Below, in pieces: positions 1 through 64,000 of a DNA stretch of 64,000 bases. The notes beneath the pieces are model-generated. The model did no database searches, was not told the origin of the DNA, and was given only the letters and a program-made list of their open reading frames with translations. The stretch covers positions 217,787 through 281,786 of the forward strand of contig NZ_JAKGUE010000002.1 in assembly GCF_021568795.1 (NCBI RefSeq), written 5' to 3'. The DNA is from Dethiosulfovibrio faecalis. GTDB lineage: Bacteria > Synergistota > Synergistia > Synergistales > Dethiosulfovibrionaceae. Each line of letters begins with the position of its first letter. Positions within the stretch are counted from its first letter, which is position 1. Made by a program: the position numbers and the translations under genes.

Positions 1-4
1 GTAG

Positions 5-1327
5 CAGAGAGAACAGTGGGGAAGCAAGATAGGCTTTATTCTCGCCGCGGCGGGATCCGCCGTCGGTCTGGGTAACATATGGAAATTTCCTTATGTTACG
101 GGCACGAACGGTGGCGGAGCCTTCGTCGTCATATACGTGGCCATGGTCGCCTGTATCGGTTTTTCCGTCATGTTGGCGGAGTTGGTAATAGGTCGTAACG
201 CCCAGCTCAACGCGGTTGGATCTTTCAAGAAGATAAAGGGCGGCGCCTGGCCGGCGGTAGGTTGGTTGGGGCTCGCCTGCGGCTTTCTCATCCTCTCCTA
301 CTACGGTGTTGTAGGAGGCTGGACTATAAAGTATATCCTCCATTCGTTTACCGGACTCATGGAGCTTGCCGCAGCCGGTCAGGCTGGCGATGCCTTCGGC
401 GGCTTCATCACCAACCCCATAATGGTTATACTCTATCAGGCCCTGTTCATGTTCGTCACCATCTGGGTCGTCTACAGAGGGGTCGGCGAGGGGATAGAGC
501 GTTACTGCAAGGTACTCATGCCCGGGCTTTTTATCCTTCTGATCGTCCTCATCGGACGTTCGGTTACGCTTGAGGGAGCGGGAGAGGGTATCTCCTTCTA
601 CCTCAAACCCGATTTCTCTAAGGTTACCGCCGGTACGGTTCTCGCCGCTTTGGGGCAGGCGTTTTTCTCCCTCTCCCTCGGAATGGGCTGTATGATAACC
701 TACGGTAGCTACCTTCAGAAGGACATCAGCCTTCCCGGAGCGGCCGCGCAGGTATGTTTCCTCGACACGATGGTCGCCCTGCTCGCCGGTCTGGTCATAT
801 TCCCGGCGGTCTTCGCCTTCGGCGTCGAGCCTGGAGCCGGACCTGGTCTCACCTTTATAACCCTGCCTGGGATATTCGCCCAGATGCCGGGAGGGATGAT
901 ATGGTCCGCCCTGTTCTTCCTGCTTCTCTTCGTGGCGGCTCTAACCTCCGCCATCTCCCTTCTTGAGGTGGCTTGCGCCTATTTCATAGATAAGGGCTGG
1001 AGCCGTGCCAAGGCTGCCTGGACCATGGGTACTCTGATATTCCTTCTTGGGATACCCTCCGGTATATCTCTCGGCGGCGGTCTCAAGATAGCCGGCAAGG
1101 ACTTCATGGATGTGGCCGGTTTCTTCACAGACCAGATAATGATGCCCCTTGGCGGGATGCTGATATCCATTTTCGTAGGATGGGTTATAGCCGACGTGGC
1201 CAAGGAAGAGGTTACTGGAAACGGAAGAATTCCTGTGTTTGCAGGATTCGACATCTGGATGATCTTCGTCAAGTTCGTCTCTCCCCTGGCCATCCTCTAC
1301 ATCTTCATAACCGGGCTCAAGTGGTGA
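5..1327 (+). CDS. NSS-family sodium-dependent amino-acid transporter, 5' end unresolved
   Basis: Secondary symporter of the LeuT/NSS fold that would import an amino acid with Na+ across the inner membrane. The N-terminal signature REQWGSKIGFILAAAGSAVG followed by LGNIWKFPY is TM1 of the family, including the unwound Na+/substrate-binding stretch. About eleven further hydrophobic segments follow, and the protein ends GLKW-stop. The reading frame is clear from position 5, but an in-frame TAG lies at 2-4 and no ATG, GTG or TTG occurs between it and TM1. The first in-frame start is GTG at 137, which would delete TM1. Either the real start lies upstream and a frameshift or sequence error sits at the window edge, or the gene is broken. 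The substrate cannot be told from sequence; the trx/grd genes downstream suggest an amino acid used in fermentation. Confidence 0.85.
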   Translation, partial: QREQWGSKIGFILAAAGSAVGLGNIWKFPYVTGTNGGGAFVVIYVAMVACIGFSVMLAELVIGRNAQLNAVGSFKKIKGGAWPAVGWLGLACGFLILSYYGVVGGWTIKYILHSFTGLMELAAAGQAGDAFGGFITNPIMVILYQALFMFVTIWVVYRGVGEGIERYCKVLMPGLFILLIVLIGRSVTLEGAGEGISFYLKPDFSKVTAGTVLAALGQAFFSLSLGMGCMITYGSYLQKDISLPGAAAQVCFLDTMVALLAGLVIFPAVFAFGVEPGAGPGLTFITLPGIFAQMPGGMIWSALFFLLLFVAALTSAISLLEVACAYFIDKGWSRAKAAWTMGTLIFLLGIPSGISLGGGLKIAGKDFMDVAGFFTDQIMMPLGGMLISIFVGWVIADVAKEEVTGNGRIPVFAGFDIWMIFVKFVSPLAILYIFITGLKW

Positions 1328-1348
1328 CGATATAATCGAATTGTAGTA

Positions 1349-1380
1349 ATTTAGGGGCCCGGCGTGCCGGGCCCCTAAAT
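1349..1380 (+). terminator. Intrinsic terminator after NSS transporter
   Basis: A 14-bp perfect stem (ATTTAGGGGCCCGG with its complement) closes a 4-nt loop 22 bases after the stop codon. A pyrimidine-rich, T-rich stretch follows at about 1381-1400. Confidence 0.75.
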
Positions 1381-1399
1381 CTTCGATTTTCTTTTTCTC

Positions 1400-1427
1400 T
1401 TGACGGAACTTGCCGTTGGGGTACAAT
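1400..1427 (+). promoter_or_regulatory. Promoter of trxA
   Basis: -35 TTGACG at 1400-1405, 16-bp spacer, -10 TACAAT at 1422-1427. The hexamers and spacer length are identical to those of the promoter in front of the grdX riboswitch at 1918-1945. Confidence 0.7.
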
Positions 1428-1483
1428 AGTCGTTGTTGGAATGGAGTCTATCCCTACATAACGATAACAAGGAGCTGATCTTC

Positions 1484-1801
1484 GTGATTGAACTGGATAA
1501 GGATACCTTTGACGCCGAGGTAAAGGAAAGCGATCTTCCCGTAGTTGTGGATTTTTGGGGTCCCAAGTGCACCCATTGCCTGGCCCTTATGCCCGGAGTG
1601 GAGAAGCTTGCCGAGGAGTTCGACGGTAAGGTCAAGTTCTGCAAGGTCAATATTCAGGGTAACCGCCGTGTGGCCATAGCCCACAAGGTCATGGGACTTC
1701 CCGCCTTTCTCTTCTGGAATGGTGGCGAGGAGAAGGCACGCATGAGTGGCGATGCCGTCACGATCGAGCAGATCAAGGCAGAGATCGAGAAGCTTCTGTA
1801 A
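1484..1801 (+). CDS. trxA: Thioredoxin of the glycine reductase system
   Basis: Small thioredoxin-fold protein of 105 aa. The active site reads WGPKCTHC (Cys29/Cys32) instead of the usual WCGPC. This WGPKCxxC type is known from thioredoxins linked to glycine reductase in amino-acid-fermenting clostridia, where thioredoxin re-reduces selenoprotein A. The GTG start at 1484 is chosen because AAGGAG lies 9 bases upstream; an upstream TTG at 1433 has no ribosome binding site. The gene has its own promoter and terminator and sits just before the grdX-E-A-B operon, which supports the electron-donor role. No thioredoxin reductase gene is in the window, so the partner must be encoded elsewhere. Confidence 0.85.
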   Translation: MIELDKDTFDAEVKESDLPVVVDFWGPKCTHCLALMPGVEKLAEEFDGKVKFCKVNIQGNRRVAIAHKVMGLPAFLFWNGGEEKARMSGDAVTIEQIKAEIEKLL

Positions 1802-1819
1802 TCTACAACGTTTATCGGT

Positions 1820-1857
1820 TTAATCGGGGACGGTTTGCAAAGACCGTCCCCGATTAA
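1820..1857 (+). terminator. Hairpin terminator after trxA
   Basis: A perfect 15-bp stem with an 8-nt loop starts 18 bases after the trxA stop. Only a short T-rich tail follows, so efficiency is uncertain. Confidence 0.65.
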
Positions 1858-1917
1858 TGTTCTACTCCTTTGCCTCACGAGCCTAAAAATAAAGAGATTT
1901 TTTTCACAGAAAAAACC

Positions 1918-1945
1918 TTGACGGCCTGTACTTTTCCGGTACAAT
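1918..1945 (+). promoter_or_regulatory. Promoter of the glycine riboswitch / grd operon
   Basis: -35 TTGACG at 1918-1923, 16-bp spacer, -10 TACAAT at 1940-1945. Transcription would start near 1952, just before the aptamer. Confidence 0.75.
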
Positions 1946-1956
1946 CTGAAGTGTAC

Positions 1957-2112
1957 GGATGAACGTCGCAAGAGAGACCTCTCTATATCCATGCTTTCTT
2001 GGAATGGAGGCGCCGAAGGTGCAAGGCCGGTATACGGTCGAAACTCTCAGGCAAAGGGATTGCGACGGGACGTTACTCTGGAATAGGCTTATAGGCCATA
2101 CGACAGAGACGA
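1957..2112 (+). ncRNA. Singlet glycine riboswitch (gcvT motif) before grdX
   Basis: The conserved glycine-aptamer core is present: CGCCGAAGGTGCAA at 2011-2024 and AAACTCTCAGGCAAAGGG at 2041-2058. The P1 stem is closed by CGTCGCA (1964-1970) with TGCGACG (2061-2067). Only one complete aptamer is seen. The segment 2068-2112, ending GACAGAGAC, looks like the ghost aptamer that follows type-1 singlet glycine riboswitches. It leads into grdX, so glycine should switch on glycine reductase. Confidence 0.85.
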
Positions 2113-2156
2113 ACTTCTCCAAAAATAGGGGTGTTTGTTCTTGGATTGTCGTATGG
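2096..2156 (+). promoter_or_regulatory. Expression platform: grdX start-codon sequestration
   Basis: CCATACGACA at 2096-2105, in the 3' part of the ghost aptamer, is perfectly complementary to TGTCGTATGG at 2147-2156, which contains the grdX ATG (2153-2155). The two pairings are mutually exclusive if the ghost aptamer folds in the glycine-bound state. This suggests translational control, with glycine freeing the start codon. No intrinsic terminator lies between aptamer and gene. The complementarity is seen directly; the switching mechanism is inferred. Confidence 0.6.
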
Positions 2157-2548
2157 TATTTATAACCAATAATCCCGCTTTTTCCTCTCTTAATCAGGAG
2201 GGGCTCGAGTTGATCTTCCTGGATGGCTCCGCTTATGACGTAGTCGTCGCCGCAAGGGATCGTATCCATTTGGGCTGGACCCTCCTCAACCATCCTCTTT
2301 ACGGAAATTTTAGACCTTATCATCAGCCGTTTAGATCCATGTTTCTCCGAGCTCCTATGGACCAATCTCGTCCTACGGTCGACGAGACCTCGTTGTCGTT
2401 GGTCGAGAAGGCCATAGAGGTCTATCTGTCTTGCTCGGACCGATGGCTGATTCCCGATGAGACTCCCGAAGTCATGTACAGAGATTGTTCCGTATTGGAC
2501 TACGATCTTATGAAAGAAACCCTCTACAAAGAGGGCGTCCTGCGATAG
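2153..2548 (+). CDS. grdX: GrdX family protein
   Basis: Protein of 131 aa and the first gene of the glycine reductase operon. The opening VFITNNP, the central region with ARDRIHLGWTLLNHPLYGN, and the KPxxxPF-like segment RPYHQPFRSMFL match my recollection of the GrdX family, whose members occur only in grd operons. Its biochemical role is unknown; it is not a catalytic subunit. ATG at 2153 is preferred because family members start at MxxITNNP. It has no strong Shine-Dalgarno, fitting control by the riboswitch pairing over the start codon. TTG at 2135 or 2141 are weaker alternatives. Confidence 0.8.
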   Translation: MVFITNNPAFSSLNQEGLELIFLDGSAYDVVVAARDRIHLGWTLLNHPLYGNFRPYHQPFRSMFLRAPMDQSRPTVDETSLSLVEKAIEVYLSCSDRWLIPDETPEVMYRDCSVLDYDLMKETLYKEGVLR

Positions 2549-2656
2549 ATATCCGTGATATCACTAAAAGGAGGTGACCGTGGGTCGGTAGGCATCTCTC
2601 TTGAAGGGTTTTTCTTTAAGATTCAAATTTCCCGTGTCGCGAGGAGGTATGTGGTC

Positions 2657-2821
2657 ATGGCTAAGGCCAAGGGCGTTAATTCTATATGCTTGTGGTCCTC
2701 GAAAGCCTTGAGGAGTTCCCTGTTGCTAGGGGGTTGAGTCGCCCTCTCCGGTTCCCGGTTCGGGAGCCAGGACTCCTTCCTCGAGGTGTTCGGTACCGTT
2801 TTCGCCGCTTTGCCGTCATGA
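2657..2821 (+). CDS. Candidate small ORF, possibly a selenopeptide (speculative)
   Basis: The 374-base gap between grdX and grdE contains GGAGG at 2643-2647 placed 9 bases before ATG 2657. This opens a 26-codon ORF starting MAKAKGVNSICLW and reaching TGA at 2735-2737. Twelve bases after this TGA begins a 7-bp hairpin, GGTTCCC-GGTTC-GGGAGCC at 2750-2768. Position, size and GGU-containing loop resemble the SECIS hairpins seen after the Sec codons of grdB and grdH in this window. Read through as Sec, the product would be 54 aa, ending at TGA 2819. No homologue is recognised. It may equally be a 26-aa leader peptide or a chance reading frame. The rest of the gap holds only a repeated CGGTACCGTT (2791 and 2844). 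Confidence 0.25.
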
Positions 2822-2922
2822 CGAAGGTGAGCGGAGGAGCGGGCGGTACCGTTCGTTTCGACGCTCCAGGCGCGTCGTTCGTCTTTTCGTTCGACGTCGA
2901 TTTTTAGAAGGGGGGAGTCGCT

Positions 2923-4209
2923 TTGAAACTCGAACTCCATAAGGTGAAGGTTAACAAGCTGGTTTTCGGTGAGAAGACCTCCGTTAAAGACGGTGTCCTC
3001 ACCATCAACAAGCAGGAAATGATCGATATGCTCTCCGGTATCGAGGGAGTCGCTGATCTCGATCTGGATCTGGCGCATCCCGGGGAGAACGTTCGTATCC
3101 TTCCTGTAAAAGACGCTATCGAGCCTCGTTGCAAGATAGAAGGTACCAACGAGGTGTTCCCCGGCTGGATCGGTGACGTAGATCCTGTCGGAGAGGGAAA
3201 AACCCTCGTCTTGGATGGCGCGGTGGTACTGACCACCGGTCGTCTCGTGGCCCCTCAGGAAGGTATCGTGGACATGACCGGTCCCGGTGCCGACTACACT
3301 CCTTTTTCCAAGACCAACAACCTGGTTGTCGTCATCACTCCCGACGAGGGAGTCGAGCTCCATGCCCGTGAGGCCGCCTGCCGCGAGGTCGGTCTGAAGT
3401 CCGCCCATTATCTAGCCAAGTGCTGCAAGGACGCCGTGGCCGATAAGGTGGAGACCTACGATTTCCCCGCTTTCACCGAGTCCATGAAAGCCTATGAAGG
3501 TCTTCCCAAGGTCGCTTACGTCTACATGCTTCAGACTCAGGGCCTTCTTCACGATACCTGGGTGTACGGTGTCGATGCCAAGAAGATAATCCCCACCATG
3601 ATCAGCCCCACCGAGGTAATGGACGGAGCGATCATCTCCGGAAACTGTGTTTCAGCCTGCGATAAGAACAACACCTACGTCCACCTGAACAACCCCGTTA
3701 TCAAGAACCTTTACGCCCACCACGGGAAGGACTTCAACTTCGTCGGAGTGATCATCACCAACGAGAACGTCACCCTGGCGGACAAGAAGCGCAGCTCTTC
3801 CTATGCGATCAAGCTGGCCAAGATGATGGGCGTCGATGCCGTGGTCATCTCCGAGGAAGGTTTCGGCAACCCCGATGCTGACTTGGTGATGAACTGCTGG
3901 AAGGCAGAGAGGGCCGGAATCAAGACAGTTCTCATCACCGACGAGTACGCCGGTCGCGACGGTGCCAGCCAGTCTCTGGCCGACTCCTGCCCCGAGGGCG
4001 ACGCCTGCGTTACCGCCGGCAACGCCAATCAGCTGGTCATGCTTCCTCCTATGGAGAAGGTTATAGGCGAGCTTCCCGTCGCCGACGTCATCGCCGGAGG
4101 CTTCTTCGGAACCCTTCAGGAGGACGGAAGCCTCGAGGTGGAGATCCAGGCTATACTGGGAGCCACCAACGAGCTCGGTTTCAACAAGATCGGCGCTTAC
4201 ACCATATAA
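2923..4209 (+). CDS. grdE: Glycine reductase protein B, GrdE proprotein (alpha/beta subunits)
   Basis: 428-aa proprotein of the glycine-specific component B of glycine reductase, which binds glycine through a pyruvoyl-type carbonyl and passes it to the selenoprotein subunit GrdB. The sequence shows SGNCVSACDKN, with Asn241-Cys242 at the place where GrdE of Eubacterium acidaminophilum is cleaved to give the roughly 25 and 22 kDa subunits and a carbonyl group made from Cys. The start is TTG at 2923, preceded by AAGGGGGGAG with suitable spacing; the N-terminus MKLELHKVKVNKLVFG is typical. It is followed by grdA and grdB. The paralogue grdI (32161-33474) lacks the Asn-Cys site. Confidence 0.95.
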   Translation: MKLELHKVKVNKLVFGEKTSVKDGVLTINKQEMIDMLSGIEGVADLDLDLAHPGENVRILPVKDAIEPRCKIEGTNEVFPGWIGDVDPVGEGKTLVLDGAVVLTTGRLVAPQEGIVDMTGPGADYTPFSKTNNLVVVITPDEGVELHAREAACREVGLKSAHYLAKCCKDAVADKVETYDFPAFTESMKAYEGLPKVAYVYMLQTQGLLHDTWVYGVDAKKIIPTMISPTEVMDGAIISGNCVSACDKNNTYVHLNNPVIKNLYAHHGKDFNFVGVIITNENVTLADKKRSSSYAIKLAKMMGVDAVVISEEGFGNPDADLVMNCWKAERAGIKTVLITDEYAGRDGASQSLADSCPEGDACVTAGNANQLVMLPPMEKVIGELPVADVIAGGFFGTLQEDGSLEVEIQAILGATNELGFNKIGAYTI

Positions 4210-4284
4210 GAGGTCAGCACCGACGTCCATGTGCCTTAGGCACTTGAGGAAACATAATTACGCATAGAAGGAGGTGCTGCTGAT

Positions 4285-4761
4285 ATGGGTAAGTTGGCCG
4301 GAAAAAAACTCATCCTTCTGGGCGAACGCGATGGCGTTCCCGCCCCGGCGATGGAGGCCTGCTTCAAGAACAGCGGCGCGGAGGTTATTTTTTCGGTGAC
4401 CGAGTGTTTCGTCTGAACGGCCGCCGGAGCGATGGACCTGCAGAACCAGCAGCGAGTTAAAGACGCTGCCGATAAGTACAACCCCGAGGATATCGTGGTC
4501 GTACTGGGATCGTCCGATGCGGAAGGCGCAGAGATCTACGCCGAGACCGTTTGCAACGGAGATCCGACCTATGCAGGCCCACTTGCTGGCGTCCAGTTAG
4601 GACTTGCCGTTTACGATATATTCGACCAGGAAATCCGCGAAGAGGCAGACCCGGAGGAGTGGGAGAACCAGATCAGTATGATGGAGATGGTTCTCGAGCC
4701 AGAAGCTCTCGCCGAGGCCGTTAAAGGTATGCGGGAGCAGTACTCCAAGTACTCCCTGTAG
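4285..4761 (+). CDS. grdA: Glycine/sarcosine/betaine reductase selenoprotein A
   Basis: 158-aa selenoprotein A, the shared carrier that takes the carboxymethyl group from protein B as a Se-carboxymethyl thioether and hands it to protein C as acetyl. TGA at 4414-4416 is in frame and encodes Sec44 in the family hallmark [12 protein letters not shown]; the length equals the usual 158 aa. ATG 4285 has the strong ribosome binding site AAGGAGG at about 4268-4274. A conventional gene finder would call only the part after the TGA (4432-4761). This is the only grdA in the window, so it presumably also serves the betaine reductase genes 27 kb away. A SECIS hairpin is less obvious here than in grdB; a weak CTGC/GCAG stem lies at 4438-4453. 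Confidence 0.95.
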
Positions 4762-4785
4762 ACCTGTGAGTAAGGAGGGGAACAA

Positions 4786-6102
4786 ATGACCTATCGTGTG
4801 GTTCATTACATCAACCAGTTCTTCGCCGGCATCGGCGGGGAGGAAAAGGCAGACATCAAACCGGAGGTCCGCGAAGGCGTAGTCGGTCCCGGTATGGCTC
4901 TTAAAGGAGCTTTCAAGGGCGAGGCCGAGGTAGTCGCTACCATAATCTGCGGTGACAACTACTTCGCCGACAACATCGACTCGACCTCCGAGTTCGTGGC
5001 CGAGACCGTCAAGAAGTTCGAGGCCGACGGGTTCGTCGCCGGTCCGGGATTCAACGCCGGACGTTACGGCACCGCCTGTGGTGCCGTATGTTGCGCCGTC
5101 GGAGAGAAGCTGGGCATTCCCACCGTTACCGCTCTCTATCCCGAAAACCCCGGTGCCGAGATGTACAAGAAGGGCACCTACGTGATCGAGGCCGCCGACA
5201 GCGCTCGCGGCATGGGCAAGGCAGTGCCCGCCATGGCCGCTCTTCTGCTCAAGCAGATGAAAGGAGAGCCCATCGGGAGCCCCGAGGAAGAGGGCTACAT
5301 CGAGAAGGGCGTCCGTATCAACATGTTCTACGAAAAGGTCGGTGCCGAGCGTGCCATCGACATGCTGATCAAGAAGCTCAAGGGCGAGCCCTTCAAGACC
5401 GAGTACAAGCTTCCTGTGTTCGACAGGGTGGATCCCCGCCCCGCCATCAAGGATATGGCTCACGCCAAGATCGCTCTTGTGACCTCCGGCGGTATCGTTC
5501 CTTTCGGAAACCCGGACCACATCGCAGCCTCCAGCGCCCAGAACTACGGCGAGTACGACATCGCCGGGGTTATGGACCTAAAGGAGGGCGAGTATCAGAC
5601 CGCTCACGGCGGATACGATCAGACCTACGCCAACCAGGATTCCGACAGGGTCCTTCCGGTGGATGTTCTCAGAGACCTGGAGAAAGAGGGACGCATCGGT
5701 TCCCTTCACAATCTCTTCTACACCACCGTCGGTAACGGTACGGCCGTGGCCAACTCCAAGAAGTTCGGCGTAGAGATCGGAAACAAACTGAAGGAAGCCG
5801 GCGTAGACGCCGTTATCCTGACCTCCACCTGAGGAACCTGCACGCGTTGCGGTGCAACGCTCGTGAAGGCTATAGAGGAGACCGCCGACGTCCCCGTGGT
5901 TCACATGGCCACCATCGTCCCGATCTCCCTCAGCGTCGGTGCCAACAGGATCATTCCCACCGTCGCCATACCTCACCCTCTGGGAGATCCCAACATGTCT
6001 CCTGAGGACGAGAAGGTTCTTCGTCGTCACCTCGTGGACAAGGCCCTCGTCGCCTTGGAGACCGAGGTCTCCGAGCAGACGGTCTTCAAGGACGAGGACT
6101 AG
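4786..6102 (+). CDS. grdB: Glycine reductase protein B, selenoprotein GrdB (gamma subunit)
   Basis: 438-aa catalytic selenoprotein of the glycine-specific component B. It begins MTYRVVHYINQFFAGIGGEEKAD, typical of GrdB. TGA at 5830-5832 is in frame and encodes Sec349 in TSTUGTCTRCGAT; the reading frame continues without a break to PSEDEK-like C-terminal sequence and TAG at 6100. The hairpin at 5844-5860 is the likely SECIS. The Sec is thought to attack the glycine bound to GrdE and transfer the carboxymethyl group to GrdA. It is last in grdX-E-A-B, 24 bases after grdA, and is followed by a terminator. The paralogue grdH has the same 438-aa length and the same Sec motif. Confidence 0.95.
5830..5860 (+). 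promoter_or_regulatory. Sec codon and SECIS hairpin of grdB
   Basis: UGA at 5830-5832, 11-nt spacer, then a perfect 7-bp stem GCGTTGC/GCAACGC with loop GGT (5844-5860). Spacing and a GGU loop match the bacterial SECIS of E. coli fdhF. Confidence 0.8.
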
Positions 6103-6150
6103 TCGTCGAACTCAAATCAAGAGAAACATCGCGGATCGCAGCCGATACAG

Positions 6151-6185
6151 AGGAGAGAGGCCCGTTGGGGTCTCTCTCCTTTTTT
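6151..6185 (+). terminator. Intrinsic terminator of the grdXEAB operon
   Basis: Stem AGGAGAGAGGCCC paired with GGGTCTCTCTCCT (one G-T pair) around a GTTG loop, followed by TTTTT. Confidence 0.85.
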
Positions 6186-6360
6186 ATGGGTGACAGTATA
6201 CTATAGACCTTTTTGTTCGTCAAAACCCCTGCCATTCGAGAACTAAATTGAACATATCCTTCCTTTTTGCCGATGAGGCTCTTTCAATTTCTTCAATCAT
6301 CAGCTTTTTTAAAATTTTGCAGCAAAAATGAAATTATGCCAAAGCAAGACTTTCTCGTGG

Positions 6361-6458
6361 GTGGAATATACGGTTCTTTTTTCATTCCACTAGGTGTAGA
6401 ATACAGAAAGTGAAGGCAAAAACGACGAATAAAAGAGGGCTATTCAGTCGTTTTCGCC
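6361..6458 (+). promoter_or_regulatory. Two hairpins in the agcS leader
   Basis: The 471-base gap 6103-6573 is AT-rich and has no gene of normal size. It holds GTGGAAT/ATTCCAC (6361-6367 with 6384-6390). A longer imperfect stem pairs GGCAAAAACGAC-GAATA (from 6415) with TATTC-A-GTCGTTTTCGCC (to 6458). The second is followed by a T-rich tract, so it could attenuate transcription or be a regulator site. No riboswitch class is recognised, and no convincing -35/-10 pair was found. Confidence 0.4.
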
Positions 6459-6498
6459 TGTTATTATTTTTATGTAAAAAAAGAGAGGGGGAGTGTCA

Positions 6499-6540
6499 AT
6501 GAAACAAAAAGATACTGAATGGTTACAAAAAATGACTTAA
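6499..6540 (+). CDS. Candidate 13-aa leader peptide before agcS
   Basis: ATG 6499 is preceded by GGGGGAG (6487-6493) at good distance and opens MKQKDTEWLQKMT-stop, ending 33 bases before the agcS start, which has its own GAGGAGG. The good ribosome binding site is the only support. It could be a leader peptide for translational coupling or attenuation, or a tiny membrane-associated accessory peptide. No homologue is known to me. Confidence 0.3.
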   Translation: MKQKDTEWLQKMT

Positions 6541-6573
6541 TCTATTCTTTCGTGGAACGAGGAGGTTTCTACT

Positions 6574-7932
6574 ATGGATCAGCTTATGAGCATCGTGCAG
6601 GCAATCAACGGAATTCTCTGGGGTAAACTTCTCATCGTGCTCCTCTGCGGTACCGGTCTCTACTACACTCTGAGGCTTCGTTTCGTCCAGATCAGGAAGT
6701 TCGGTGCGGTTATCAAACAGACCTTCGGAGGTCTGACCCTCTGCGGCGAGAAGGCGGACGCCGAGGGGATGACGTCCTTTCAGTCTCTGGCTACCGCTAT
6801 CGCTGCTCAGGTGGGAACGGGAAATCTTGCCGGTGCCGCCACTGCCATAGCTGCCGGTGGCCCCGGTGCCATATTTTGGATGTGGATTGCCGCCTTTTTC
6901 GGCATGGGGACGATCTTCGCAGAGGCCGTTCTGGCTCAGACCTACAAGGTCAGAGACGATCACGGACAGGTGACAGGAGGTCCCGCTTACTACATAAGGG
7001 ATGGATTCGGTAGCAAATGGTTGGCCGGATTTTTCTCGGTAACGATAATCCTCGCCTTGGGCTTCATCGGCAATATGGTCCAGTCCAACTCCATAGCCGA
7101 CGCCTTCAACAGCGCTTTCGGAATTCCGACCCTCTATGTGGGAATAGGCGTCGCCATCCTGGGCGCGTTGATCTTCTTCGGCGGGATCGGACGCATAGCC
7201 TCCTTTACCGAAAAGGTAGTTCCCATCATGGCCGTCCTTTATCTTCTAGGCGGTCTCTATATACTGATAACCCAGGCGGCCAACTTTATCCCCGCCGTTA
7301 AGATGATTTTCGTGGGTGCCTTCGACCCCAGAGCCGCTACCGGCGGTCTTATCGGAGTCGGCGTCAAGGAAGCGGTTCGTTACGGTGTGGCCAGGGGGCT
7401 GTTCTCCAACGAGGCGGGCATGGGGTCCACTCCTCACGCTCACGCCGTAGCCAAGGTGAAGCATCCTGCCCAGCAGGGACTGGTGGCTATCATGGGCGTC
7501 TTCATCGATACCTTCATAGTGTTGAACATGACCGCTTTGGTCATCTTCGCGACCGGCGCCATCGATGGTCAGACTACCGGTATCGCCCTGACCCAGAGGG
7601 CTTTCGAGCTGGGGCTCGGTTCCTTCGGGAATCCCTTCATCGCTATCTGCCTCCTGTTCTTCGCCTTCTCCACGATAATAGGCTGGTATTTCTTCGGAGA
7701 GGCCAACATAAAGTTTCTCTTCGGTTCCAAGGGACTGACCCCCTACAGGATCCTGGTTATGTTGTTCATAGTTCTAGGCGCTACATTGAAAGTCAGTCTT
7801 GTGTGGGAATTGGCCGATATGTTCAACGGTCTGATGGTTCTTCCGAACCTCATCGCCCTAATCGGGCTGGCGAAGGTCGTCAGCAGGGCCTTGGACGATT
7901 TCGAGTCGGACGGTACTTTGAAGACGAAATAG
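6574..7932 (+). CDS. Alanine/glycine:cation symporter (AGCS family)
   Basis: 452-aa polytopic inner-membrane carrier of the AGCS/AlsT family that imports alanine or glycine with Na+ or H+. The N-terminal GTGLYYTLRLRFVQIR and the region FQSLATAIAAQVGTGNLAGAATAIAAGGPGAIFWMW are family signatures. GLFSNEAGMGSTPHAHA is the conserved NEAGxGS motif. About ten to eleven hydrophobic segments are visible. ATG 6574 follows GAGGAGG. It lies between the glycine reductase operon and the glycine cleavage operon, so glycine uptake is the likely job. A short leader ORF and hairpins precede it, and a terminator follows at 7941. Confidence 0.92.
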   Translation: MDQLMSIVQAINGILWGKLLIVLLCGTGLYYTLRLRFVQIRKFGAVIKQTFGGLTLCGEKADAEGMTSFQSLATAIAAQVGTGNLAGAATAIAAGGPGAIFWMWIAAFFGMGTIFAEAVLAQTYKVRDDHGQVTGGPAYYIRDGFGSKWLAGFFSVTIILALGFIGNMVQSNSIADAFNSAFGIPTLYVGIGVAILGALIFFGGIGRIASFTEKVVPIMAVLYLLGGLYILITQAANFIPAVKMIFVGAFDPRAATGGLIGVGVKEAVRYGVARGLFSNEAGMGSTPHAHAVAKVKHPAQQGLVAIMGVFIDTFIVLNMTALVIFATGAIDGQTTGIALTQRAFELGLGSFGNPFIAICLLFFAFSTIIGWYFFGEANIKFLFGSKGLTPYRILVMLFIVLGATLKVSLVWELADMFNGLMVLPNLIALIGLAKVVSRALDDFESDGTLKTK

Positions 7933-7940
7933 ACGGTTTA

Positions 7941-7970
7941 GAGGCGGAGGGTGTCCTTCGCCTCTTTTTT
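7941..7970 (+). terminator. Intrinsic terminator of agcS
   Basis: GAGGCG/CGCCTC stem (7941-7946 with 7959-7964, 12-nt interior with further pairing) followed by six T. Confidence 0.85.
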
Positions 7971-8007
7971 GTATTTTGTATTATTATTTGTGAAGCTTCA
8001 GTCAAAC

Positions 8008-8037
8008 TTGACGAACGACCCCTAGGCGATGTATATG
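8008..8037 (+). promoter_or_regulatory. Promoter of the gcv riboswitch / operon
   Basis: -35 TTGACG at 8008-8013 and -10 TATATG at 8032-8037 with an 18-bp spacer; transcription would begin just upstream of the aptamer. Confidence 0.55.
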
Positions 8038-8061
8038 GTCTATAGACACTTCGTTTCCGGA

Positions 8062-8192
8062 TGAAGGCAGTGGGAGAGTTCGATATATTCGAACGCCGAA
8101 GGGGCAAGGCTTAGAGCCGAAACTCTCAGGCAAAAGGACCTATGCTGGACGGACCTCTGAAAGACGCCGCCTCGGGGCTGTGCGACAGAGAC
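8062..8192 (+). ncRNA. Glycine riboswitch (gcvT motif) before gcvT
   Basis: The conserved core is GGGAGAG at 8072-8078, CGCCGAAGGGGCAA at 8094-8107 and AAACTCTCAGGCAAAAGGAC at 8120-8139. A single complete aptamer is present, followed by a ghost-like segment ending GACAGAGAC near 8192, the same design as the riboswitch at 1957. The downstream operon encodes the glycine cleavage system, the classic target of this riboswitch class. Confidence 0.9.
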
Positions 8193-8347
8193 ACGCTTTT
8201 GCTTTGTCGTCAGGATCCAGGTTGCCTTTATTTTTCCTCCATCCATGACCTTGGACCGACGACCTTTATGAGTCCGAATTTGCTGGACCGAACAGTCGAT
8301 CGGGAAGGTCTTTCCTATCTCGATATCTGTTTATAAAAACGAATAGT

Positions 8348-8422
8348 CCGGCCTATGGGCCGGAGGTGGAGTTTTTCCTCAGGGCCCGAGGAAAAACCCC
8401 TCGTCGTACCGCCAGAGGCGGT
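8348..8422 (+). promoter_or_regulatory. Hairpin series between riboswitch and gcvT
   Basis: The leader between the riboswitch and gcvT contains three compact hairpins. They are CCGGCC/GGCCGG at 8348-8363, a 10-bp stem around GTTTTTCCTC at 8371-8397, and ACCGCC/GGCGGT at 8408-8422. The last ends 9 bases before the gcvT Shine-Dalgarno. The first is followed by TTTTT after 8 bases, so it may be a weak terminator. How they link to glycine binding is not clear from sequence. Confidence 0.4.
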
Positions 8423-8447
8423 CGAGAGCAGTGGAGGTGAAATTAAA

Positions 8448-9542
8448 ATGAAAACTCCAATGTTTCAAGATCACGTCGCATTAGGAGGGACGATGGTCGA
8501 CTTCGGGGGATGGGATCTGCCGGTACATTACGCTCCGGGAATAAAAGACGAGCACCGAAACGTCAGGATCAAGGCCGGTCTTTTCGACGTCTCCCATATG
8601 GGAGAGTTCTGGATCACCGGTCCGGACGCTTTTCCCTTCGTGCAGAGCCTGGTATCCAACGATATATCCGTCATGTGCGACGGTCAGGTCCAGTACAACA
8701 TGATGTGTTACCCCGAGGGAGGAGTTGTCGACGACCTGCTCGTCTATAAGGCATCGAACGACAGGTTCCTGTTGGTGGTCAACGCGTCCAACGTAGATAA
8801 GGATTTCGAGTGGGTGAAATCCCACCTTTCTGGAGACGTCAAGGCAGAGAACGCTTCCTCAGCTACGGCCGAAGTCGCCCTGCAGGGGCCCTTGGCTCAG
8901 GAGATCCTCCAGTCCATAGTGGACGTCGATCTGTCGGAGATAGGCTTTTTCTTCTTCAGGGAGAACGTCACGGTGGCAGGGGTCAATGCCCTTGTCTCCC
9001 GTACGGGCTATACCGGAGAGGACGGTTTCGAGGTCTACGTGGACTGGGAAGAGGGCTCTAAGGTTTGGAACGCCATTATGGAGGCTGGGAAGTCTTTCGG
9101 TATATTGCCGATAGGACTCGGGGCCAGGGATAGCCTGCGTTTTGAGGCCTGCCTCCCTCTTTACGGTCATGAGATAGACAGGGATATTACCCCTCTGGAG
9201 GCCGGACTGGGTTTCTTCGTAAAGCTGGATAGTTCGGATTTCATAGGGTCAGAGGCTCTGAGGAAGATGAAGTCCGAAGGCCTTCCGAGAAAGACGGTCG
9301 CACTGAAGATGGTGGACAAAGGGGTTCCCCGCCACGGTTATCCCGTATCGGTCGATGGTAGAGAGGTCGGTCACGTTACGACCGGTGGTTATTCTCCTAC
9401 ATTAGAGGAGAACATAGCCCTTGCCCTAGTGGAGGCTGGCTCCGCCGAGGTCGGGGGGAAGATTAACGTCGTGATAAGAGGCAAGGATAAGGCGGCGGAA
9501 ATTGTAAAGAAGCCTTTTTACAGAAAAAATTATAAAAAGTAG
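8448..9542 (+). CDS. gcvT: Glycine cleavage system T protein (aminomethyltransferase)
   Basis: 364-aa tetrahydrofolate-dependent aminomethyltransferase. It releases ammonia from the aminomethyl group carried on lipoyl-GcvH and makes 5,10-methylene-THF. Family features visible are FDVSHMGEFWITGPDA, QYNMMCYPEGGVVDDLLVYK, RTGYTGEDGFEVYV and LGARDSLRFEACLPLYGHE. ATG 8448 is chosen over an earlier in-frame ATG at 8355 because GTGGAGGTG lies just before it and the protein then starts MKTPMFQDHVALGG as usual. First gene of gcvT-H-PA-PB-lpd under the glycine riboswitch. Confidence 0.95.
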   Translation: MKTPMFQDHVALGGTMVDFGGWDLPVHYAPGIKDEHRNVRIKAGLFDVSHMGEFWITGPDAFPFVQSLVSNDISVMCDGQVQYNMMCYPEGGVVDDLLVYKASNDRFLLVVNASNVDKDFEWVKSHLSGDVKAENASSATAEVALQGPLAQEILQSIVDVDLSEIGFFFFRENVTVAGVNALVSRTGYTGEDGFEVYVDWEEGSKVWNAIMEAGKSFGILPIGLGARDSLRFEACLPLYGHEIDRDITPLEAGLGFFVKLDSSDFIGSEALRKMKSEGLPRKTVALKMVDKGVPRHGYPVSVDGREVGHVTTGGYSPTLEENIALALVEAGSAEVGGKINVVIRGKDKAAEIVKKPFYRKNYKK

Positions 9543-9556
9543 AGGAGGACTACGTC

Positions 9557-9943
9557 ATGGCCGAGATCAAAGCAGGACTTAAGTACACCAAGGAGCACGA
9601 GTGGATAAAGGTGGAGGGAGAGAAGGGCTACGTAGGCATCTCCGATTACGCCCAAAACGCCATGGGAGATATCGTATTCGTAGAGCTTCCAGAGGTTGGT
9701 CAGGATGTGTCGGCCGGAGGAGATCTCTGCGTGGTCGAGTCCGTCAAGGGAGCCAACGACGTCTACTCTCCTGCTTCCGGAAAGATAGCCGAGGTCAACG
9801 AGGATCTGGAGGACTCGCCGGAGAAGATCAACGAAGATCCCTACGGGAGTTGGATAGCCTTGGTGGAACTGAGCGACCTGTCCGAGTTGGACGGTCTGAT
9901 GAACGAAGAGGCCTATCGTAGCTATTGCGAAGGGCTGGAGTAG
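9557..9943 (+). CDS. gcvH: Glycine cleavage system H protein
   Basis: 128-aa lipoyl carrier protein that shuttles the aminomethyl group between GcvP, GcvT and Lpd. Lys64 in VVESVKGANDVYSP is the lipoylation site. The start KYTKEHEWIKVEG is typical of the family. It follows gcvT by 14 bases with AGAGGAGGA before ATG 9557. No lipoate ligase or synthase is in the window. Confidence 0.95.
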   Translation: MAEIKAGLKYTKEHEWIKVEGEKGYVGISDYAQNAMGDIVFVELPEVGQDVSAGGDLCVVESVKGANDVYSPASGKIAEVNEDLEDSPEKINEDPYGSWIALVELSDLSELDGLMNEEAYRSYCEGLE

Positions 9944-9962
9944 TCGGGAGTAGGAGGAAAAT

Positions 9963-11300
9963 ATGAGATATATACCGAATACCGATGACCAACGGTCGGA
10001 GATGTTGAGGACCATCGGCGCAGGGTCGGTAGACGATCTCTTCTCCGATCTTCCCGCCTCCGCCGTATTGGAGGGAAAACTCGATCTTCCAGAACCGATG
10101 TCGGAGATGGGGCTGATGAAACATCTCAACGAGCTGGCGGGGAGAAACGTCGACGCCTGTTCCCAAGCGTGTTTTCTCGGAGCCGGAGTCTACGATCATT
10201 TCCTCCCTCTGGTGGTGGATCACCTCATCTCCAGACAGGAGTTCACCACCAGTTACACGCCCTATCAGCCCGAGATCAGCCAGGGGACGCTACAGGCCAT
10301 ATTCGAGTATCAGTCCATGGTGTGTTCTCTCACGGGCATGGAGGTGGCAAATGCCTCCATGTACGACGGGGCCACCTCAATAGCAGAGGCTGCCTTTATG
10401 GCCTGCGCCTCCACCAAGAGGAACGTTGTCTTGGTCGCCCGATCGGTTCATCCCCACGGCAGAGCCGTTCTGGAGACCTATGCCAGCCTTAAAGGGGTTA
10501 CGGTCAAGGAGATCGGCTATTCCGACGGCACTTTGGACATGGGAGATCTCAAGGGGAACCTCTCCGACGAGGTCGCCGCAGTGATAGTCCAGTCCCCCAA
10601 TTTCTTCGGCTCCCTGGAGGACCTGAAAGCCCTAGCCGACGAGGCCCACGGCGTTAAGGCCCTGTTCATCGCTGTGTCGGACCTTCTGGCTCTGTCTGTC
10701 CTTGAGGCTCCCGGCAGGCTGGGTGCCGACGTGGTAGTGGGCGACGGTCAGAGCGTTGGGAACGCAATGAATTTCGGGGGCCCCCATTTCGGATTTTTCG
10801 CCACGACTCAGAAACTGATGCGCAAGATGCCCGGGCGTATAGTGGGGGAGACCCTGGACCGCAACGGTAAGAAGTGCTATGTCCTGACTCTTCAGGCCAG
10901 AGAGCAGCATATCCGTAGGGAGAAAGCGTCGTCCAACATATGTTCGAATCACAGCCTGAACGCCCTAGCCTCGGCGGTGCATCTGTCCCTTATGGGGCTG
11001 TCCGGCATGAAAGAGGCGGCGAACCAGTCTCTTCTAAAGGCTGCCTATGGAAAGGAGAGGCTTATCGAAACCGGATCGTTCCGTTCCGCCTTCGACGGGC
11101 CCTTCTTCAGGGAGTTCGTGGTCTTTTCCGACGAGGCTCCCAGGTCGATAAACGAGAGGCTCCTCTCTGAGGGTATGATCGGAGGCTACGATCTTTCCAA
11201 CGACTATCCTGAGCTGGAAAATGCCTGGCTGGTGGCAGTTACGGAAAAACGAACCAAGGACGAGATAGACCGTTTCGTATCAGTAGCGAGGGGGGAGTAG
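9963..11300 (+). CDS. gcvPA: Glycine dehydrogenase (decarboxylating) subunit 1
   Basis: 445-aa N-terminal half of the split P protein, which with GcvPB decarboxylates glycine and passes the aminomethyl group to lipoyl-GcvH. It starts [19 protein letters not shown] and contains [22 protein letters not shown] and NGPHFGFF-like sequence ([11 protein letters not shown]), all typical of GcvPA. The split two-subunit form is usual in clostridia, Thermotogota and Synergistota. ATG 9963 follows TAGGAGG; gcvPB begins 4 bases after the stop. Confidence 0.94.
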
Positions 11301-11304
11301 AGAC

Positions 11305-12774
11305 ATGCTCAGCCAGGAAAAACTCATATTCGAGAAGAGCCGTAAGGGCCGTGTCGGAGTGTCCCTTCCTCGGTGCGATGTTCCGGGAGCCCCCTCTACC
11401 CTTCTGCCCGAGTCGTTTCGCCGATCCGAGGATCCTTCTCTTCCCGAGGTATCCGAGGTCGACGTAGTGCGCCATTTCACCAACCTGTCCCAGCTTAACT
11501 TCGGTGTGGACGAGGGATTCTATCCTTTGGGCTCATGTACGATGAAGTACAACCCTAAGCTAAACGAAAACGCGGCTAGGCTGTCCGGTTTTTCCAACAT
11601 CCACCCACTTCAGGCGGAGAAGACCGTTCAGGGAGCTCTAAAGCTAATGTACGATCTGTCGACCATGCTATGCGAGATAACCGGTATGGCCGGCATGACC
11701 CTTCAGCCTGCGGCAGGAGCTCACGGAGAGCTCACCGGGGTTTTCCTGATAAAGGCCTATCACCGTAGAAATGGAGACGAGGGAACGAGAACCAAGATAA
11801 TAGTTCCCGACTCCGCCCATGGGACCAACCCCGCTACCGCTTCCGTCGCAGGATACGACGTGGTAGAGGTGGCATCCAACGATAGAGGAAACGTGGATAT
11901 AGAGGCCCTCAAGGCAGTGGTGGGCGAGGATACCGCCGGTATGATGTTGACCAACCCGAACACCCTGGGTCTGTTTGAAAAGGATATTCTGGAGATCGCC
12001 GAGATCGTTCACGGTGCGGGTGGTCTGCTCTATTACGACGGGGCTAACGCCAACGCCATCCTGGGCAAGATTAGGCCGGGAGATATGGGGTTCGACGTAC
12101 TCCATCTAAACCTTCACAAGACCTTCAGCACCCCTCACGGGGGAGGTGGGCCCGGGTCTGGGCCGGTCGGTGTCAGCCGGAGGCTTCTGCCGTTTCTGCC
12201 GACTCCGGTCGTGGTGGAGAAGGGCGACGGCTATTCTCTGGATTTCGACCTTCCGGACAGCATAGGAAAGGTCCGGTCTTTCTACGGCAATTTCGGGGTC
12301 CTGGTGCGGGCCTACGCCTACATAATGTCCATGGGTGCCGAAGGGCTTCTGTCGGCTTCGGAAAACGCCGTTTTGAACGCCAACTATATAATGAAGAGGT
12401 TGGAGGGAGAGTTCGATATCCCCTTCTCGGACGTTCCCTGTAAGCACGAGTTCGTCATATCCGGCGAGAAACAGCACGCTGAAAACGGCGTATCGACCCT
12501 TGATATGGCAAAGAGGCTGATAGATCACGGAGTACATCCACCGACGATATACTTCCCCCTCATCGTTCACGAGGCTATGATGGTCGAGCCCACCGAGACC
12601 GAGGGCAAGGAGACACTGGATAGATTCGTCGACGCCATGATCGAGATAGCCAAGGAGGCCAAGGAGAAACCGGAGATCTTCCACGATGCCCCCTATACCA
12701 CGGTGGTCTCACGGCTCGACGAGACTCGGGCGGCGAGAAAGCCGGTTCTCCGTTGGACCGAGGACAAAGGTTAG
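11305..12774 (+). CDS. gcvPB: Glycine dehydrogenase (decarboxylating) subunit 2
   Basis: 489-aa C-terminal half of the split P protein, carrying the pyridoxal-phosphate site: Lys272 in [33 protein letters not shown], the conserved glycine-binding motif, is near residue 73. It is followed by lpd after 10 bases. Together with GcvPA it forms the complete enzyme. Confidence 0.95.
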
Positions 12775-12784
12775 GGAGCGTTAT

Positions 12785-14146
12785 ATGATTTACGATCTCG
12801 TTATCCTGGGAGGAGGGCCCGGTGGCTACAGAGCCGCCGAGCTCGCCTCCAGAGAGGGATTCAAGATTGCGCTGGTGGAGAAGGACCGACTGGGGGGAAC
12901 CTGTCTCAACAGGGGTTGTATCCCGACTAAATCCTACTATTCCGACGTGGTCGGAAAGCTCGGTCCCCTGGATGCCATGTGGGAGAAAAAGGAGAAGGTG
13001 GTAGGTAAGCTCCGAAAGGGAGTTTCCACCCTTATGAATCGCTCCTCCGTCGACGTAATAGAGGGAGAGGGGCGGATAACGGACGTGTCCCAAGATGTCA
13101 AAAGGCTTTCCGTGACCACCGAAAAGGGCGAGGTCGTCCTGGAGTCCAAGAGGCTCTTGATCGCTGTGGGGGCGATGTCCCGGCCTTTGAGTTTTCCCGG
13201 AAGCGATCTTGAAGGGATCGTCGGAGGCGACTGGGCGGTCACGGACAGATCCCTCTGGGATCCTTTCTGCGAGAACGGGGCCGAATCGGTCGCCGTTGTA
13301 GGTGCCGGGGTCATTGCGGTCGAGCTTGCCGGCATATTGAAGGAGATGGGCAAGGAAGTGACTTTGCTCAAACACTCGGATCAGATCCTTCGACGCAGCG
13401 ACGGCGAGATAAAGAAGAAGGTCAAACAACTGGTCAAAAAAAGGAAGATACCCACCGTGGATTTCTTCCGCATCGAAAAGGTCGTTCGAGAGGACGGCAG
13501 GCTGATCGTACAGGGAGAAGCCCAGGGTGAGTCGATGCAGATCGGTTGCGATAGGCTAATATTGGCGGCCAGCATGGTCCCGATCCTGAAGGGATACGGC
13601 CTGGAGGAGAGTGGCATAGCCTTTACCGATAAGGGTATAGAGGTTGACGAATTCATGGAGACCTCGGTACCGGGAGTCTTCGCCGTAGGGGACTGTACCG
13701 GAGGGGCGATGTTGGCTCACCTGGCGGAATATCAGGCTTTGTCTGCGGTGGAGCGCATGGCTGGCAGGGAATACAGGATAAACCCCGACGCAATTCCCTC
13801 CTGTATCTTCTTCGACCCCGAGATAGCTTCGGTAGGGCTCACCGAGGAGGAGGCCGCGGAGAGAGGTCTGGATTTCGTGGTGGGCAGGGTGTTCTTCGCC
13901 TCCAACGGTATGGCTCTGGCCATGGATCGTTCCGACGGATTCGTAAAGGTTCTGGCCGATCGTGAAAGCGGCAGGATGTTGGGCGTCCACATAATAGGTC
14001 CCGAGGCGGCCACTCTGATATCAGAGGCGGCGTTAGCGGTCGACAGAGGTTTGACCGTAAAAGAGGTGGCCTATACCGTCCACCCTCATCCTACCTTGAG
14101 CGAGTGTTTCAAGGACTCTCTCTTCAGGATACTCGAGGAGATTTGA
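12785..14146 (+). CDS. lpd: Dihydrolipoyl dehydrogenase (L protein)
   Basis: 453-aa FAD-dependent disulfide oxidoreductase that reoxidises dihydrolipoyl-GcvH with NAD+. An N-terminal GGGPGGYRAAE FAD-binding motif, redox disulfide Cys40/Cys45 in GGTCLNRGCIP, a second Rossmann motif VVGAGVIAVE, and the catalytic YTVHPHPTLSE near the C-terminus are all present. ATG 12785 is preferred over an in-frame ATG at 12686 that lies inside gcvPB. Last gene of the glycine cleavage operon. Electrons it releases as NADH could drive glycine reductase. Confidence 0.95.
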   Translation: MIYDLVILGGGPGGYRAAELASREGFKIALVEKDRLGGTCLNRGCIPTKSYYSDVVGKLGPLDAMWEKKEKVVGKLRKGVSTLMNRSSVDVIEGEGRITDVSQDVKRLSVTTEKGEVVLESKRLLIAVGAMSRPLSFPGSDLEGIVGGDWAVTDRSLWDPFCENGAESVAVVGAGVIAVELAGILKEMGKEVTLLKHSDQILRRSDGEIKKKVKQLVKKRKIPTVDFFRIEKVVREDGRLIVQGEAQGESMQIGCDRLILAASMVPILKGYGLEESGIAFTDKGIEVDEFMETSVPGVFAVGDCTGGAMLAHLAEYQALSAVERMAGREYRINPDAIPSCIFFDPEIASVGLTEEEAAERGLDFVVGRVFFASNGMALAMDRSDGFVKVLADRESGRMLGVHIIGPEAATLISEAALAVDRGLTVKEVAYTVHPHPTLSECFKDSLFRILEEI

Positions 14147-14230
14147 GCCTTCCTGCGAGGTCGGGTTATGTCCCTTTCGGTTATATCCGAAACAGATAGT
14201 GGGACAAACCCTTTTTAGGAGGTGAGGCAC

Positions 14231-14404
14231 ATGGATATGGGTATGGTTCAGAGCGTGTCCGGAATGAAGCAGGCGGAAACCGCCGTCAAGGTCGGTTTCG
14301 CCGTTCAGAAAAAGGCCATGGATCTTGCCGAGACCCAGGGGCAGATGCTCCAGGAGATGATGGCCTCCATGGGACTCGGAGGCAATCTGGATATCCAGGC
14401 CTAG
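14231..14404 (+). CDS. YjfB-like putative motility protein
   Basis: 57-aa protein, MDMGMVQSVSGMKQAETAVKV... then QKKAMDLAETQGQMLQEMMASM. The Met/Gln-rich pattern with KKAMDLAExQGxxLxEMM matches the small YjfB family, whose members in Bacillus belong to the flagellar regulon; the function is unknown. AGGAGGTG precedes ATG 14231. It is separated from lpd by 84 bases containing TTTCGG-N6-CCGAAA (14176-14193) and is probably independent of the gcv operon. Confidence 0.7.
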   Translation: MDMGMVQSVSGMKQAETAVKVGFAVQKKAMDLAETQGQMLQEMMASMGLGGNLDIQA

Positions 14405-14414
14405 TCCAAAGCAT

Positions 14415-14447
14415 AGGGGTTTCGGGGGCTTAGCCTCCGAAACCCCT
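14415..14447. terminator. Bidirectional terminator between yjfB-like gene and P1 peptidase
   Basis: AGGGGTTTCGG...CCGAAACCCCT stem with inner GGC/GCC pairing lies between convergent genes; a T-rich run follows on the + strand. Confidence 0.8.
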
Positions 14448-14452
14448 TACTT

Positions 14453-15409
14453 TTATTTTCCGGTCGCTGAAGGTACTCCGCAAAGATCTCGGGCCGATCT
14501 GATTCCGTCGATCACGGCTCTCTCCATAACCCTGGCCGCGATCGCTCCCAGGGAGCTGACGTCCGCCTGGACCTCGCCGGTTCCCATAGCGAATATGGTG
14601 TCTCCGTCGAAAAGGGTGTGAGCAGGTCTCATGGTCCTGGCGTATCCGTTCTGGGCCATGGACGCTACCTTTGTCGCCTGGGCTTTTGTCAGCTCGGCGT
14701 TCGTCAGTATGGCACCTATGGTGGTGTTGCCTGCGAGAAGGTTTTTATTCTCTCCCATGGACTGGCTTAAAATATCCTCAGTGTTACCTGGTCCCGAGTC
14801 CGTCCTGCAGGCGGCCACGACCGTTCCGTCAGATGGGTCGATCACGTCTCCGAGACAGTTTACCGCGACTATGGCACCTATCTTCACGTCCCCTACCTGG
14901 ACGGCACAAGTTCCCAGACCGCCTTTAACGGCTCTTTCCATGCCGAGTATCTTTCCTACGGTGGCTCCCGTTCCGGCACCTACGTTTCCTCTCGGGCAGC
15001 TTCGGTTCGAGGCGTTAAGACAGGCTCTGTAACCCATCTCTCCGTCGGGACGAGCTCTCCAATCTCCCACTGTCAGGTCGAACAGGACCGCTCCGCAGAC
15101 TATGGGAACTTTGGTAACCTCTACGTCGAAACCGATGCCCTTTTCCTCAAGGTATCTCATGATGCCCGAGGCTCCGTCCAGTCCGAACGCGCTTCCTCCC
15201 GCCAGCATGACGGCATGTGCCTTGTCTACCAGGTTGGTGGGGTTCAGCAGGTCCGTCTCCCTGGTTCCCGGAGCTCCTCCCCTGACGTCGACGCCGGTGG
15301 AGGCCCCCTGGGGACATATGATCACGGTGACTCCCGTGGCTCCCTGCATATCCTGATCGTGTCCTATGAGAAAACCGTCTATTTCGTTTATGCTTATCTC
15401 TCGGTTCAT
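14453..15409 (-). CDS. P1 family peptidase (DmpA/S58-like)
   Basis: 318-aa member of the self-processing P1/DmpA family (Ntn-type fold), which cleaves an aminopeptidase-like substrate or D-amino-acid amides. Visible family features are GVTVIICPQGASTGVDVRGG near the N-terminus, LAGGSAFGLDGASG, and GNTTIGAILTNAELTKAQA, where the nucleophile/self-cleavage residue after Asn-Thr lies. ATG 15409 follows CGGAGGT on the minus strand. It is monocistronic, convergent with the gcv operon and divergent from the cobalamin riboswitch. Exact substrate unknown. Confidence 0.85.
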   Translation of the reverse strand: MNREISINEIDGFLIGHDQDMQGATGVTVIICPQGASTGVDVRGGAPGTRETDLLNPTNLVDKAHAVMLAGGSAFGLDGASGIMRYLEEKGIGFDVEVTKVPIVCGAVLFDLTVGDWRARPDGEMGYRACLNASNRSCPRGNVGAGTGATVGKILGMERAVKGGLGTCAVQVGDVKIGAIVAVNCLGDVIDPSDGTVVAACRTDSGPGNTEDILSQSMGENKNLLAGNTTIGAILTNAELTKAQATKVASMAQNGYARTMRPAHTLFDGDTIFAMGTGEVQADVSSLGAIAARVMERAVIDGIRSARDLCGVPSATGK

Positions 15410-15592
15410 CGTCTACCTCCGTTCAGCTCTCTTGAAAGGGAATTTCTATGGGAATGCTATCCCATAAAACTGACGGAATCAATAGAAATATCTCGGTCAT
15501 CTCTTTGTCTTCCGAGGTTTGGCTAGGATGAAATGATAATAATCGCTTTGATTGTATAATAAATCGAGTGTATGTATTCATCAATTTTATTA

Positions 15593-15621
15593 TTGACATT
15601 TTTAGAACAAGCCTTCATACT
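15593..15621 (+). promoter_or_regulatory. Promoter of the cobalamin riboswitch transcript
   Basis: -35 TTGACA at 15593-15598, 17-bp spacer, -10 CATACT at 15616-15621. The start site would be near 15628, about 33 bases before the aptamer. The 180 bases before it (15410-15592) are AT-rich intergenic sequence that must also hold the promoter of the divergent peptidase. Confidence 0.7.
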
Positions 15622-15660
15622 GACCATGGATATTGGAATTTAACTCCATTTCTCAAAATA

Positions 15661-15803
15661 GAGTCTTTCAGGATATCGGGAAGTCCGGTGTAAAACCGGC
15701 GCGGACCCGCCGCTGTAACCCTGACGAAGCCCTAGAACCACTGGTCTATTAACGACCGGGAAGGTCGGCTTAGGATGAAGGGAAGTCAGAAGACCGGCCT
15801 GGA
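15661..15803 (+). ncRNA. Cobalamin riboswitch upstream of aconitase
   Basis: Core elements of the AdoCbl aptamer are visible in order. They are GGGAAGTCCGGTGTAAAACC at 15678-15697, the conserved CGGACCCGCCGCTGTAACCC at 15702-15721, a GAC...GTC variable arm, and GAAGTCAGAAGACCGGCCTG at 15782-15801. The downstream expression platform is a transcription terminator. The next gene on this strand is aconitase at 16041; no B12 transport or synthesis gene intervenes. Confidence 0.92.
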
Positions 15804-15837
15804 AGGTTGTGCAGTTGGTGGTCTGCGAGTGTTCGGA

Positions 15838-15927
15838 CTTCCTCCGGGATAAACGGCCCTACGTGTTATTAGGGGGCTCGTCTTGTGTTGCCCGAAGGAA
15901 GTTCCGAATGAGGAACTTCCTTTTTTT
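15838..15927 (+). terminator. Riboswitch expression platform: antiterminator and terminator
   Basis: Terminator: GGAAGTTCC (15897-15905), 6-nt loop, GGAACTTCC (15912-15920), then seven T. Competing antiterminator: CTTCCTCCGGG (15838-15848) pairs with CCCGAAGGAAG (15891-15901), using the left arm of the terminator. This predicts AdoCbl-induced termination (OFF switch). Confidence 0.85.
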
Positions 15928-16040
15928 ATGGTTTGGGCCGGATTCGACGTGTGCTTTTTGGGGAACGTCAGAATCGAAACTACTTTTTCCGAAGAACTCG
16001 GAGAGTGTACCGTATAAAGATCAAGAGGAGGGATTTGTAC

Positions 16041-17987
16041 ATGGGAATGTCCATCGCTCAGAAGATCGTCAAAGCCCATTTGGTTGAGGGCGATATGACT
16101 CCTGGAGAGAGGGTCGGCATAAGGATAGATCATACCCTTACTCAGGATGCCACGGGGACCATGGCCTATCTAGAGTTCGAGGCCATGGGTGTGGATAAGG
16201 TAAGGACCGAACTTTCGATCAGCTACGTCGACCACAATATGATTCAGGGGGATTTCAGAAATCCCGACGATCATCGGTATCTTCAGGATGTGGCGGCCAA
16301 ACACGGCATAATATTTTCACCTCCCGGCAACGGAATCTGTCATCAATTGAATGTCGAACGTTTTGCCCGTCCTGGCAAGACGTTGTTGGGGAGCGATTCT
16401 CACACCCCCACCTCCAGTGGAGTGGGGATGTTGGCCATAGGAGCCGGGGGTTTGGACGTGGCCATGGCCATGGCGGGAGAGCCTTTCTATACGCCGATGC
16501 CCAGGATATTGGGAGTAAGGCTTATGGGGAAACTTCAGCCCTTCGTCTCCGCCAAAGATGTCGTATTGGAGGTTCTGCGCCATACGGGGGTTAAAGGTGG
16601 AGTCGGAAAGGTAATAGAGTATTTCGGTCCAGGTGTAGAGAGCCTTTCCGTGCCGGACAGGGCCACTATAACGAACATGGGTGCTGAGACTGGGGCGACC
16701 AGTTCTTTGTTTCCCAGTGACGACGCAACCCGTCGGTGGCTTCGTGCACAGGGACGAGAGGCTGAATGGATAGAGCTCAAGCCCGACGAAGACGTGGTCT
16801 ACGATGAGGTGATAGATATAAATCTCTCCGAACTGGAGCCCATGATAGCTCAGCCCTTTCAGCCGGGGAACGTAGTCAAGGTTTCGGAGATCGAGGGAAT
16901 GAAGATAGATCAGGTGATGTTCGGGTCATGTACTAATTCCTCGCTGAGGGACCTTATGGCGATAGGGCATCTCCTCGACGGCCAGAAGGTAAGCTCCTTT
17001 GTCGACGCCGGTATCTCTCCCGGAAGCAGGCAGGTCTTCATGGAAGCCACGGATAGACGTTCGATAGGGAAGATGATCTCGGCGGGGGTGCGCATACTTG
17101 AGGTAAGCTGCGGAGCCTGTATCGGAATGGGTTTTGCTCCCAATACCGACGGGGTCTCCCTCAGGACCATAAACCGCAATTTCCTTGGTCGCTGTGGTCA
17201 CAAGAGCGGGAAGGTCTATCTCGTCAGTCCGGAGGTCGCAGCTGTCTCCGCCGTTACAGGAGTCCTCACAGATCCCCGTAAATTCGCCGACAAGGTCGGA
17301 ATCGATCCCTTTCATTTCGAGCTTCCCGAAAATCTTGTCATAGACGACAGCCGTTTCATCGCACCTTCCATAGAGCCGGAAAAAATAGAGATACGCCGAG
17401 GTCCCAACATAAAACCCCTTCCCGATATGGCTCCGATGGGGGATGTCACAGAGGGAGAGGTCCTTCTCAAGACCGGAGACGACATAACCACCGATCACAT
17501 AATGCCCGCCGGAGCCAAGATACTTCCCCTTCGTTCCAACATACCGGAGATATCAAAACATGTTTTCGAGGTCTTGGACGAGACCTTCCCTCAGAGGTCT
17601 CTGGACGCCGGTGGAGGATTCATCCTGGGAGGATCGAACTACGGACAGGGCTCCAGCAGGGAACACGCAGCCATAGCTCCCAGGTATCTGGGGATTCGGG
17701 CCGTCATAGTAAAAAGTTTCGCCAGAATCCATCTGGCGAATTTGGTCAATTTCGGCATCCTTCCTCTGACGTTCGTGAAGGAGGGCGACTACGACCGAAT
17801 CGATCAGGGGGACAGGCTTTCCATCGATACTAAAAACCTGAAGGCCGGCGATACCTTCCTTCTCAAGGACGAGACTAAAGGCATCGAGATACCTTGCGTA
17901 ACCCCCGTCGATCAGGACGATCTGGATATCATAAAGTCAGGCAGCAAGCTCAATTTTGTTAAGGATAGAAGCCCCGAAAGGGCTTAA
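16041..17987 (+). CDS. Aconitate hydratase
   Basis: 648-aa aconitase of the short bacterial type related to the mitochondrial enzyme, interconverting citrate and isocitrate with a [4Fe-4S] cluster. Cluster ligands are visible in [10 protein letters not shown] and [34 protein letters not shown] and the C-terminal swivel-domain [15 protein letters not shown] are conserved active-site segments. ATG 16041 follows AGAGGAGGG. First gene after the cobalamin riboswitch; isocitrate dehydrogenase follows 40 bases later, so both should share the B12-controlled transcript. Confidence 0.95.
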
Positions 17988-18027
17988 ACGACGAGAAATA
18001 TATAAATTCATTGGGAGGTCATCTTAT

Positions 18028-19287
18028 ATGAGCAAGTTCTCCGATCTCGATCTGACGAAATACGAAGCTCCGACCCATGGCGACAGAATAGTCAAGAAGG
18101 ACGGCAAGTTCGTCGTTCCCGATAATCCGGTGGTCCCTTTCGTGGAGGGAGATGGAATCGGACCGGATATAACCTCTGCTATGCGTAAAGTGGTCGACTC
18201 GGCGGTAGAAAAGGCTTATCAGGGGAAAAGAAAGATCGCCTGGTGGGAGATCTTCGCCGGACAGAAGGCGATGGATAAGTTTGGAGAAGCCATACCGGAG
18301 GATTCCTTCGCCGCTTTGCGTTATTTCGGCATAGGCATAAAAGGACCTCTGACGACTCCCGTCGGAGGCGGTTTCCGCAGTCTCAACGTGGCCTTTCGTC
18401 AGATTCTGGACCTTTATGCCTGCGTACGCCCTGTAAGATGGTTCGATGGCGTTCCGGCCCCGCTGAAATCGCCGCAGGACGTCGATATGGTTATATTCCG
18501 TGAGAACACGGAAGACCTCTACGCCGGAATAGAGTGGGAGGAAGGCACGAAGGAATGCAGGAAGGTGTACGATTTTCTCACCAAAGAGATGGGAAAGAAG
18601 ATCAGAGAGGATTCCGGAATAGGTATCAAACCCATCTCAATCACCGGAACCAAGAGACTTGTGAGGATGGCCCTTCAATATGCGGTGGATCACGGTCGTC
18701 GCACCGTTACCCTTGTCCATAAGGGCAACATAATGAAGTTCACCGAGGGAGGCTTTCTCAAGTGGGGGTACGAGGTGGCGACCCAGGAATTCAGGGATGT
18801 CATCGTAACTGAGAAGGAGCTTTGGGACGAGCACGACGGGAAACTTCCCGAGGGCAAAGTGCTGGTGAACGACAGGATCGCCGATGCCATGTTCCAGCAG
18901 ATTCTTCTGAGACCTTCCGAATACGACGTGCTGGCCACCGCTAACCTCAACGGAGACTACATATCCGATGCTCTTGCCGCCTCCGTGGGAGGGTTGGGCT
19001 TGGCTCCCGGGGCTAACATGAACGACGAGGTCGCCTTCTTCGAAGCTACCCACGGAACCGCTCCGAAATATGCCGGAATGGACAAGGTAAATCCCGGGTC
19101 CATAATACTTTCCGCCGTTCTGATGTTGGAGCATATGGGGTGGCAGGAGGCAGCCGATCTGATAGTCAAGGGAATAGAGGACACAATCAAAGAAGGTACG
19201 GTAACCTATGATCTGGCTCGTCAGAGAGAGGGAGCCAGAGAGGTAAGTTGTTCCCGTTTCGGGCAGGCTATCTGCGATAACATGTAA
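18028..19287 (+). CDS. icd: Isocitrate dehydrogenase
   Basis: 419-aa isocitrate dehydrogenase, most like the NADP-dependent prokaryotic type, interconverting isocitrate and 2-oxoglutarate. [45 protein letters not shown] (substrate-binding SxNxxxR region), [17 protein letters not shown] and [13 protein letters not shown] are hallmark motifs. ATG 18028 follows TGGGAGGTC. With citrate lyase downstream, the enzyme could run reductively, turning 2-oxoglutarate towards citrate. Cofactor preference is not certain from sequence alone. Confidence 0.94.
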
Positions 19288-19304
19288 AATTCGTTTTTGA
19301 TCGT

Positions 19305-19336
19305 GGAATCCCTTCCGTTCAGACGGAGGGGATTCC
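19305..19336 (+). terminator. Hairpin between icd and citD
   Basis: GGAATCCCTTCCG/ CGGAGGGGATTCC type stem with a 4-6 nt loop, followed by GTCCTTTTATCG. The weak T run suggests partial termination or an RNA processing site, not a full stop. Confidence 0.55.
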
Positions 19337-19371
19337 GTCCTTTTATCGTTATAAAGCCGGAGGTGTTTTGT

Positions 19372-19629
19372 ATGTCGTGTAAACTTGGACAGGCCGGTTC
19401 TCTGGAATCGTCGGATTGTCTCGTTACTGTCAGTCCGGCCGATTCCTATGAATTGGAATGCGTTGGTCCCAACGTTTCCCTTTTCGGCGATCGGACCGCC
19501 AGGGTGGTGGAGGAAATTATCCATCGGTTCGGTAACTCGAAGGTCAGGATTATGATACAGGATCAGGGAGCCCTGGAGGTAACCCTCAGAGCTCGCCTTG
19601 AAACGGCCCTCGACAGGTTTTTCAGGTGA
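19372..19629 (+). CDS. citD: Citrate lyase acyl carrier protein (gamma)
   Basis: 85-aa acyl carrier subunit of citrate lyase that carries the phosphoribosyl-dephospho-CoA arm. QAGSLESSDCLVTVSP places the prosthetic-group serine near residue 10-14, and the ending VTLRARLETALDRFF is typical. ATG 19372 follows CCGGAGGTG. citE starts 10 bases after the stop. Confidence 0.92.
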   Translation: MSCKLGQAGSLESSDCLVTVSPADSYELECVGPNVSLFGDRTARVVEEIIHRFGNSKVRIMIQDQGALEVTLRARLETALDRFFR

Positions 19630-19639
19630 GGTGATCGAG

Positions 19640-20530
19640 ATGGTTAAAGCACAACGTTCCTGTCTGTATATTCCTGGGAACAATCCCGGCATGATCCAGC
19701 ACGCCCCTATCTTCGGGGCTGACAGCGTTCTTCTCGATCTGGAAGATGCCGTGGCCGTGTCAGAAAAGGACGCCGCCCGCAGGCTGGTCAGCGGTTTCAT
19801 TTCGACCCTGGATTTCGGGGACGTGATGGTGACCGTGAGGGTGAACGGAGCTGATACGGAATTTTTTCAGGACGATCTGAGGGCTATCGTACCCTGTGGC
19901 CCCGACGCTGTAAGGATTCCCAAATGTTCGTCTCCCGACGACGTTCTCATGGCCGACGAAGCGATAGGTCTGATAGAGGATGGGACGGGGATGGACAGAG
20001 GAACTGTAAAGATTCATGCCATGTTGGAGACCGCGGTAGGAGTTCAAAATGCCTCCTCGATCGCAAATTGTTGCGAAAGGGTGACGGCTCTAACCCTCGG
20101 AGGTCAGGATCTGACCGCCGATATGGGAGTTCGGAAGACCAGAGAAGGATGGGAGCTTTTTGCAGCAAGAACCCAGGTGGCTCTTGCCGCACATGCGGCC
20201 GGCATCGACTGTTTCGACACCGTGTGGGCCGATGTCAACGATAACGACGGATTGTTGGAGGAGACCCGGAAGGTGGTTGGACTTGGTTTTACCGGAAAGG
20301 CCGCTATACATCCTGGACAGGTCAAATGGATACATAAGGCATTCGTGCCAGAAGAGAAGGAGATTCGAAAGGCCATCAAGGTGGTTAGAGCGGCGGAGGC
20401 CGCCGAAAGGGAAGGCAAGGGAGTCGTAGCGGTCGACGGAAAAATGGTCGACGCTCCGGTCGTGAAGAGGGCGAGACACATTCTTGATATGGCTAGACTC
20501 TCCGGTATGGAAGAGGAGGACCTGAGATGA
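19640..20530 (+). CDS. citE: Citrate lyase beta subunit (citryl-ACP lyase)
   Basis: 296-aa CitE, a TIM-barrel lyase that splits citryl-ACP to oxaloacetate and acetyl-ACP. RSCLYIPGNNPGMIQHAPIFGADSVLLDLEDAV at the start and GKAAIHPGQVKWIHKAF are family signatures; LGGQDLTADMG holds acidic metal ligands. ATG 19640 is preferred to an earlier in-frame start inside citD. The stop overlaps the citF start by 4 bases, suggesting translational coupling. Confidence 0.94.
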   Translation: MVKAQRSCLYIPGNNPGMIQHAPIFGADSVLLDLEDAVAVSEKDAARRLVSGFISTLDFGDVMVTVRVNGADTEFFQDDLRAIVPCGPDAVRIPKCSSPDDVLMADEAIGLIEDGTGMDRGTVKIHAMLETAVGVQNASSIANCCERVTALTLGGQDLTADMGVRKTREGWELFAARTQVALAAHAAGIDCFDTVWADVNDNDGLLEETRKVVGLGFTGKAAIHPGQVKWIHKAFVPEEKEIRKAIKVVRAAEAAEREGKGVVAVDGKMVDAPVVKRARHILDMARLSGMEEEDLR

Positions 20531-22089
20531 ACATGATCCGTAATTCTTTAGGCCGTGACGTTCCTCGTGAGGTTTCAGGTCTCGGGATTATGGCCCCTTT
20601 TCAGGGGGCGTGGGCCAGGGTGGACTCGGGTTACGAGGAGGAACGGAGAGGAGCGCCTCTTAAGGGTTTTCCCCCGGTAGGTAGCAAGGTCAAGGATGAC
20701 ATGAAAAAGGTTATAGAGGCCTCCGGCCTCGAAGACGGCATGACCGTATCCTTCCATCATCACCTACGTAACGGCGACGCCGTGTTGCCCGCCGTTATGG
20801 CGGCGATAGAGGAGATGGGGATCAAGGATCTTGCCATAGCTTCGAGTTCGCTCACTGCCGCACATGATTGCGTAGCCGATTACGTCCGCAAGGGTGTGGT
20901 AACCAGGATATTTACATCCGGCGCCAGGGGAGAGGTCGGAAAATGCATATCCGCAGGTGAGTTGGATATCCCGGTTGTGATACGTAGCCATGGAGGAAGG
21001 GCACGCGCAATAGAGGAGGGAAGCATCTCTATCGACGTAGCCTTTCTGGGGGCGCCTGCATGTGATAGATACGGCAATATGACCGGTGCTATTGGCCAAT
21101 CCGGCTGCGGTTCCCTGGGATATGCCAAGATCGATGCGGCGTACGCTCGTCACGTGGTGGCGGTCACCGACAATCTGGTCGATGCGCCTCTGACGCACGT
21201 GTCCATACCGCAGTATCTGGTGGATCAGGTTCTCCTTGTGGAGAGTCTCGGCGATCCGAGCAAGATAGCCTCCGGTGCCGCTAGAATAACCAGAAGTCCT
21301 GTGGATCTGAAGGTGGCGGAAAACGCCTACGAGTTGGTGCTGGCGTCGGGGCTCCTTCGCCCCGGGGTCTCTTTTCAGGTAGGAGCCGGCGGAGCGAGTC
21401 TGGCGGTGGCTGCTTTTGTCAGAGACTATATGAGAGAGAAGAAGATAAAGGGCAGCTGGGGATGCGGTGGCATCACCGGCTATATGGTCTCCATGCTGGA
21501 AGAAGGTCTTTTCGATGGCCTGTTCGACGTCCAGAGCTTCGACGCCGCCGTAAGAGACTCGCTTTTCAAAAACCCGAGACACGTTGAGATAGACGCTTCG
21601 TGGTATGCCAATCCCTTCAACAAGGGATGCGTGGTGAACGATCTGGACGTGGTGGTACTGGCGGCTCTCGACGTGGATACGGATTTCAACGTGAACGTGA
21701 TGACCGGAAACAACGGAGAGCTTAGGGGAGCATCGGGAGGGCATTGCGATACCGCCGCCGGTGCTAAACTTACCGTTGTCGTGGCTCCATCTTTCCGAGG
21801 GGGAATTCCCACCATAAAGGACGAAGTACAGACCGTGGTGACCCCCGGCGAGACGGTCGACGCAGTGGTGACAGAGAGGGGAATATGCATAAATCCTCGC
21901 AGAAAAGACCTGTTGGAGGCTGCCCGCAGGGCCCGGTTGAACGTGAAGGATATTCACGATCTCAAGACGGAGGTCGAGAAAATGACCGGAATTCCGTCGA
22001 AACCGGATTTCGACCGGTCAAAGGTCGTAGCCCTTGTGGAGTACAGGGACGGCACGATTATAGACAGCATTTATAAGTTGCGTAGTTAA
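20527..22089 (+). CDS. citF: Citrate lyase alpha subunit (citrate:acetyl-ACP transferase)
   Basis: 520-aa CitF, which exchanges the acetyl group on CitD for citrate. It starts MNMIRNSLGRDVPREVSGLG and contains TVSFHHHLRNGDAVLPAVM, SHGGRARAIEEG and LRGASGGHCDTAAGAKLTVVVAP, all typical. Completes the three structural subunits. The activation genes citC (ligase), citX and citG are not in this window. A strong terminator follows. Confidence 0.95.
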   Translation: MNMIRNSLGRDVPREVSGLGIMAPFQGAWARVDSGYEEERRGAPLKGFPPVGSKVKDDMKKVIEASGLEDGMTVSFHHHLRNGDAVLPAVMAAIEEMGIKDLAIASSSLTAAHDCVADYVRKGVVTRIFTSGARGEVGKCISAGELDIPVVIRSHGGRARAIEEGSISIDVAFLGAPACDRYGNMTGAIGQSGCGSLGYAKIDAAYARHVVAVTDNLVDAPLTHVSIPQYLVDQVLLVESLGDPSKIASGAARITRSPVDLKVAENAYELVLASGLLRPGVSFQVGAGGASLAVAAFVRDYMREKKIKGSWGCGGITGYMVSMLEEGLFDGLFDVQSFDAAVRDSLFKNPRHVEIDASWYANPFNKGCVVNDLDVVVLAALDVDTDFNVNVMTGNNGELRGASGGHCDTAAGAKLTVVVAPSFRGGIPTIKDEVQTVVTPGETVDAVVTERGICINPRRKDLLEAARRARLNVKDIHDLKTEVEKMTGIPSKPDFDRSKVVALVEYRDGTIIDSIYKLRS

Positions 22090-22108
22090 AGTACGCAGTT
22101 AAAAATAG

Positions 22109-22144
22109 AAAAGGCAGGTCGGAAATTTTTCCGACCTGCCTTTT
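22109..22144 (+). terminator. Intrinsic terminator of the acn-icd-cit transcript
   Basis: AAAAGGCAGGTCGGAAA/TTTCCGACCTGCC stem followed by TTTT, 20 bases after the citF stop. Confidence 0.88.
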
Positions 22145-22151
22145 GATTACA

Positions 22152-22227
22152 TGGCAGTCCCTAGGGGGTTCGAACCCCTGTTACCGGGCTGAGAACCCGG
22201 CGTCCTAGACCACTAGACGAAGGGACC
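22152..22227 (-). tRNA. tRNA-Glu (CTC anticodon)
   Basis: 76-nt cloverleaf on the minus strand. The 7-bp acceptor GGTCCCT/AGGGACT includes one G-T pair. The anticodon stem CCGGG/CCCGG encloses TTCTCAG, giving anticodon CTC. The T arm is AGGGGTTCGAACCCCT, and G73 and the encoded CCA follow (22152-22154). Confidence 0.95.
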
Positions 22228-22276
22228 GTGCTTGGACGAAGAGTATTCTATAACAGGTTTTGCCCTTTTGCAACGG

Positions 22277-23074
22277 CTATTTTTCTATCTCAAAGGTGAG
22301 GGTGGCTACCAGAATTACCTCGTCACAGATCGATTTGTCCTCGTTTTCTATGATGTGGGTGACCTCGCTGAACCAGTAGCCGTCTTTTAGGGTCACGATG
22401 TCGATTCTTCCCTTGAGATCGCAGCGTCCTACGAAGGCCTTGTGCTCCTTGTTGCTGGAAAATCCATCGAAGGTTGCCTCCAGCTTGGCCAGTTTGAGGG
22501 GCTTGCCGTCGAGAAGGACCTGAACGGGGAATGTCTCTCCGGCATGGATCTTCGCCGGGTTCTTAAGCGGAACGATCTCGAGCCTGTGGCCGAGGGGCTT
22601 GGTTATAAGGCTCTCGTCCTGAGATCCGTTCACGTTGAGGATAGTTTTGGCGTACATAATGGCTTCCTCGGCGTGAACCGCGTCGGGACGCTGTTTTCTG
22701 TTGGTCTGGGTCCAGGTTCCGTCGGGGCCTTTCGACCAATAGGTGGGTTTATATGTTCCGGCCACGACGTAGCTGCCTTTGTCCAGCTTTTTCTCCACCG
22801 TATAGGAGAAGTTTTCTCCGGATTGAACCATGTCCACGTTGCCTTCAGGAGTTACGAGATAGAGAGGGTTGAACAGATGAGTTCTTCCTTCCGGGATAGT
22901 CTCGGGGTTAGGGAAGTCGTGGCCGTAGCCGATATCCGCTTTGATCGTGCTTCCCTCGGGGTTATGGGCGTTTACCCAGAAATCGTGAGCCTGAGCGCCA
23001 GTCGCCGCCGTGGCGACGCAGATGGCAGCTGCCATAAAAACGGAGTAGATCTTTTTCTTCTCGAAGCAGAACAT
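22277..23074 (-). CDS. DUF4198 domain-containing exported protein
   Basis: 265-aa predicted exported protein. A signal peptide is visible (KKKIYSVFMAAAICVATAATGAQA, cleavage about residue 29) followed by the AHDFWVNAH motif that opens mature DUF4198 proteins. The rest is beta-rich with IHAGETFPVQVLLDGKPL, a carboxypeptidase-regulatory/Ig-like segment. The family includes proteins linked to nickel or cobalt uptake, but no metal transporter lies nearby, so the role is unknown. ATG 23074 follows GGGAGG. Monocistronic; the promoter was not clear in the 158-base upstream gap. Confidence 0.8.
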   Translation of the reverse strand: MFCFEKKKIYSVFMAAAICVATAATGAQAHDFWVNAHNPEGSTIKADIGYGHDFPNPETIPEGRTHLFNPLYLVTPEGNVDMVQSGENFSYTVEKKLDKGSYVVAGTYKPTYWSKGPDGTWTQTNRKQRPDAVHAEEAIMYAKTILNVNGSQDESLITKPLGHRLEIVPLKNPAKIHAGETFPVQVLLDGKPLKLAKLEATFDGFSSNKEHKAFVGRCDLKGRIDIVTLKDGYWFSEVTHIIENEDKSICDEVILVATLTFEIEK

Positions 23075-23232
23075 TTTATATCCTCCCTATTTTAAAGTGT
23101 CAATTTTTGACGACATAAGCTTTTTGGTAATCAAAGTTCACCTCCCTTGCAGCTTAGTCGTTCCATTCAGTTCGAATACACTAACTTAGGTAGCATAATT
23201 TGTAAAGGAGGTGCTTTAGCGATATCCCATCG

Positions 23233-23274
23233 AAAAAGCAGGGACTCCGATTTTAATCGGAGTCCCTGCTTTTT
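23233..23274. terminator. Bidirectional terminator downstream of the M20 genes
   Basis: AAAAAGCAGGGACTCCGATT paired with AATCGGAGTCCCTGCTTTTT, a near-perfect 20-bp inverted repeat flanked by A and T runs, just after the amidohydrolase stop on the minus strand. Confidence 0.88.
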
Positions 23275-23279
23275 GTGAT

Positions 23280-24560
23280 TTAAAAAATATTTAGTTTAAG
23301 GATCAGTTTTTCCAGAAGCTCCAGACCTATGGGCAGAGCCTTCTCGTCGAAGTCGAATCGATCGTTATGGTGTCCTGCGGCGGTGGTCGCTCCCAGTCCG
23401 ATATACGTGGCCAGACCTCCCTTGCTTTGCACCCTCTGCATCATCCAGCAGGCGTCGTCGCTTCCGGCCATCCTGCGGAATCTCTCGGCTGAGGATACGC
23501 CGGGGACGCTTTCAGCCGCTTGGACCACCAGATCGGCCAGTTCCGGGTCGCTTTCCGCTACTATGGATTCTCCCCGTTTTGCTATGGAAATACCTACGTC
23601 GTACATGGTGGCCGCTCCGGAGAGGACTTCCATCGCTCTGTCGTAGACGTAGTTTGCTATGTCATTGGTCTCTCCTCTGGTCTCTATCTTCATGTGAGCT
23701 TTGGGAGGTACTACGTTTCTTCCCTCTCCGGCGTTGAGGACTCCTACGTTGAGCCTGGTTATCCCTCCCGAGTGGGGAGCTATGGCATGGAGGTTCAGAG
23801 CCGCTGTCGCCGCCGCGAGGAGCGCGTTTTTCCCCTTCTCCGGCTCTCCTCCTGCGTGGCCCCCGGAGCCGGTGTAGTCCACGTCGAATTTGGTGGTGCA
23901 GAGGAACCCTTTTACCCCTCCGAAGATCGTTCCCGTTGGCTGGCCAAGTCCCAGATGGAGGGCCACGAATCGGTCCACGTCGTCCAGAAGTCCCGATTGG
24001 GTCATGGCGTACCCTCCTCGGACTCCTTCCTCTGCCGGCTGGAAGAGCAGCCGTATCTTGCCCGAAAGATTTTCCCTCTGGGCGGTCAGGGTTTCGGCCA
24101 AGGCCAGTCCGAGGGCTGTGTGTCCGTCGTGTCCGCAGGCGTGCATCCATCCGGGGTTTTGGGATCGGAAGTTCTCCTGGACCGGAAGATGATCCGATGC
24201 GGAGGACTCGTCGGTGTCGACGCAGTCTATGTCGAATCTCAGGGCGGTGGTGGGGCCCGGGCGCCCTGTGTTCAGCTCCGCGCTCAGGCCGGTGTATCCT
24301 CCGGTCCTCTTCACCATGGACGGATCGGCTCCCTGAGATATCGCCCGTTCCATCTCGGCCTCGGGGTCTATGGTTCTTCCCATGACCGTTTCTGGGTCAA
24401 TGAAGTCTCCTCCGAATTGGATTTCCCAGCCGAGGGATTCCATCACAGTGGCGACGGCGGCGGTCGTCCTGAACTCGGCCCATCCCGTCTCCGGATAGCG
24501 ATGGAAGTCCCTGCGCCTTTCGATCATACGGGAGAGGATCTCTTTTTTAGCCGTTGTCAT
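23280..24560 (-). CDS. M20 amidohydrolase, AbgA-like
   Basis: 426-aa zinc metallo-amidohydrolase of peptidase family M20D, most like the A subunit of p-aminobenzoyl-glutamate hydrolase. RRDFHRYPETGWAEFRT, HACGHDGHTALGLALAETL, LLFQPAEEGVRGG and GHHNDRFDF supply the metal ligands and catalytic Glu. It would hydrolyse an N-acyl amino acid or dipeptide in the cytoplasm. It overlaps the upstream M20 gene by 4 bases (ATGA), so the two are translationally coupled and may act together. Confidence 0.88.
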   Translation of the reverse strand: MTTAKKEILSRMIERRRDFHRYPETGWAEFRTTAAVATVMESLGWEIQFGGDFIDPETVMGRTIDPEAEMERAISQGADPSMVKRTGGYTGLSAELNTGRPGPTTALRFDIDCVDTDESSASDHLPVQENFRSQNPGWMHACGHDGHTALGLALAETLTAQRENLSGKIRLLFQPAEEGVRGGYAMTQSGLLDDVDRFVALHLGLGQPTGTIFGGVKGFLCTTKFDVDYTGSGGHAGGEPEKGKNALLAAATAALNLHAIAPHSGGITRLNVGVLNAGEGRNVVPPKAHMKIETRGETNDIANYVYDRAMEVLSGAATMYDVGISIAKRGESIVAESDPELADLVVQAAESVPGVSSAERFRRMAGSDDACWMMQRVQSKGGLATYIGLGATTAAGHHNDRFDFDEKALPIGLELLEKLILKLNIF

Positions 24561-25780
24561 TTTATGTCCTCCAAAGGCGCCTCCAAGAGGTCAACGGCGC
24601 TCTGTACCAGATAGCTTACCCCCAAGGGAAAGCTCTTCGGGTCGGGCAAAAATTTATCGTTGTGCAGTGCCGGCATGTCTTCCGGGGAAACTCCCTCGGG
24701 GCGGCATCCGAGCCAGGCGAAGGTAGCTGGGGTCTTCAACGTATAGAAGGCGAAGTCCTCGCCTCCGGGAGGAACCGGCAGAGGGGGCAGCACGCCGTCT
24801 TCGGGGAGGATCTTCCCCGCCGCGTTTCTGCATATCTCGACTATCTCAGGGTGATTAATGGTGGAGGGGTAGCCCTTCTGGTAGTCGATCTCCACCTCTG
24901 CTCCCATAGCCTTTGCCGCATGGGTGGCGGTTCTCTCTATCCATTGAGGTAGCTTTTCGTGAATCTCCTTATTGAAGCATCTCACCGTGCCGTCGTAGTC
25001 CACCCTGCTGGGCACTATGTTATAGCGGTCCCCTCCGTGGACAGTCCCCAGGGTTATGACAGCCGCCTCGTGAGGGTTTACGTTTCTGGAGACTATGGTC
25101 TGTAGCGCCATGACGACCGATGATCCTGCGACTATGGCGTCCACTCCCTGGTTGGGCATGGATCCGTGGCAGGATTTGCCCGTCACGGTCAGTTTGAGGT
25201 GATCGGACGAGGCCGATACCGCTCCGGACTGTATTCCCATCGTGCCGGTCGCCAGGGTCGGCCATACGTGAATGCCTATTATTGCGTTGACCTTGGGGTT
25301 TTCGAGAGCTCCATCCTCTATCATTCCCTGAGCCCCTCCTCGAGGAGTCATCTCCTCGGCGGGCTGGAACACGAATTTAACCGCTCCCGCCATATCGTCC
25401 TTCATGGAGCAGAGCACTTCCGCCGCGGTCAGGAGCATGGCGGTGTGGGAGTCGTGTCCGCAGGCGTGCATGATCCCAGGGTTTTCGGAGGCGAAGGGGG
25501 CTCCCGTCTCCTCCTGAATGTTCAAGGCGTCTATGTCTGCCCTGAGAGCCACCACCGGTCCGGGACGGTTGCCCTTTAGGAGGGCGGTTAGACCGTGTCC
25601 CCCAACTCCTTTTTTGATCTCGTCCATTGGCAGTTTCTCGAGTATCTGGGCTATGTATGCCGCAGTTTTTTCCTCCTGGTAGCTGAGTTCAGGGTGACGG
25701 TGTATGTGGCGGTAATGGTCCATGCAGCGTTCTCTTGTGGCCTCGATCAGTTCCTTTATCCTATCTGTAGTCGATTTCAT
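24557..25780 (-). CDS. M20 amidohydrolase (N-acyl amino acid hydrolase type)
   Basis: 407-aa M20D amidohydrolase of the hippurate/N-acyl-L-amino-acid hydrolase type. YRHIHRHPELSYQEEKTAAYIA, MHACGHDSHTAMLLTAAEVL (metal ligands His, Asp), FVFQPAEEMTPRGGAQGM (catalytic Glu) and a C-terminal LHNDKF give the active site. Likely releases free amino acids from acylated or dipeptide substrates for fermentation. ATG 25780 follows AAAGGAGGG. A strong terminator separates it from grdD. Confidence 0.9.
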   Translation of the reverse strand: MKSTTDRIKELIEATRERCMDHYRHIHRHPELSYQEEKTAAYIAQILEKLPMDEIKKGVGGHGLTALLKGNRPGPVVALRADIDALNIQEETGAPFASENPGIMHACGHDSHTAMLLTAAEVLCSMKDDMAGAVKFVFQPAEEMTPRGGAQGMIEDGALENPKVNAIIGIHVWPTLATGTMGIQSGAVSASSDHLKLTVTGKSCHGSMPNQGVDAIVAGSSVVMALQTIVSRNVNPHEAAVITLGTVHGGDRYNIVPSRVDYDGTVRCFNKEIHEKLPQWIERTATHAAKAMGAEVEIDYQKGYPSTINHPEIVEICRNAAGKILPEDGVLPPLPVPPGGEDFAFYTLKTPATFAWLGCRPEGVSPEDMPALHNDKFLPDPKSFPLGVSYLVQSAVDLLEAPLEDIK

Positions 25781-25846
25781 ATGAGTTCCCTCCTTTGATC
25801 CTTGCCTTCGTCACTATATCACAGTATCGACAGGGGGTTCCATACA

Positions 25847-25875
25847 AAAAGGGCCTCCTCAGGAGGCCCTTTTTG
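25847..25875 (-). terminator. Intrinsic terminator after grdD
   Basis: A near-perfect palindrome AAAAAGGGCCTCC.../...GGAGGCCCTTTTT lies 16 bases after the grdD stop on the minus strand, with a T run on both strands. Confidence 0.9.
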
Positions 25876-25890
25876 TCTTTTTTGGAGCGT

Positions 25891-27039
25891 TTACAGGTAT
25901 CCGGCCTGTGCGAGTAGCTCTTTGGCCTTTTCCATGTGTTTGCCCGGCAGTTTGACCACCGGTCCGGTGCATCCCATGGACGATTCCGCATAGATCTTGT
26001 TTTTCCAGAGTTCTCTTACGGCATCCTCTATGGAGAGAACATCCACTCCGTGGATTTCCTCATCGGTAGGCTCTGCCGGAGGCGCTACTACTTCCTCGGA
26101 GCATTCCGGCTTGGGGAGTATGCCCTTTATTATGTCCTCGAGTCCGGCTTTCTTCGCCGCGGCGACCTCGGAAGCGACCTTTTCCGAGTGTCCTCCCTTG
26201 GCGACCTCCGCGTTGTATGCTACCGCGTTGGCTATGACGGGAGCTCCGGATGCCCTGGAGATGATGGATATTACCTTGCTCCATCCCCCTCCTGCGGAGG
26301 GACCGTAACCCCATCCGAGGGCCTCGTAGGATCCTCCTGTGTTGAAGGAGGAGAACATCTTCATCAGGACGTTGCCCGTGAGGGTGTCGCATACGCAGAC
26401 GTCCACCGCTCCGGCCAGTATGTCGTTGCCCCTTAGGACCGATCCTCCGTCGGCTCTTAGGCTCTCTCCGAAGGTGATGTCGTAACCGTTTCCCTTGAGC
26501 TTGTTGAGGGCCTTGAATACCAGCTGGGCTCCCTCTACGTTCAGTATTCCCACCGTAGGGTTGGTCTTGCCCATGGCCTTGGCCGTGGCTATGCCGTAGA
26601 TGGCGTTTCTTATCATGGCCTCGACCCTGTTTATGGCGGACGTGCCGGTGGAGGAGGCTACTATCATGTCCTTGCCCTTCGCCGGGGTCAGTACCCTCCC
26701 GATGGTGGTAACCCCCATGGGAAAGGGATAGTGGAGCGCCACCGCTCCGGCTATGGTTCCGTCGGATATGGCGGCTTCCATTGCCTTGGAGATGTCGGCG
26801 TCGCAGGGATCGGTCTCTATCCACTGAAGATCGTCGTATCCCTCGACCTTGGGGCCTATCATGACCACCTGAACGCCCTGGTTGTTCTGCTGAGCCAGCC
26901 TTCCGCCTATGGCGAGCTCCTCCGGGCCGTGCTCGCTTCCGTGAGCCATCAGTCCAACCTTTACCCTAGGACCGCCGGTGCGGGCCGCCTCGATTATTTC
27001 CGAAAGGGCTCCGCCGATCAGTTTTTTAACGTCAGACAT
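25891..27039 (-). CDS. grdD: Glycine/sarcosine/betaine reductase protein C, GrdD (alpha subunit)
   Basis: 382-aa subunit of the shared protein C that phosphorolyses the acetyl group from selenoprotein A to acetyl phosphate. It resembles PlsX/phosphotransacetylase folds: KVGLMAHGSEHGPEELAIGG near the N-terminus. Cys357 in SSMGCTGPVVKLPG corresponds to the catalytic cysteine described for GrdD of E. acidaminophilum. ATG 27039 is 19 bases after grdC, with GAAGGGG upstream. Because grdX-E-A-B lacks C and D genes, this pair probably serves both glycine and betaine reduction. Confidence 0.93.
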   Translation of the reverse strand: MSDVKKLIGGALSEIIEAARTGGPRVKVGLMAHGSEHGPEELAIGGRLAQQNNQGVQVVMIGPKVEGYDDLQWIETDPCDADISKAMEAAISDGTIAGAVALHYPFPMGVTTIGRVLTPAKGKDMIVASSTGTSAINRVEAMIRNAIYGIATAKAMGKTNPTVGILNVEGAQLVFKALNKLKGNGYDITFGESLRADGGSVLRGNDILAGAVDVCVCDTLTGNVLMKMFSSFNTGGSYEALGWGYGPSAGGGWSKVISIISRASGAPVIANAVAYNAEVAKGGHSEKVASEVAAAKKAGLEDIIKGILPKPECSEEVVAPPAEPTDEEIHGVDVLSIEDAVRELWKNKIYAESSMGCTGPVVKLPGKHMEKAKELLAQAGYL

Positions 27040-27058
27040 AGGTTATACCCCTTCCTGC

Positions 27059-28594
27059 TTACTTCGTCAGGGAATCGGAGATCTCGGAGAGGGCCTCCAG
27101 AAGTATGTTCTTGACGTCGTCCTTGCTCACCGCCGCCACGGAATCGGCAGAGGCGGGCGTCTCTATCAGGAAGGACGCTCCGTCGGCCAGGTTGGTCAGT
27201 CTGGCGAGGAAAAGGCTTCCTTTTCCTATTATCATGGCCCTCTTTATCTTCCCGTCTTTTATCCATTCGGCTGCCTGGCCGATGAAGGGCGCTCCGGCAG
27301 GGATATGTCCCTGGGTGTGAGCGAATCCGGGGAGTCCCTTCTCCTTGACGAAGTTCATCATGTCGGCCTTCTCTATGGATTTCTTCATGACGGCAAGAGC
27401 AGCGATCATCTTTATGTTTGCCATGGGAACGTCTCCCGCTCCGGCAGGCAGGGTGATCTCCGGTATGTGGAGCTCAGCCCCGAACTTATCGACGTCGGCC
27501 AGGTCGAGACCGACCTTCTGGAGGGGCTCCCAGGTAAGAGCCTGGGTTACGGCCTGAGGAGAGGCTCCTGCTCCGACTGTGTGCTTGCCTATGGCGTCTA
27601 GACGCATCTCCGGGCTGACTCCGTCGCAGGGGGTGATCAAAACGGCGAAGCTTCCGAGACAGTCCTCCAGGGCGGGAAGCTCCTTCTTAACGTGGTCCTT
27701 GCTGTTCATGTACAGTTTGGGAACCGCTCCTCCGGCGAGGACGACCACGTTGGATCGAGCTTCCGCGGCGACCTGGGACGCTCCGGCTATCATGGCGTTG
27801 ACCGGTCCGGCACAGAATCCTCTGACGTCGCATCCGCTGGCGTTTTTACAGCCCACTATCTCGGCTATGGCCTTGGCGAAGTTTCCTCCGGCCCTCTGGC
27901 ACATATCTCCGGCTCCCTCTTCGGAGCACTCTATTACGAAGTCTACGTCCTCGGCCTTCATACCTGTGTTCTGCAGAAGGTGTAGGAGAGATAGTACCGC
28001 GCTGGCCTTGCTGGCGATGTTCTCCAAAAGGACATGGGCGCTGAGGTTCTCGTCGACCTCGTGTCCCTTTCTGACGCAGCCAACGATCTTACCGCCGAAA
28101 TAGAGTGGAAGGGCTCCGTGCTTCTCGTCGCAGTCGGCCTCTATCTCCGCTCCGTCTTTGCCTTCCTCCAGGCGGGCCAGCATGGATTCGGTCATGAACT
28201 TGTGGTTAGAGAGTTTTTCCTTAACCGATGCGGCGAAGTTCTTCTCGATCCATACGAGGTCGAAGACATCGCATATGTCCATTAGTCCGATGAACTCGTC
28301 CTCGGGCATTATCTCTCCGAACTTTCCGTAGCGGTCGGCGCCGGAAAGGCGGTTTTCGTACATGGGTTTGGCCTGATTCTCCAGGTCCTCGAGGGGAAGG
28401 GTGCCTATGTAGGCCATGTTGGGGGCGTAGTCCTTGGCCTGCTCGAAGCTCTGGGCGTGCTCAGGGAGCTTCTTGAGGTAATCGGTCTCGCCGTGAGAAT
28501 GGCGCTCGACGTGGGGAGTGTTGCCGTAGTGGAGTCCCAGCTCGGGGGTGTGCTGGAGACAGTAAGCTGATCCTTTGATTGCGACACGTGACAT
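27059..28594 (-). CDS. grdC: Glycine/sarcosine/betaine reductase protein C, GrdC (beta subunit)
   Basis: 511-aa larger subunit of protein C, with a FabH-like thiolase fold. MSRVAIKGSAYCLQHTPELGLHYGNTPHVER and MYENRLSGADRYGKFGEIMPEDEF match GrdC of clostridia. ATG 28594 is chosen over an in-frame ATG at 28633 because AAGGAGG precedes it and the length becomes the usual 511-512 aa. Operon with grdD. The upstream 166 bases contain a hairpin at 28634-28668 and TATAAT-like sequence near 28680, so it may have its own promoter. Confidence 0.93.
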   Translation of the reverse strand: MSRVAIKGSAYCLQHTPELGLHYGNTPHVERHSHGETDYLKKLPEHAQSFEQAKDYAPNMAYIGTLPLEDLENQAKPMYENRLSGADRYGKFGEIMPEDEFIGLMDICDVFDLVWIEKNFAASVKEKLSNHKFMTESMLARLEEGKDGAEIEADCDEKHGALPLYFGGKIVGCVRKGHEVDENLSAHVLLENIASKASAVLSLLHLLQNTGMKAEDVDFVIECSEEGAGDMCQRAGGNFAKAIAEIVGCKNASGCDVRGFCAGPVNAMIAGASQVAAEARSNVVVLAGGAVPKLYMNSKDHVKKELPALEDCLGSFAVLITPCDGVSPEMRLDAIGKHTVGAGASPQAVTQALTWEPLQKVGLDLADVDKFGAELHIPEITLPAGAGDVPMANIKMIAALAVMKKSIEKADMMNFVKEKGLPGFAHTQGHIPAGAPFIGQAAEWIKDGKIKRAMIIGKGSLFLARLTNLADGASFLIETPASADSVAAVSKDDVKNILLEALSEISDSLTK

Positions 28595-28633
28595 GACAGA
28601 AAACGACCTCCTTGAATATATCTCTAATCTCAC

Positions 28634-28668
28634 GACGAGAGGGGTCGGAACTCCCTACCCCTCTCGTC
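28634..28668 (-). promoter_or_regulatory. Leader hairpin before grdC
   Basis: A 12-bp perfect stem GACGAGAGGGGT/ACCCCTCTCGTC with an 11-nt loop lies 40 bases upstream of the grdC start. Upstream on the minus strand TATACTATAAT (28680-28690) could be a -10, but no good -35 is seen. Function unknown. Confidence 0.4.
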
Positions 28669-28728
28669 TTTCGCGCTACTATTATAGTATAGACCGCCAA
28701 AAAATGGTGATCGATTTCATAACTTAAA

Positions 28729-28745
28729 GTCTCCGAACCGGAGAC
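28729..28745 (-). terminator. Hairpin after the rhodanese gene
   Basis: GTCTCCG/CGGAGAC stem with a 3-nt loop 16 bases after the rhodanese stop, followed on the minus strand by TTTAAG. Short T run, so probably weak. Confidence 0.45.
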
Positions 28746-28760
28746 ACCTGTGCTTTAGCC

Positions 28761-29081
28761 TCAGGTGGCGCAGGAATGGGCGGTTGGAAGTTTGAATGCC
28801 TTCCAGCCCTTCTCGATTCCACCCTCAAGGTAGGAAGCGTCGAAGCCCTTTCCCTTGAGTTCTTCTGCAATGGTCTTGGAGGTCTCTCCGTCTCCGCATA
28901 CGACCAGTATCTTCTCGTCCTTGGGAAGGTCCTCGGAGCACTCGACCACCTCGTCGGAAGGTATGTTGAAGGCGTTCTTTATGTGAGCGTCTGCGTATTG
29001 CTCCGCCTCTCTGACGTCCACTATGAACGTGCCTTCCTGTTTCATAAGTTTGCAGAATTCCTTGGTGTTTACTGCCGTCAT
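28761..29081 (-). CDS. Rhodanese-domain protein
   Basis: 106-aa single-domain rhodanese. FIVDVREAEQYADAHIKNAFNIP is the N-terminal signature and Cys62 in VVCGDGETS is the active-site cysteine that carries persulfide. It acts as a sulfur (or possibly selenium) transferase in the cytoplasm. ATG 29081 follows GGAGGTT. It lies between the BCCT transporter and grdC, so it may be co-expressed with betaine reductase. A link to selenide supply is only a guess. Confidence 0.85.
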   Translation of the reverse strand: MTAVNTKEFCKLMKQEGTFIVDVREAEQYADAHIKNAFNIPSDEVVECSEDLPKDEKILVVCGDGETSKTIAEELKGKGFDASYLEGGIEKGWKAFKLPTAHSCAT

Positions 29082-29181
29082 TTCTAAAACCTCCTGTCAG
29101 ATCTCTTCGAGGAATATTCCTCTGGGTGTAGCGACACGGCAAGATTCTACACCAATATGGAATGGAAGGCACCCACTCTAA

Positions 29182-29209
29182 AGGGGGAGAGCTGGATCGC
29201 TCTCCCCCT
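29182..29209. terminator. Hairpin between BCCT gene and rhodanese
   Basis: AGGGGGAGAGC/GCTCTCCCCCT stem with a 6-nt loop just after the transporter stop. On the minus strand only TTTAG follows; on the plus strand eight T follow after 6 bases. Confidence 0.55.
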
Positions 29210-29222
29210 GACATGCTTTTTT

Positions 29223-30728
29223 TTACAGTCTTCCCTCTTTTTCTTCCCTTAAAAGACCCTTGTAGAGGCAGTAGCAGGCCAACACCATGATGACGGCGAA
29301 CGGGGGAGCGGCTGCCAGTGATATGGTCTGAAGGTTCTGAAGTCCTCCGGTCATCAGGAGCACGATCGCTAGAGCGGCCATGAGCACTCCCCAGATTGCC
29401 ATCTTGTTCTTCGGAGGGTTCAGGTCTCCGTGAGTAGAGTACATGGACAGGACGAATGTTCCCGAGTTTGCGGAGGTCACGAAGAAGGTGGTTATGAGCA
29501 CCACCATTAGCATCGACATGGCCGTTCCAAGGGGGTAGTTGGCGTACATCTCGAACACTCCGGTGGACATATCGGCCAGTATTTTCTGGGAGATCTGGAC
29601 GTTTTTAGTTATCTCCAGATTCAGAGCGGAGGTTCCGAATATGGCGAACCAGGTGAAGCTTCCGAGGGCCGGGACGATGAGAACTCCGGCGACGAACTCT
29701 CGGATCGTACGACCTCTGGATATCCTGGCCACGAAGGATCCCACGAAGGGAGCCCAGGCGATCCACCAGGCCCAGTAGTACAGGGTCCAGCTGCTAAGGA
29801 ATCCTTTGTACTCTCCTCCGTAAGGAGCCATGGTGAAGCTCTCGGAGACGACGTTGGAGAGGTAGTCTCCAACTCCTGTCATGAGCGACTCTATTATGGG
29901 AAGAGTCGGTCCCACCAGGAACAGGGCAAACATCAATATGCCGCATATAAGTAGATTGAAATCGGCCACTTTCTTTATGCCTTTTTCGATCCCCATCACT
30001 GCCGAACCTGTGTAGAGCACAGCCAGAATGGCTATTATGGCTATCTGTACCGTCAGGCTTTTGGGGATCCCGAACACCTGGCTGAGGCCACTGTTAAGCT
30101 GAAGGGTCCCTAGTCCAAGAGAAGTGGTTATCCCCGCCAGGGTGGCGAAGATCGCCAGGACGTCTACGGTTTTGCCGAAGGGGCCTTTTATCCCCTTTTC
30201 ACCTACCAGAGGCAGGAACACGCTGCTGATGAGTCCGGGCGAGTTCTTGCGAAACTGAAAGAAGGCCAACGAGAGGGCTATGACCGAATATCCCGCCCAG
30301 GGGTGTAGCCCCCAGTGGAAGAAGGATATCCTGATGGCGTCTCTGGCGGCCTGGACCGATCCGGGCTCAGCCCCGAAAGGAACCGATCCGAAGTGGTATA
30401 TAGGTTCCGCCGCTCCGTAGAAAACCAGCCCGACTCCCATACCGGCGGAGAAAAGCATGGCAAACCACGACATGGTCTTGAATTCCGGTCTCGAGTCGTC
30501 CGGACCGAGCCTGACCTTTCCGAAACGACTGGTGGCTATGAAGATGCAGAACAGGACGAACAGGTTCATCGAAAGCAGATAACCCCATCCGAATTTATCG
30601 GTCAGAACGTTGAAAAGCCCTCCTGCAAAGGCTCCGAAGCTATCGGGGGAAAACAGGCCCCAAAGAACGACTCCCATGGTTATCCCCATGGATATGACGA
30701 AGACAGAGTTGTCTTTTTTGGCACTCAT
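29223..30728 (-). CDS. BCCT family betaine/choline/carnitine transporter
   Basis: 501-aa BCCT symporter with about twelve membrane segments. GMGVGLVFYGAAEPIYHF is the glycine-rich unwound TM3 segment, and LYYWAWWIAWAPFVGSFVARISRGRTIREF is the signature holding the aromatic (Trp-box) betaine-binding residues in TM8. ATG 30728 follows GGAAGGAG. It lies directly after grdI-grdH on the same strand, which makes glycine betaine import for reduction the natural reading. Choline or carnitine remain possible. The C-terminal tail is short, arguing against osmosensing. Confidence 0.9.
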   Translation of the reverse strand: MSAKKDNSVFVISMGITMGVVLWGLFSPDSFGAFAGGLFNVLTDKFGWGYLLSMNLFVLFCIFIATSRFGKVRLGPDDSRPEFKTMSWFAMLFSAGMGVGLVFYGAAEPIYHFGSVPFGAEPGSVQAARDAIRISFFHWGLHPWAGYSVIALSLAFFQFRKNSPGLISSVFLPLVGEKGIKGPFGKTVDVLAIFATLAGITTSLGLGTLQLNSGLSQVFGIPKSLTVQIAIIAILAVLYTGSAVMGIEKGIKKVADFNLLICGILMFALFLVGPTLPIIESLMTGVGDYLSNVVSESFTMAPYGGEYKGFLSSWTLYYWAWWIAWAPFVGSFVARISRGRTIREFVAGVLIVPALGSFTWFAIFGTSALNLEITKNVQISQKILADMSTGVFEMYANYPLGTAMSMLMVVLITTFFVTSANSGTFVLSMYSTHGDLNPPKNKMAIWGVLMAALAIVLLMTGGLQNLQTISLAAAPPFAVIMVLACYCLYKGLLREEKEGRL

Positions 30729-30765
30729 TCTCTCTACTCCTTCCGTTTTTTGTTAAAAATCCCCT

Positions 30766-30816
30766 CGCGACACGGAGCGAGGCAAAAGGGAGAGGGATAA
30801 GGCTCCTCCCTCTCCC
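30766..30816 (-). terminator. Hairpins between grdH and the BCCT gene
   Basis: On the minus strand, GGGAGAGGGA/TCCCTCTCCC (30788-30816) is followed by TTTT. CCTCGC/GCGAGG (30766-30783) is then followed by GGATTTTT. Together they probably give partial termination, letting grdH-grdI be made in excess of the carrier. Confidence 0.6.
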
Positions 30817-30831
30817 GGAAGGGGGGCTTCG

Positions 30832-32148
30832 TCAGAGTTTAGTCGGGTAGACCTTGGGTTCCTGGATCTCGTCGGTGAGAGAGTCCAGAGCGATGCCGAC
30901 CCTGTGTTTCCTCAGGGCCCATTCGTCCTCGGGGCTCATCTCCGGGTCCCCGAGGGGGTAGGGGACCGACACTGTCTGTACCATCCTGTTGGATCCCACG
31001 GTCTTGGCCACGTCGATTAAGTTGCACATTACCACGACCGGGATTCCGGAGCGCTCTATCTCTTTTCCCATCGTTGCACCGCAACGAGTGCAGGTGCCTC
31101 AGGTGGAGGTCAGGACCACCGCGTCGACCCCGGCATCCTTAAGCTCCTGGGCGATCTCCTTGCCGAACTTGGCGGCGTAGGCCTGGGTTGTTCCCGTTCC
31201 TACAGTTACGTAATAGTGGTCGAACAGCTTGCCGAATTTACCCTCGCTCTCCCAGTGTCTCATGGCGTCGACCGGGACACCACGGTCGGGGACGGCGCAC
31301 ATGGCGGCGGGGTCGAATCCGGCGTGGATGGTCTTGAACACTCCTTCTGGGAGTTTATCCAGCTTGGATATGTCGTATTTTCCCCACTTGGTGGCGGATG
31401 CCGACTGTATCCGATCGGGGTTCTCCACCGGGACGACTCCGCTGGAGGACACCAGGGCGATGGTCGCCTTGCTCAGGTCCTTGAGAGGCGTTGCCGGAGG
31501 AATCTTGTCCATCTTGGGGATAACCAGTTCGCTGGTGAAGCTTTCCCCTCCGAGTTTCTTGATGAGCATGTCCACCACTCGGTCAGAGGCCAACCTGCCC
31601 TCCGGATGGGGCATCTCGAAACGGACTCCTCTGGGGAAGTAGCCTTCCTCCGAGGCGGGCTTGAGAGATTCTCCTTTGGCTATCTTCTCAGCGAAAGTGG
31701 CCATCTTCCCCATGTCTTCCTTCATGAAGGTGGCCTTTCTGCCGCCATGGAAGACGTAGGCCTCAGACTTGAACTGCTCTACCCCGGGATTCTCCTCGTT
31801 CATGGAGGTTATGACCGGTACGTCGAATCTCTCCTTGACGGCCTTGCATACCAGGCCACAGCCCACTCCGTATCTTCCTGCCATGAAGGCTGGTCCGGCG
31901 AAGAATATGTCGAACTCCTGCTTCTCGAGCCACGACATGATCTCTCCGAGGGCCTCGTCGGTGTGTCCGGTCACGTAGTTGTCACCGCAGACGACGGTGT
32001 GGGTAACCTCTACGTCTGGCATCATCTGGTTAAGCATGTTGGAGCATCCTACCAGCTCGGAATGGAAGCTGGGCTTGGAGTCGGCGGCTTCCTCGCCTCC
32101 GACCTGACCAAAAAACTGGTTTATGTAGTGAATTGCTTTCAGCGCCAT
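30832..32148 (-). CDS. grdH: Betaine reductase protein B, selenoprotein GrdH
   Basis: 438-aa selenoprotein paralogous to GrdB. TGA at 31099-31101 encodes Sec350 in TSTUGTCTRCGAT, and the frame continues through PYPLGDPEMSPEDEWALRKH to TGA at 30832. A conventional call would stop at 31099. ATG 32148 is chosen over an in-frame GTG at 32157, because the Shine-Dalgarno AAGGGG then has proper spacing and the length equals GrdB. It lies 12 bases after grdI. Assignment to betaine instead of sarcosine rests on the uncleaved partner GrdI and the BCCT carrier next door. Confidence 0.88.
31072..31101 (-). promoter_or_regulatory. Sec codon and SECIS hairpin of grdH
   Basis: UGA (31101-31099), 12-nt spacer, stem CGTTGC/GCAACG with loop GGT (31086-31072), almost identical to the element in grdB. 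Confidence 0.8.
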
Positions 32149-32160
32149 CTTCTTCACCCC

Positions 32161-33474
32161 TTAAAATTCAGCGCAGGTTTTTCTGGAAAAGCCGCTGATA
32201 TGGTTGCAGCAGAACATACCGTTGTTCTCCATGGTGGTCGAGCCGTCGGGTTTTACACAACCCTCCCAGCCCCCGGAGTTTCCGTCTCGGGCAAGAGCCT
32301 CCAGCTCGCCTATTACCTCCATAGGTTCTAGGTCGTAGACCTGGGATACGTTGCCGGTGGAGACCAAAGCGTCGGTCATGGGATTCATGGAGACCAAAGG
32401 CTGAGATCCACCGTCTCTACCGGTAGCCTCGTCGGAGATGCCGACGGTCTTGACCCCTATCTTCTCCAGTTCTACCAAGGCGGCGGTGTAGTCGACGTCG
32501 GGGTTGCCGTAGCCTTCCTCGGCTACTATGGCTCCGGTGGCTCCCAGGTTGTGGGCCATCTGAGCTATCATCTTGGCGCAACGGTCCTTCTCGTTCATCT
32601 TGACGTTGAGGTTCGCCATTATCACCCCGAGGAAGTTGATCGTCTTGCCGTGTTCGGCCATAAGCCTCTTGACCACCGGGTTTACTCCGAATTCGTAGGT
32701 GGAGATCTTGGAGGAGGTTGGCATGAAGCTGCCGGATATCATGCAGCCGTCCAGAAGCTCGTTGGGATGCATAAAGGTGGGCAGCATGTGGTTGCCGTCC
32801 CAGCCGTAGATGAGGGTGTTATATCCCATGGCCTCCATCTGGGTCTGAGGCTGAAGGACGTAGACGACTCCGGGAAGGGAATCGATCTCGGCGGTTCTGT
32901 CCGTCACGGCCGGAAGGTCGAAAACCTCGACGTCCTCGGGCTCCATCTCCTTGACGCACTGACCGATGTACTCGGCGAGCTTCATCCCACCCCATCGGAG
33001 GGCCTTGTTCTTCTTCTGCTGCTCGAACCTCTCGAAATTCTCGTCGGTGTCCGCTACTAGGACGAGGTTGACCATGTCTCCGAAGATGGTCTGATCCTGG
33101 TATTTCCCGCCCATGTCGATAACGCCGTCCTGGAATCCGCCCATATGCTCTCCTACTACTATGAGGCTGCATCCCTTGAGGGCGTGGGTCCTGCCGTGGC
33201 CCGCTTGGCCCATGGGAGATGTGACCCCGGGGAATATCCCCTGGCTCTTCCCGGAGACCTTGCATCTCATCTCAATGGCCTCCTTGACGGGGCAGAGTCG
33301 CACCATCTCTCCGGGCTTGACTACCCTGAGATCCGCGGTGGTGATCCCCGGTTCCTCCTCCTTCACGTAGCTCAACAGCTCCTCCTTGTCGACGGTGAGA
33401 ACTCCGTCGGCGTAGGAGGTGTTGTCTCCGAAGACGATGTCTTTCACGTGGAAATTACCCATCTCAAGTCTCAT
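32161..33474 (-). CDS. grdI: Betaine reductase protein B, GrdI (alpha subunit)
   Basis: 437-aa homologue of GrdE. The segment equivalent to the GrdE cleavage site reads SGSFMPTSSK, so the Asn-Cys pair is absent and no cleavage is expected. This fits betaine reductase of E. acidaminophilum, whose protein B has an intact subunit of about 45-48 kDa. N-terminus RLEMGNFHVKDIVFGDNTSYADG and the C-terminal MFCCNHISGFSRKTCAEF differ clearly from GrdE. ATG 33474 follows AAAGGAG. First gene of the grdI-grdH unit. Sarcosine (GrdG) cannot be fully excluded. Confidence 0.85.
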   Translation of the reverse strand: MRLEMGNFHVKDIVFGDNTSYADGVLTVDKEELLSYVKEEEPGITTADLRVVKPGEMVRLCPVKEAIEMRCKVSGKSQGIFPGVTSPMGQAGHGRTHALKGCSLIVVGEHMGGFQDGVIDMGGKYQDQTIFGDMVNLVLVADTDENFERFEQQKKNKALRWGGMKLAEYIGQCVKEMEPEDVEVFDLPAVTDRTAEIDSLPGVVYVLQPQTQMEAMGYNTLIYGWDGNHMLPTFMHPNELLDGCMISGSFMPTSSKISTYEFGVNPVVKRLMAEHGKTINFLGVIMANLNVKMNEKDRCAKMIAQMAHNLGATGAIVAEEGYGNPDVDYTAALVELEKIGVKTVGISDEATGRDGGSQPLVSMNPMTDALVSTGNVSQVYDLEPMEVIGELEALARDGNSGGWEGCVKPDGSTTMENNGMFCCNHISGFSRKTCAEF

Positions 33475-33563
33475 TGACGTGACTCTCCTTTTCCTCGGTC
33501 TTCTGCAGGATCTCTACGATGTCCTTCCTGTCAGAGCCTCCTCAAACCACTTTAGAGCGGTTC

Positions 33564-33611
33564 GTTATAGCTACCAAAAGTTATGTCTTTAACTATCGTA
33601 ACGTCGTTACG
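33564..33611 (-). promoter_or_regulatory. Candidate grdI promoter with upstream palindrome
   Basis: Minus strand: the perfect palindrome CGTAACG-A-CGTTACG (33611-33597) lies 4 bases upstream of a weak -35 TTAAAG (33592-33587). A 17-bp spacer and -10 TATAAC (33569-33564) follow. A poor -35 with an operator just upstream is the layout of an activated promoter; the adjacent two-component regulator is a candidate binder. The promoter is predicted, the palindrome is certain. Confidence 0.5.
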
Positions 33612-33678
33612 GTTATAATTATGATCTAGGTTTCACGTCTGGACTATCGAGGTATCCGTGAATCACAGGTAACGAAAA

Positions 33679-33721
33679 ACGTGAGCCTCCGATCACGTTT
33701 TTCGTGGTCGGAGGCTCACGT
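33679..33721 (-). terminator. Intrinsic terminator of the two-component operon
   Basis: ACGTGAGCCTCCGA paired with TCGGAGGCTCACGT (14 bp) with a small inner hairpin, followed on the minus strand by TTTTTCG; 6 bases after the regulator stop. Confidence 0.85.
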
Positions 33722-33726
33722 AGCTG

Positions 33727-34374
33727 TCATCCCAGGTCTATGAGGCCTTCTCTTATGGCGAATCGGGTCAGTTCGGCTATGTTTCCGCAGTCCAGTTTTT
33801 CCATTATCCTTCTCCTGTGGGTGTCCACAGTGTTCTTGCTGATGTGGAGGGAGGAGGCCACCTCCTTGGTGCTGGACCCCTTAGCCAGAAGCGAAAGCAC
33901 CTCTCTTTCCCTGTCGGACAGCAGCGAGGCTTGTGACGGAATCGCCGTGTCCAGCAACTTGAGGTAGTCCTTCATCAGTATGGAAGCTATCTTTGGGCTC
34001 AGGTAGGTCTCTCCGGAGGATACTATGTGTATGGCTCTTATCAGCTCCTCCGAGCTGCCCTCCTTGAGGGCGTATCCCGATGCTCCCGCCTTCAGTATCT
34101 CCGCTATGAGCCTCTTGTCGGCGTGCATTGAGAGGGCCAATATCTTGACGTCTTCCAAGGAGGACTTTATCCTTCTTGAGGCCTCTATGCCGTTCATCTT
34201 CGGCATGGTGACGTCCATGACTACCACGTCGGGATGGTGCTGTAGCGTGAGCTCCAGGGCCTCCTGTCCCGTCCTGGCCAGAGCCAGCACGTCCAGGTCC
34301 TCCTCTCTGGAGAGTATGTCCCTGACTCCCTCCAGAAACAGCTCGTGATCGTCAGCTATTATGAGCGGTATCAA
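33727..34374 (-). CDS. NarL/FixJ-type response regulator
   Basis: 215-aa response regulator: receiver domain (residues 3-120) with the acidic pair Asp8/Asp9, phosphoacceptor Asp54 in VVVMDVTMPKMNG and Lys in YALKEG. A C-terminal LuxR-type helix-turn-helix follows (LSDREREVLSLLAKGSSTKEVASSLHISKNTVDTHRRRI). The start is TTG at 34374, inside the end of the kinase gene (23-base overlap), so the pair is translationally coupled. It lies directly upstream of grdI, making betaine reductase genes a plausible target. Confidence 0.9.
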   Translation of the reverse strand: MIPLIIADDHELFLEGVRDILSREEDLDVLALARTGQEALELTLQHHPDVVVMDVTMPKMNGIEASRRIKSSLEDVKILALSMHADKRLIAEILKAGASGYALKEGSSEELIRAIHIVSSGETYLSPKIASILMKDYLKLLDTAIPSQASLLSDREREVLSLLAKGSSTKEVASSLHISKNTVDTHRRRIMEKLDCGNIAELTRFAIREGLIDLG

Positions 34375-35455
34375 GAGGCTCGCCTCTCTCTCCGTGAGAC
34401 GGCATGTTTAGAGGTGCCGTCATAGCTACAGTGGCTCCCTTGCCTGGTTCGGAGATTATCTGTATAGATCCCCCTATGGGGTGAAGTCTCTCCCTGATGC
34501 TGAAGAGCCCGAACCCATCCAGCTTTCCCCATTTGAAGGTGAAGGGAGAGGGGAAGCCTATCCCGTCGTCCTCTACGACGACCTGTATCTTTCCCGGGCC
34601 TCTGTGGACTCTTATCGATACGTGGGATGCCTTGGCGTGTTTGATGACGTTTATGAGCAGTTCTCTGGTCATCTGATATAGGAGGACGCATATCCTGTCG
34701 TCTGCCTGGTGTACGAGGTTTCCCCCCTGGAAGTCGTAGCTTATTCCCTGAGGGGCCAAGAGGTGTTCTGCCAGAGATTCCAAGGCCGGGTTGAGGCCTA
34801 TATCGTAGAGGGTTGGGGGGCTCACCTGGAATATCAGTTCCCTGCTCTGGGCTATGACAGTCTCCACCGATTCTATGGCGTTGTCTAACTCCTCTTTGGA
34901 GCAGCCTCTTTCCCTGAGGGACTGTAGCTTATGGAGCAGAGTCACTAGAGAGTGTCCTATAGAATCGTGTATCTGTCCGGCTATGGATCTTCTCGTCTTC
35001 TCTTCCGACAATGTCAGTTGAGCTGCCAATTCACGGAGCTCCTCCCTGTAGTCCAGGAGCTCTTTCTGTTTTTCCCTCAGTTTTTCGTCCGATTTTTTCC
35101 ATCTCGTACGGTCCAGGAATATCACCGATACCCGATCCGGCAGAATCGGAAAGGCTATGGCCTCCAGGTACTTGCCTATGGAGGCGCAGTAGCTTTCGCA
35201 GTGCACCGATCCCTCCGTATTGAGACATTTCATGATGATGTCGTGCCAACAGGGTTCCACGTCGGGCCATACCTCCAGGAACGTCTTGCCGACTATGTCC
35301 TCTTTGGGTGTCCCCATTACCTCTTCGTAGGCCGGATTCACATCGATGAATCGAACCTTCCCCGCCTCCACCTCGTAGAGGGAGATCGGGTCGAAGGTTC
35401 TCTCGAAAAATATCCTGTAGGATAGCTCATCCAGCCCTTTTTCCTGTCTTTTCAT
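34352..35455 (-). CDS. PAS-domain sensor histidine kinase (HPK7/NarX-like output)
   Basis: 367-aa cytoplasmic kinase without membrane segments. An N-terminal PAS domain (about residues 15-120: ISLYEVEAGKVRFIDVNPAYEEVMGTP) may sense a soluble signal. A coiled linker, a HisKA_3 dimerisation domain with His163 in SIAGQIHDSIGHSL and a HATPase with ELLINVIKHAKAS and VVEDDGIGF follow. ATG 35455 is chosen over ATG 35467 because GGAG sits 6 bases before it, whereas the upstream AAGGGG touches the first ATG. Partner of the regulator downstream. Three cysteines in the PAS domain (CWHDII, CLN, CESYC) could be redox-relevant. Confidence 0.87.
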   Translation of the reverse strand: MKRQEKGLDELSYRIFFERTFDPISLYEVEAGKVRFIDVNPAYEEVMGTPKEDIVGKTFLEVWPDVEPCWHDIIMKCLNTEGSVHCESYCASIGKYLEAIAFPILPDRVSVIFLDRTRWKKSDEKLREKQKELLDYREELRELAAQLTLSEEKTRRSIAGQIHDSIGHSLVTLLHKLQSLRERGCSKEELDNAIESVETVIAQSRELIFQVSPPTLYDIGLNPALESLAEHLLAPQGISYDFQGGNLVHQADDRICVLLYQMTRELLINVIKHAKASHVSIRVHRGPGKIQVVVEDDGIGFPSPFTFKWGKLDGFGLFSIRERLHPIGGSIQIISEPGKGATVAMTAPLNMPSHGERGEPLDTAHNS

Positions 35456-35558
35456 GCGGGTCTCCATCCCCTTCCAGTATAATCATACGGGATTCTTCTC
35501 GATGTTACCATCCGAAAAGCCGCGGCAATAGATACACAGCTTAGGAGGGACTTGGATT

Positions 35559-36755
35559 ATGGGTGTTAGTTTGGTATGTACCGGATGTGGCAAGCAGGTC
35601 GACGACGAAAAAGCGTTTCGTTGTCCCGGTTGTGACGGTCCGCTGGAGCTACCGGAGATCGTCGGGAGCAGACCGGGCCCCTGGGTTCCCGGAGAGACCC
35701 TGATAGAGCGATACAAGGACTTTTTCCCTTTCGCAAACGGAAGGGCCGATCTCTCCTTGGGAGAGGGTTTCACCCCTTTGGTAAGGCTCGACGGACTTGG
35801 AAAAAGAATGGGGCTTTCTTCCTTGTTGGGAAAAAACGAGGGGGCGAATCCGACCTGGTCCTTCAAGGACAGGGGAACCCTTGCAGGGGTCGTACATGCC
35901 TTGGAGTCTGGGTACAGCAGGATAGGCACGGTATCCACCGGTAATATGGCCGCCTCCGTGGCGGCATACGGAGCCAAGGCCGGACTGGAGACGGTCATCT
36001 TGGTCGGAAGAGGTCTTCCCAGGGAGAAATTGGGGCCGATCGCCATGTACGGTGCCAGGTTAATAAAGGTGGATGGAGACTACGGTAGGCTCTATTACGA
36101 AAGCCTCAGGCTCGCCAAGGACAGGGATATAGCCTTCATAAACTCGGATGCCCCATTCCGGGTGGCCGGATCGAGGACCATCGCCTACGAGATATGCGAA
36201 CAGTTGAACTTTACCGTGCCCGACTGGGTGTTGATACCTGTGAGTGCGGGAGGAAACTTCAGAGGAATAGCCAGGGGTTTCAGGGAATTTTTCCTATCCG
36301 GCCTGATAGACAGGGTGCCTAGGCTTATGGCGGTTCAGGCCGACGGCTGTTCTCCGGTCGTAAGGGCCTTCGAGGAGGGAAGTCCAAAGGTCGGCAGGTT
36401 TGACTCTCCCCACACAGTGGCCCATGCCATAGAGAATCCCTTTCCTCCCAGCGGCAACGAGGTCCTTCGCCTCGTCAGAGAGAACGGATGGAGCTGCCGG
36501 GCTGTCTCGGAGGATTCCATACTGGATGCCCAGAGGGAGCTGGCGATGGAGGGTTTGTTCGTGCAGCCTGCCTCGGCGGTCTCCTTGGCTGCCTTGAAGG
36601 ATGCCGTCAGAGACGGTCTGGTCGAGTCAGGCCAGTCCGCAGCACTGGTGTTGACCGGAAGCGGCCTCAAATATACGGCGGTGTTCGGACAGCACGATCT
36701 GACCTGGGAGGAAAGCACCCTGGAAAATCTGGGAAACGCTTTGGACCGACGGTAA
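35559..36755 (+). CDS. thrC: Threonine synthase
   Basis: 398-aa PLP enzyme converting O-phosphohomoserine to threonine. An N-terminal zinc-ribbon-like segment has Cys7, Cys10, Cys22 and Cys25. The PLP lysine is Lys103 in NPTWSFKDRGT, and IPVSAGGNFRGIARGF is the phosphate-binding loop region. ATG 35559 follows TAGGAGG. Divergent from the kinase gene; monocistronic with a terminator behind. The long zinc-ribbon form is common in thermophilic and anaerobic bacteria; a related threonine/cysteate synthase activity is less likely. Confidence 0.88.
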   Translation: MGVSLVCTGCGKQVDDEKAFRCPGCDGPLELPEIVGSRPGPWVPGETLIERYKDFFPFANGRADLSLGEGFTPLVRLDGLGKRMGLSSLLGKNEGANPTWSFKDRGTLAGVVHALESGYSRIGTVSTGNMAASVAAYGAKAGLETVILVGRGLPREKLGPIAMYGARLIKVDGDYGRLYYESLRLAKDRDIAFINSDAPFRVAGSRTIAYEICEQLNFTVPDWVLIPVSAGGNFRGIARGFREFFLSGLIDRVPRLMAVQADGCSPVVRAFEEGSPKVGRFDSPHTVAHAIENPFPPSGNEVLRLVRENGWSCRAVSEDSILDAQRELAMEGLFVQPASAVSLAALKDAVRDGLVESGQSAALVLTGSGLKYTAVFGQHDLTWEESTLENLGNALDRR

Positions 36756-36759
36756 AACG

Positions 36760-36798
36760 ATCGGCGAGGACGGAAATCACACCTCCGTCCTCGCCGAT
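36760..36798. terminator. Bidirectional terminator between thrC and the TusA-like gene
   Basis: ATCGGCGAGGACGGA/TCCGTCCTCGCCGAT, a perfect 15-bp stem with a 9-nt loop between convergent genes. Confidence 0.8.
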
Positions 36799-36814
36799 TA
36801 TCGGTCTCTATCTC

Positions 36815-37036
36815 CTATTTACGGGAGAACGTGACCTTGTACTCTCCGTTTTGTTCCTCCCAGGTTGCCGACCATCCCTTGCTCTTACCGAACCTCTCGA
36901 CGTTGTTTCTGGCCGTCTCCGTGTCCACCAGGATGGACACTACGTCAGAGGATGCCTTGTCCAGGGCCTTTTTTGTCTCCAGGACAGGCTGAGGGCAGGA
37001 AAGCCCTCTGGCGTCCACCGTAGTCTCCGAAGCCAT
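36815..37036 (-). CDS. TusA/SirA-like sulfurtransferase (YedF N-domain type)
   Basis: 73-aa TusA-fold protein. VDARGLSCPQPVLETKKAL is the CPxP signature with the active cysteine at about residue 14; the C-terminal half is WSATWEEQNGEYKVTFSRK. ATG 37036 is preferred to an upstream in-frame ATG (37114) because GAGGGA precedes it. It follows the YedE-like transporter gene by 14 bases. Such pairs are frequent near selenium genes, where the protein probably carries a sulfane-sulfur or selenium atom from the transporter. Confidence 0.85.
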   Translation of the reverse strand: MASETTVDARGLSCPQPVLETKKALDKASSDVVSILVDTETARNNVERFGKSKGWSATWEEQNGEYKVTFSRK

Positions 37037-37050
37037 ATCGAGATCCCTCC

Positions 37051-38142
37051 TCAGTCCAATTTCTGGCGCATCATAAAGCCGATTGCCAGACAGAATATCA
37101 TCCCTACTACCCAAGCTCCCGGTGCGTAGGGGGTTATGCCGTTAGGTGAGCTGGCCAGGGAGAAGTTGTGGGCTATCCCCGCTCCGGCTATCATGCCCAG
37201 TACGAAGACCGCTGCGTCTCCGTCTCCCTCTCCACTCATGATGAGCTGCCTACCGGGACACCCTCCGGCGAGGGTGAAACACAGACCGGCCAGAACCATC
37301 CCGAGGAAGTTCCAAAGGCCGTTCGTATGGGCCACAGGCTGACCGGCAAAGCCCGGTTTGAACAGTCCCAGTGCGTAGTTAGTCGCGACCGCGGCGATCA
37401 AGAGGGCTATTATACCGTTGAACAGGTGGGAGTCCTTCAGCATGAAAAGGTCTCGGACCGAGCCGACCGTGCAGAATCGGCTTCTCTGGGCCAGCCACCC
37501 TATGGCCAAACCCACTGCCATAGAGACCACCCAAGGAGCGTACATCGATCCTGGCCCCTTGGCGGAGAAGAATATCGGGCCCGAACCTTCCGCCCCGAAT
37601 TTAGGGGCTATCAGGAGAAGAGCCAAAAGCCCAAGGGCCATCAGGGGCATCATCAGTCCCGAGCCCCTCTCTTCCGAGTGGCTTCTTCCCAGGCTGAACC
37701 CCCTCCAGAGGAAGAATATGCCTATCCCTATGCCTACGAAAAGACCGGCCAGCCCAAACAGGGCGTTCCAGTCTCCTCCTGCCAGTCTGAGATAACCTCT
37801 CCAGGGACATCCCAGGAAGATCAGGGCCCCTATCATGGCGAACATCCCCAGGAAGAATCGGACCACCGGAGACGAACCGGATCTGGGTCTGTATTCTCCA
37901 AAGGCTATGGCGGAGAGGAAGGCTCCCAATATTATCCCCATTATCTCCGGTCTGAGATACTGGACCACTCCGGCCCTGTGCAGTCCTAGGGCACCGGCTA
38001 TGTCCCTCTCGAAACAGGCTACGCATATACCCATATTGCCCGGATTTCCCCAGTGGACCAACAGAGGAGCCAGAACCCCTACGGCGATTCCCGCTACGAT
38101 AGGACCCATCCTGGACAACAGGATCCTGTCCAAACCTTTCAT
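37051..38142 (-). CDS. YedE/YeeE family transporter, putative selenium/sulfur uptake
   Basis: 363-aa polytopic membrane protein with about ten segments and the duplicated YeeE/YedE repeat. Cys-containing repeats GNMGICVACFERD, FLGCPWRGYLRLAGGD, RSRFCTVGSVRD and LAGGCPGRQLI are the sulfur/selenium-conducting signatures. The family is predicted to import thiosulfate (YeeE) or selenium compounds (YedE). The choice of selenium rests on the selenoprotein-rich context and the TusA partner. ATG 38142 is preferred to GTG 38154, which overlaps the Shine-Dalgarno. Confidence 0.85.
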   Translation of the reverse strand: MKGLDRILLSRMGPIVAGIAVGVLAPLLVHWGNPGNMGICVACFERDIAGALGLHRAGVVQYLRPEIMGIILGAFLSAIAFGEYRPRSGSSPVVRFFLGMFAMIGALIFLGCPWRGYLRLAGGDWNALFGLAGLFVGIGIGIFFLWRGFSLGRSHSEERGSGLMMPLMALGLLALLLIAPKFGAEGSGPIFFSAKGPGSMYAPWVVSMAVGLAIGWLAQRSRFCTVGSVRDLFMLKDSHLFNGIIALLIAAVATNYALGLFKPGFAGQPVAHTNGLWNFLGMVLAGLCFTLAGGCPGRQLIMSGEGDGDAAVFVLGMIAGAGIAHNFSLASSPNGITPYAPGAWVVGMIFCLAIGFMMRQKLD

Positions 38143-38357
38143 ATCGACGAACACCTCTTCTTTCGACTTGAATTGTCCCTAGAAACGACACGGATAAAAG
38201 CTGAAACGAAATACTAAACGACGGTATCAGAGGATATTTATTACCTCCTTTATAGGGCTTATTCTTTGAAATTATAGATCAGGCGAGGGAATTGTTCAAC
38301 CCGATCCTTGCCTACCTTCAGGGGTGGCGTTATCATGACCTAGATAAAGGTTGGGAG

Positions 38358-38585
38358 GTGTGTGTCATACGCTGTTTAGCCACTTTCGACGTTACCAGCA
38401 TGGCTATAATGTTCGAGCGGCTTTTTCGCAAAAAGGGCCTCAACGTCAAGGTCGTTCCGGTGCCCAGAAGTCTTTCGTCGAGCTGTGGGTTGGCCTGCGA
38501 ATATCCTTGCGATGACGAGCAGGAAATACGATCCATCTGTGCCGATAGGGATATCGACGTTATCGGTTGGCATCGTCTGGACTGA
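38358..38585 (+). CDS. DUF3343 protein, putative Se/S carrier
   Basis: 75-aa protein of the DUF3343 type: CLATFDVTSMAIMFERLFRKKGLNVK then VPVPRSLSSSCGLACEYPC. The conserved SSCGLAC segment carries the probable sulfur/selenium-binding cysteines. Family members often accompany YedE/YedF genes. The start is uncertain. GTG 38358 is used with AAAGG 7 bases upstream, but a better Shine-Dalgarno (GGGAGGTG, 38353-38360) would suit the ATA codon at 38367. It is divergent from yedE and opens a long + strand operon. Confidence 0.75.
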   Translation: MCVIRCLATFDVTSMAIMFERLFRKKGLNVKVVPVPRSLSSSCGLACEYPCDDEQEIRSICADRDIDVIGWHRLD

Positions 38586-38603
38586 AGGGATTGATAGATA
38601 GAG

Positions 38604-38795
38604 ATGTTGGACAGAAGGTTGATAGAGGAGATGCGTAACACCGCCGGGGCAAGCGATCTGGAGGGAGCTCAGGCTGCTGCTGCTGTGTACGAAAGGATGT
38701 TGTCCATGAAGGAAGGCCAGTCCATGACGGTCCAGTTCGAGCCGGGAGAGGATTTTTCGATAAAGTGTGTTCCCGGTGGCTATGATATAGGCTGA
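38604..38795 (+). CDS. Small hypothetical protein
   Basis: 63-aa protein, MLDRRLIEEMRNTAGASDLEGAQAAAAVYERMLSMKEGQ then VQFEPGEDFSIKCVPGGYDIG. Helical N-terminal half and acidic C-terminal half; no family recognised. It lies 18 bases after the DUF3343 gene and its stop codon overlaps the next start (TGATG at 38793-38797), so translation is coupled to the SUI1-like gene. Codon usage matches its neighbours. Confidence 0.6.
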   Translation: MLDRRLIEEMRNTAGASDLEGAQAAAAVYERMLSMKEGQSMTVQFEPGEDFSIKCVPGGYDIG

Positions 38796-39205
38796 TGGCC
38801 AGGGATAAGAAACGCAGAGTTCCCCTGGCGGAGGAGCTTCCCACAGGGGAGGATGCCTTTGCCGAGGCCGCTGCCTCTCTGGGATTCGACGCTCGTTTCG
38901 AGAATGATTCCCTTTCGGGCGATAAGGAGTTACCCAAAGATGATTCTCCCTCCGACATCTCGGATTTCCTGAAAGGAAGAAAGGCTGGGCTCAGAATAGA
39001 GAGAAAGGGTCGACGGGGAAAGACGGTGACCCTGGTTGAGGGACTGGGCTTGGACGATGTCTCTCTGAAGTCGGTGGCCAAAGAGCTGAGAAAAGCCCTG
39101 GGCTGCGGATCCTCCGTTGAGGATTCCAGAGTGGTGCTTCAGGGAGACAACCGGGAACGAGCTGGTCGTTGGCTATCGGACCGAGGCGTTCGGGTTAGAG
39201 TTTGA
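38795..39205 (+). CDS. SUI1/eIF1-like translation factor (YciH family)
   Basis: 136-aa protein with a C-terminal SUI1 domain (about residues 70-136): RRGKTVTLVEGLGLDDVSLKSVAKELRKALGCGSS then VVLQGDNRERAGRWLSDRGVRV. The N-terminal 65 residues are charged and not conserved. Bacterial YciH proteins resemble eukaryotic eIF1 and may influence start-codon selection. Starts 1 base before the end of the preceding ORF stop and ends 29 bases before transketolase. Confidence 0.85.
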   Translation: MARDKKRRVPLAEELPTGEDAFAEAAASLGFDARFENDSLSGDKELPKDDSPSDISDFLKGRKAGLRIERKGRRGKTVTLVEGLGLDDVSLKSVAKELRKALGCGSSVEDSRVVLQGDNRERAGRWLSDRGVRVRV

Positions 39206-39234
39206 CGCCGCTGCGTCGAGGAGGGTTCATACGA

Positions 39235-41142
39235 ATGGTAAAGTACGACTTGAACGACGTTAAATTGAACGAGATGGAGGAGGCCGCACGACGGTGTTCC
39301 GGGTTGGCAGTGTCCATGGTGGCCAGGGCCAAGAGCGGTCATCCGGCGGGATCCCTGTCGAGCATGAAGCTCTACCTGGCGGCCTACGACGTTGCGGATT
39401 TGACCCCGGAAAACTGCGACGGAACCGACAGAGACTACGTGGTGATAAGTCACGGACATACCTCCCCGGCGGCCTACGCGGTGTTGGCCCATAACGGTTT
39501 CGTGGACCCCCTAGAGGCTGTCGCCGATTTCAGACGGTGCGGCAGCGCCTTTCAGGGACACGTGGAGAGAGCCATCCCGGGAATCGACTGGGGCAGCGGC
39601 AACCTCGGACAGGGACTCTCCGCCGGCGTCGGTTACGGATTGGCCCTTAAGAAGAGGGGGCTCGACCGTCACGTCTACGTCCTCATGGGAGACGGGGAGC
39701 AGCCCAAGGGACAGCTAGCCGAGGCCAGACGAATAGCGGTGGCCCACGGCATAAAGGACATAACCGTTCTGGTGGACATGAACGATATCCAGATATCCGG
39801 CAGGACAGAGGATGTCATGCCGGTAAACGTCGAGGACCTCTGGAAGGCCGACGGCTGGGCCGTATTGAAGGCAGACGGCCACGACTTCCGTTCGATCTAC
39901 CGTGCCATGGAAAAGGCTCAGGGCATGGACGTTCCGGCGGTCATCCTGTGCAGTACCGTGATGGGCAAGGGCGTCTCCTTCATGGAGGACCGTCCGGACT
40001 ACCACGGCAAGGCCGCCACCGGAGATCTGTACCGTCAGGCGATGGAGGAGCTAGGTCAGCCCGATATCCTTGTCGAGGCCGCCTCTTTGGGCGACCAGGT
40101 TCACTATAGGGGAAGATCGGTGGAGGTTCCCGCAGTGTCCGTAGATACCGGGTCTCCAAGGACCTACGGAATAGAGGAAAAGGTGGATAACCGCTCCGGA
40201 TTCGGCAATGCCCTGGCCGATCTGGGATCGCTTAACTGTGGCGTGGAGGGCCGGACTCCCATACTGGTTTTCGACTGCGATCTGGCAGGGTCGGTCAAGA
40301 CGGCCTCTTTCGCCAAGGTCTGTCCTGATGGCTTCGTCCAGTGCGGCATACAGGAGCACTCCACCGCCACCGTGGCCGGGGCCGCAAGCTGCTGCGGAGT
40401 TATCCCCGTATGGGCCGATTTTGGGGTTTTCGGCCTTGCCGAGGCCTACAACCAGCAGAGGCTCAACGACATAAACCACGGCAACCTGAAGCTGGCACTG
40501 ACCCATGTGGGACTGGACGTGGGAGAGGACGGCATGACCCATCAGTGCATAGACTACGTGTCTCTTCTGGCCAATACCTTCGGATGGAAGCTCGTGGTGC
40601 CCTCCGACCCCAACCAGGCGGATCGGGCCACCAGATGGGCTTTGGCCGAGAGGGGCAACGTGTGTCTAGCCATGGGACGCAGCACTCTGCACCCCCTGTC
40701 GGACGGCAAGGGCAATCCCTTCTTCGGGGGAGGCGAGGCTTTCCGATACGGCGATGCACATCTTCTGAGAGACGGCGACGACTGTACCGTTCTAGCCCTG
40801 GGAGCCATGGCGTCGAAGGCTATGGAGGCGGCGGATCGTCTGTCCGACAAGGGGATTGAGGTCAAGGTCTATGCCGTGTCCTGCCCTCTGGAGGTGGACA
40901 TGGATGCCCTGAAGGACGCCTGTTCCACCGGGAAGGTGATAGCCCTGGAGGACCACTGTGCCAGGACCGGCATGGGCTCGATATGGTCTTCCGCAGCGGC
41001 CGAGGCCGGCCTGACCGGACGTTGGAGCTTCATGGGAGTCAAACGTTACGGAGACTCTGGCCCCAGTTCGGACGTTTACGAGGCAATGGGACTTTCCTCC
41101 GAAGGCCTGGTGGCCGAGGTGGAGAGACTCCTTCGGGGATAG
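39235..41142 (+). CDS. tkt: Transketolase
   Basis: 635-aa thiamine-diphosphate enzyme of the non-oxidative pentose phosphate pathway. Features: SGHPAGSLSSMKLYLAAYD, the ThDP/Mg2+ motif GDGEQPKGQLAEARRIAVAHGIKDITVLVDMNDIQ, and the second half starting near residue 340 with FVQCGIQEHSTATVAGAA. The first-half GDG and the catalytic-half QEH indicate a complete fused enzyme. ATG 39235 follows GAGGAGGG; an upstream in-frame ATG at 39202 lies within the previous gene. DXS is excluded by the GHPAGS and QEHS context. Confidence 0.88.
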   Translation: MVKYDLNDVKLNEMEEAARRCSGLAVSMVARAKSGHPAGSLSSMKLYLAAYDVADLTPENCDGTDRDYVVISHGHTSPAAYAVLAHNGFVDPLEAVADFRRCGSAFQGHVERAIPGIDWGSGNLGQGLSAGVGYGLALKKRGLDRHVYVLMGDGEQPKGQLAEARRIAVAHGIKDITVLVDMNDIQISGRTEDVMPVNVEDLWKADGWAVLKADGHDFRSIYRAMEKAQGMDVPAVILCSTVMGKGVSFMEDRPDYHGKAATGDLYRQAMEELGQPDILVEAASLGDQVHYRGRSVEVPAVSVDTGSPRTYGIEEKVDNRSGFGNALADLGSLNCGVEGRTPILVFDCDLAGSVKTASFAKVCPDGFVQCGIQEHSTATVAGAASCCGVIPVWADFGVFGLAEAYNQQRLNDINHGNLKLALTHVGLDVGEDGMTHQCIDYVSLLANTFGWKLVVPSDPNQADRATRWALAERGNVCLAMGRSTLHPLSDGKGNPFFGGGEAFRYGDAHLLRDGDDCTVLALGAMASKAMEAADRLSDKGIEVKVYAVSCPLEVDMDALKDACSTGKVIALEDHCARTGMGSIWSSAAAEAGLTGRWSFMGVKRYGDSGPSSDVYEAMGLSSEGLVAEVERLLRG

Positions 41143-41143
41143 A

Positions 41144-41950
41144 ATGGCTAAACCCATAGAGGAGGGAGACTACGTCAGGCTCTGGGCCTCTAACAAAAAA
41201 GGAGACTCTTTTCTGATCCGTCTCGCCAAAGGGGGGTCTCTGGGGAGCAGGATGGGGGCCGTCCGTCACGACGACGTACTAGCCGCAGGTTTCGGAGGCG
41301 AGGTCCTCTCTACGAAGGGAGAGAGGTTCTTCGTAGTGAGGCCTACCGTCTCCGATTTCTGCCGAAAGATACACAGGGTCACCCAGGTGGTCTATCCGAA
41401 GGACGCCGGAGTTCTGATCACCTCGTTGGACATCCGGCCCGGAGCCTCCGTGTTGGAATGTGGCTCCGGCTCCGGAGGCATGACGGTATTTTTCGCCCAT
41501 TTCGTGGGGGCCGAGGGCAGGGTCTACAGCTACGACGTTCGGGAGGATCATCAGAAGGTCGCCATGGATAACTGTAGACGCTGGGGGGTGGACGATAGGG
41601 TCCTCTTCAGGGTCGCCGACGTGGAGGAGACGGGTTTCCAAGAAAGGGATCTGGACGCTCTGTTCCTGGACGTGCGTTGTCCCTGGAAGATCGTGGACTC
41701 CGCCGTGTCTGCCCTGGCTTCTGGAGGTCGGCTTGCCGTCTTGGTCCCCACGGTCAACCAGGTGGAGATGGTGCTGGAAAGCCTTAGGGAGGCGGGATGT
41801 GCCGATCTGGTCGTTACCGAGACCTCTCAGAGAAACTGGAAAACCAATCCCAAGAGGCTTCGTCCGGAAGATTCCATGGTCGCCCATACCGGGTTCATGG
41901 TGTTTGCCTCAACCTTGAAGGCGGGGGTGGCTCCCGATGAGTACTGGTGA
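41144..41950 (+). CDS. trmI: tRNA (adenine-N1-)-methyltransferase, TrmI family
   Basis: 268-aa SAM-dependent methyltransferase making m1A58 in the T loop of tRNA. A small N-terminal beta domain (EEGDYVRLWASNKKGDSFLIRL) is followed by QVVYPKDAGVLITSLDIRPGASVLECGSGSGGMTVFFAHFVGAEGRVYSYDVRED, the SAM site. LFLDVRCPWK replaces the usual LDLPxPW. It begins 1 base after the transketolase stop and overlaps queH by 14 bases. Confidence 0.87.
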   Translation: MAKPIEEGDYVRLWASNKKGDSFLIRLAKGGSLGSRMGAVRHDDVLAAGFGGEVLSTKGERFFVVRPTVSDFCRKIHRVTQVVYPKDAGVLITSLDIRPGASVLECGSGSGGMTVFFAHFVGAEGRVYSYDVREDHQKVAMDNCRRWGVDDRVLFRVADVEETGFQERDLDALFLDVRCPWKIVDSAVSALASGGRLAVLVPTVNQVEMVLESLREAGCADLVVTETSQRNWKTNPKRLRPEDSMVAHTGFMVFASTLKAGVAPDEYW

Positions 41951-42497
41951 TGCCAAAAGAATTCTTCTCCATATATGCTGCGGTCCGGACGCCACCGTTC
42001 CCTGGCCGGAGCTGGCCTTGGAGGGGTTCGACGTCACCGGCTTCTTCTACGGTGGCAACATCCATCCGGCAGGCGAATATACCCGAAGGTTAGAGGCGGT
42101 CGAGGCCGTTGCCAGGAGTAACTCCGGAAATCTGGCTCCCTGTCGGTATCTGACCGATCCCTGGTTCGAGGCGGTGAGGGGGCTGGAGGGTGAGCCTGAG
42201 GGGGGACGGCGTTGTTCCGTCTGTTTCAGGGTTCAGCTAAAGGCGGCAGCCGAGGCCGCATCTGAGCTCGGAATCGATCGACTGACAACCACCTTGACCA
42301 TAAGCCCCCACAAGGACCCCGAGTTAATAAACTCCATCGGCAGAGAAGAGGCGGATAGATTGGGCCTTCTCTGGGAGGACCGGGTATGGCGCAAGAGAGA
42401 CGGGTTCCTACGGTCCGTGAGAGAGAGCCGTCGTCTCGGGGTCTATCGCCAGAATTACTGCGGATGCATATACAGCATGAGGAATCGAGATGAGTAG
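41937..42497 (+). CDS. queH: Epoxyqueuosine reductase QueH
   Basis: 186-aa QueH (DUF208), a B12-independent enzyme that reduces epoxyqueuosine to queuosine in tRNA. Cysteine motifs HICCGPDA near the N-terminus, RRCSVCFR in the middle and YCGCIYS at the C-terminus bind an iron-sulfur cluster and metal. Embedded between trmI and the AIR-synthase-like gene with overlaps on both sides (14 and 8 bases). The choice of QueH over cobalamin-dependent QueG fits an anaerobe. Confidence 0.9.
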   Translation: MSTGDAKRILLHICCGPDATVPWPELALEGFDVTGFFYGGNIHPAGEYTRRLEAVEAVARSNSGNLAPCRYLTDPWFEAVRGLEGEPEGGRRCSVCFRVQLKAAAEAASELGIDRLTTTLTISPHKDPELINSIGREEADRLGLLWEDRVWRKRDGFLRSVRESRRLGVYRQNYCGCIYSMRNRDE

Positions 42498-43482
42498 CAT
42501 GACCGATAGGGAATACCAGGTTGGAAAACTGCCTCCGGCGGAGCTGGAGAATCAGATATTGAGATACTGCGGAGCTCCCAGACCTGAGGTCATAGTCGGT
42601 CCCGGTATCGGAGAGGACGCCGCCCTTATAGAGTGGCCCGAGGGAGCCCTTCTGACCGTATCGTCCGATCCCATAGTTGGGGCGGAGGAGGGAGCCGGAC
42701 GGTATTTGGTCCACGTAAACGCCAACGACATAGCCTGTAAGGGAGGGGATCCCGCCTATCTGGTGGTGACCCTCATAGTTCCGGTCTCGATGGGAAGGGC
42801 CTTCGCCGAGAAGACCATGGCGGAGATAGATCAGGTCTGCCGTGAGATAGGAGTGGCCGTGGTCGGAGGTCATACGGAGATGACCGATCGTTACGAAAAA
42901 CCGGTAGTGATGGGTACCATGATAGGGACCACCTCCTACCGCTACAGCTCTACCGATCTTGCCCCGGGAGACGGCATAATAGCCACCAAGCACATAGGAC
43001 TGGAGGGTATGGCCATACTGGCCAACGATAGGCCCGACCTGCTTTCCTTCATGTCCCGGGATGAGATCACCTCGATTCGATCCTGGCTGGACGAAATATC
43101 GGTGGTGCCAGAGGCACGTAAGATCAGGCATCTGGCCAAATACATGCACGACCCCACCGAGGGTGGATTCCTGGGAGGACTCTCGGAACTGTCCAGACTC
43201 GGTCGTACCGGGGTGGACCTGTACAGGGAGAATCTGCCCTTGCACCCCTTGACCGTCAGGGCTTCGGAGGAAATAGGTTTCGATCCCCTGAAGCTTATAT
43301 CCTCCGGGGTCCTCCTGGCTGTGGTCTCTGACGAAAACGTGGAGGAGTCGCTCCGTATCCTGGAATCCTGCGGTATAGCGGGGAGTCTGGTGGGCAAGAT
43401 AACCGATGGAAAGGGAAATCTGGAGATCTCCACGGAGGAAGAGCTGTGGAGAGTTTTAGGCATGGCCGGGAGGCGCATCTGA
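42490..43482 (+). CDS. AIR synthase-related protein (HypE/ThiL/SelD superfamily)
   Basis: 330-aa ATP-binding protein of the PurM superfamily. VGPGIGEDAALIEWPEGALLTVSSDPIVG and VHVNANDIACKGGDPAYLVVTLIVP give the N-terminal dimer domain, VVGGHTEMTDR and DPTEGGFLGGLSELS the C-terminal part. The canonical SelD N-terminal Cys/Sec-Gly-Cys-Lys motif is missing, and HypE's C-terminal cysteine is also missing. So neither selenophosphate synthetase nor hydrogenase maturation can be claimed. It ends directly at the start of the Xaa-Pro peptidase gene. Confidence 0.75.
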   Translation: MSSMTDREYQVGKLPPAELENQILRYCGAPRPEVIVGPGIGEDAALIEWPEGALLTVSSDPIVGAEEGAGRYLVHVNANDIACKGGDPAYLVVTLIVPVSMGRAFAEKTMAEIDQVCREIGVAVVGGHTEMTDRYEKPVVMGTMIGTTSYRYSSTDLAPGDGIIATKHIGLEGMAILANDRPDLLSFMSRDEITSIRSWLDEISVVPEARKIRHLAKYMHDPTEGGFLGGLSELSRLGRTGVDLYRENLPLHPLTVRASEEIGFDPLKLISSGVLLAVVSDENVEESLRILESCGIAGSLVGKITDGKGNLEISTEEELWRVLGMAGRRI

Positions 43483-44598
43483 ATGTCGAAATTCGATCAT
43501 CTGTGGAACAGGGTCGGCCGTCTTCGTAAGGAGATGGCCGTCAGGGGGCTGGACGGGGTCTTGCTCACCGACGTCGAAAGGTACGGCTGGGAAAACGTGT
43601 TCTATCTCTCCGGCTTTAGAGGAAGCTCCGCGGCGGTTCTCATAACCGATGACGACGCCGTGTTGTCCACCGACAGTCGTTATGTGTCCCAGGCGGCGGA
43701 ACAGACCCCCTTTAGGGTGCTGGTCCAGAGCAAACAACAGACCATATTCGACATGATCGAGGAAATGCTTCGGAGACACTCGGTCCGTCGTTGCGGTTTC
43801 GAGGGAGAGACCCTGAGCTACGGAACTTATCGTAGGCTGTCCAGCTTTTCCGTTATCTGGGAGGATACGGACGGAATGATTCCGGCCATCCGAAGAACCA
43901 AGGACGACCTGGAGATCTCCACGATAGTGAAGGCTTGTCGAATAGCGTCGGATGCCTACGAAAGAGCCCTGAAGGACGTCTCTGTAGGTATGACCGAGCT
44001 GGAGTTCTCCAAGTGTCTGGAAGGTCATATCGTGTCCTTAGGCGGCGAGGGAGGGTGGCCCGATCACCGTTTCATAGTGGCCTCCGGGGCAAGAAGCGCT
44101 CTGCCTCACGGCACCGCGTCGGACAAGAAGCTCGCCAAAGGCGAGTGGGTCACTGTCGATTTCGGAGCGGCCTACGGCGGTTATATGTCGGATCTCACCA
44201 GGAATTTTTCCCTTGGAGAGGTGTCGGATCCGGAGTTTCTCGAGATCCACTCTCTTCTGGAGGAGGCCCACAGAGCGGGAGCGGAGGCCATAGCCCCGGG
44301 AAAGACCGGCAGAGAGGTCGACTTTGTGGCCCGTTCCATTATAGATAGGGCCGGTTACGGAGACTTCTTCGGTCATGGTCTGGGGCACGGACTCGGGGTC
44401 GAGATACACGAATCGCCTCGACTGTCTCCCAGGTCGGCCGAGATCCTATCTCCCGGAGACGTGGTGACCGTGGAGCCCGGAGTGTACATCCCTGAAAGAG
44501 GCGGTCTGAGGCTGGAGGACGACTACCTTGTGACCGAGGACGGACATCGTCGTCTTTCCTGCGATCTGCCTCAGGATTTCAGGATACTTCCTCTGTGA
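43483..44598 (+). CDS. Xaa-Pro aminopeptidase (M24 family)
   Basis: 371-aa M24B metallopeptidase that removes an N-terminal residue before proline. The creatinase N-domain spans residues 1-135; the pita-bread catalytic domain follows. Metal ligands are visible in VTVDFGAAYGGYMSDLTRNF (two Asp), FFGHGLGHGLGVEIHE (His), and VVTVEPGVYIPERGGLRLEDD (two Glu). Last gene of the operon starting at 38358. Fits a peptide-fermenting lifestyle. Confidence 0.92.
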   Translation: MSKFDHLWNRVGRLRKEMAVRGLDGVLLTDVERYGWENVFYLSGFRGSSAAVLITDDDAVLSTDSRYVSQAAEQTPFRVLVQSKQQTIFDMIEEMLRRHSVRRCGFEGETLSYGTYRRLSSFSVIWEDTDGMIPAIRRTKDDLEISTIVKACRIASDAYERALKDVSVGMTELEFSKCLEGHIVSLGGEGGWPDHRFIVASGARSALPHGTASDKKLAKGEWVTVDFGAAYGGYMSDLTRNFSLGEVSDPEFLEIHSLLEEAHRAGAEAIAPGKTGREVDFVARSIIDRAGYGDFFGHGLGHGLGVEIHESPRLSPRSAEILSPGDVVTVEPGVYIPERGGLRLEDDYLVTEDGHRRLSCDLPQDFRILPL

Positions 44599-44602
44599 GA
44601 TT

Positions 44603-44630
44603 TTGCCCCGCCGCCTCGGTAGTGTATAAT
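44603..44630 (+). promoter_or_regulatory. Promoter of the rubredoxin gene
   Basis: -35 TTGCCC at 44603-44608, 16-bp spacer, perfect -10 TATAAT at 44625-44630. Confidence 0.65.
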
Positions 44631-44685
44631 CCGGTTAGAATACGTCCTAGGGGACGTAAACCAATATAAAGGGGGATATATAGGG

Positions 44686-44844
44686 ATGAAAAAATACGTT
44701 TGCACCGTTTGTGGCTGGGAATACGATCCTGCCGTAGGCGACCCCGACAGCGGAATCGCTCCGGGAACGGCGTTTGAGGACATCCCCGACGATTGGGTCT
44801 GTCCCGAATGCGGCGTCGGCAAGGATATGTTCGAGGAGGCCTAG
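44686..44844 (+). CDS. Rubredoxin
   Basis: 52-aa rubredoxin, [20 protein letters not shown]...[16 protein letters not shown]. The two CxxCG knuckles bind a single iron. It is a cytoplasmic one-electron carrier, in anaerobes usually serving oxygen or peroxide detoxification. ATG 44686 lies after AAAGGGGGA (about 44669-44677). Monocistronic with its own promoter and terminator. No rubrerythrin or superoxide reductase gene is adjacent. Confidence 0.95.
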
Positions 44845-44880
44845 ATCCGGCCCTGAAATTGTTTGATGAAATATTATCTG

Positions 44881-44910
44881 GAAGGAGTCCTATGGGCTCC
44901 TTCTCTTTTT
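44881..44910 (+). terminator. Intrinsic terminator of rubredoxin
   Basis: GAAGGAG/CTCCTTC stem (44881-44903) followed by TCTTTTT. Confidence 0.85.
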
Positions 44911-44941
44911 GGGAACGATCGTTCACATTTTCGCCATGGGC

Positions 44942-44969
44942 TTGACAGGATTTTATCGTGATCTATAAT
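44942..44969 (+). promoter_or_regulatory. Promoter of the amino-acid-binding protein gene
   Basis: Consensus -35 TTGACA at 44942-44947, 16-bp spacer, consensus -10 TATAAT at 44964-44969; the strongest promoter match in the window. Confidence 0.85.
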
Positions 44970-45033
44970 ATCATGAGGTTTTTTAAAGCGGCTGTGTGTA
45001 AAGTGGAGTTTAAAACCTTTGGAGGTGTAGATC

Positions 45034-45795
45034 ATGAAAAAAGCATTGGTCCTATGTATGGCAGTTCTGTCTTTCTTCGCTATGTCGTCGGCGGTTTTAG
45101 CCGCCTCAGCCATGGACAAGGATACCCTTCTGGTGGGAACCGAGTCTACCTTTAAACCCTTCGAGTTCAGGAACGAGGAAAACAAGATAGTCGGTTTCGA
45201 CATCGATCTGATAAATACGATCGCCGACAAGATGGGCAAGAAGGTCGAGATAGTGGACATGGCTTTCGATGCCCTCATACCGTCCCTTCTCACCGGCAAG
45301 ATAGACATGATAGCGGCCGGAATGAGCGCTACCCCCGAGAGGGCCAAGAGAGTGGCCTTCTCCGACGTGTACTACACGACCCCCGACGCCTTCACCGTGA
45401 AAGAGGACAGGACCGATATAGCCTCCCTGGACGATCTGGACGGGAAAAAGGTATCGGTGCAGCTCGGGACCATCCAGGACGCCTTCGTGTCTAAACGGAA
45501 GGGGCTCGAGGTGAAGAGATACCAGAAGACCGACGACGCTTTCAGAGAGGTCCTCCTCGGCAGGGTAGACGTCGCCTGCGTGGACGGTACGGTGACTAAA
45601 GAAAACCTGAAGAACAACAAGGACTACACCGACACGCTCAAGATAGCCTTCTTCCATCCCATCTCTCAGACCGGCATGGCTCTGGCCATGAGTCTGGAGG
45701 ATCCGGAGCTGAAGAAGAACGTCAACGCAGCTCTCGGAGAGGTGCTTTCCGGTCCCGCCTTCCAGGAACTCAAGGATAAATGGGGAATAGACTAG
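45034..45795 (+). CDS. Amino-acid ABC transporter substrate-binding protein
   Basis: 253-aa exported solute-binding protein of family 3. A signal peptide (MKKALVLCMAVLSFFAMSSAVLAA, cleavage near residue 24; no lipobox) precedes LLVGTESTFKPFEFRNEENKIVGFDIDLINTIADKMGK, the family signature. GKIDMIAAGMSATPERAKRVAFSDVYY follows. It binds an amino acid in the periplasm, but permease and ATPase genes are not adjacent, so it is an orphan here. GGAGGTG precedes ATG 45034. Confidence 0.9.
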   Translation: MKKALVLCMAVLSFFAMSSAVLAASAMDKDTLLVGTESTFKPFEFRNEENKIVGFDIDLINTIADKMGKKVEIVDMAFDALIPSLLTGKIDMIAAGMSATPERAKRVAFSDVYYTTPDAFTVKEDRTDIASLDDLDGKKVSVQLGTIQDAFVSKRKGLEVKRYQKTDDAFREVLLGRVDVACVDGTVTKENLKNNKDYTDTLKIAFFHPISQTGMALAMSLEDPELKKNVNAALGEVLSGPAFQELKDKWGID

Positions 45796-45828
45796 GGTTT
45801 ATGGACTTCAAAATCGACAGGTTCTAGA

Positions 45829-45852
45829 GGAGGGCTCGGGCCCTCCTTTTTT
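45829..45852 (+). terminator. Intrinsic terminator of the binding-protein gene
   Basis: GGAGGGC-TCGG-GCCCTCC stem-loop followed by six T. Confidence 0.92.
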
Positions 45853-45932
45853 AGTGCTCGTTTTTGGGGTAATATACTCTGGCTGGGCGATGTCGGGGCG
45901 ACAGTTTTTCGCCCACAATTGGAGGAGATCTA

Positions 45933-47261
45933 GTGTTTGGCTTTTGCATAAAGGTGTATGGGTGTCAGATGAACGTGTACGACGGGGACAAGATAAGGAC
46001 CGCAATGATCCTCAAGGGGTGGAGGGAGGTTCCCGAGACAGATGCCGACGTCGTGGTCTACGTGGGCTGCAGCATAAGGGATAAGGCGGAGCACAAGATA
46101 TGGAGCGAGATGGGAAGATACCGTCCCGGTTGGGAGGGCAAAAAAGCTCCGATCGTGTGTCTCGTTGGATGTATGGCTCAAAACGTCGGAAGGGACATGA
46201 TGAAGCGTTTCCCTTGGATAAGGATGATAGCCGGTCCCAGAAGCATCGGTTTCATCCCGGACGGATTGATCAGGGCTGTCTCCGGTGAGAGGGTGGACCT
46301 CCTGGACGCCAACGCCAGGGAGTTCAACGATCTCGACGTGGTTCCGATAAAGCGGGACAATCCCTGGAAGGCCTACGTTACCATAGCTCACGGTTGCGAT
46401 TATTTCTGCACTTACTGTATCGTTCCCTACGTCAGAGGACGTTTCATGTCCCGAGACAGCGGGGAGATACTGGAGGAGATACGTGCATTGGTGGACGACG
46501 GCGTCAGGGAGATCTCCCTGTTGGGGCAGAACGTGGATACCTACGGTGCCGATTTCGACAGGCCCTACCGTTTCGCCGACCTCCTCAGGGACGTGGCCGA
46601 GACCGACGGCGTGGACCTGGTAAGGTTCATGACCTCCTATCCCAAGGATCTGACCGCCGATGTGGTGTCCGTCATGGCCGACTATCCTAAAATATGTCCG
46701 GGGATAAACCTTCCCATACAGTCGGGAAGCGACAGGATTTTGAAGAGTATGAACAGGCACTACTCTCTTGCCGAATACACCGAGACGGTGAGGATCATAA
46801 GGGAGGGACTGCCGGAGGTCGGCCTTACGTCGGATCTCATAGTCGGTTTCCCCGGAGAGACGGAGGAGGATTTTATGGCCTCGATGGAAGCGGTGAGGCA
46901 ATTCCGTTTCGACTTGGTCCATACCGCTGCCTATTCCCCCAGGGCTGGTACCCCGGCGGCGAAAATGGAGGATCAGCTGCCGGAAGAGGAGAAGTTCCGG
47001 CGGCTTTCCGAGATAAATCGGCTCCAGTCGTCCATCGCCATGGAGATAAACGAGGCCACGGTGGGGCGACGTTACCGTATACTTATAGACGGCCCGGCAC
47101 CCAAGGGCGATGGGCTCGTGCAGGGAAGGACCATGACAGATAAGGTGGTCATATGTCCCGGGGAGCCCTCGTGGGCTGGCCGTTTCGCCGATGTGAAAAT
47201 AGTCAGGGCGGAGAACTGGTGTCTTCACGGCGAGATATCAGAGGTGGAGGGGCTATCATAG
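45933..47261 (+). CDS. miaB: tRNA-2-methylthio-N6-dimethylallyladenosine synthase MiaB
   Basis: 442-aa radical-SAM methylthiotransferase adding the ms2 group to i6A37 of tRNA. The N-terminal domain supplies three cluster cysteines (Cys11 in VYGCQMN, then YVGCSIRD and VGCMAQN). The radical SAM motif is HGCDYFCTYCIVPYVRGR, and a TRAM domain forms the C-terminus. GTG 45933 follows GGAGGAG. Operon with comEA-comEC downstream (18-base gap). MiaB is favoured over MtaB/RimO because of the ARGCxYxC-like spacing and RSR-equivalent MSRDSGEI; RimO is less likely. Confidence 0.87.
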   Translation: MFGFCIKVYGCQMNVYDGDKIRTAMILKGWREVPETDADVVVYVGCSIRDKAEHKIWSEMGRYRPGWEGKKAPIVCLVGCMAQNVGRDMMKRFPWIRMIAGPRSIGFIPDGLIRAVSGERVDLLDANAREFNDLDVVPIKRDNPWKAYVTIAHGCDYFCTYCIVPYVRGRFMSRDSGEILEEIRALVDDGVREISLLGQNVDTYGADFDRPYRFADLLRDVAETDGVDLVRFMTSYPKDLTADVVSVMADYPKICPGINLPIQSGSDRILKSMNRHYSLAEYTETVRIIREGLPEVGLTSDLIVGFPGETEEDFMASMEAVRQFRFDLVHTAAYSPRAGTPAAKMEDQLPEEEKFRRLSEINRLQSSIAMEINEATVGRRYRILIDGPAPKGDGLVQGRTMTDKVVICPGEPSWAGRFADVKIVRAENWCLHGEISEVEGLS

Positions 47262-47279
47262 ATTTCGGGAGGTCTTAAT

Positions 47280-47963
47280 ATGAAGGGGAAGAACCGGATT
47301 CTCCACATAGGATTGATCCTGTTGGGACTGGTGTGTTTCGGCGGCGCCGGGCTTATGATCCGCTCTTTTTCGGGACGCTGGGAAGGTATGTCCGAACCCA
47401 CATCCAAGGCGGGACCGGCTCTGTCCGTGAAGGAGGCTCCCAGGGTCGAGGACGACCCAGCTCCCAGGAAAGGTCCCGAGATCTGGGTGGTCTACGTGAC
47501 CGGGGCGGTCGAATCTCCCGGGGTATATCACCTTCCCAGCGGTAGCAGGGTGTACCACCTGGTGGAGTCCGCCGGAGGTATGACCTCGGGGGCCGACGAC
47601 GTCGCGGTTAACCTGGCCGCTCCACTGGCCGACGGTGCCCACGTACACGTCCCTCTTCGATCGAAGGCCGTGAGGGCTCCGATCGATACCGGCCGTTCCG
47701 GAAGTTCGTCTTCGGTTACGGCTCTGTCCTATGCCGGAACTTCCTCCGGTTCCGCTTCGGCACGTTCCGGAGCGGTGAACCTCAACTCCGCTTCTTTGGA
47801 GGAGTTGCAGACCCTTCCCGGAATAGGGCCTAAAACCGCTGCGGCGATCCTGTCCTACAGGGAAAAGATTGGTCCATTTCGTTCGGTGGATGAGCTAACC
47901 AAGGTGAAAGGCATAGGTCCTAAAAAGCTGGAGACCGTCAGGGCTCTGGTCACGGTGCGTTAG
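47280..47963 (+). CDS. comEA: ComEA-like helix-hairpin-helix DNA-binding protein
   Basis: 227-aa competence protein. An N-terminal membrane anchor (RILHIGLILLGLVCFGGAGLMI) is followed by a proline-rich linker, an SLBB domain (VYVTGAVESPGVYHLPSGSRVYHLVESAGG) and a Ser-rich spacer. A C-terminal double helix-hairpin-helix (VNLNSASLEELQTLPGIGPKTAAAILSYREKIGPF) binds double-stranded DNA at the cell surface. Stop is directly followed by comEC. Confidence 0.92.
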   Translation: MKGKNRILHIGLILLGLVCFGGAGLMIRSFSGRWEGMSEPTSKAGPALSVKEAPRVEDDPAPRKGPEIWVVYVTGAVESPGVYHLPSGSRVYHLVESAGGMTSGADDVAVNLAAPLADGAHVHVPLRSKAVRAPIDTGRSGSSSSVTALSYAGTSSGSASARSGAVNLNSASLEELQTLPGIGPKTAAAILSYREKIGPFRSVDELTKVKGIGPKKLETVRALVTVR

Positions 47964-49376
47964 ATGGATCTCCTGGCGGAGGCTCCGGCCGTCCCCGTAT
48001 TGCTGTCGCTTTGTCTGTTCCTCCCTTGGTCTTCAAGGCTTCCTCCCCCCGTCATGGGAGCGACAGCCGCACTTTTCACTCTGGGATCTCTGATGGTCCT
48101 GTCGGTTAAATGGGACAGAAGACGTTACGTCATGGCGGCCCTGGTGACGACGATATCCTTCGTCGTCGCCTTTTATTGTTCCGTAAGGCTGGATGAAAAT
48201 TATCTATCCGGTACTATAGACACGACCGGTATCGTCGTGGCCGAGCGTAGCTGGGGCACGGGCAGGGCCATGGTGATAGATACCTCGGAGGGGCGTTTCG
48301 TCGCCAAGGTCCCCGCGATCCGTTCCCATCTCGAGGGGACCGAGTTGGATCTGTCCGGGGAGGTCGTTCCTCTGAGAGGGGCGAGAGATAAGGGAGGTTT
48401 CGACGAGAGGCTCTACTGGCTGGCCAGGGGAGTTTCGGGAGAACTGATAGTCGGGAAGTCGATAGACAGGGGCCGGACTTTCTCATTGGGATCCCTGAGA
48501 TCGAACCTCAGGAGACGGATACTTCTCAGATTGCCTCCTCTCACTAGAGGTTATCTCCTGGCTTCGTTGCTGGGAGGGAAGGACCCCGACCTGGAAAGGT
48601 CTCACAGGAGATGGGGAACGGCCCATCTCCTGGCGGTCTCCGGTTTTCACGTAGGGGTGGTGGCCGCTTTGGCCTGGGTGGCTTTCAGACGGTTCCGCCT
48701 GGCCTGGTTATTCGTCTCCGCCGTCGTGTGGCTCTATGTCCTTCTGGCAGGCGGGGCGGCTAGCTCGGTCAGGGCCGCCCTGATGATACAGCTGGCGACC
48801 TTGGGACCTGCGATCGGACGACCTTCCTCCGGGGTCAACTCGGTGGCTTTGGCCGCTATAGCTCTATTGGCCTGGCGTCCCTGGTGGTTCTGGGATCTGG
48901 GGTGGCGACTGTCGGTCTCCTGTGCTCTGGTGGTGACGGCCATGGCTTCGACCAAGGGAGTCTCCACCTGGAAGAAGGCACTGGCTATGAGCCCTCTCCT
49001 ATGGGTCGTAACGGCTCCTATGATAGCGGGGGCCTTCGGATCGGTATCGGCTAACGGTCTGATCCTCAATCTCGTAGCTCTGCCTGTTTTCGGGGTGCTG
49101 CTTCCCCTGGCGGTGTTCTGCTCGCTTCCCTCCCTTCTCGGTCTTCCGGGAGGAGATATATGTACTCTGATTTCCGAGGGGGCCTTCAAGCTTTGGGCTC
49201 TGGGAGCGGACTCTATCCCCTTCGTCTCCGTAGGTTGGAATCCATGGTTTCCGGCTTTGGCAGTCGGGGTGGTGACGATAGTGATGATCCTTAGATTCAG
49301 AATACCTGTCTACAGAGGCGGGGTCCTTTTGCTGGTCCTCGTATCTCTCGAGAAATTGTTGATGGATTTTTTATGA
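47964..49376 (+). CDS. comEC: ComEC/Rec2-type DNA uptake channel, short form
   Basis: 470-aa polytopic membrane protein. It has an N-terminal DUF4131/OB-like extracytoplasmic domain (VAERSWGTGRAMVIDTSEGRFVAKVPA...) and the competence domain with LLGGKDPDLERSHRRWGTAHLLAVSGFHVGVVAALAW, a hallmark of ComEC, then several helices. Typical ComEC is about 700-800 aa with a C-terminal metallo-beta-lactamase domain; here the protein ends cleanly at residue 470 without it. Starts immediately after comEA. A shortened nuclease-less ComEC is known in some lineages. Confidence 0.85.
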   Translation: MDLLAEAPAVPVLLSLCLFLPWSSRLPPPVMGATAALFTLGSLMVLSVKWDRRRYVMAALVTTISFVVAFYCSVRLDENYLSGTIDTTGIVVAERSWGTGRAMVIDTSEGRFVAKVPAIRSHLEGTELDLSGEVVPLRGARDKGGFDERLYWLARGVSGELIVGKSIDRGRTFSLGSLRSNLRRRILLRLPPLTRGYLLASLLGGKDPDLERSHRRWGTAHLLAVSGFHVGVVAALAWVAFRRFRLAWLFVSAVVWLYVLLAGGAASSVRAALMIQLATLGPAIGRPSSGVNSVALAAIALLAWRPWWFWDLGWRLSVSCALVVTAMASTKGVSTWKKALAMSPLLWVVTAPMIAGAFGSVSANGLILNLVALPVFGVLLPLAVFCSLPSLLGLPGGDICTLISEGAFKLWALGADSIPFVSVGWNPWFPALAVGVVTIVMILRFRIPVYRGGVLLLVLVSLEKLLMDFL

Positions 49377-49392
49377 AAGGAGAGTGCAGGCC

Positions 49393-50154
49393 ATGATCTT
49401 GGTCATTGACGTAGGGAACACGACGACCGTTATAGGAGTATTCGAGGGAGACCGTCTGATCCGACATTGGCGATTGGTGTCCGAGAGGAAGACTTCCGAC
49501 GAGGTGGGGATCCTCCTGCTGAACCTGCTGACGCTTTCGTCCATCTCTCCGTCGGATATAACCGGGGCCGCCATGTCCAGCGTGGTCCCCTCTTTGGACC
49601 TCATAATAGCGGAGGCGGTCGAGTCCTATATAGGGGTTCACTGTATAAGGGTCAACGCCGATCTCGATATAGGACTTCCCATAGCGTACGAAAACCGCTG
49701 GGAGGTAGGGGCCGACAGATTGGTCAACTCGGTGGCGGGAATATCCAAATACGGGGCGCCTCTGATAGTGGTGGATTTCGGAACCGCCATAACTCTGGAC
49801 GTCATATCCGAAGACGGAGCCTATCTTGGAGGCACGATATCGCCCGGGTTGGTCACCAGCATGGACGCCCTTTTCGGCAAGACCTCCAAACTGCCGCAGG
49901 TGGCGCTGGAGGCCCCTGGATCGGTAATAGGAAAAAACACCAGGTGGGCCATTCAGTCCGGCGTCGTCTACGGTACCGCCGGTTCGGTGGATGCTCTGGT
50001 CCGCAGGATATGGAAGCAGATCGGAAGGGAGAGCCCCGTGGTCGCCACCGGAGGACATTCTGCGACGGTCGCATCGGTCTCGGAGACGATATCCTCCCTG
50101 GAACCCTGGCTGACCCTGGAGGGATTGAGGTTGATATATGACAGGCTCACTTAG
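49393..50154 (+). CDS. coaX: Type III pantothenate kinase
   Basis: 253-aa CoaX, phosphorylating pantothenate in the first step of CoA synthesis. DVGNTTTVIGVFEGD is the N-terminal phosphate motif, VGADRLVNSVAG and VVDFGTAITLDVI the substrate and catalytic segments, and VATGGHS is near the C-terminus. ATG 49393 is chosen over GTG 49384 because AAAGGAG (49376-49382) then has proper spacing. Overlaps dus by 17 bases. Confidence 0.93.
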   Translation: MILVIDVGNTTTVIGVFEGDRLIRHWRLVSERKTSDEVGILLLNLLTLSSISPSDITGAAMSSVVPSLDLIIAEAVESYIGVHCIRVNADLDIGLPIAYENRWEVGADRLVNSVAGISKYGAPLIVVDFGTAITLDVISEDGAYLGGTISPGLVTSMDALFGKTSKLPQVALEAPGSVIGKNTRWAIQSGVVYGTAGSVDALVRRIWKQIGRESPVVATGGHSATVASVSETISSLEPWLTLEGLRLIYDRLT

Positions 50155-51167
50155 GCCTGGTATGGTGGGTCCCTCTGTTCTCGTAGGAGGGCTGGAGCTG
50201 TCCAATCCGATAATGATGGCTCCTATGGCAGGCGTCACCCTTCCGGCGGTTAGAAGGATGTTCTGGCGGCTCGGAGCGGGGTTGGCTCACACCGAGATGG
50301 TCAGCTGTGCCGGACTTACGAGGAAGAACAGGAAGACGACGGAAATGCTTTTCAGGGCTCCCGGGGAGGGGCCTCTGGTCCTCCAGCTTTTCGCAGGGGA
50401 CTCGGACACCCTCATGCGAGGTGCGGAGATCGCCCTGTCCTTGGGAGTTCCGTTCGATGCCCTGGGGATAAACATGGCCTGCCCAATGCCTAAGGTCCTC
50501 AAGAAGGGGGCCGGAGCCAGGCTCTTGAGTCGATTGGACCTGGCGGTCGATATGGTTCGATGTCTGGGGCGCCTGGGTCTTCCCGTATGGCCCAAGATAA
50601 GAAAGATAGTGCCGGATGGATCGGGACCGGATACGCTGGAGTTCGCGTCGGCTTTGGTGGAGGCAGGTGCGGCTAACGTAGGGGTCCATGGCAGGACCGC
50701 TTCTCAGAGATACGAGGGTACCTCCGATTTCGACGAGGTCTGTCGGGTAGCCCGAGCTCTGCCAGGGGTGATATCCGCATCTGGAGATATCTCCGGTCCC
50801 GAGGACGTGTCGAAGGCTCTGTCTGGAGGCTGTGTCTCGGTGTTTCTAGCCAGAGGAGGCGTGACCGATCCCTTCGTGTTGCCACGAATCCTCTCTCACT
50901 TAGGCTATAATATCGGAGATCCGGTCTACGACGATCCGCCGTCTATCGAGACGAGAGCGGCTTTGTTTTCCGATCTTGCGGAAGATCTGTCGAACTTCCA
51001 CGGAGAGAGGGTGGCCATGGTCTTGTTGAAAAGATTGATGTCGGGGGTCTTCCGGGGTGTACCCGGTTGTTCCTCCTACAGAAGGGCTATAGCGTCCGCG
51101 TCCGATTGGGGCACCATGTGCGTCCATATCAGGGACTGGAGGCATTTTTTCGAAAGGGGAATAAAAG

Positions 51168-51175
<8 letters not shown>
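50138..51175 (+). CDS. dus: tRNA-dihydrouridine synthase
   Basis: 345-aa FMN-dependent reductase of tRNA uridines. NPIMMAPMAGVTLPAVRRMFWRLGAGLAHTEMVSCAGL, INMACPMPKVLKKGAGARLLSR (catalytic Cys) and VGVHGRTASQRYEGTSDF are the conserved segments. ISASGDISGPEDV replaces the usual xxNGDI. The first ATG lies inside coaX; ATG 50162 is a possible alternative start. Overlaps lysS by 8 bases. Confidence 0.9.
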
Positions 51176-54711
<3,536 letters not shown>

Positions 54712-54714
54712 ACG

Positions 54715-55008
54715 ATGAAAATAACCCCTGAAGACGTAAAGAAGGTGGGGTTGCTGGCCCGACTTGAGGTCGGAGAAGACGAAGTCGGACCTTTGACGGA
54801 GCACTTCAACACGATTCTGGACTATTTCGGCAAGATGGAGGAGCTGGATCTGTCCGACGTTGATCCCTTCACCGTAGAGGACGCCGAGCCCCTGAAGCTC
54901 CGCAAGGACGAACCGGTTCGCTGGGAGAACAGGGATGCCATATTGGATCAATCCCCCTCGCGGCAGGGCGACTTCATAAAGGTGCCCAGAATAGGAGGGG
55001 ATGCGTGA
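54715..55008 (+). CDS. gatC: Asp-tRNA(Asn)/Glu-tRNA(Gln) amidotransferase subunit C
   Basis: 97-aa GatC, the clamp between GatA and GatB. KITPEDVKKVGLLARLEVGEDEVGPLTEHFNTILDYFGKMEELDLSDVDPF is the family signature. The stop TGA (55006-55008) overlaps the gatA start codon by one base. Ribosome binding site GGAGGAA within the end of ligA. Confidence 0.95.
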   Translation: MKITPEDVKKVGLLARLEVGEDEVGPLTEHFNTILDYFGKMEELDLSDVDPFTVEDAEPLKLRKDEPVRWENRDAILDQSPSRQGDFIKVPRIGGDA

Positions 55009-56480
55009 TGGAGCTTTTCAGACTTTCGGCGACGGAGGTAGCGTTCGGCGTCAGAGATGGGCGTTTCTCCGCCGAGGACGTCGTTCGTTCCTGCCTCTCC
55101 AGGATAGAGTCCAAGGAGCCCGAGATCCATGCCATGCTTACCGTTACGGCCGAAGCTGCCATCGCCCGAGCCAGGGAATTGGACGGGCGAAGATCCGCCG
55201 GAGAGGACCTAGGTCCTCTCGGAGGGGTTCCGGTTATACTGAAGGATAACATGTGTACAGCAGGGGTAAAGACCACCTGTGCCAGCAGGATCCTTGAGGA
55301 ATGGGTTCCTCCCTACGACGCCACGGTGGTGAGGCTTCTCCTAAAGGCAGGAGCGGTCCTTCTGGGCAAGGCCAACATGGATGAGTTCGCCATGGGTGGA
55401 TCCACCGAGAACTCGGCCTTCGGCGTCACCTCCAACCCCTGGGCGCTTGACAGGGTTCCAGGGGGAAGTTCCGGAGGAAGCGCTGCCGCGGTCGCAGCGG
55501 GATACGCCCCTATCGCCTTGGGTAGCGATACAGGCGGTTCCATCCGTCAGCCCGCCTCTTTCTGTGGAGTCTACGGCCTGAAACCTACCTATGGAAGGAC
55601 GAGCCGCTACGGTCTGGTTGCCTTTGCGTCCTCTTTGGATCAGATAGGCCCTTTCGCCAGGACCGCCGAGGACGTTGCCCTGGTGATGGAGGTTCTGGGA
55701 GTTCACGATCCAATGGACTCCACCAGCCAGCCGGTTCCTCCGGACGATTTCTCCCAGGCCCTGTCAGCTAGGGATCTGAAGGGGAAGAGGATCGGTTATC
55801 TCAAGGAGGTCGCCGAGTACGATTACGATGACAGGATGAAAAATGCCCTCTCCAAAGCGATGAAGGCCTGTGAGGAAGCCGGAGCGGAGATGGTCGAGAT
55901 ATCATTGGGGACCGCCATCGATCACGGCCTGGCCAGCTATTACATATTGGCTCCCGCCGAGGCCAGCTCCAACCTGGCCCGTTTCGACGGAGTCCGTTAC
56001 GGATCGTCCTCGAAGGACCCCGAGAGCCTGATGGAGCTTTATCTCAAGACGAGAAAGGACGGCTTTGGAGACGAGGTAAAGAGGCGTATCCTGACAGGGA
56101 CCTACGTTCTGAGCGCCGGTTTCTACGACGCCTATTATCTGAAGGCTCAGAAGGTGCGAAAGGTCATCAAGCAGGAATTTGCCAAGGCCTTCGAAAAGGT
56201 CGATTCCATAATACTGCCTCCCTCTCCGACCCCAGCCTTCAAGGTCGGTGAGTTGATAGACGATCCGATCGCCATGTACATGGCCGACGTCTTCACGATA
56301 CCGGTCAACATGGCGGGGCTTCCGGGAATATCCATCAATGTCGGTTTTTCCGAGGAGGGCCTCCCCTTGGGAGTCCAGTTCATAGCTCCCCGATGGGGCG
56401 AAAAGGAGCTTCTCTCCACCGCTGCGGTGATGGAAAGCCGTTTCGGCGGGGCCAAAATAGCCGATGGAGGTGATCTGTGA
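55008..56480 (+). CDS. gatA: Asp-tRNA(Asn)/Glu-tRNA(Gln) amidotransferase subunit A
   Basis: 490-aa amidase-signature subunit that releases ammonia from glutamine. Catalytic Lys in GVPVILKDNMCTAGVKTTC, the Ser-rich loop VPGGSSGGSAAAVAAG and LGSDTGGSIRQPASFCGVYGLKPTYGR with the cis-Ser and nucleophile Ser. ATG 55008 is preferred to GTG 55005 because GGAGGGG lies 9-10 bases before it. Overlaps gatB by one base (TGATG). Confidence 0.95.
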   Translation: MELFRLSATEVAFGVRDGRFSAEDVVRSCLSRIESKEPEIHAMLTVTAEAAIARARELDGRRSAGEDLGPLGGVPVILKDNMCTAGVKTTCASRILEEWVPPYDATVVRLLLKAGAVLLGKANMDEFAMGGSTENSAFGVTSNPWALDRVPGGSSGGSAAAVAAGYAPIALGSDTGGSIRQPASFCGVYGLKPTYGRTSRYGLVAFASSLDQIGPFARTAEDVALVMEVLGVHDPMDSTSQPVPPDDFSQALSARDLKGKRIGYLKEVAEYDYDDRMKNALSKAMKACEEAGAEMVEISLGTAIDHGLASYYILAPAEASSNLARFDGVRYGSSSKDPESLMELYLKTRKDGFGDEVKRRILTGTYVLSAGFYDAYYLKAQKVRKVIKQEFAKAFEKVDSIILPPSPTPAFKVGELIDDPIAMYMADVFTIPVNMAGLPGISINVGFSEEGLPLGVQFIAPRWGEKELLSTAAVMESRFGGAKIADGGDL

Positions 56481-57949
56481 TGTCCCTGACCTTTACGACC
56501 GTCATAGGGCTGGAGATACACGTACAGCTGAACACCAGGACAAAGCTTTTCTGCGGCTGTTCCACCGATTACATAGGAGCGACGCCCAACACCAATATAT
56601 GTCCTCTCTGCACCGGTCAGCCCGGAACCCTTCCGGTTCTGAACGAGAGAGTTGTTGAGCTCGGAGTCAGAGCCGGTCTGGCCTTGGGGTGCACTATAAA
56701 CCGGGTTACCCGCTTCGACAGGAAGAACTATTTCTACCCGGACCTGCCCAAGGCATACCAGATCTCCGAGTTTTACGTTCCTCTGGCGGAGAAGGGAGAG
56801 GTTACTGTCACAGGCGACGACGGAAAACCCTATAAAGTCGGCATAACCAGGCTTCATCTCGAGGAGGACGCAGGAAAGCTGGTCCACGGAGCCTCGGACG
56901 GTCGTATCGTCGGATCCACCCAGTCCTTCGTTGACTACAACCGTTCCAGCGTTCCTCTGGCGGAGATAGTATCCGAGCCGGACATAACTTCACCCAGAAT
57001 GGCCAAGGAATACGTAGCCACCCTCCGTCAGATGGTCAGATACCTCGGCGTTTCCGACGGAGACATGGAGAAGGGCTCCATGAGGGTTGACGCCAACATA
57101 TCCCTCAAGGTATCGGACGGACGGTGGGGCAACAGGGTCGAGGTCAAGAACATGAACTCCCTCAGAGCTCTGGAGAGGGCTTTGGAGTTCGAGATCCGAC
57201 GTCAGGGCGCTATCCTCTCCGACGGAGGAGAGATCCATCAGGAGACCCGTAACTGGGACGACAGTGCCGGAGAGACCAGCTCGTCCAGGAGCAAGGAGGA
57301 GTCCAACGACTACCGTTACTTCACCGAGCCGGATCTTCCTCCTCTGGTGCTTTCGGATAGCTACATAGAGGACATCGAGAGGGATCTGCCCGAGCTCCCA
57401 TGGGAGAAGAAGGCCCGATACGAGAGGGACTTCGACCTCCCCCAGGACGACATCTCGGTACTTACGGAGCAAAAGGACCTGGCCGAGTATTTCGAGGCCT
57501 GTGTGAAGGCCGGGGCGTCTCCCGCCAGGGCCTCCAACTGGATCAGGACAGAGGTGCTTCGGGTATTGAACGAAAGGGGAGGGCATATCTCCGAGTTCTC
57601 TCTGTCTCCGGCCGCTCTTGTCGAGTTGCTGCGGATGGTGGAGGGCAAAAAGCTTTCGACCACGGCGGCAAAAGAGGTCTTCGACGCCATGGTATCCAGG
57701 GAGATCTCCCTGAAAGAGGCCATAGATGCCTGCGGTGTGACCGCCGGGAACCTCTCGGGAGACGGACTGGCCTCTTTGGTCCAATCCGTCCTGGAGGCCA
57801 ACGGAGACGTAGTCGAAGTGATCCGTTCCTGCGATGACAAAAAGGACAAAAAACGCAAGTTCCTTCAGGGACAGGTCATGAAGGAAGCCAGAGGGCAGGC
57901 GGACCCCAGGGAGGTCGCCAAGATACTGGATATCGAATTACCCCGATGA
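56480..57949 (+). CDS. gatB: Asp-tRNA(Asn)/Glu-tRNA(Gln) amidotransferase subunit B
   Basis: 489-aa GatB, the kinase and transamidase subunit. TTVIGLEIHVQLNTRTKLFCGCSTDY and CPLCTGQPGTLPVLNERVVE, with the zinc cysteines, are at the N-terminus. PLAEIVSEPDI, RVDANISL and the C-terminal YqeY-like tail are also present. ATG 56480 follows GGAGGTG and is preferred to GTG 56477. Its presence suggests misacylated Gln- or Asn-tRNA is corrected in this organism. Confidence 0.96.
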   Translation: MSLTFTTVIGLEIHVQLNTRTKLFCGCSTDYIGATPNTNICPLCTGQPGTLPVLNERVVELGVRAGLALGCTINRVTRFDRKNYFYPDLPKAYQISEFYVPLAEKGEVTVTGDDGKPYKVGITRLHLEEDAGKLVHGASDGRIVGSTQSFVDYNRSSVPLAEIVSEPDITSPRMAKEYVATLRQMVRYLGVSDGDMEKGSMRVDANISLKVSDGRWGNRVEVKNMNSLRALERALEFEIRRQGAILSDGGEIHQETRNWDDSAGETSSSRSKEESNDYRYFTEPDLPPLVLSDSYIEDIERDLPELPWEKKARYERDFDLPQDDISVLTEQKDLAEYFEACVKAGASPARASNWIRTEVLRVLNERGGHISEFSLSPAALVELLRMVEGKKLSTTAAKEVFDAMVSREISLKEAIDACGVTAGNLSGDGLASLVQSVLEANGDVVEVIRSCDDKKDKKRKFLQGQVMKEARGQADPREVAKILDIELPR

Positions 57950-57980
57950 TCAGAGACTACTGATCTGGTACAATAGTGGC

Positions 57981-58017
57981 GGTTCCCCCTGCTCCCGAGG
58001 CGTGGGGAGGGGGAACC
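57981..58017 (+). promoter_or_regulatory. Leader hairpin before the EF-G-like gene
   Basis: GGTTCCCCCTGCTCCC paired with GGGGAGGGGGAACC around a short loop. No T run follows, so it is not a normal terminator. TACAAT at 57969-57974 just upstream may be a -10, placing the hairpin in the 5' untranslated region. Confidence 0.4.
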
Positions 58018-58112
58018 CGCTTCATCGGGAGTCCCTGTTTTTGGACCGTCGTCGAAGCATCGGAATCTGAATCGTCACCAGCGCTAACGCTGAGTCTCAA
58101 GGAGGTACGAAG

Positions 58113-60191
58113 ATGGGGTACAAGCCAGAAGATATTCGATCGATTGCAATCGTCGCACATGGCGGAGCGGGAAAGACCTCGCTGACCGAGGCAATGCTGT
58201 TCGACACCGGCGTGATAAACCGGTTAGGTAGCGTAGAGAACGGCAACACCGTAACCGACTTCGGATCCGAGGAGCAAAAGCGTCAGATCTCCATCAGCAC
58301 GGCCCTCGCCAACGTGGAGTATGGGGGCAAGACCATATTCATGATGGACGTTCCCGGTTACGCCGATTTTCTGGGAGAGATGCGGTCCGCCATGAGGGTG
58401 GCCGATTCGTCCTTGATGGTCGTTAGCGCCGTGGACGGAGTAGAGGTCCAGACGGGAAAGGCCTGGGAGTTTGCCGAGGACTTCGGTACCCCCGTCGCTT
58501 TCTTCGTCAACAAGATGGACAGGGATAACGCCGACTATCAGAGAACGGTCGAGGATATCCGAGAGCAACTCAGCAAAAAAGCCCATAGTTTCTTCCTGCC
58601 GATAGGTCAGGAATCGGAATTCAAGGGCCTTATCGACGTCCTTCGGGAGAAGGCCTATATCTACAAGGGAGACGGCAGCAAGGATTTCGACGAGGTCCCG
58701 GTCCCGGCGGATCTAAAGGACACCATGAACGTCCAGAGAGGACAGCTTGTGGAAAACATCGTCGAGGAAGACGACGATATGATGATGCGCTATCTCGACG
58801 GAGAGGAGATTCCCCTGGAGGAGATGTGGCCCCTTCTCAGAAAGGCCATATCGGAGAGAAAGATATTCCCCATACTGCCTGGCTCCGCAACTGCCAACGT
58901 CGGTATAATGCAGCTTCTCGGGGTGATAGCCGACGAACTTCCATCCCCCTTGGAGACCCGGTCCCGTATGGCCGTCGACGGCGAGGAAGAGGTCGAGATG
59001 AGCCCCGATCCCTCCGGCCCGTTTTCCGCACTGTGTTTCAAGGTCATGGTCGATCCCTACGTGGGTAAGCTCAGCTTCATAAGGGTGAACTCGGGAACCT
59101 TGACCTCCGATCAGATGATATATAACGTAAACCGTCAGGAAGAGGAGCGCATAAGCGGTTTCAAGATCATGCAGGGCAAGGACGGCAAGGACGTAAAGGA
59201 ACTTACCGTCGGCATGATCGTCGCCATTCCCAAGCTTCAGAGCACCAGGGTAGGAGACACCCTTTCGGTCAAGGGCGCTACCGCCGTGTTCCCTCCGATA
59301 AAATTCCCCCTTCCGGTCTACAGCATAGCTGTAGACGCCAAGAGCAGGGCCGACGAGGACAAGCTTTCCACCGCCATGCACAAGATGTTGGAGGAGGATC
59401 CTATACTAAAGTTCGAGAAGAACGCCGAGACCGGCGACAACGTCCTGTCCGGAATGGGCAACCTCCATCTGGACATAGTTCTCTCCCGCATAAAGGAGCG
59501 TTACGGCGTAGAGCTGGAGGTCAGGACTCCTGAGGTTCCATATAGAGAGACCATCAGGAAGACAGCCAAGGCTCAGGGAAAACACAAGAAGCAGACCGGC
59601 GGTCACGGTCAGTATGGGGACGTTCACATAGAGTTCTCCCCCCTTCCGACCGGAGAGGGATTCGTCTTCGAGGACAAGATCGTCGGAGGGGCCGTCCCCA
59701 AACAGTATATTCCGGCGGTGGAGAAGGGGCTCAAGGAAGCTCTCGACAAGGGAGTCCTGGCGGGATTCCGTACCGTCGATTTCAAGGCCACCTTGGTGTT
59801 CGGCTCATATCACGACGTGGACAGCTCGGAAATGGCCTTCAAAACCGCTGCACATCTGGCCTTCAAGAAAGGGATATCCGAGGCAAATCCGGTCCTTCTC
59901 GAGCCGGTCATGAACGTCGAGGTGACTGTTGCGGATGACTATCTTGGAGACGTTATGGGAGACATGAACACCAGGAGAGGGCGTATCATGGGAGTCGACT
60001 CTATGGGACGGCTTCAGATAGTGAAGGCCCAGGTGCCCCTGGCGGAGATGTTCCAGTACGCCATTCAGCTTCGGTCCATGACGTCCGGCAGAGGGAACTT
60101 CACCATGTCATATTCCCACTACGACCCGGTCCCGGAGGAGATCTCCAAGAAGGTAATAGCAAGAAGGCAGTCTGAGACGGAAGAAGAATAA
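58113..60191 (+). CDS. Elongation factor G-like GTPase (FusA2 type)
   Basis: 692-aa translational GTPase with the five-domain EF-G layout. G1 reads VAHGGAGKTSLTEAML, G3 DVPGYADFLGEM and G4 VNKMDRD. In canonical EF-G, G1 is AHIDAGKTT and G3 is DTPGHVDF, so the catalytic switch-II His is replaced by Tyr. This places it with EF-G-like paralogues, not the main translocase. Domain IV (KKQTGGHGQYGDVHIEFSPL) and domain V (LGDVMGDMNTRRGRIMGVD) are complete. ATG 58113 follows AAGGAGG. Monocistronic, with a terminator behind. Confidence 0.88.
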   Translation: MGYKPEDIRSIAIVAHGGAGKTSLTEAMLFDTGVINRLGSVENGNTVTDFGSEEQKRQISISTALANVEYGGKTIFMMDVPGYADFLGEMRSAMRVADSSLMVVSAVDGVEVQTGKAWEFAEDFGTPVAFFVNKMDRDNADYQRTVEDIREQLSKKAHSFFLPIGQESEFKGLIDVLREKAYIYKGDGSKDFDEVPVPADLKDTMNVQRGQLVENIVEEDDDMMMRYLDGEEIPLEEMWPLLRKAISERKIFPILPGSATANVGIMQLLGVIADELPSPLETRSRMAVDGEEEVEMSPDPSGPFSALCFKVMVDPYVGKLSFIRVNSGTLTSDQMIYNVNRQEEERISGFKIMQGKDGKDVKELTVGMIVAIPKLQSTRVGDTLSVKGATAVFPPIKFPLPVYSIAVDAKSRADEDKLSTAMHKMLEEDPILKFEKNAETGDNVLSGMGNLHLDIVLSRIKERYGVELEVRTPEVPYRETIRKTAKAQGKHKKQTGGHGQYGDVHIEFSPLPTGEGFVFEDKIVGGAVPKQYIPAVEKGLKEALDKGVLAGFRTVDFKATLVFGSYHDVDSSEMAFKTAAHLAFKKGISEANPVLLEPVMNVEVTVADDYLGDVMGDMNTRRGRIMGVDSMGRLQIVKAQVPLAEMFQYAIQLRSMTSGRGNFTMSYSHYDPVPEEISKKVIARRQSETEEE

Positions 60192-60200
60192 CAGATAAAA

Positions 60201-60228
60201 TCAAGGGCTCGGGAAAAATCCCGAGCCC
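60201..60228. terminator. Bidirectional terminator
   Basis: AAGGGCTCGGGA/TCCCGAGCCCTT stem with an AAAA loop between the convergent EF-G-like and glycerate kinase genes. Confidence 0.85.
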
Positions 60229-60235
60229 TTCGCCG

Positions 60236-61477
60236 TTATCGTTTTAAGAGTAGGATCAGATCGTTCACGTTTGTGCCGGTGGGGCCGGTTATTATCAGGT
60301 CCTCCGATGCCTTCAGTGCTCGGTAGCTATCGTTGTCCTCCAGGAGGGCGATCGGATCTATTCCAGAGGCCCTCATTCTGGAGATCGAGTCTCCGTCAAC
60401 CATTCCCCCTGCCGCATCGGTAGGTCCGTCGGTCCCGTCGGATCCTACCGATGCCACCACGGCGTTCTCGACTTCATCCATCCCTACGGCGGCCGACAGG
60501 GCCAGCTCCTGATTCCTGCCGCCTTTGCCCTCTCCTTTGAGATGAACCACCGTTTCCCCTCCGAGAATCAAGGCCCTGGGTTTATCTCTGCCTCTTTTCC
60601 TGGCGATAGCTGCCAGAAAGCTGCCAGCCTGTCGAGCCTCGCAGTTCAGGTCCTCCGCCAGGATTTCAGTCTCGTATCCCAGCTGATCCGCTTTTTCCGC
60701 CGCGGCGGAGCAGAGGCGGGAGACGTCTCCCAAAATTATGGTCTCGATCTTTTCGAGGGGCTTGGGCGTCTCCGTTTTCAGAGCTTCTTTCGCCGCCCGG
60801 GATAGCCTAATTCCGTATTTTACGGCTATCTCCATGGTCTCCTCCGCTGTTCCGTCGTCCAGGACTGTAGGACCGGAGGCCACCGAACCGAGGTCGTTTC
60901 CAAGCACGTCGGACAGTACCAGGTTGGTTACAGGGGAGGGGGAGGCCGCCAGAGCCAGTCTTCCCGCCTTGACCTGCGAAAGCCTCTTCCTTATTTTGTT
61001 GATCTCCTCTATTGGAGCTCCGGAGGACAGAAGAGAATCGGTGATCTCTGCCATGTCCCTCAGGGAGACCCCTTCGAGAGGCAGCTCCATCAGAGAGGAT
61101 CCTCCTCCGGACAGGAGCACTAATAGACGGTCCTTTTTCGTCGTGGAGGAGGCCAGGTCCAGTGCGGCTTTACCGGCCTCCAGGCTTTTCCCGTCCGGAA
61201 CGGGATGGCCGCTCTCGATTATACGCATTCCTGCGACGTCTCCTCCGGAGTGGCCGTATTTCGTCACGATCAAGCCCCTGGAGATCCTGTCTCCGAGCAC
61301 CTCAGAGGCGGCCTTGGCCATGGTCCAGGCCGCCTTGCCCACAGCCAGGCAGACGATGGGGCCCTTCAGGTCCATCGATTGAAGGGTTTCTCTAGTCGAT
61401 CGGTCCGGAAGGTTTTTCTCCAGGCTGTAACGGATTATCTCCAGACAGTCATCCCTGAGCTTTTTAGTCTTTTCCAT
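60236..61477 (-). CDS. Glycerate 2-kinase (GckA/MOFRL family)
   Basis: 413-aa kinase phosphorylating D-glycerate to 2-phosphoglycerate. VAVGKAAWTMAKAASEVLG and VLLSGGGSSLMELPLEGVSL lie in the N-terminal domain, the C-terminal MOFRL region has ALILGGETVVHLKGEGKGGRNQELALSAA and VGSDGTDGPTDAAGGMVDG. Typical length. Would connect serine/glycine-derived glycerate to glycolysis. ATG 61477 follows GGAGGAAAG. It lies 80 bases after the iron-sulfur flavoprotein gene with a hairpin between. Confidence 0.9.
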   Translation of the reverse strand: MEKTKKLRDDCLEIIRYSLEKNLPDRSTRETLQSMDLKGPIVCLAVGKAAWTMAKAASEVLGDRISRGLIVTKYGHSGGDVAGMRIIESGHPVPDGKSLEAGKAALDLASSTTKKDRLLVLLSGGGSSLMELPLEGVSLRDMAEITDSLLSSGAPIEEINKIRKRLSQVKAGRLALAASPSPVTNLVLSDVLGNDLGSVASGPTVLDDGTAEETMEIAVKYGIRLSRAAKEALKTETPKPLEKIETIILGDVSRLCSAAAEKADQLGYETEILAEDLNCEARQAGSFLAAIARKRGRDKPRALILGGETVVHLKGEGKGGRNQELALSAAVGMDEVENAVVASVGSDGTDGPTDAAGGMVDGDSISRMRASGIDPIALLEDNDSYRALKASEDLIITGPTGTNVNDLILLLKR

Positions 61478-61511
61478 TCGGTCTTTCCTCCTCCGGATCG
61501 GGAATAGAGAA

Positions 61512-61537
61512 GGGGCCGGAGGATTCCCTCCGACCCC
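61512..61537 (-). terminator. Hairpin terminator between the flavoprotein and glycerate kinase genes
   Basis: GGGGTCGGAGG-GAAT-CCTCCGGCCCC (one mismatch/G-T) on the minus strand, 20 bases after the stop; followed by TTCTCTATT. Probably partial. Confidence 0.6.
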
Positions 61538-61557
61538 GAAAATACCCTGAAAACGGT

Positions 61558-64000
61558 CTATCTGACCGCGGCCATCTCCAGGTCCATCCTTCTAGCGGTG
61601 GCTGACAGGAGCCAGCCCAGGTCCTTGGCCTCCTCGAAGGTTTTGGGACCCTGGTTGCAGGACAAGGTTCTGCCTGTCATATTGGTCATGGTGCCCCGTT
61701 TCTCCGCCCATGCCGTCATTGGAAGGGCAAGAGCTGCTTTGGATGCTTCTGCCTTGCCGTTGGTTGCTACGAGAGCCACGGAGGAGTTCAGCTCGAAGCC
61801 CGGTACCGTACCTACCAATACGGTGAGGTCGTAAGATCCCTTCTTGATCTCCTCGATGGACTTTGTCGCGATCGATCCGTCGATGGCTCCCTGAACGTTG
61901 GCTCCTCTGTAAAGAGGATAGACCGACTTGGTCTTGAGGGCGTCCGCCAAAGCGATCACTGCCTCTCCTGCGTCGGAGCCGTAACCGGCGCCCTTTCCGA
62001 CTATTATGGCGACCTTCTTGCCCTTGCCGAGGAGTTCCGCTGCTTTGGCTATGCTCTCTCCGCCGTTCTTTCCGTCGGCTACGGCGGTCTTCAATGCCTT
62101 GGCTACCTTGTCCACCGAGTCTTCCAGGACGATGGCTCCTCCCATGTCGAAACGGTCGCTGTGGGTTCCTGCGTAGATCATGGAGGCGCCGTTCTTCCTC
62201 ATGGCCCGGCGAATCCAGGAGGCCATGACCGGCTGATCCTGAGAGAGATCGTCGTCAAGAAGCAGTACGCAGTCGGCCTCTATGAGGCTGTCGTATCCGG
62301 CTCCGGAGGACTTGCGGCCCCATGAACTCTCCATGGCTGAGGTCAGACCGGCGAAGCAGTCCACCCCGTCAACGGCGATGTCGGCGTCGATCCCGGAGAT
62401 CTGAACGAACTCTTTTACCGCTCCCATCTCCTCGTCGGTCAGGTTGCCCCCAAGGACGAATGCTACCTTGGATGCCTTCTTGACCGAGTCCGCAAGCTTA
62501 GTAGCTCCCTCGGACCAGGATATGGCCTTCCCCGACGCCATAGGCGAACCTATGCGATCCTCTGCGACGTCGTCGAACTGGTAACGTCCCTTGACGCAGG
62601 TCATTCCGAAGGCAGGACTGTCCACCTTGTTGAAGTCGCTGGTGATCCTGACGATTCTCTCCTTCGATGTGTCGAGGTTCATGTCGATCTCGCATCCCAC
62701 CGGGCATTTGGCGCAGGTGGTGCTTACGAGGGAAGGCTTCTCCTGATGAGGCCAGCGCTCGGCTCTCTTCTCGATCAGGGCGCCTACGGGGCAGTTCTGG
62801 ACGCAGAGACCGCAGAAGGTGCAGTCCGATGCGTCTATGCCCTTGAAGTACTCGGGCGAGATGGTGGATGCGAAGCCCCTCTTTGCGAAATCTATGGCGT
62901 GGAAGCCGGCTATCTCGTCGCAGGTACGGACGCACTGTCCGCAGAGGATGCACTTGTCCATATTGCGGACGTAGAACTCGTTGGCTTCCTCTATTCCCTT
63001 TCCGTGCTCGCCTGCTACCCTTTCCGGATCGACCTCGTAGTCTATGGCGTAGCGGCGTAGCTTGCACTCGAACACGTCGGGGCATCCACACTCCATGCAG
63101 CGGGAGGCGTCTCTGAGAACCTGCTCCTCCGTAAGCCCCGTATCGTATTCTTCGAAGGGCTTGCTGAGCCTTATGGCCGGATCGACGTGGGCTGTCTGTT
63201 CCCTGGGTTGTTTCTCCCTATCGAGGAAGTCGTCGGGCCCCAGGTCGTCTCGAACCACATCGTAGACGAAGGGTTTCTTCGCCTTGCCTGTGGTCAGGTA
63301 GTGATGGATGCTCTCCGCAGCCCAGTGTCCCGTTCCGAGGGCCTCGACGGCTATCTTGGGGCCGGTCTGCTGGTCTCCGCATACGAAAACGCCTGGAAGA
63401 GGGGTCTCGAAGTCTCCGTCGACGGTCATCCTGCGTCCGTCGTGGATGGAGGAGGGCAGTCCCTGGAAATCGATTCCCTGACCGATGGCGGCTATGACGT
63501 TGTCCAGCTCGAGGGTGAAGGTCTCTCCGGTCGGTACAGGACGGCGTCTGCCGGAGGCGTCGGCCTCGCCGAGCTCCATCTTCTCGCAGATCATCCTCTC
63601 GACCTTTCCGTCTCCCTCGATGGACTTGGGAGCTGCCAGTAAGATGAACTCGATGCCTTCTTCCTTGGCCTCCTGTATCTCTATGGCCTCAGCCGGCATC
63701 TCTGCCTCGGTGCGGCGATATACGATGTAGACCTTTTCCGCTCCGAGTCTCTTTGCACAGCGACAGGCGTCCATGGCGGTGTTACCGCCTCCCACCACCG
63801 CTACCCTGTTGCCGATCTTGATCGGATCGTGAAGGTTGACGGTGTAGAGGAAGTCTATTCCACCCAGAACTCCGGGAAGATCCTCTCCGGCGGTCCTCAT
63901 AGAGGAGGATTTCCAGCAGCCCATGGCCAGGAGAACTGCGTCGTATTCGTCCCTGAGCTGATCGAGGGAGACGTCCTTGCCCATGCAGGTGTTGAGCTTG
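61558..64000 (-). CDS. GltD/NuoG-like iron-sulfur flavoprotein, 5' part outside the window
   Basis: At least 814 aa, open at the window edge; the frame continues beyond ATG 63984 (KLNTCMGKD). The N-terminal part is a GltD/NfnB-like NAD(P)H-FAD module (VAVVGGGNTAMDACRCAKRLGAEKVYIVYRR; PLPGVFVCGDQQTGPKIAVEALG). Ferredoxin-like Fe-S motifs (CILCGQCVRTCDEI, CTFCGLCVQNCPVGAL) and a NuoG/formate-dehydrogenase-type cluster (CAKCPVGCEIDMN) follow. The C-terminus is a degenerate molybdopterin-oxidoreductase-like domain without visible cofactor cysteine or Sec. It likely transfers electrons between NAD(P)H and an iron-sulfur partner; the partner is not visible. Similar fusions occur with bifurcating hydrogenases and formate dehydrogenases. 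Confidence 0.8.
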   Translation of the reverse strand, partial: KLNTCMGKDVSLDQLRDEYDAVLLAMGCWKSSSMRTAGEDLPGVLGGIDFLYTVNLHDPIKIGNRVAVVGGGNTAMDACRCAKRLGAEKVYIVYRRTEAEMPAEAIEIQEAKEEGIEFILLAAPKSIEGDGKVERMICEKMELGEADASGRRRPVPTGETFTLELDNVIAAIGQGIDFQGLPSSIHDGRRMTVDGDFETPLPGVFVCGDQQTGPKIAVEALGTGHWAAESIHHYLTTGKAKKPFVYDVVRDDLGPDDFLDREKQPREQTAHVDPAIRLSKPFEEYDTGLTEEQVLRDASRCMECGCPDVFECKLRRYAIDYEVDPERVAGEHGKGIEEANEFYVRNMDKCILCGQCVRTCDEIAGFHAIDFAKRGFASTISPEYFKGIDASDCTFCGLCVQNCPVGALIEKRAERWPHQEKPSLVSTTCAKCPVGCEIDMNLDTSKERIVRITSDFNKVDSPAFGMTCVKGRYQFDDVAEDRIGSPMASGKAISWSEGATKLADSVKKASKVAFVLGGNLTDEEMGAVKEFVQISGIDADIAVDGVDCFAGLTSAMESSWGRKSSGAGYDSLIEADCVLLLDDDLSQDQPVMASWIRRAMRKNGASMIYAGTHSDRFDMGGAIVLEDSVDKVAKALKTAVADGKNGGESIAKAAELLGKGKKVAIIVGKGAGYGSDAGEAVIALADALKTKSVYPLYRGANVQGAIDGSIATKSIEEIKKGSYDLTVLVGTVPGFELNSSVALVATNGKAEASKAALALPMTAWAEKRGTMTNMTGRTLSCNQGPKTFEEAKDLGWLLSATARRMDLEMAAVR

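Follow-up and report, generated by a model that had tools for sequence, protein, structure and literature searches.

The acn operon and its leader

The window analysed, a stretch of 64,000 nucleotides from Dethiosulfovibrio faecalis, contains five genes read in the same direction, acn, icd, citD, citE and citF, preceded by a leader in which the following features can be recognised.

15593..15621, + strand: sigma-70-like promoter, TTGACA-17-CATACT
15653..15816, + strand: cobalamin (Cbl-I type) riboswitch aptamer, RF00174
15821..15838, + strand: P13 hairpin with the core GTCTG-CGAGTGTT-CGGAC, its loop predicted to kiss L5
15835..15848, + strand: antiterminator 5′ arm, overlapping the 3′ strand of P13
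15891..15905, + strand: antiterminator 3′ arm, overlapping the terminator 5′ arm
15894..15923, + strand: intrinsic terminator stem-loop followed by a T run, −18.2 kcal/mol
16041..17987, + strand: acn, aconitate hydratase (NCBIfam NF005558, 937.7 bits, cut-off 612)
18028..19287, + strand: icd, NADP-dependent isocitrate dehydrogenase (TIGR00183, 659 bits, cut-off 567; start codon by reading)
19303..19338, + strand: strong hairpin of 16 pairs with a short T tract in the icd–citD gap, a possible attenuator
19372..19629, + strand: citD, citrate lyase acyl carrier protein (Pfam PF06857 (ACP), 73 bits)
19640..20530, + strand: citE, citrate lyase beta subunit (PF03328 (HpcH_HpaI) passed; TIGR01588, 331 bits, under its cut-off of 443)
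20527..22089, + strand: citF, citrate lyase alpha subunit (TIGR01584, 636 bits, cut-off 501)
22109..22144, no strand assigned: hairpin resembling a terminator at the end of the operon; its score is for the minus strand, and the inverted repeat is symmetrical

The Rfam covariance model RF00174 matches positions 15653–15816 of the forward strand over its full length (model positions 1–189) with a score of 92.7 bits (E 1e-21), the gathering threshold being 31.5 bits, in agreement with the complete B12 aptamer that a first-pass annotation of this DNA had placed at 15661–15803. This score and the P13 hairpin downstream, the pairs of which are maintained by compensatory changes among the 33 leaders compared, assign the element to the cobalamin riboswitches. 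The antiterminator and terminator, which the same annotation had put at 15838–15927, were also recovered, with the arms and stem-loop listed above. The promoter is positioned approximately 30 bases 5′ of the aptamer and identical hexamers with the same 17-nt spacing are found 5′ of the first aptamer in the related genome G021 (locus L043). A promoter for acn within 15928–16041, between the terminator and the gene, had been named as grounds for discarding riboswitch control; no promoter-like site was found there.

The aptamer leads straight into acn and icd, then through a hairpin to citD, citE and citF, and no B12-related gene is present in the operon, all of which is as previously annotated. 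The description of the hairpin as weak, on the other hand, does not hold: its stem is strong and only the U tract (CCTTTT) is poor. Comparable strong hairpins are seen between icd and citD in genomes G018, G123 and G023. Given a strong stem with a poor U tract, riboswitch control of citDEF is likely but not certain; citDEF are probably co-transcribed with acn and icd across the hairpin, though this may uncouple them from the riboswitch. The citD product falls under the two NCBIfam cut-offs (61.3 versus 65 bits and 54.8 versus 63.5 bits).

Predicted switch logic of the leader

The antiterminator duplex of the acn leader has a calculated energy of −27.3 kcal/mol, compared with a mean of −11.2 kcal/mol for shuffled sequences, none of 500 shuffles being as good. 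By the same comparison the duplex is likewise strong in the acn leaders G021b, G123 and G173, while in those of G174 and G021a it is not clearly stronger than the shuffles. For a transcript extending up to the terminator loop the probability of the antiterminator is 0.92 when the RNA is free and 0.58 when P13 is held, the holding of P13 at this stage costing 12.9 kcal/mol. When the 3′ arm of the terminator is included, the probability of the terminator in the full leader at equilibrium is 0.83 without P13 held and 0.94 with it. In the complete leader the terminator is thus preferred whether or not P13 is held, so that switching would have to be kinetic.

In cobalamin riboswitches the kissing loop between L5 and L13 reports the bound state (PMC9600662). 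Since the 5′ arm of the antiterminator overlaps P13 and the L5–L13 contact senses the ligand, the leader is predicted to be OFF in the presence of corrinoid. With a terminator ahead of acn and an antiterminator incompatible with P13 and with that terminator alike, it has the predicted architecture of a transcriptional OFF riboswitch, as had been proposed in the first-pass annotation. We infer from this anatomy that the leader binds corrinoid and switches. At low corrinoid the antiterminator would form and the operon would be transcribed; when corrinoid is plentiful, P13 would be held by the ligand-bound aptamer and its L5–L13 contact, leaving the antiterminator arm unavailable, and the terminator would halt transcription. 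It seems very improbable that B12 instead activates the operon; the riboswitches of the mutAB copies described below would be most simply understood as ON switches, but the hairpin that ligand stabilises in known cobalamin riboswitches, P13, shares sequence with the antiterminator and not with an arm of the terminator.

Conservation of the operon and the source of citrate

In a survey of 188 genomes of the phylum Synergistota, acn homologs are present in 41. RF00174 is found directly 5′ of acn on the same strand in eight of these (G000, the genome of the window, G018, G021, G022, G123, G173, G174 and G175), which span four families including that of the window, and the acn genes of the other seven are orthologous to that of the window. 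In all eight acn is followed by icd and citDEF, except that in G174 the contig ends after icd. The arrangement, the conservation of which in Synergistota had been suggested as a check, therefore recurs across four families. In G021 and G022 two complete aptamer–terminator units are arranged in tandem before acn, and oadA is located downstream of citF. In G018 (Synergistaceae bacterium UBA5560) mutAB-meaB and acn-icd-citDEF lie back to back with one riboswitch each. The riboswitch-bearing genes occupy one region of the acn tree, with two riboswitch-free genes nested among them, those of G023 and of the second operon copy of G021. No cobalamin motif was detected by regular expression near the acn relatives outside Synergistota (L162–L234), a result that is indicative only, as the same expression caught four of the six known sites in the D. 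faecalis genome.

No citrate synthase was found in the D. faecalis genome in a profile search with PF00285, nor was there a full-length match in any of the other seven acn-riboswitch genomes, where the search gave only short partial matches or nothing. The partial matches, in G123 and G173–G175, are to the C-terminal part of the profile; short proteins of this kind resemble citryl-CoA lyases. Of the four PF00682 proteins of D. faecalis, by reading LeuA, two HMG-CoA-lyase-like proteins and OadA/PycB, none is a candidate for a Re-citrate synthase. A citrate synthase feeding aconitase, as in the oxidative branch of the TCA cycle, was therefore not apparent, and without one citrate could come only from 2-oxoglutarate or from import. 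D. faecalis does have a separate cluster, TctABC-citEF-citC-citG, for a tricarboxylate importer, citrate lyase, citrate lyase ligase and CitG.

Were aconitase and isocitrate dehydrogenase to work oxidatively, providing 2-oxoglutarate for glutamate synthesis, the citrate would be imported or made by a synthase that escaped recognition, and B12 would turn the operon off since the mutase can supply succinyl-CoA and hence 2-oxoglutarate. The NADP-type icd, above its cut-off, is consistent with this and the separate TctABC cluster could import citrate, but with citrate lyase following in the same cluster, no full-length citrate synthase in any of the eight genomes and no Re-synthase candidate among the PF00682 proteins of D. 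faecalis, it would seem unlikely. Degradation of imported tricarboxylates (citrate, isocitrate or aconitate), with the riboswitch as a secondary economy measure, appears quite improbable. Although related clusters that lack the riboswitch adjoin TctABC importers in G182, G020, G015 and G113, no importer lies beside any of the riboswitch-bearing clusters, D. faecalis carries its importer-linked citrate lyase elsewhere, and A. paucivorans, which the genome G123 fits, does not grow on citrate (PMC3035310).

In the absence of a citrate synthase or Re-synthase candidate, and with no importer in the operon, its citrate would come from 2-oxoglutarate. The most likely flux through the operon is thus from 2-oxoglutarate to citrate and on to acetate and oxaloacetate, the route put forward in the first-pass annotation and still the best available reading. 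Isocitrate dehydrogenase and aconitase would convert 2-oxoglutarate, formed from glutamate, to isocitrate and then citrate by reductive carboxylation, and citrate lyase would cleave the citrate to acetate and oxaloacetate. If glutamate dehydrogenase and oxaloacetate decarboxylation are added, glutamate would be converted to acetate and pyruvate in redox balance. The same is true of the methylaspartate pathway; that pathway, however, requires the B12-dependent glutamate mutase, the E subunit of which is absent from the D. faecalis genome. The chemistry proposed here is that of citrate cleavage of the reductive TCA type, where a citrate-splitting enzyme acts together with aconitase and isocitrate dehydrogenase in the reverse direction, but CitDEF would release free acetate and the proposed use is in glutamate fermentation rather than CO2 fixation.

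B12-dependent mutases and the fermentation of glutamate

A search of the D. faecalis genome with RF00174 gave six cobalamin riboswitches. Three precede genes for the acquisition of cobalt/nickel or B12: one an Opp/Nik-type ABC system, another a locus that includes a TonB-B12 receptor, and the third, by reading, cbiK together with BtuFCD-like genes. The remaining three precede acn, mutA-mutB-meaB and the succinate CoA-transferase gene scpC, the product of which scores above the cut-off of TIGR03458. Among relatives RF00174 is present just 5′ of mutA at 23 of the 27 loci scanned, and directly 5′ of scpC in five, all of the window's family. The mutA leaders share the L13 sequence CGCGGG and most of their terminators contain CCGCCCGC, giving an OFF layout. 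The possibility that the mutAB riboswitches are ON switches was considered and rejected, as the antiterminator arm is made up of the P13 loop and 3′ strand, where GCGGGCGG pairs with the terminator's CCGCCCGC. By eye, this placement of the antiterminator is that of the cbiK leader, where an OFF switch is expected. For the scpC leaders the antiterminators are not clearly better than shuffles (50–194 of 500), and their switch logic is accordingly less certain.

Glutamate mutase and methylmalonyl-CoA mutase had been named as the classic B12-dependent alternatives, together with a search for them and for riboswitches before them. Only the second is borne out: methylmalonyl-CoA mutase is encoded twice, in mutAB-meaB behind its riboswitch and in a second operon, mcmA1A2-meaB-mmdADCB (mmd genes by reading), for which no riboswitch was found within the stretch searched. 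These operons, we infer, are the functional counterpart of the bypass, the riboswitch-free mcmA1A2-meaB-mmd being a better candidate than mutAB for the B12-replete route. A mutase, McmA1 or MutAB, is found in every acn-riboswitch genome.

Taken with the gene content and conservation of the operon, this suggests, with somewhat more confidence than doubt, that an OFF adenosylcobalamin riboswitch controls acn and icd, and probably citDEF, such that low B12 opens a B12-free route of glutamate breakdown and also raises one mutase isozyme, that of mutAB-meaB, and succinate CoA-transferase. The citrate route would be a redox-neutral bypass of the B12-dependent route through succinyl-CoA and methylmalonyl-CoA to propionate, and its purpose would be to replace a B12-dependent function in the cell. 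While a B12-free bypass as first proposed is retained, the simple choice between B12-dependent and B12-free catabolism is not: with mutAB under the same OFF architecture the cofactor logic is no clean either/or. More tentatively, the mutase derepressed together with the five-gene bypass, which would run from 2-oxoglutarate through citrate to acetate with the stoichiometry of the methylaspartate pathway, might be an isozyme suited to scarce corrinoid, the corrinoid of neighbouring organisms possibly setting whether glutamate goes to propionate or acetate.

The three riboswitches could instead be part of a general response to low corrinoid, in which adenosylcobalamin represses mutAB, scpC and acn-icd to balance flux around succinyl-CoA and 2-oxoglutarate, with no specific B12 enzyme being replaced. 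The riboswitches on scpC and on mutAB-meaB, the latter clearly of OFF architecture, would fit with this, as does the mutA riboswitch of V. parvula, which is among those that repress a reporter (PMC9600662). We nevertheless consider it rather unlikely, as no mutAB was found in G123 or G173–G175, all with an acn riboswitch, indicating that the link to acn is independent of mutAB. The V. parvula result also provides experimental precedent for a B12-dependent mutase under an OFF switch; that riboswitch, which belongs to a set with predicted intrinsic terminators in 37 of 38 members (Kennedy 2022, PMC9600662), responds to corrinoids and precedes methylmalonyl-CoA mutase as in D. faecalis, but it is from another phylum, has a B12-dependent target and does not involve acn-icd-cit. 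The OFF-type riboswitches on B12-dependent mutAB, so far unexplained, become a phylum-wide question.

Most of the metabolic targets known for cobalamin riboswitches belong to B12 synthesis, B12 uptake or cobalt transport, or are single isozymes that act as replacements. Control of B12-independent replacement enzymes is a named category (PMC3766115), with metE and nrdD as examples (PMC8620254). The acn riboswitch resembles these in its RF00174 class, in its predicted OFF logic and in having a target that would do the work of a B12 enzyme without B12, but here the target is a five-gene citrate route in central carbon and fermentation metabolism and not an isozyme. Among open-licence papers none was found that describes cobalamin-riboswitch control of aconitase, icd or citrate lyase, in line with the earlier annotation, which knew of no example. 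The operon would represent a conserved case of a complete central-carbon bypass predicted to be under B12 control. If this is correct, B12 supply would decide between acetate and propionate as products of glutamate, which is directly testable.

Two species with published fermentation physiology carry the acn riboswitch, G173 being T. acidaminovorans and G123 fitting A. paucivorans. T. acidaminovorans ferments glutamate to acetate and propionate, and its extracts contained citrate lyase, with neither beta-methylaspartase nor isocitrate dehydrogenase detected (PMC3035242). The undetected isocitrate dehydrogenase is the most useful existing clue, yet an ambiguous one: B12 in the medium may have repressed the gene, or icd may be unused, which would be evidence against the pathway. 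A. paucivorans, which grows on neither citrate nor 2-oxoglutarate, forms acetate, formate and a trace of propionate from glutamate, with a shift to propionate in the presence of a methanogen (PMC3035310).

Cobalamin riboswitches before mutA and acn

A cobalamin riboswitch is found upstream of mutA in the genome of the window, as at the mutA loci of 23 Synergistota-group relatives. The placing of riboswitches with an OFF layout, predicted to stop transcription when B12 is plentiful, before a B12-dependent enzyme, methylmalonyl-CoA mutase, is an apparent paradox. In the relative G018 (L045 / L089) mutAB-meaB adjoins acn-icd-citDEF in divergent orientation, each with a separate cobalamin riboswitch. 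Two further relatives, G021 (Synergistota bacterium L-13) and G022, have tandems before acn, each of two complete aptamer-terminator units.

L007:5166-5329 (G000:C5:66165-66328, own genome), cobalamin riboswitch upstream of mutA
L043:729-1250 (G021), tandem cobalamin riboswitches upstream of acn
L044:3680-4146 (G022), tandem cobalamin riboswitches upstream of acn

Operon copies and the icd-citD spacer

The acn-icd-citDEF operon is present twice in G021 (L140 and L151). The 209-nt icd-citD spacer is identical between the copies, while the acn paralogs differ and only one of the two carries riboswitches, a pattern of sequence that suggests recent duplication or gene conversion.

Window 19303-19338, strong hairpin between icd and citD

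A strong hairpin of different sequence recurs in this spacer in G018, G123 and G023, and is possibly an attenuator or mRNA processing site.

Separate from the operon, the window's own genome holds a TctABC-citE-citF cluster with citC and citG (L241, G000:C9:1-9000), presumably for the use of imported tricarboxylates.

Other RNA elements

Besides glycine-cleavage-type genes, the window contains glycine riboswitches and SECIS_4 elements, two of each. On contig C3 of the same genome, roughly 2.5 kb separate a TwoAYGGAY RNA and a B12-binding aminomutase-like gene.

Window 1959-2072, glycine riboswitch
Window 8061-8151, glycine riboswitch
Window 5833-5870, SECIS_4 element
Window 31061-31098, SECIS_4 element
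L154:1870-2021 (G000:C3), TwoAYGGAY RNA, 50.2 bits
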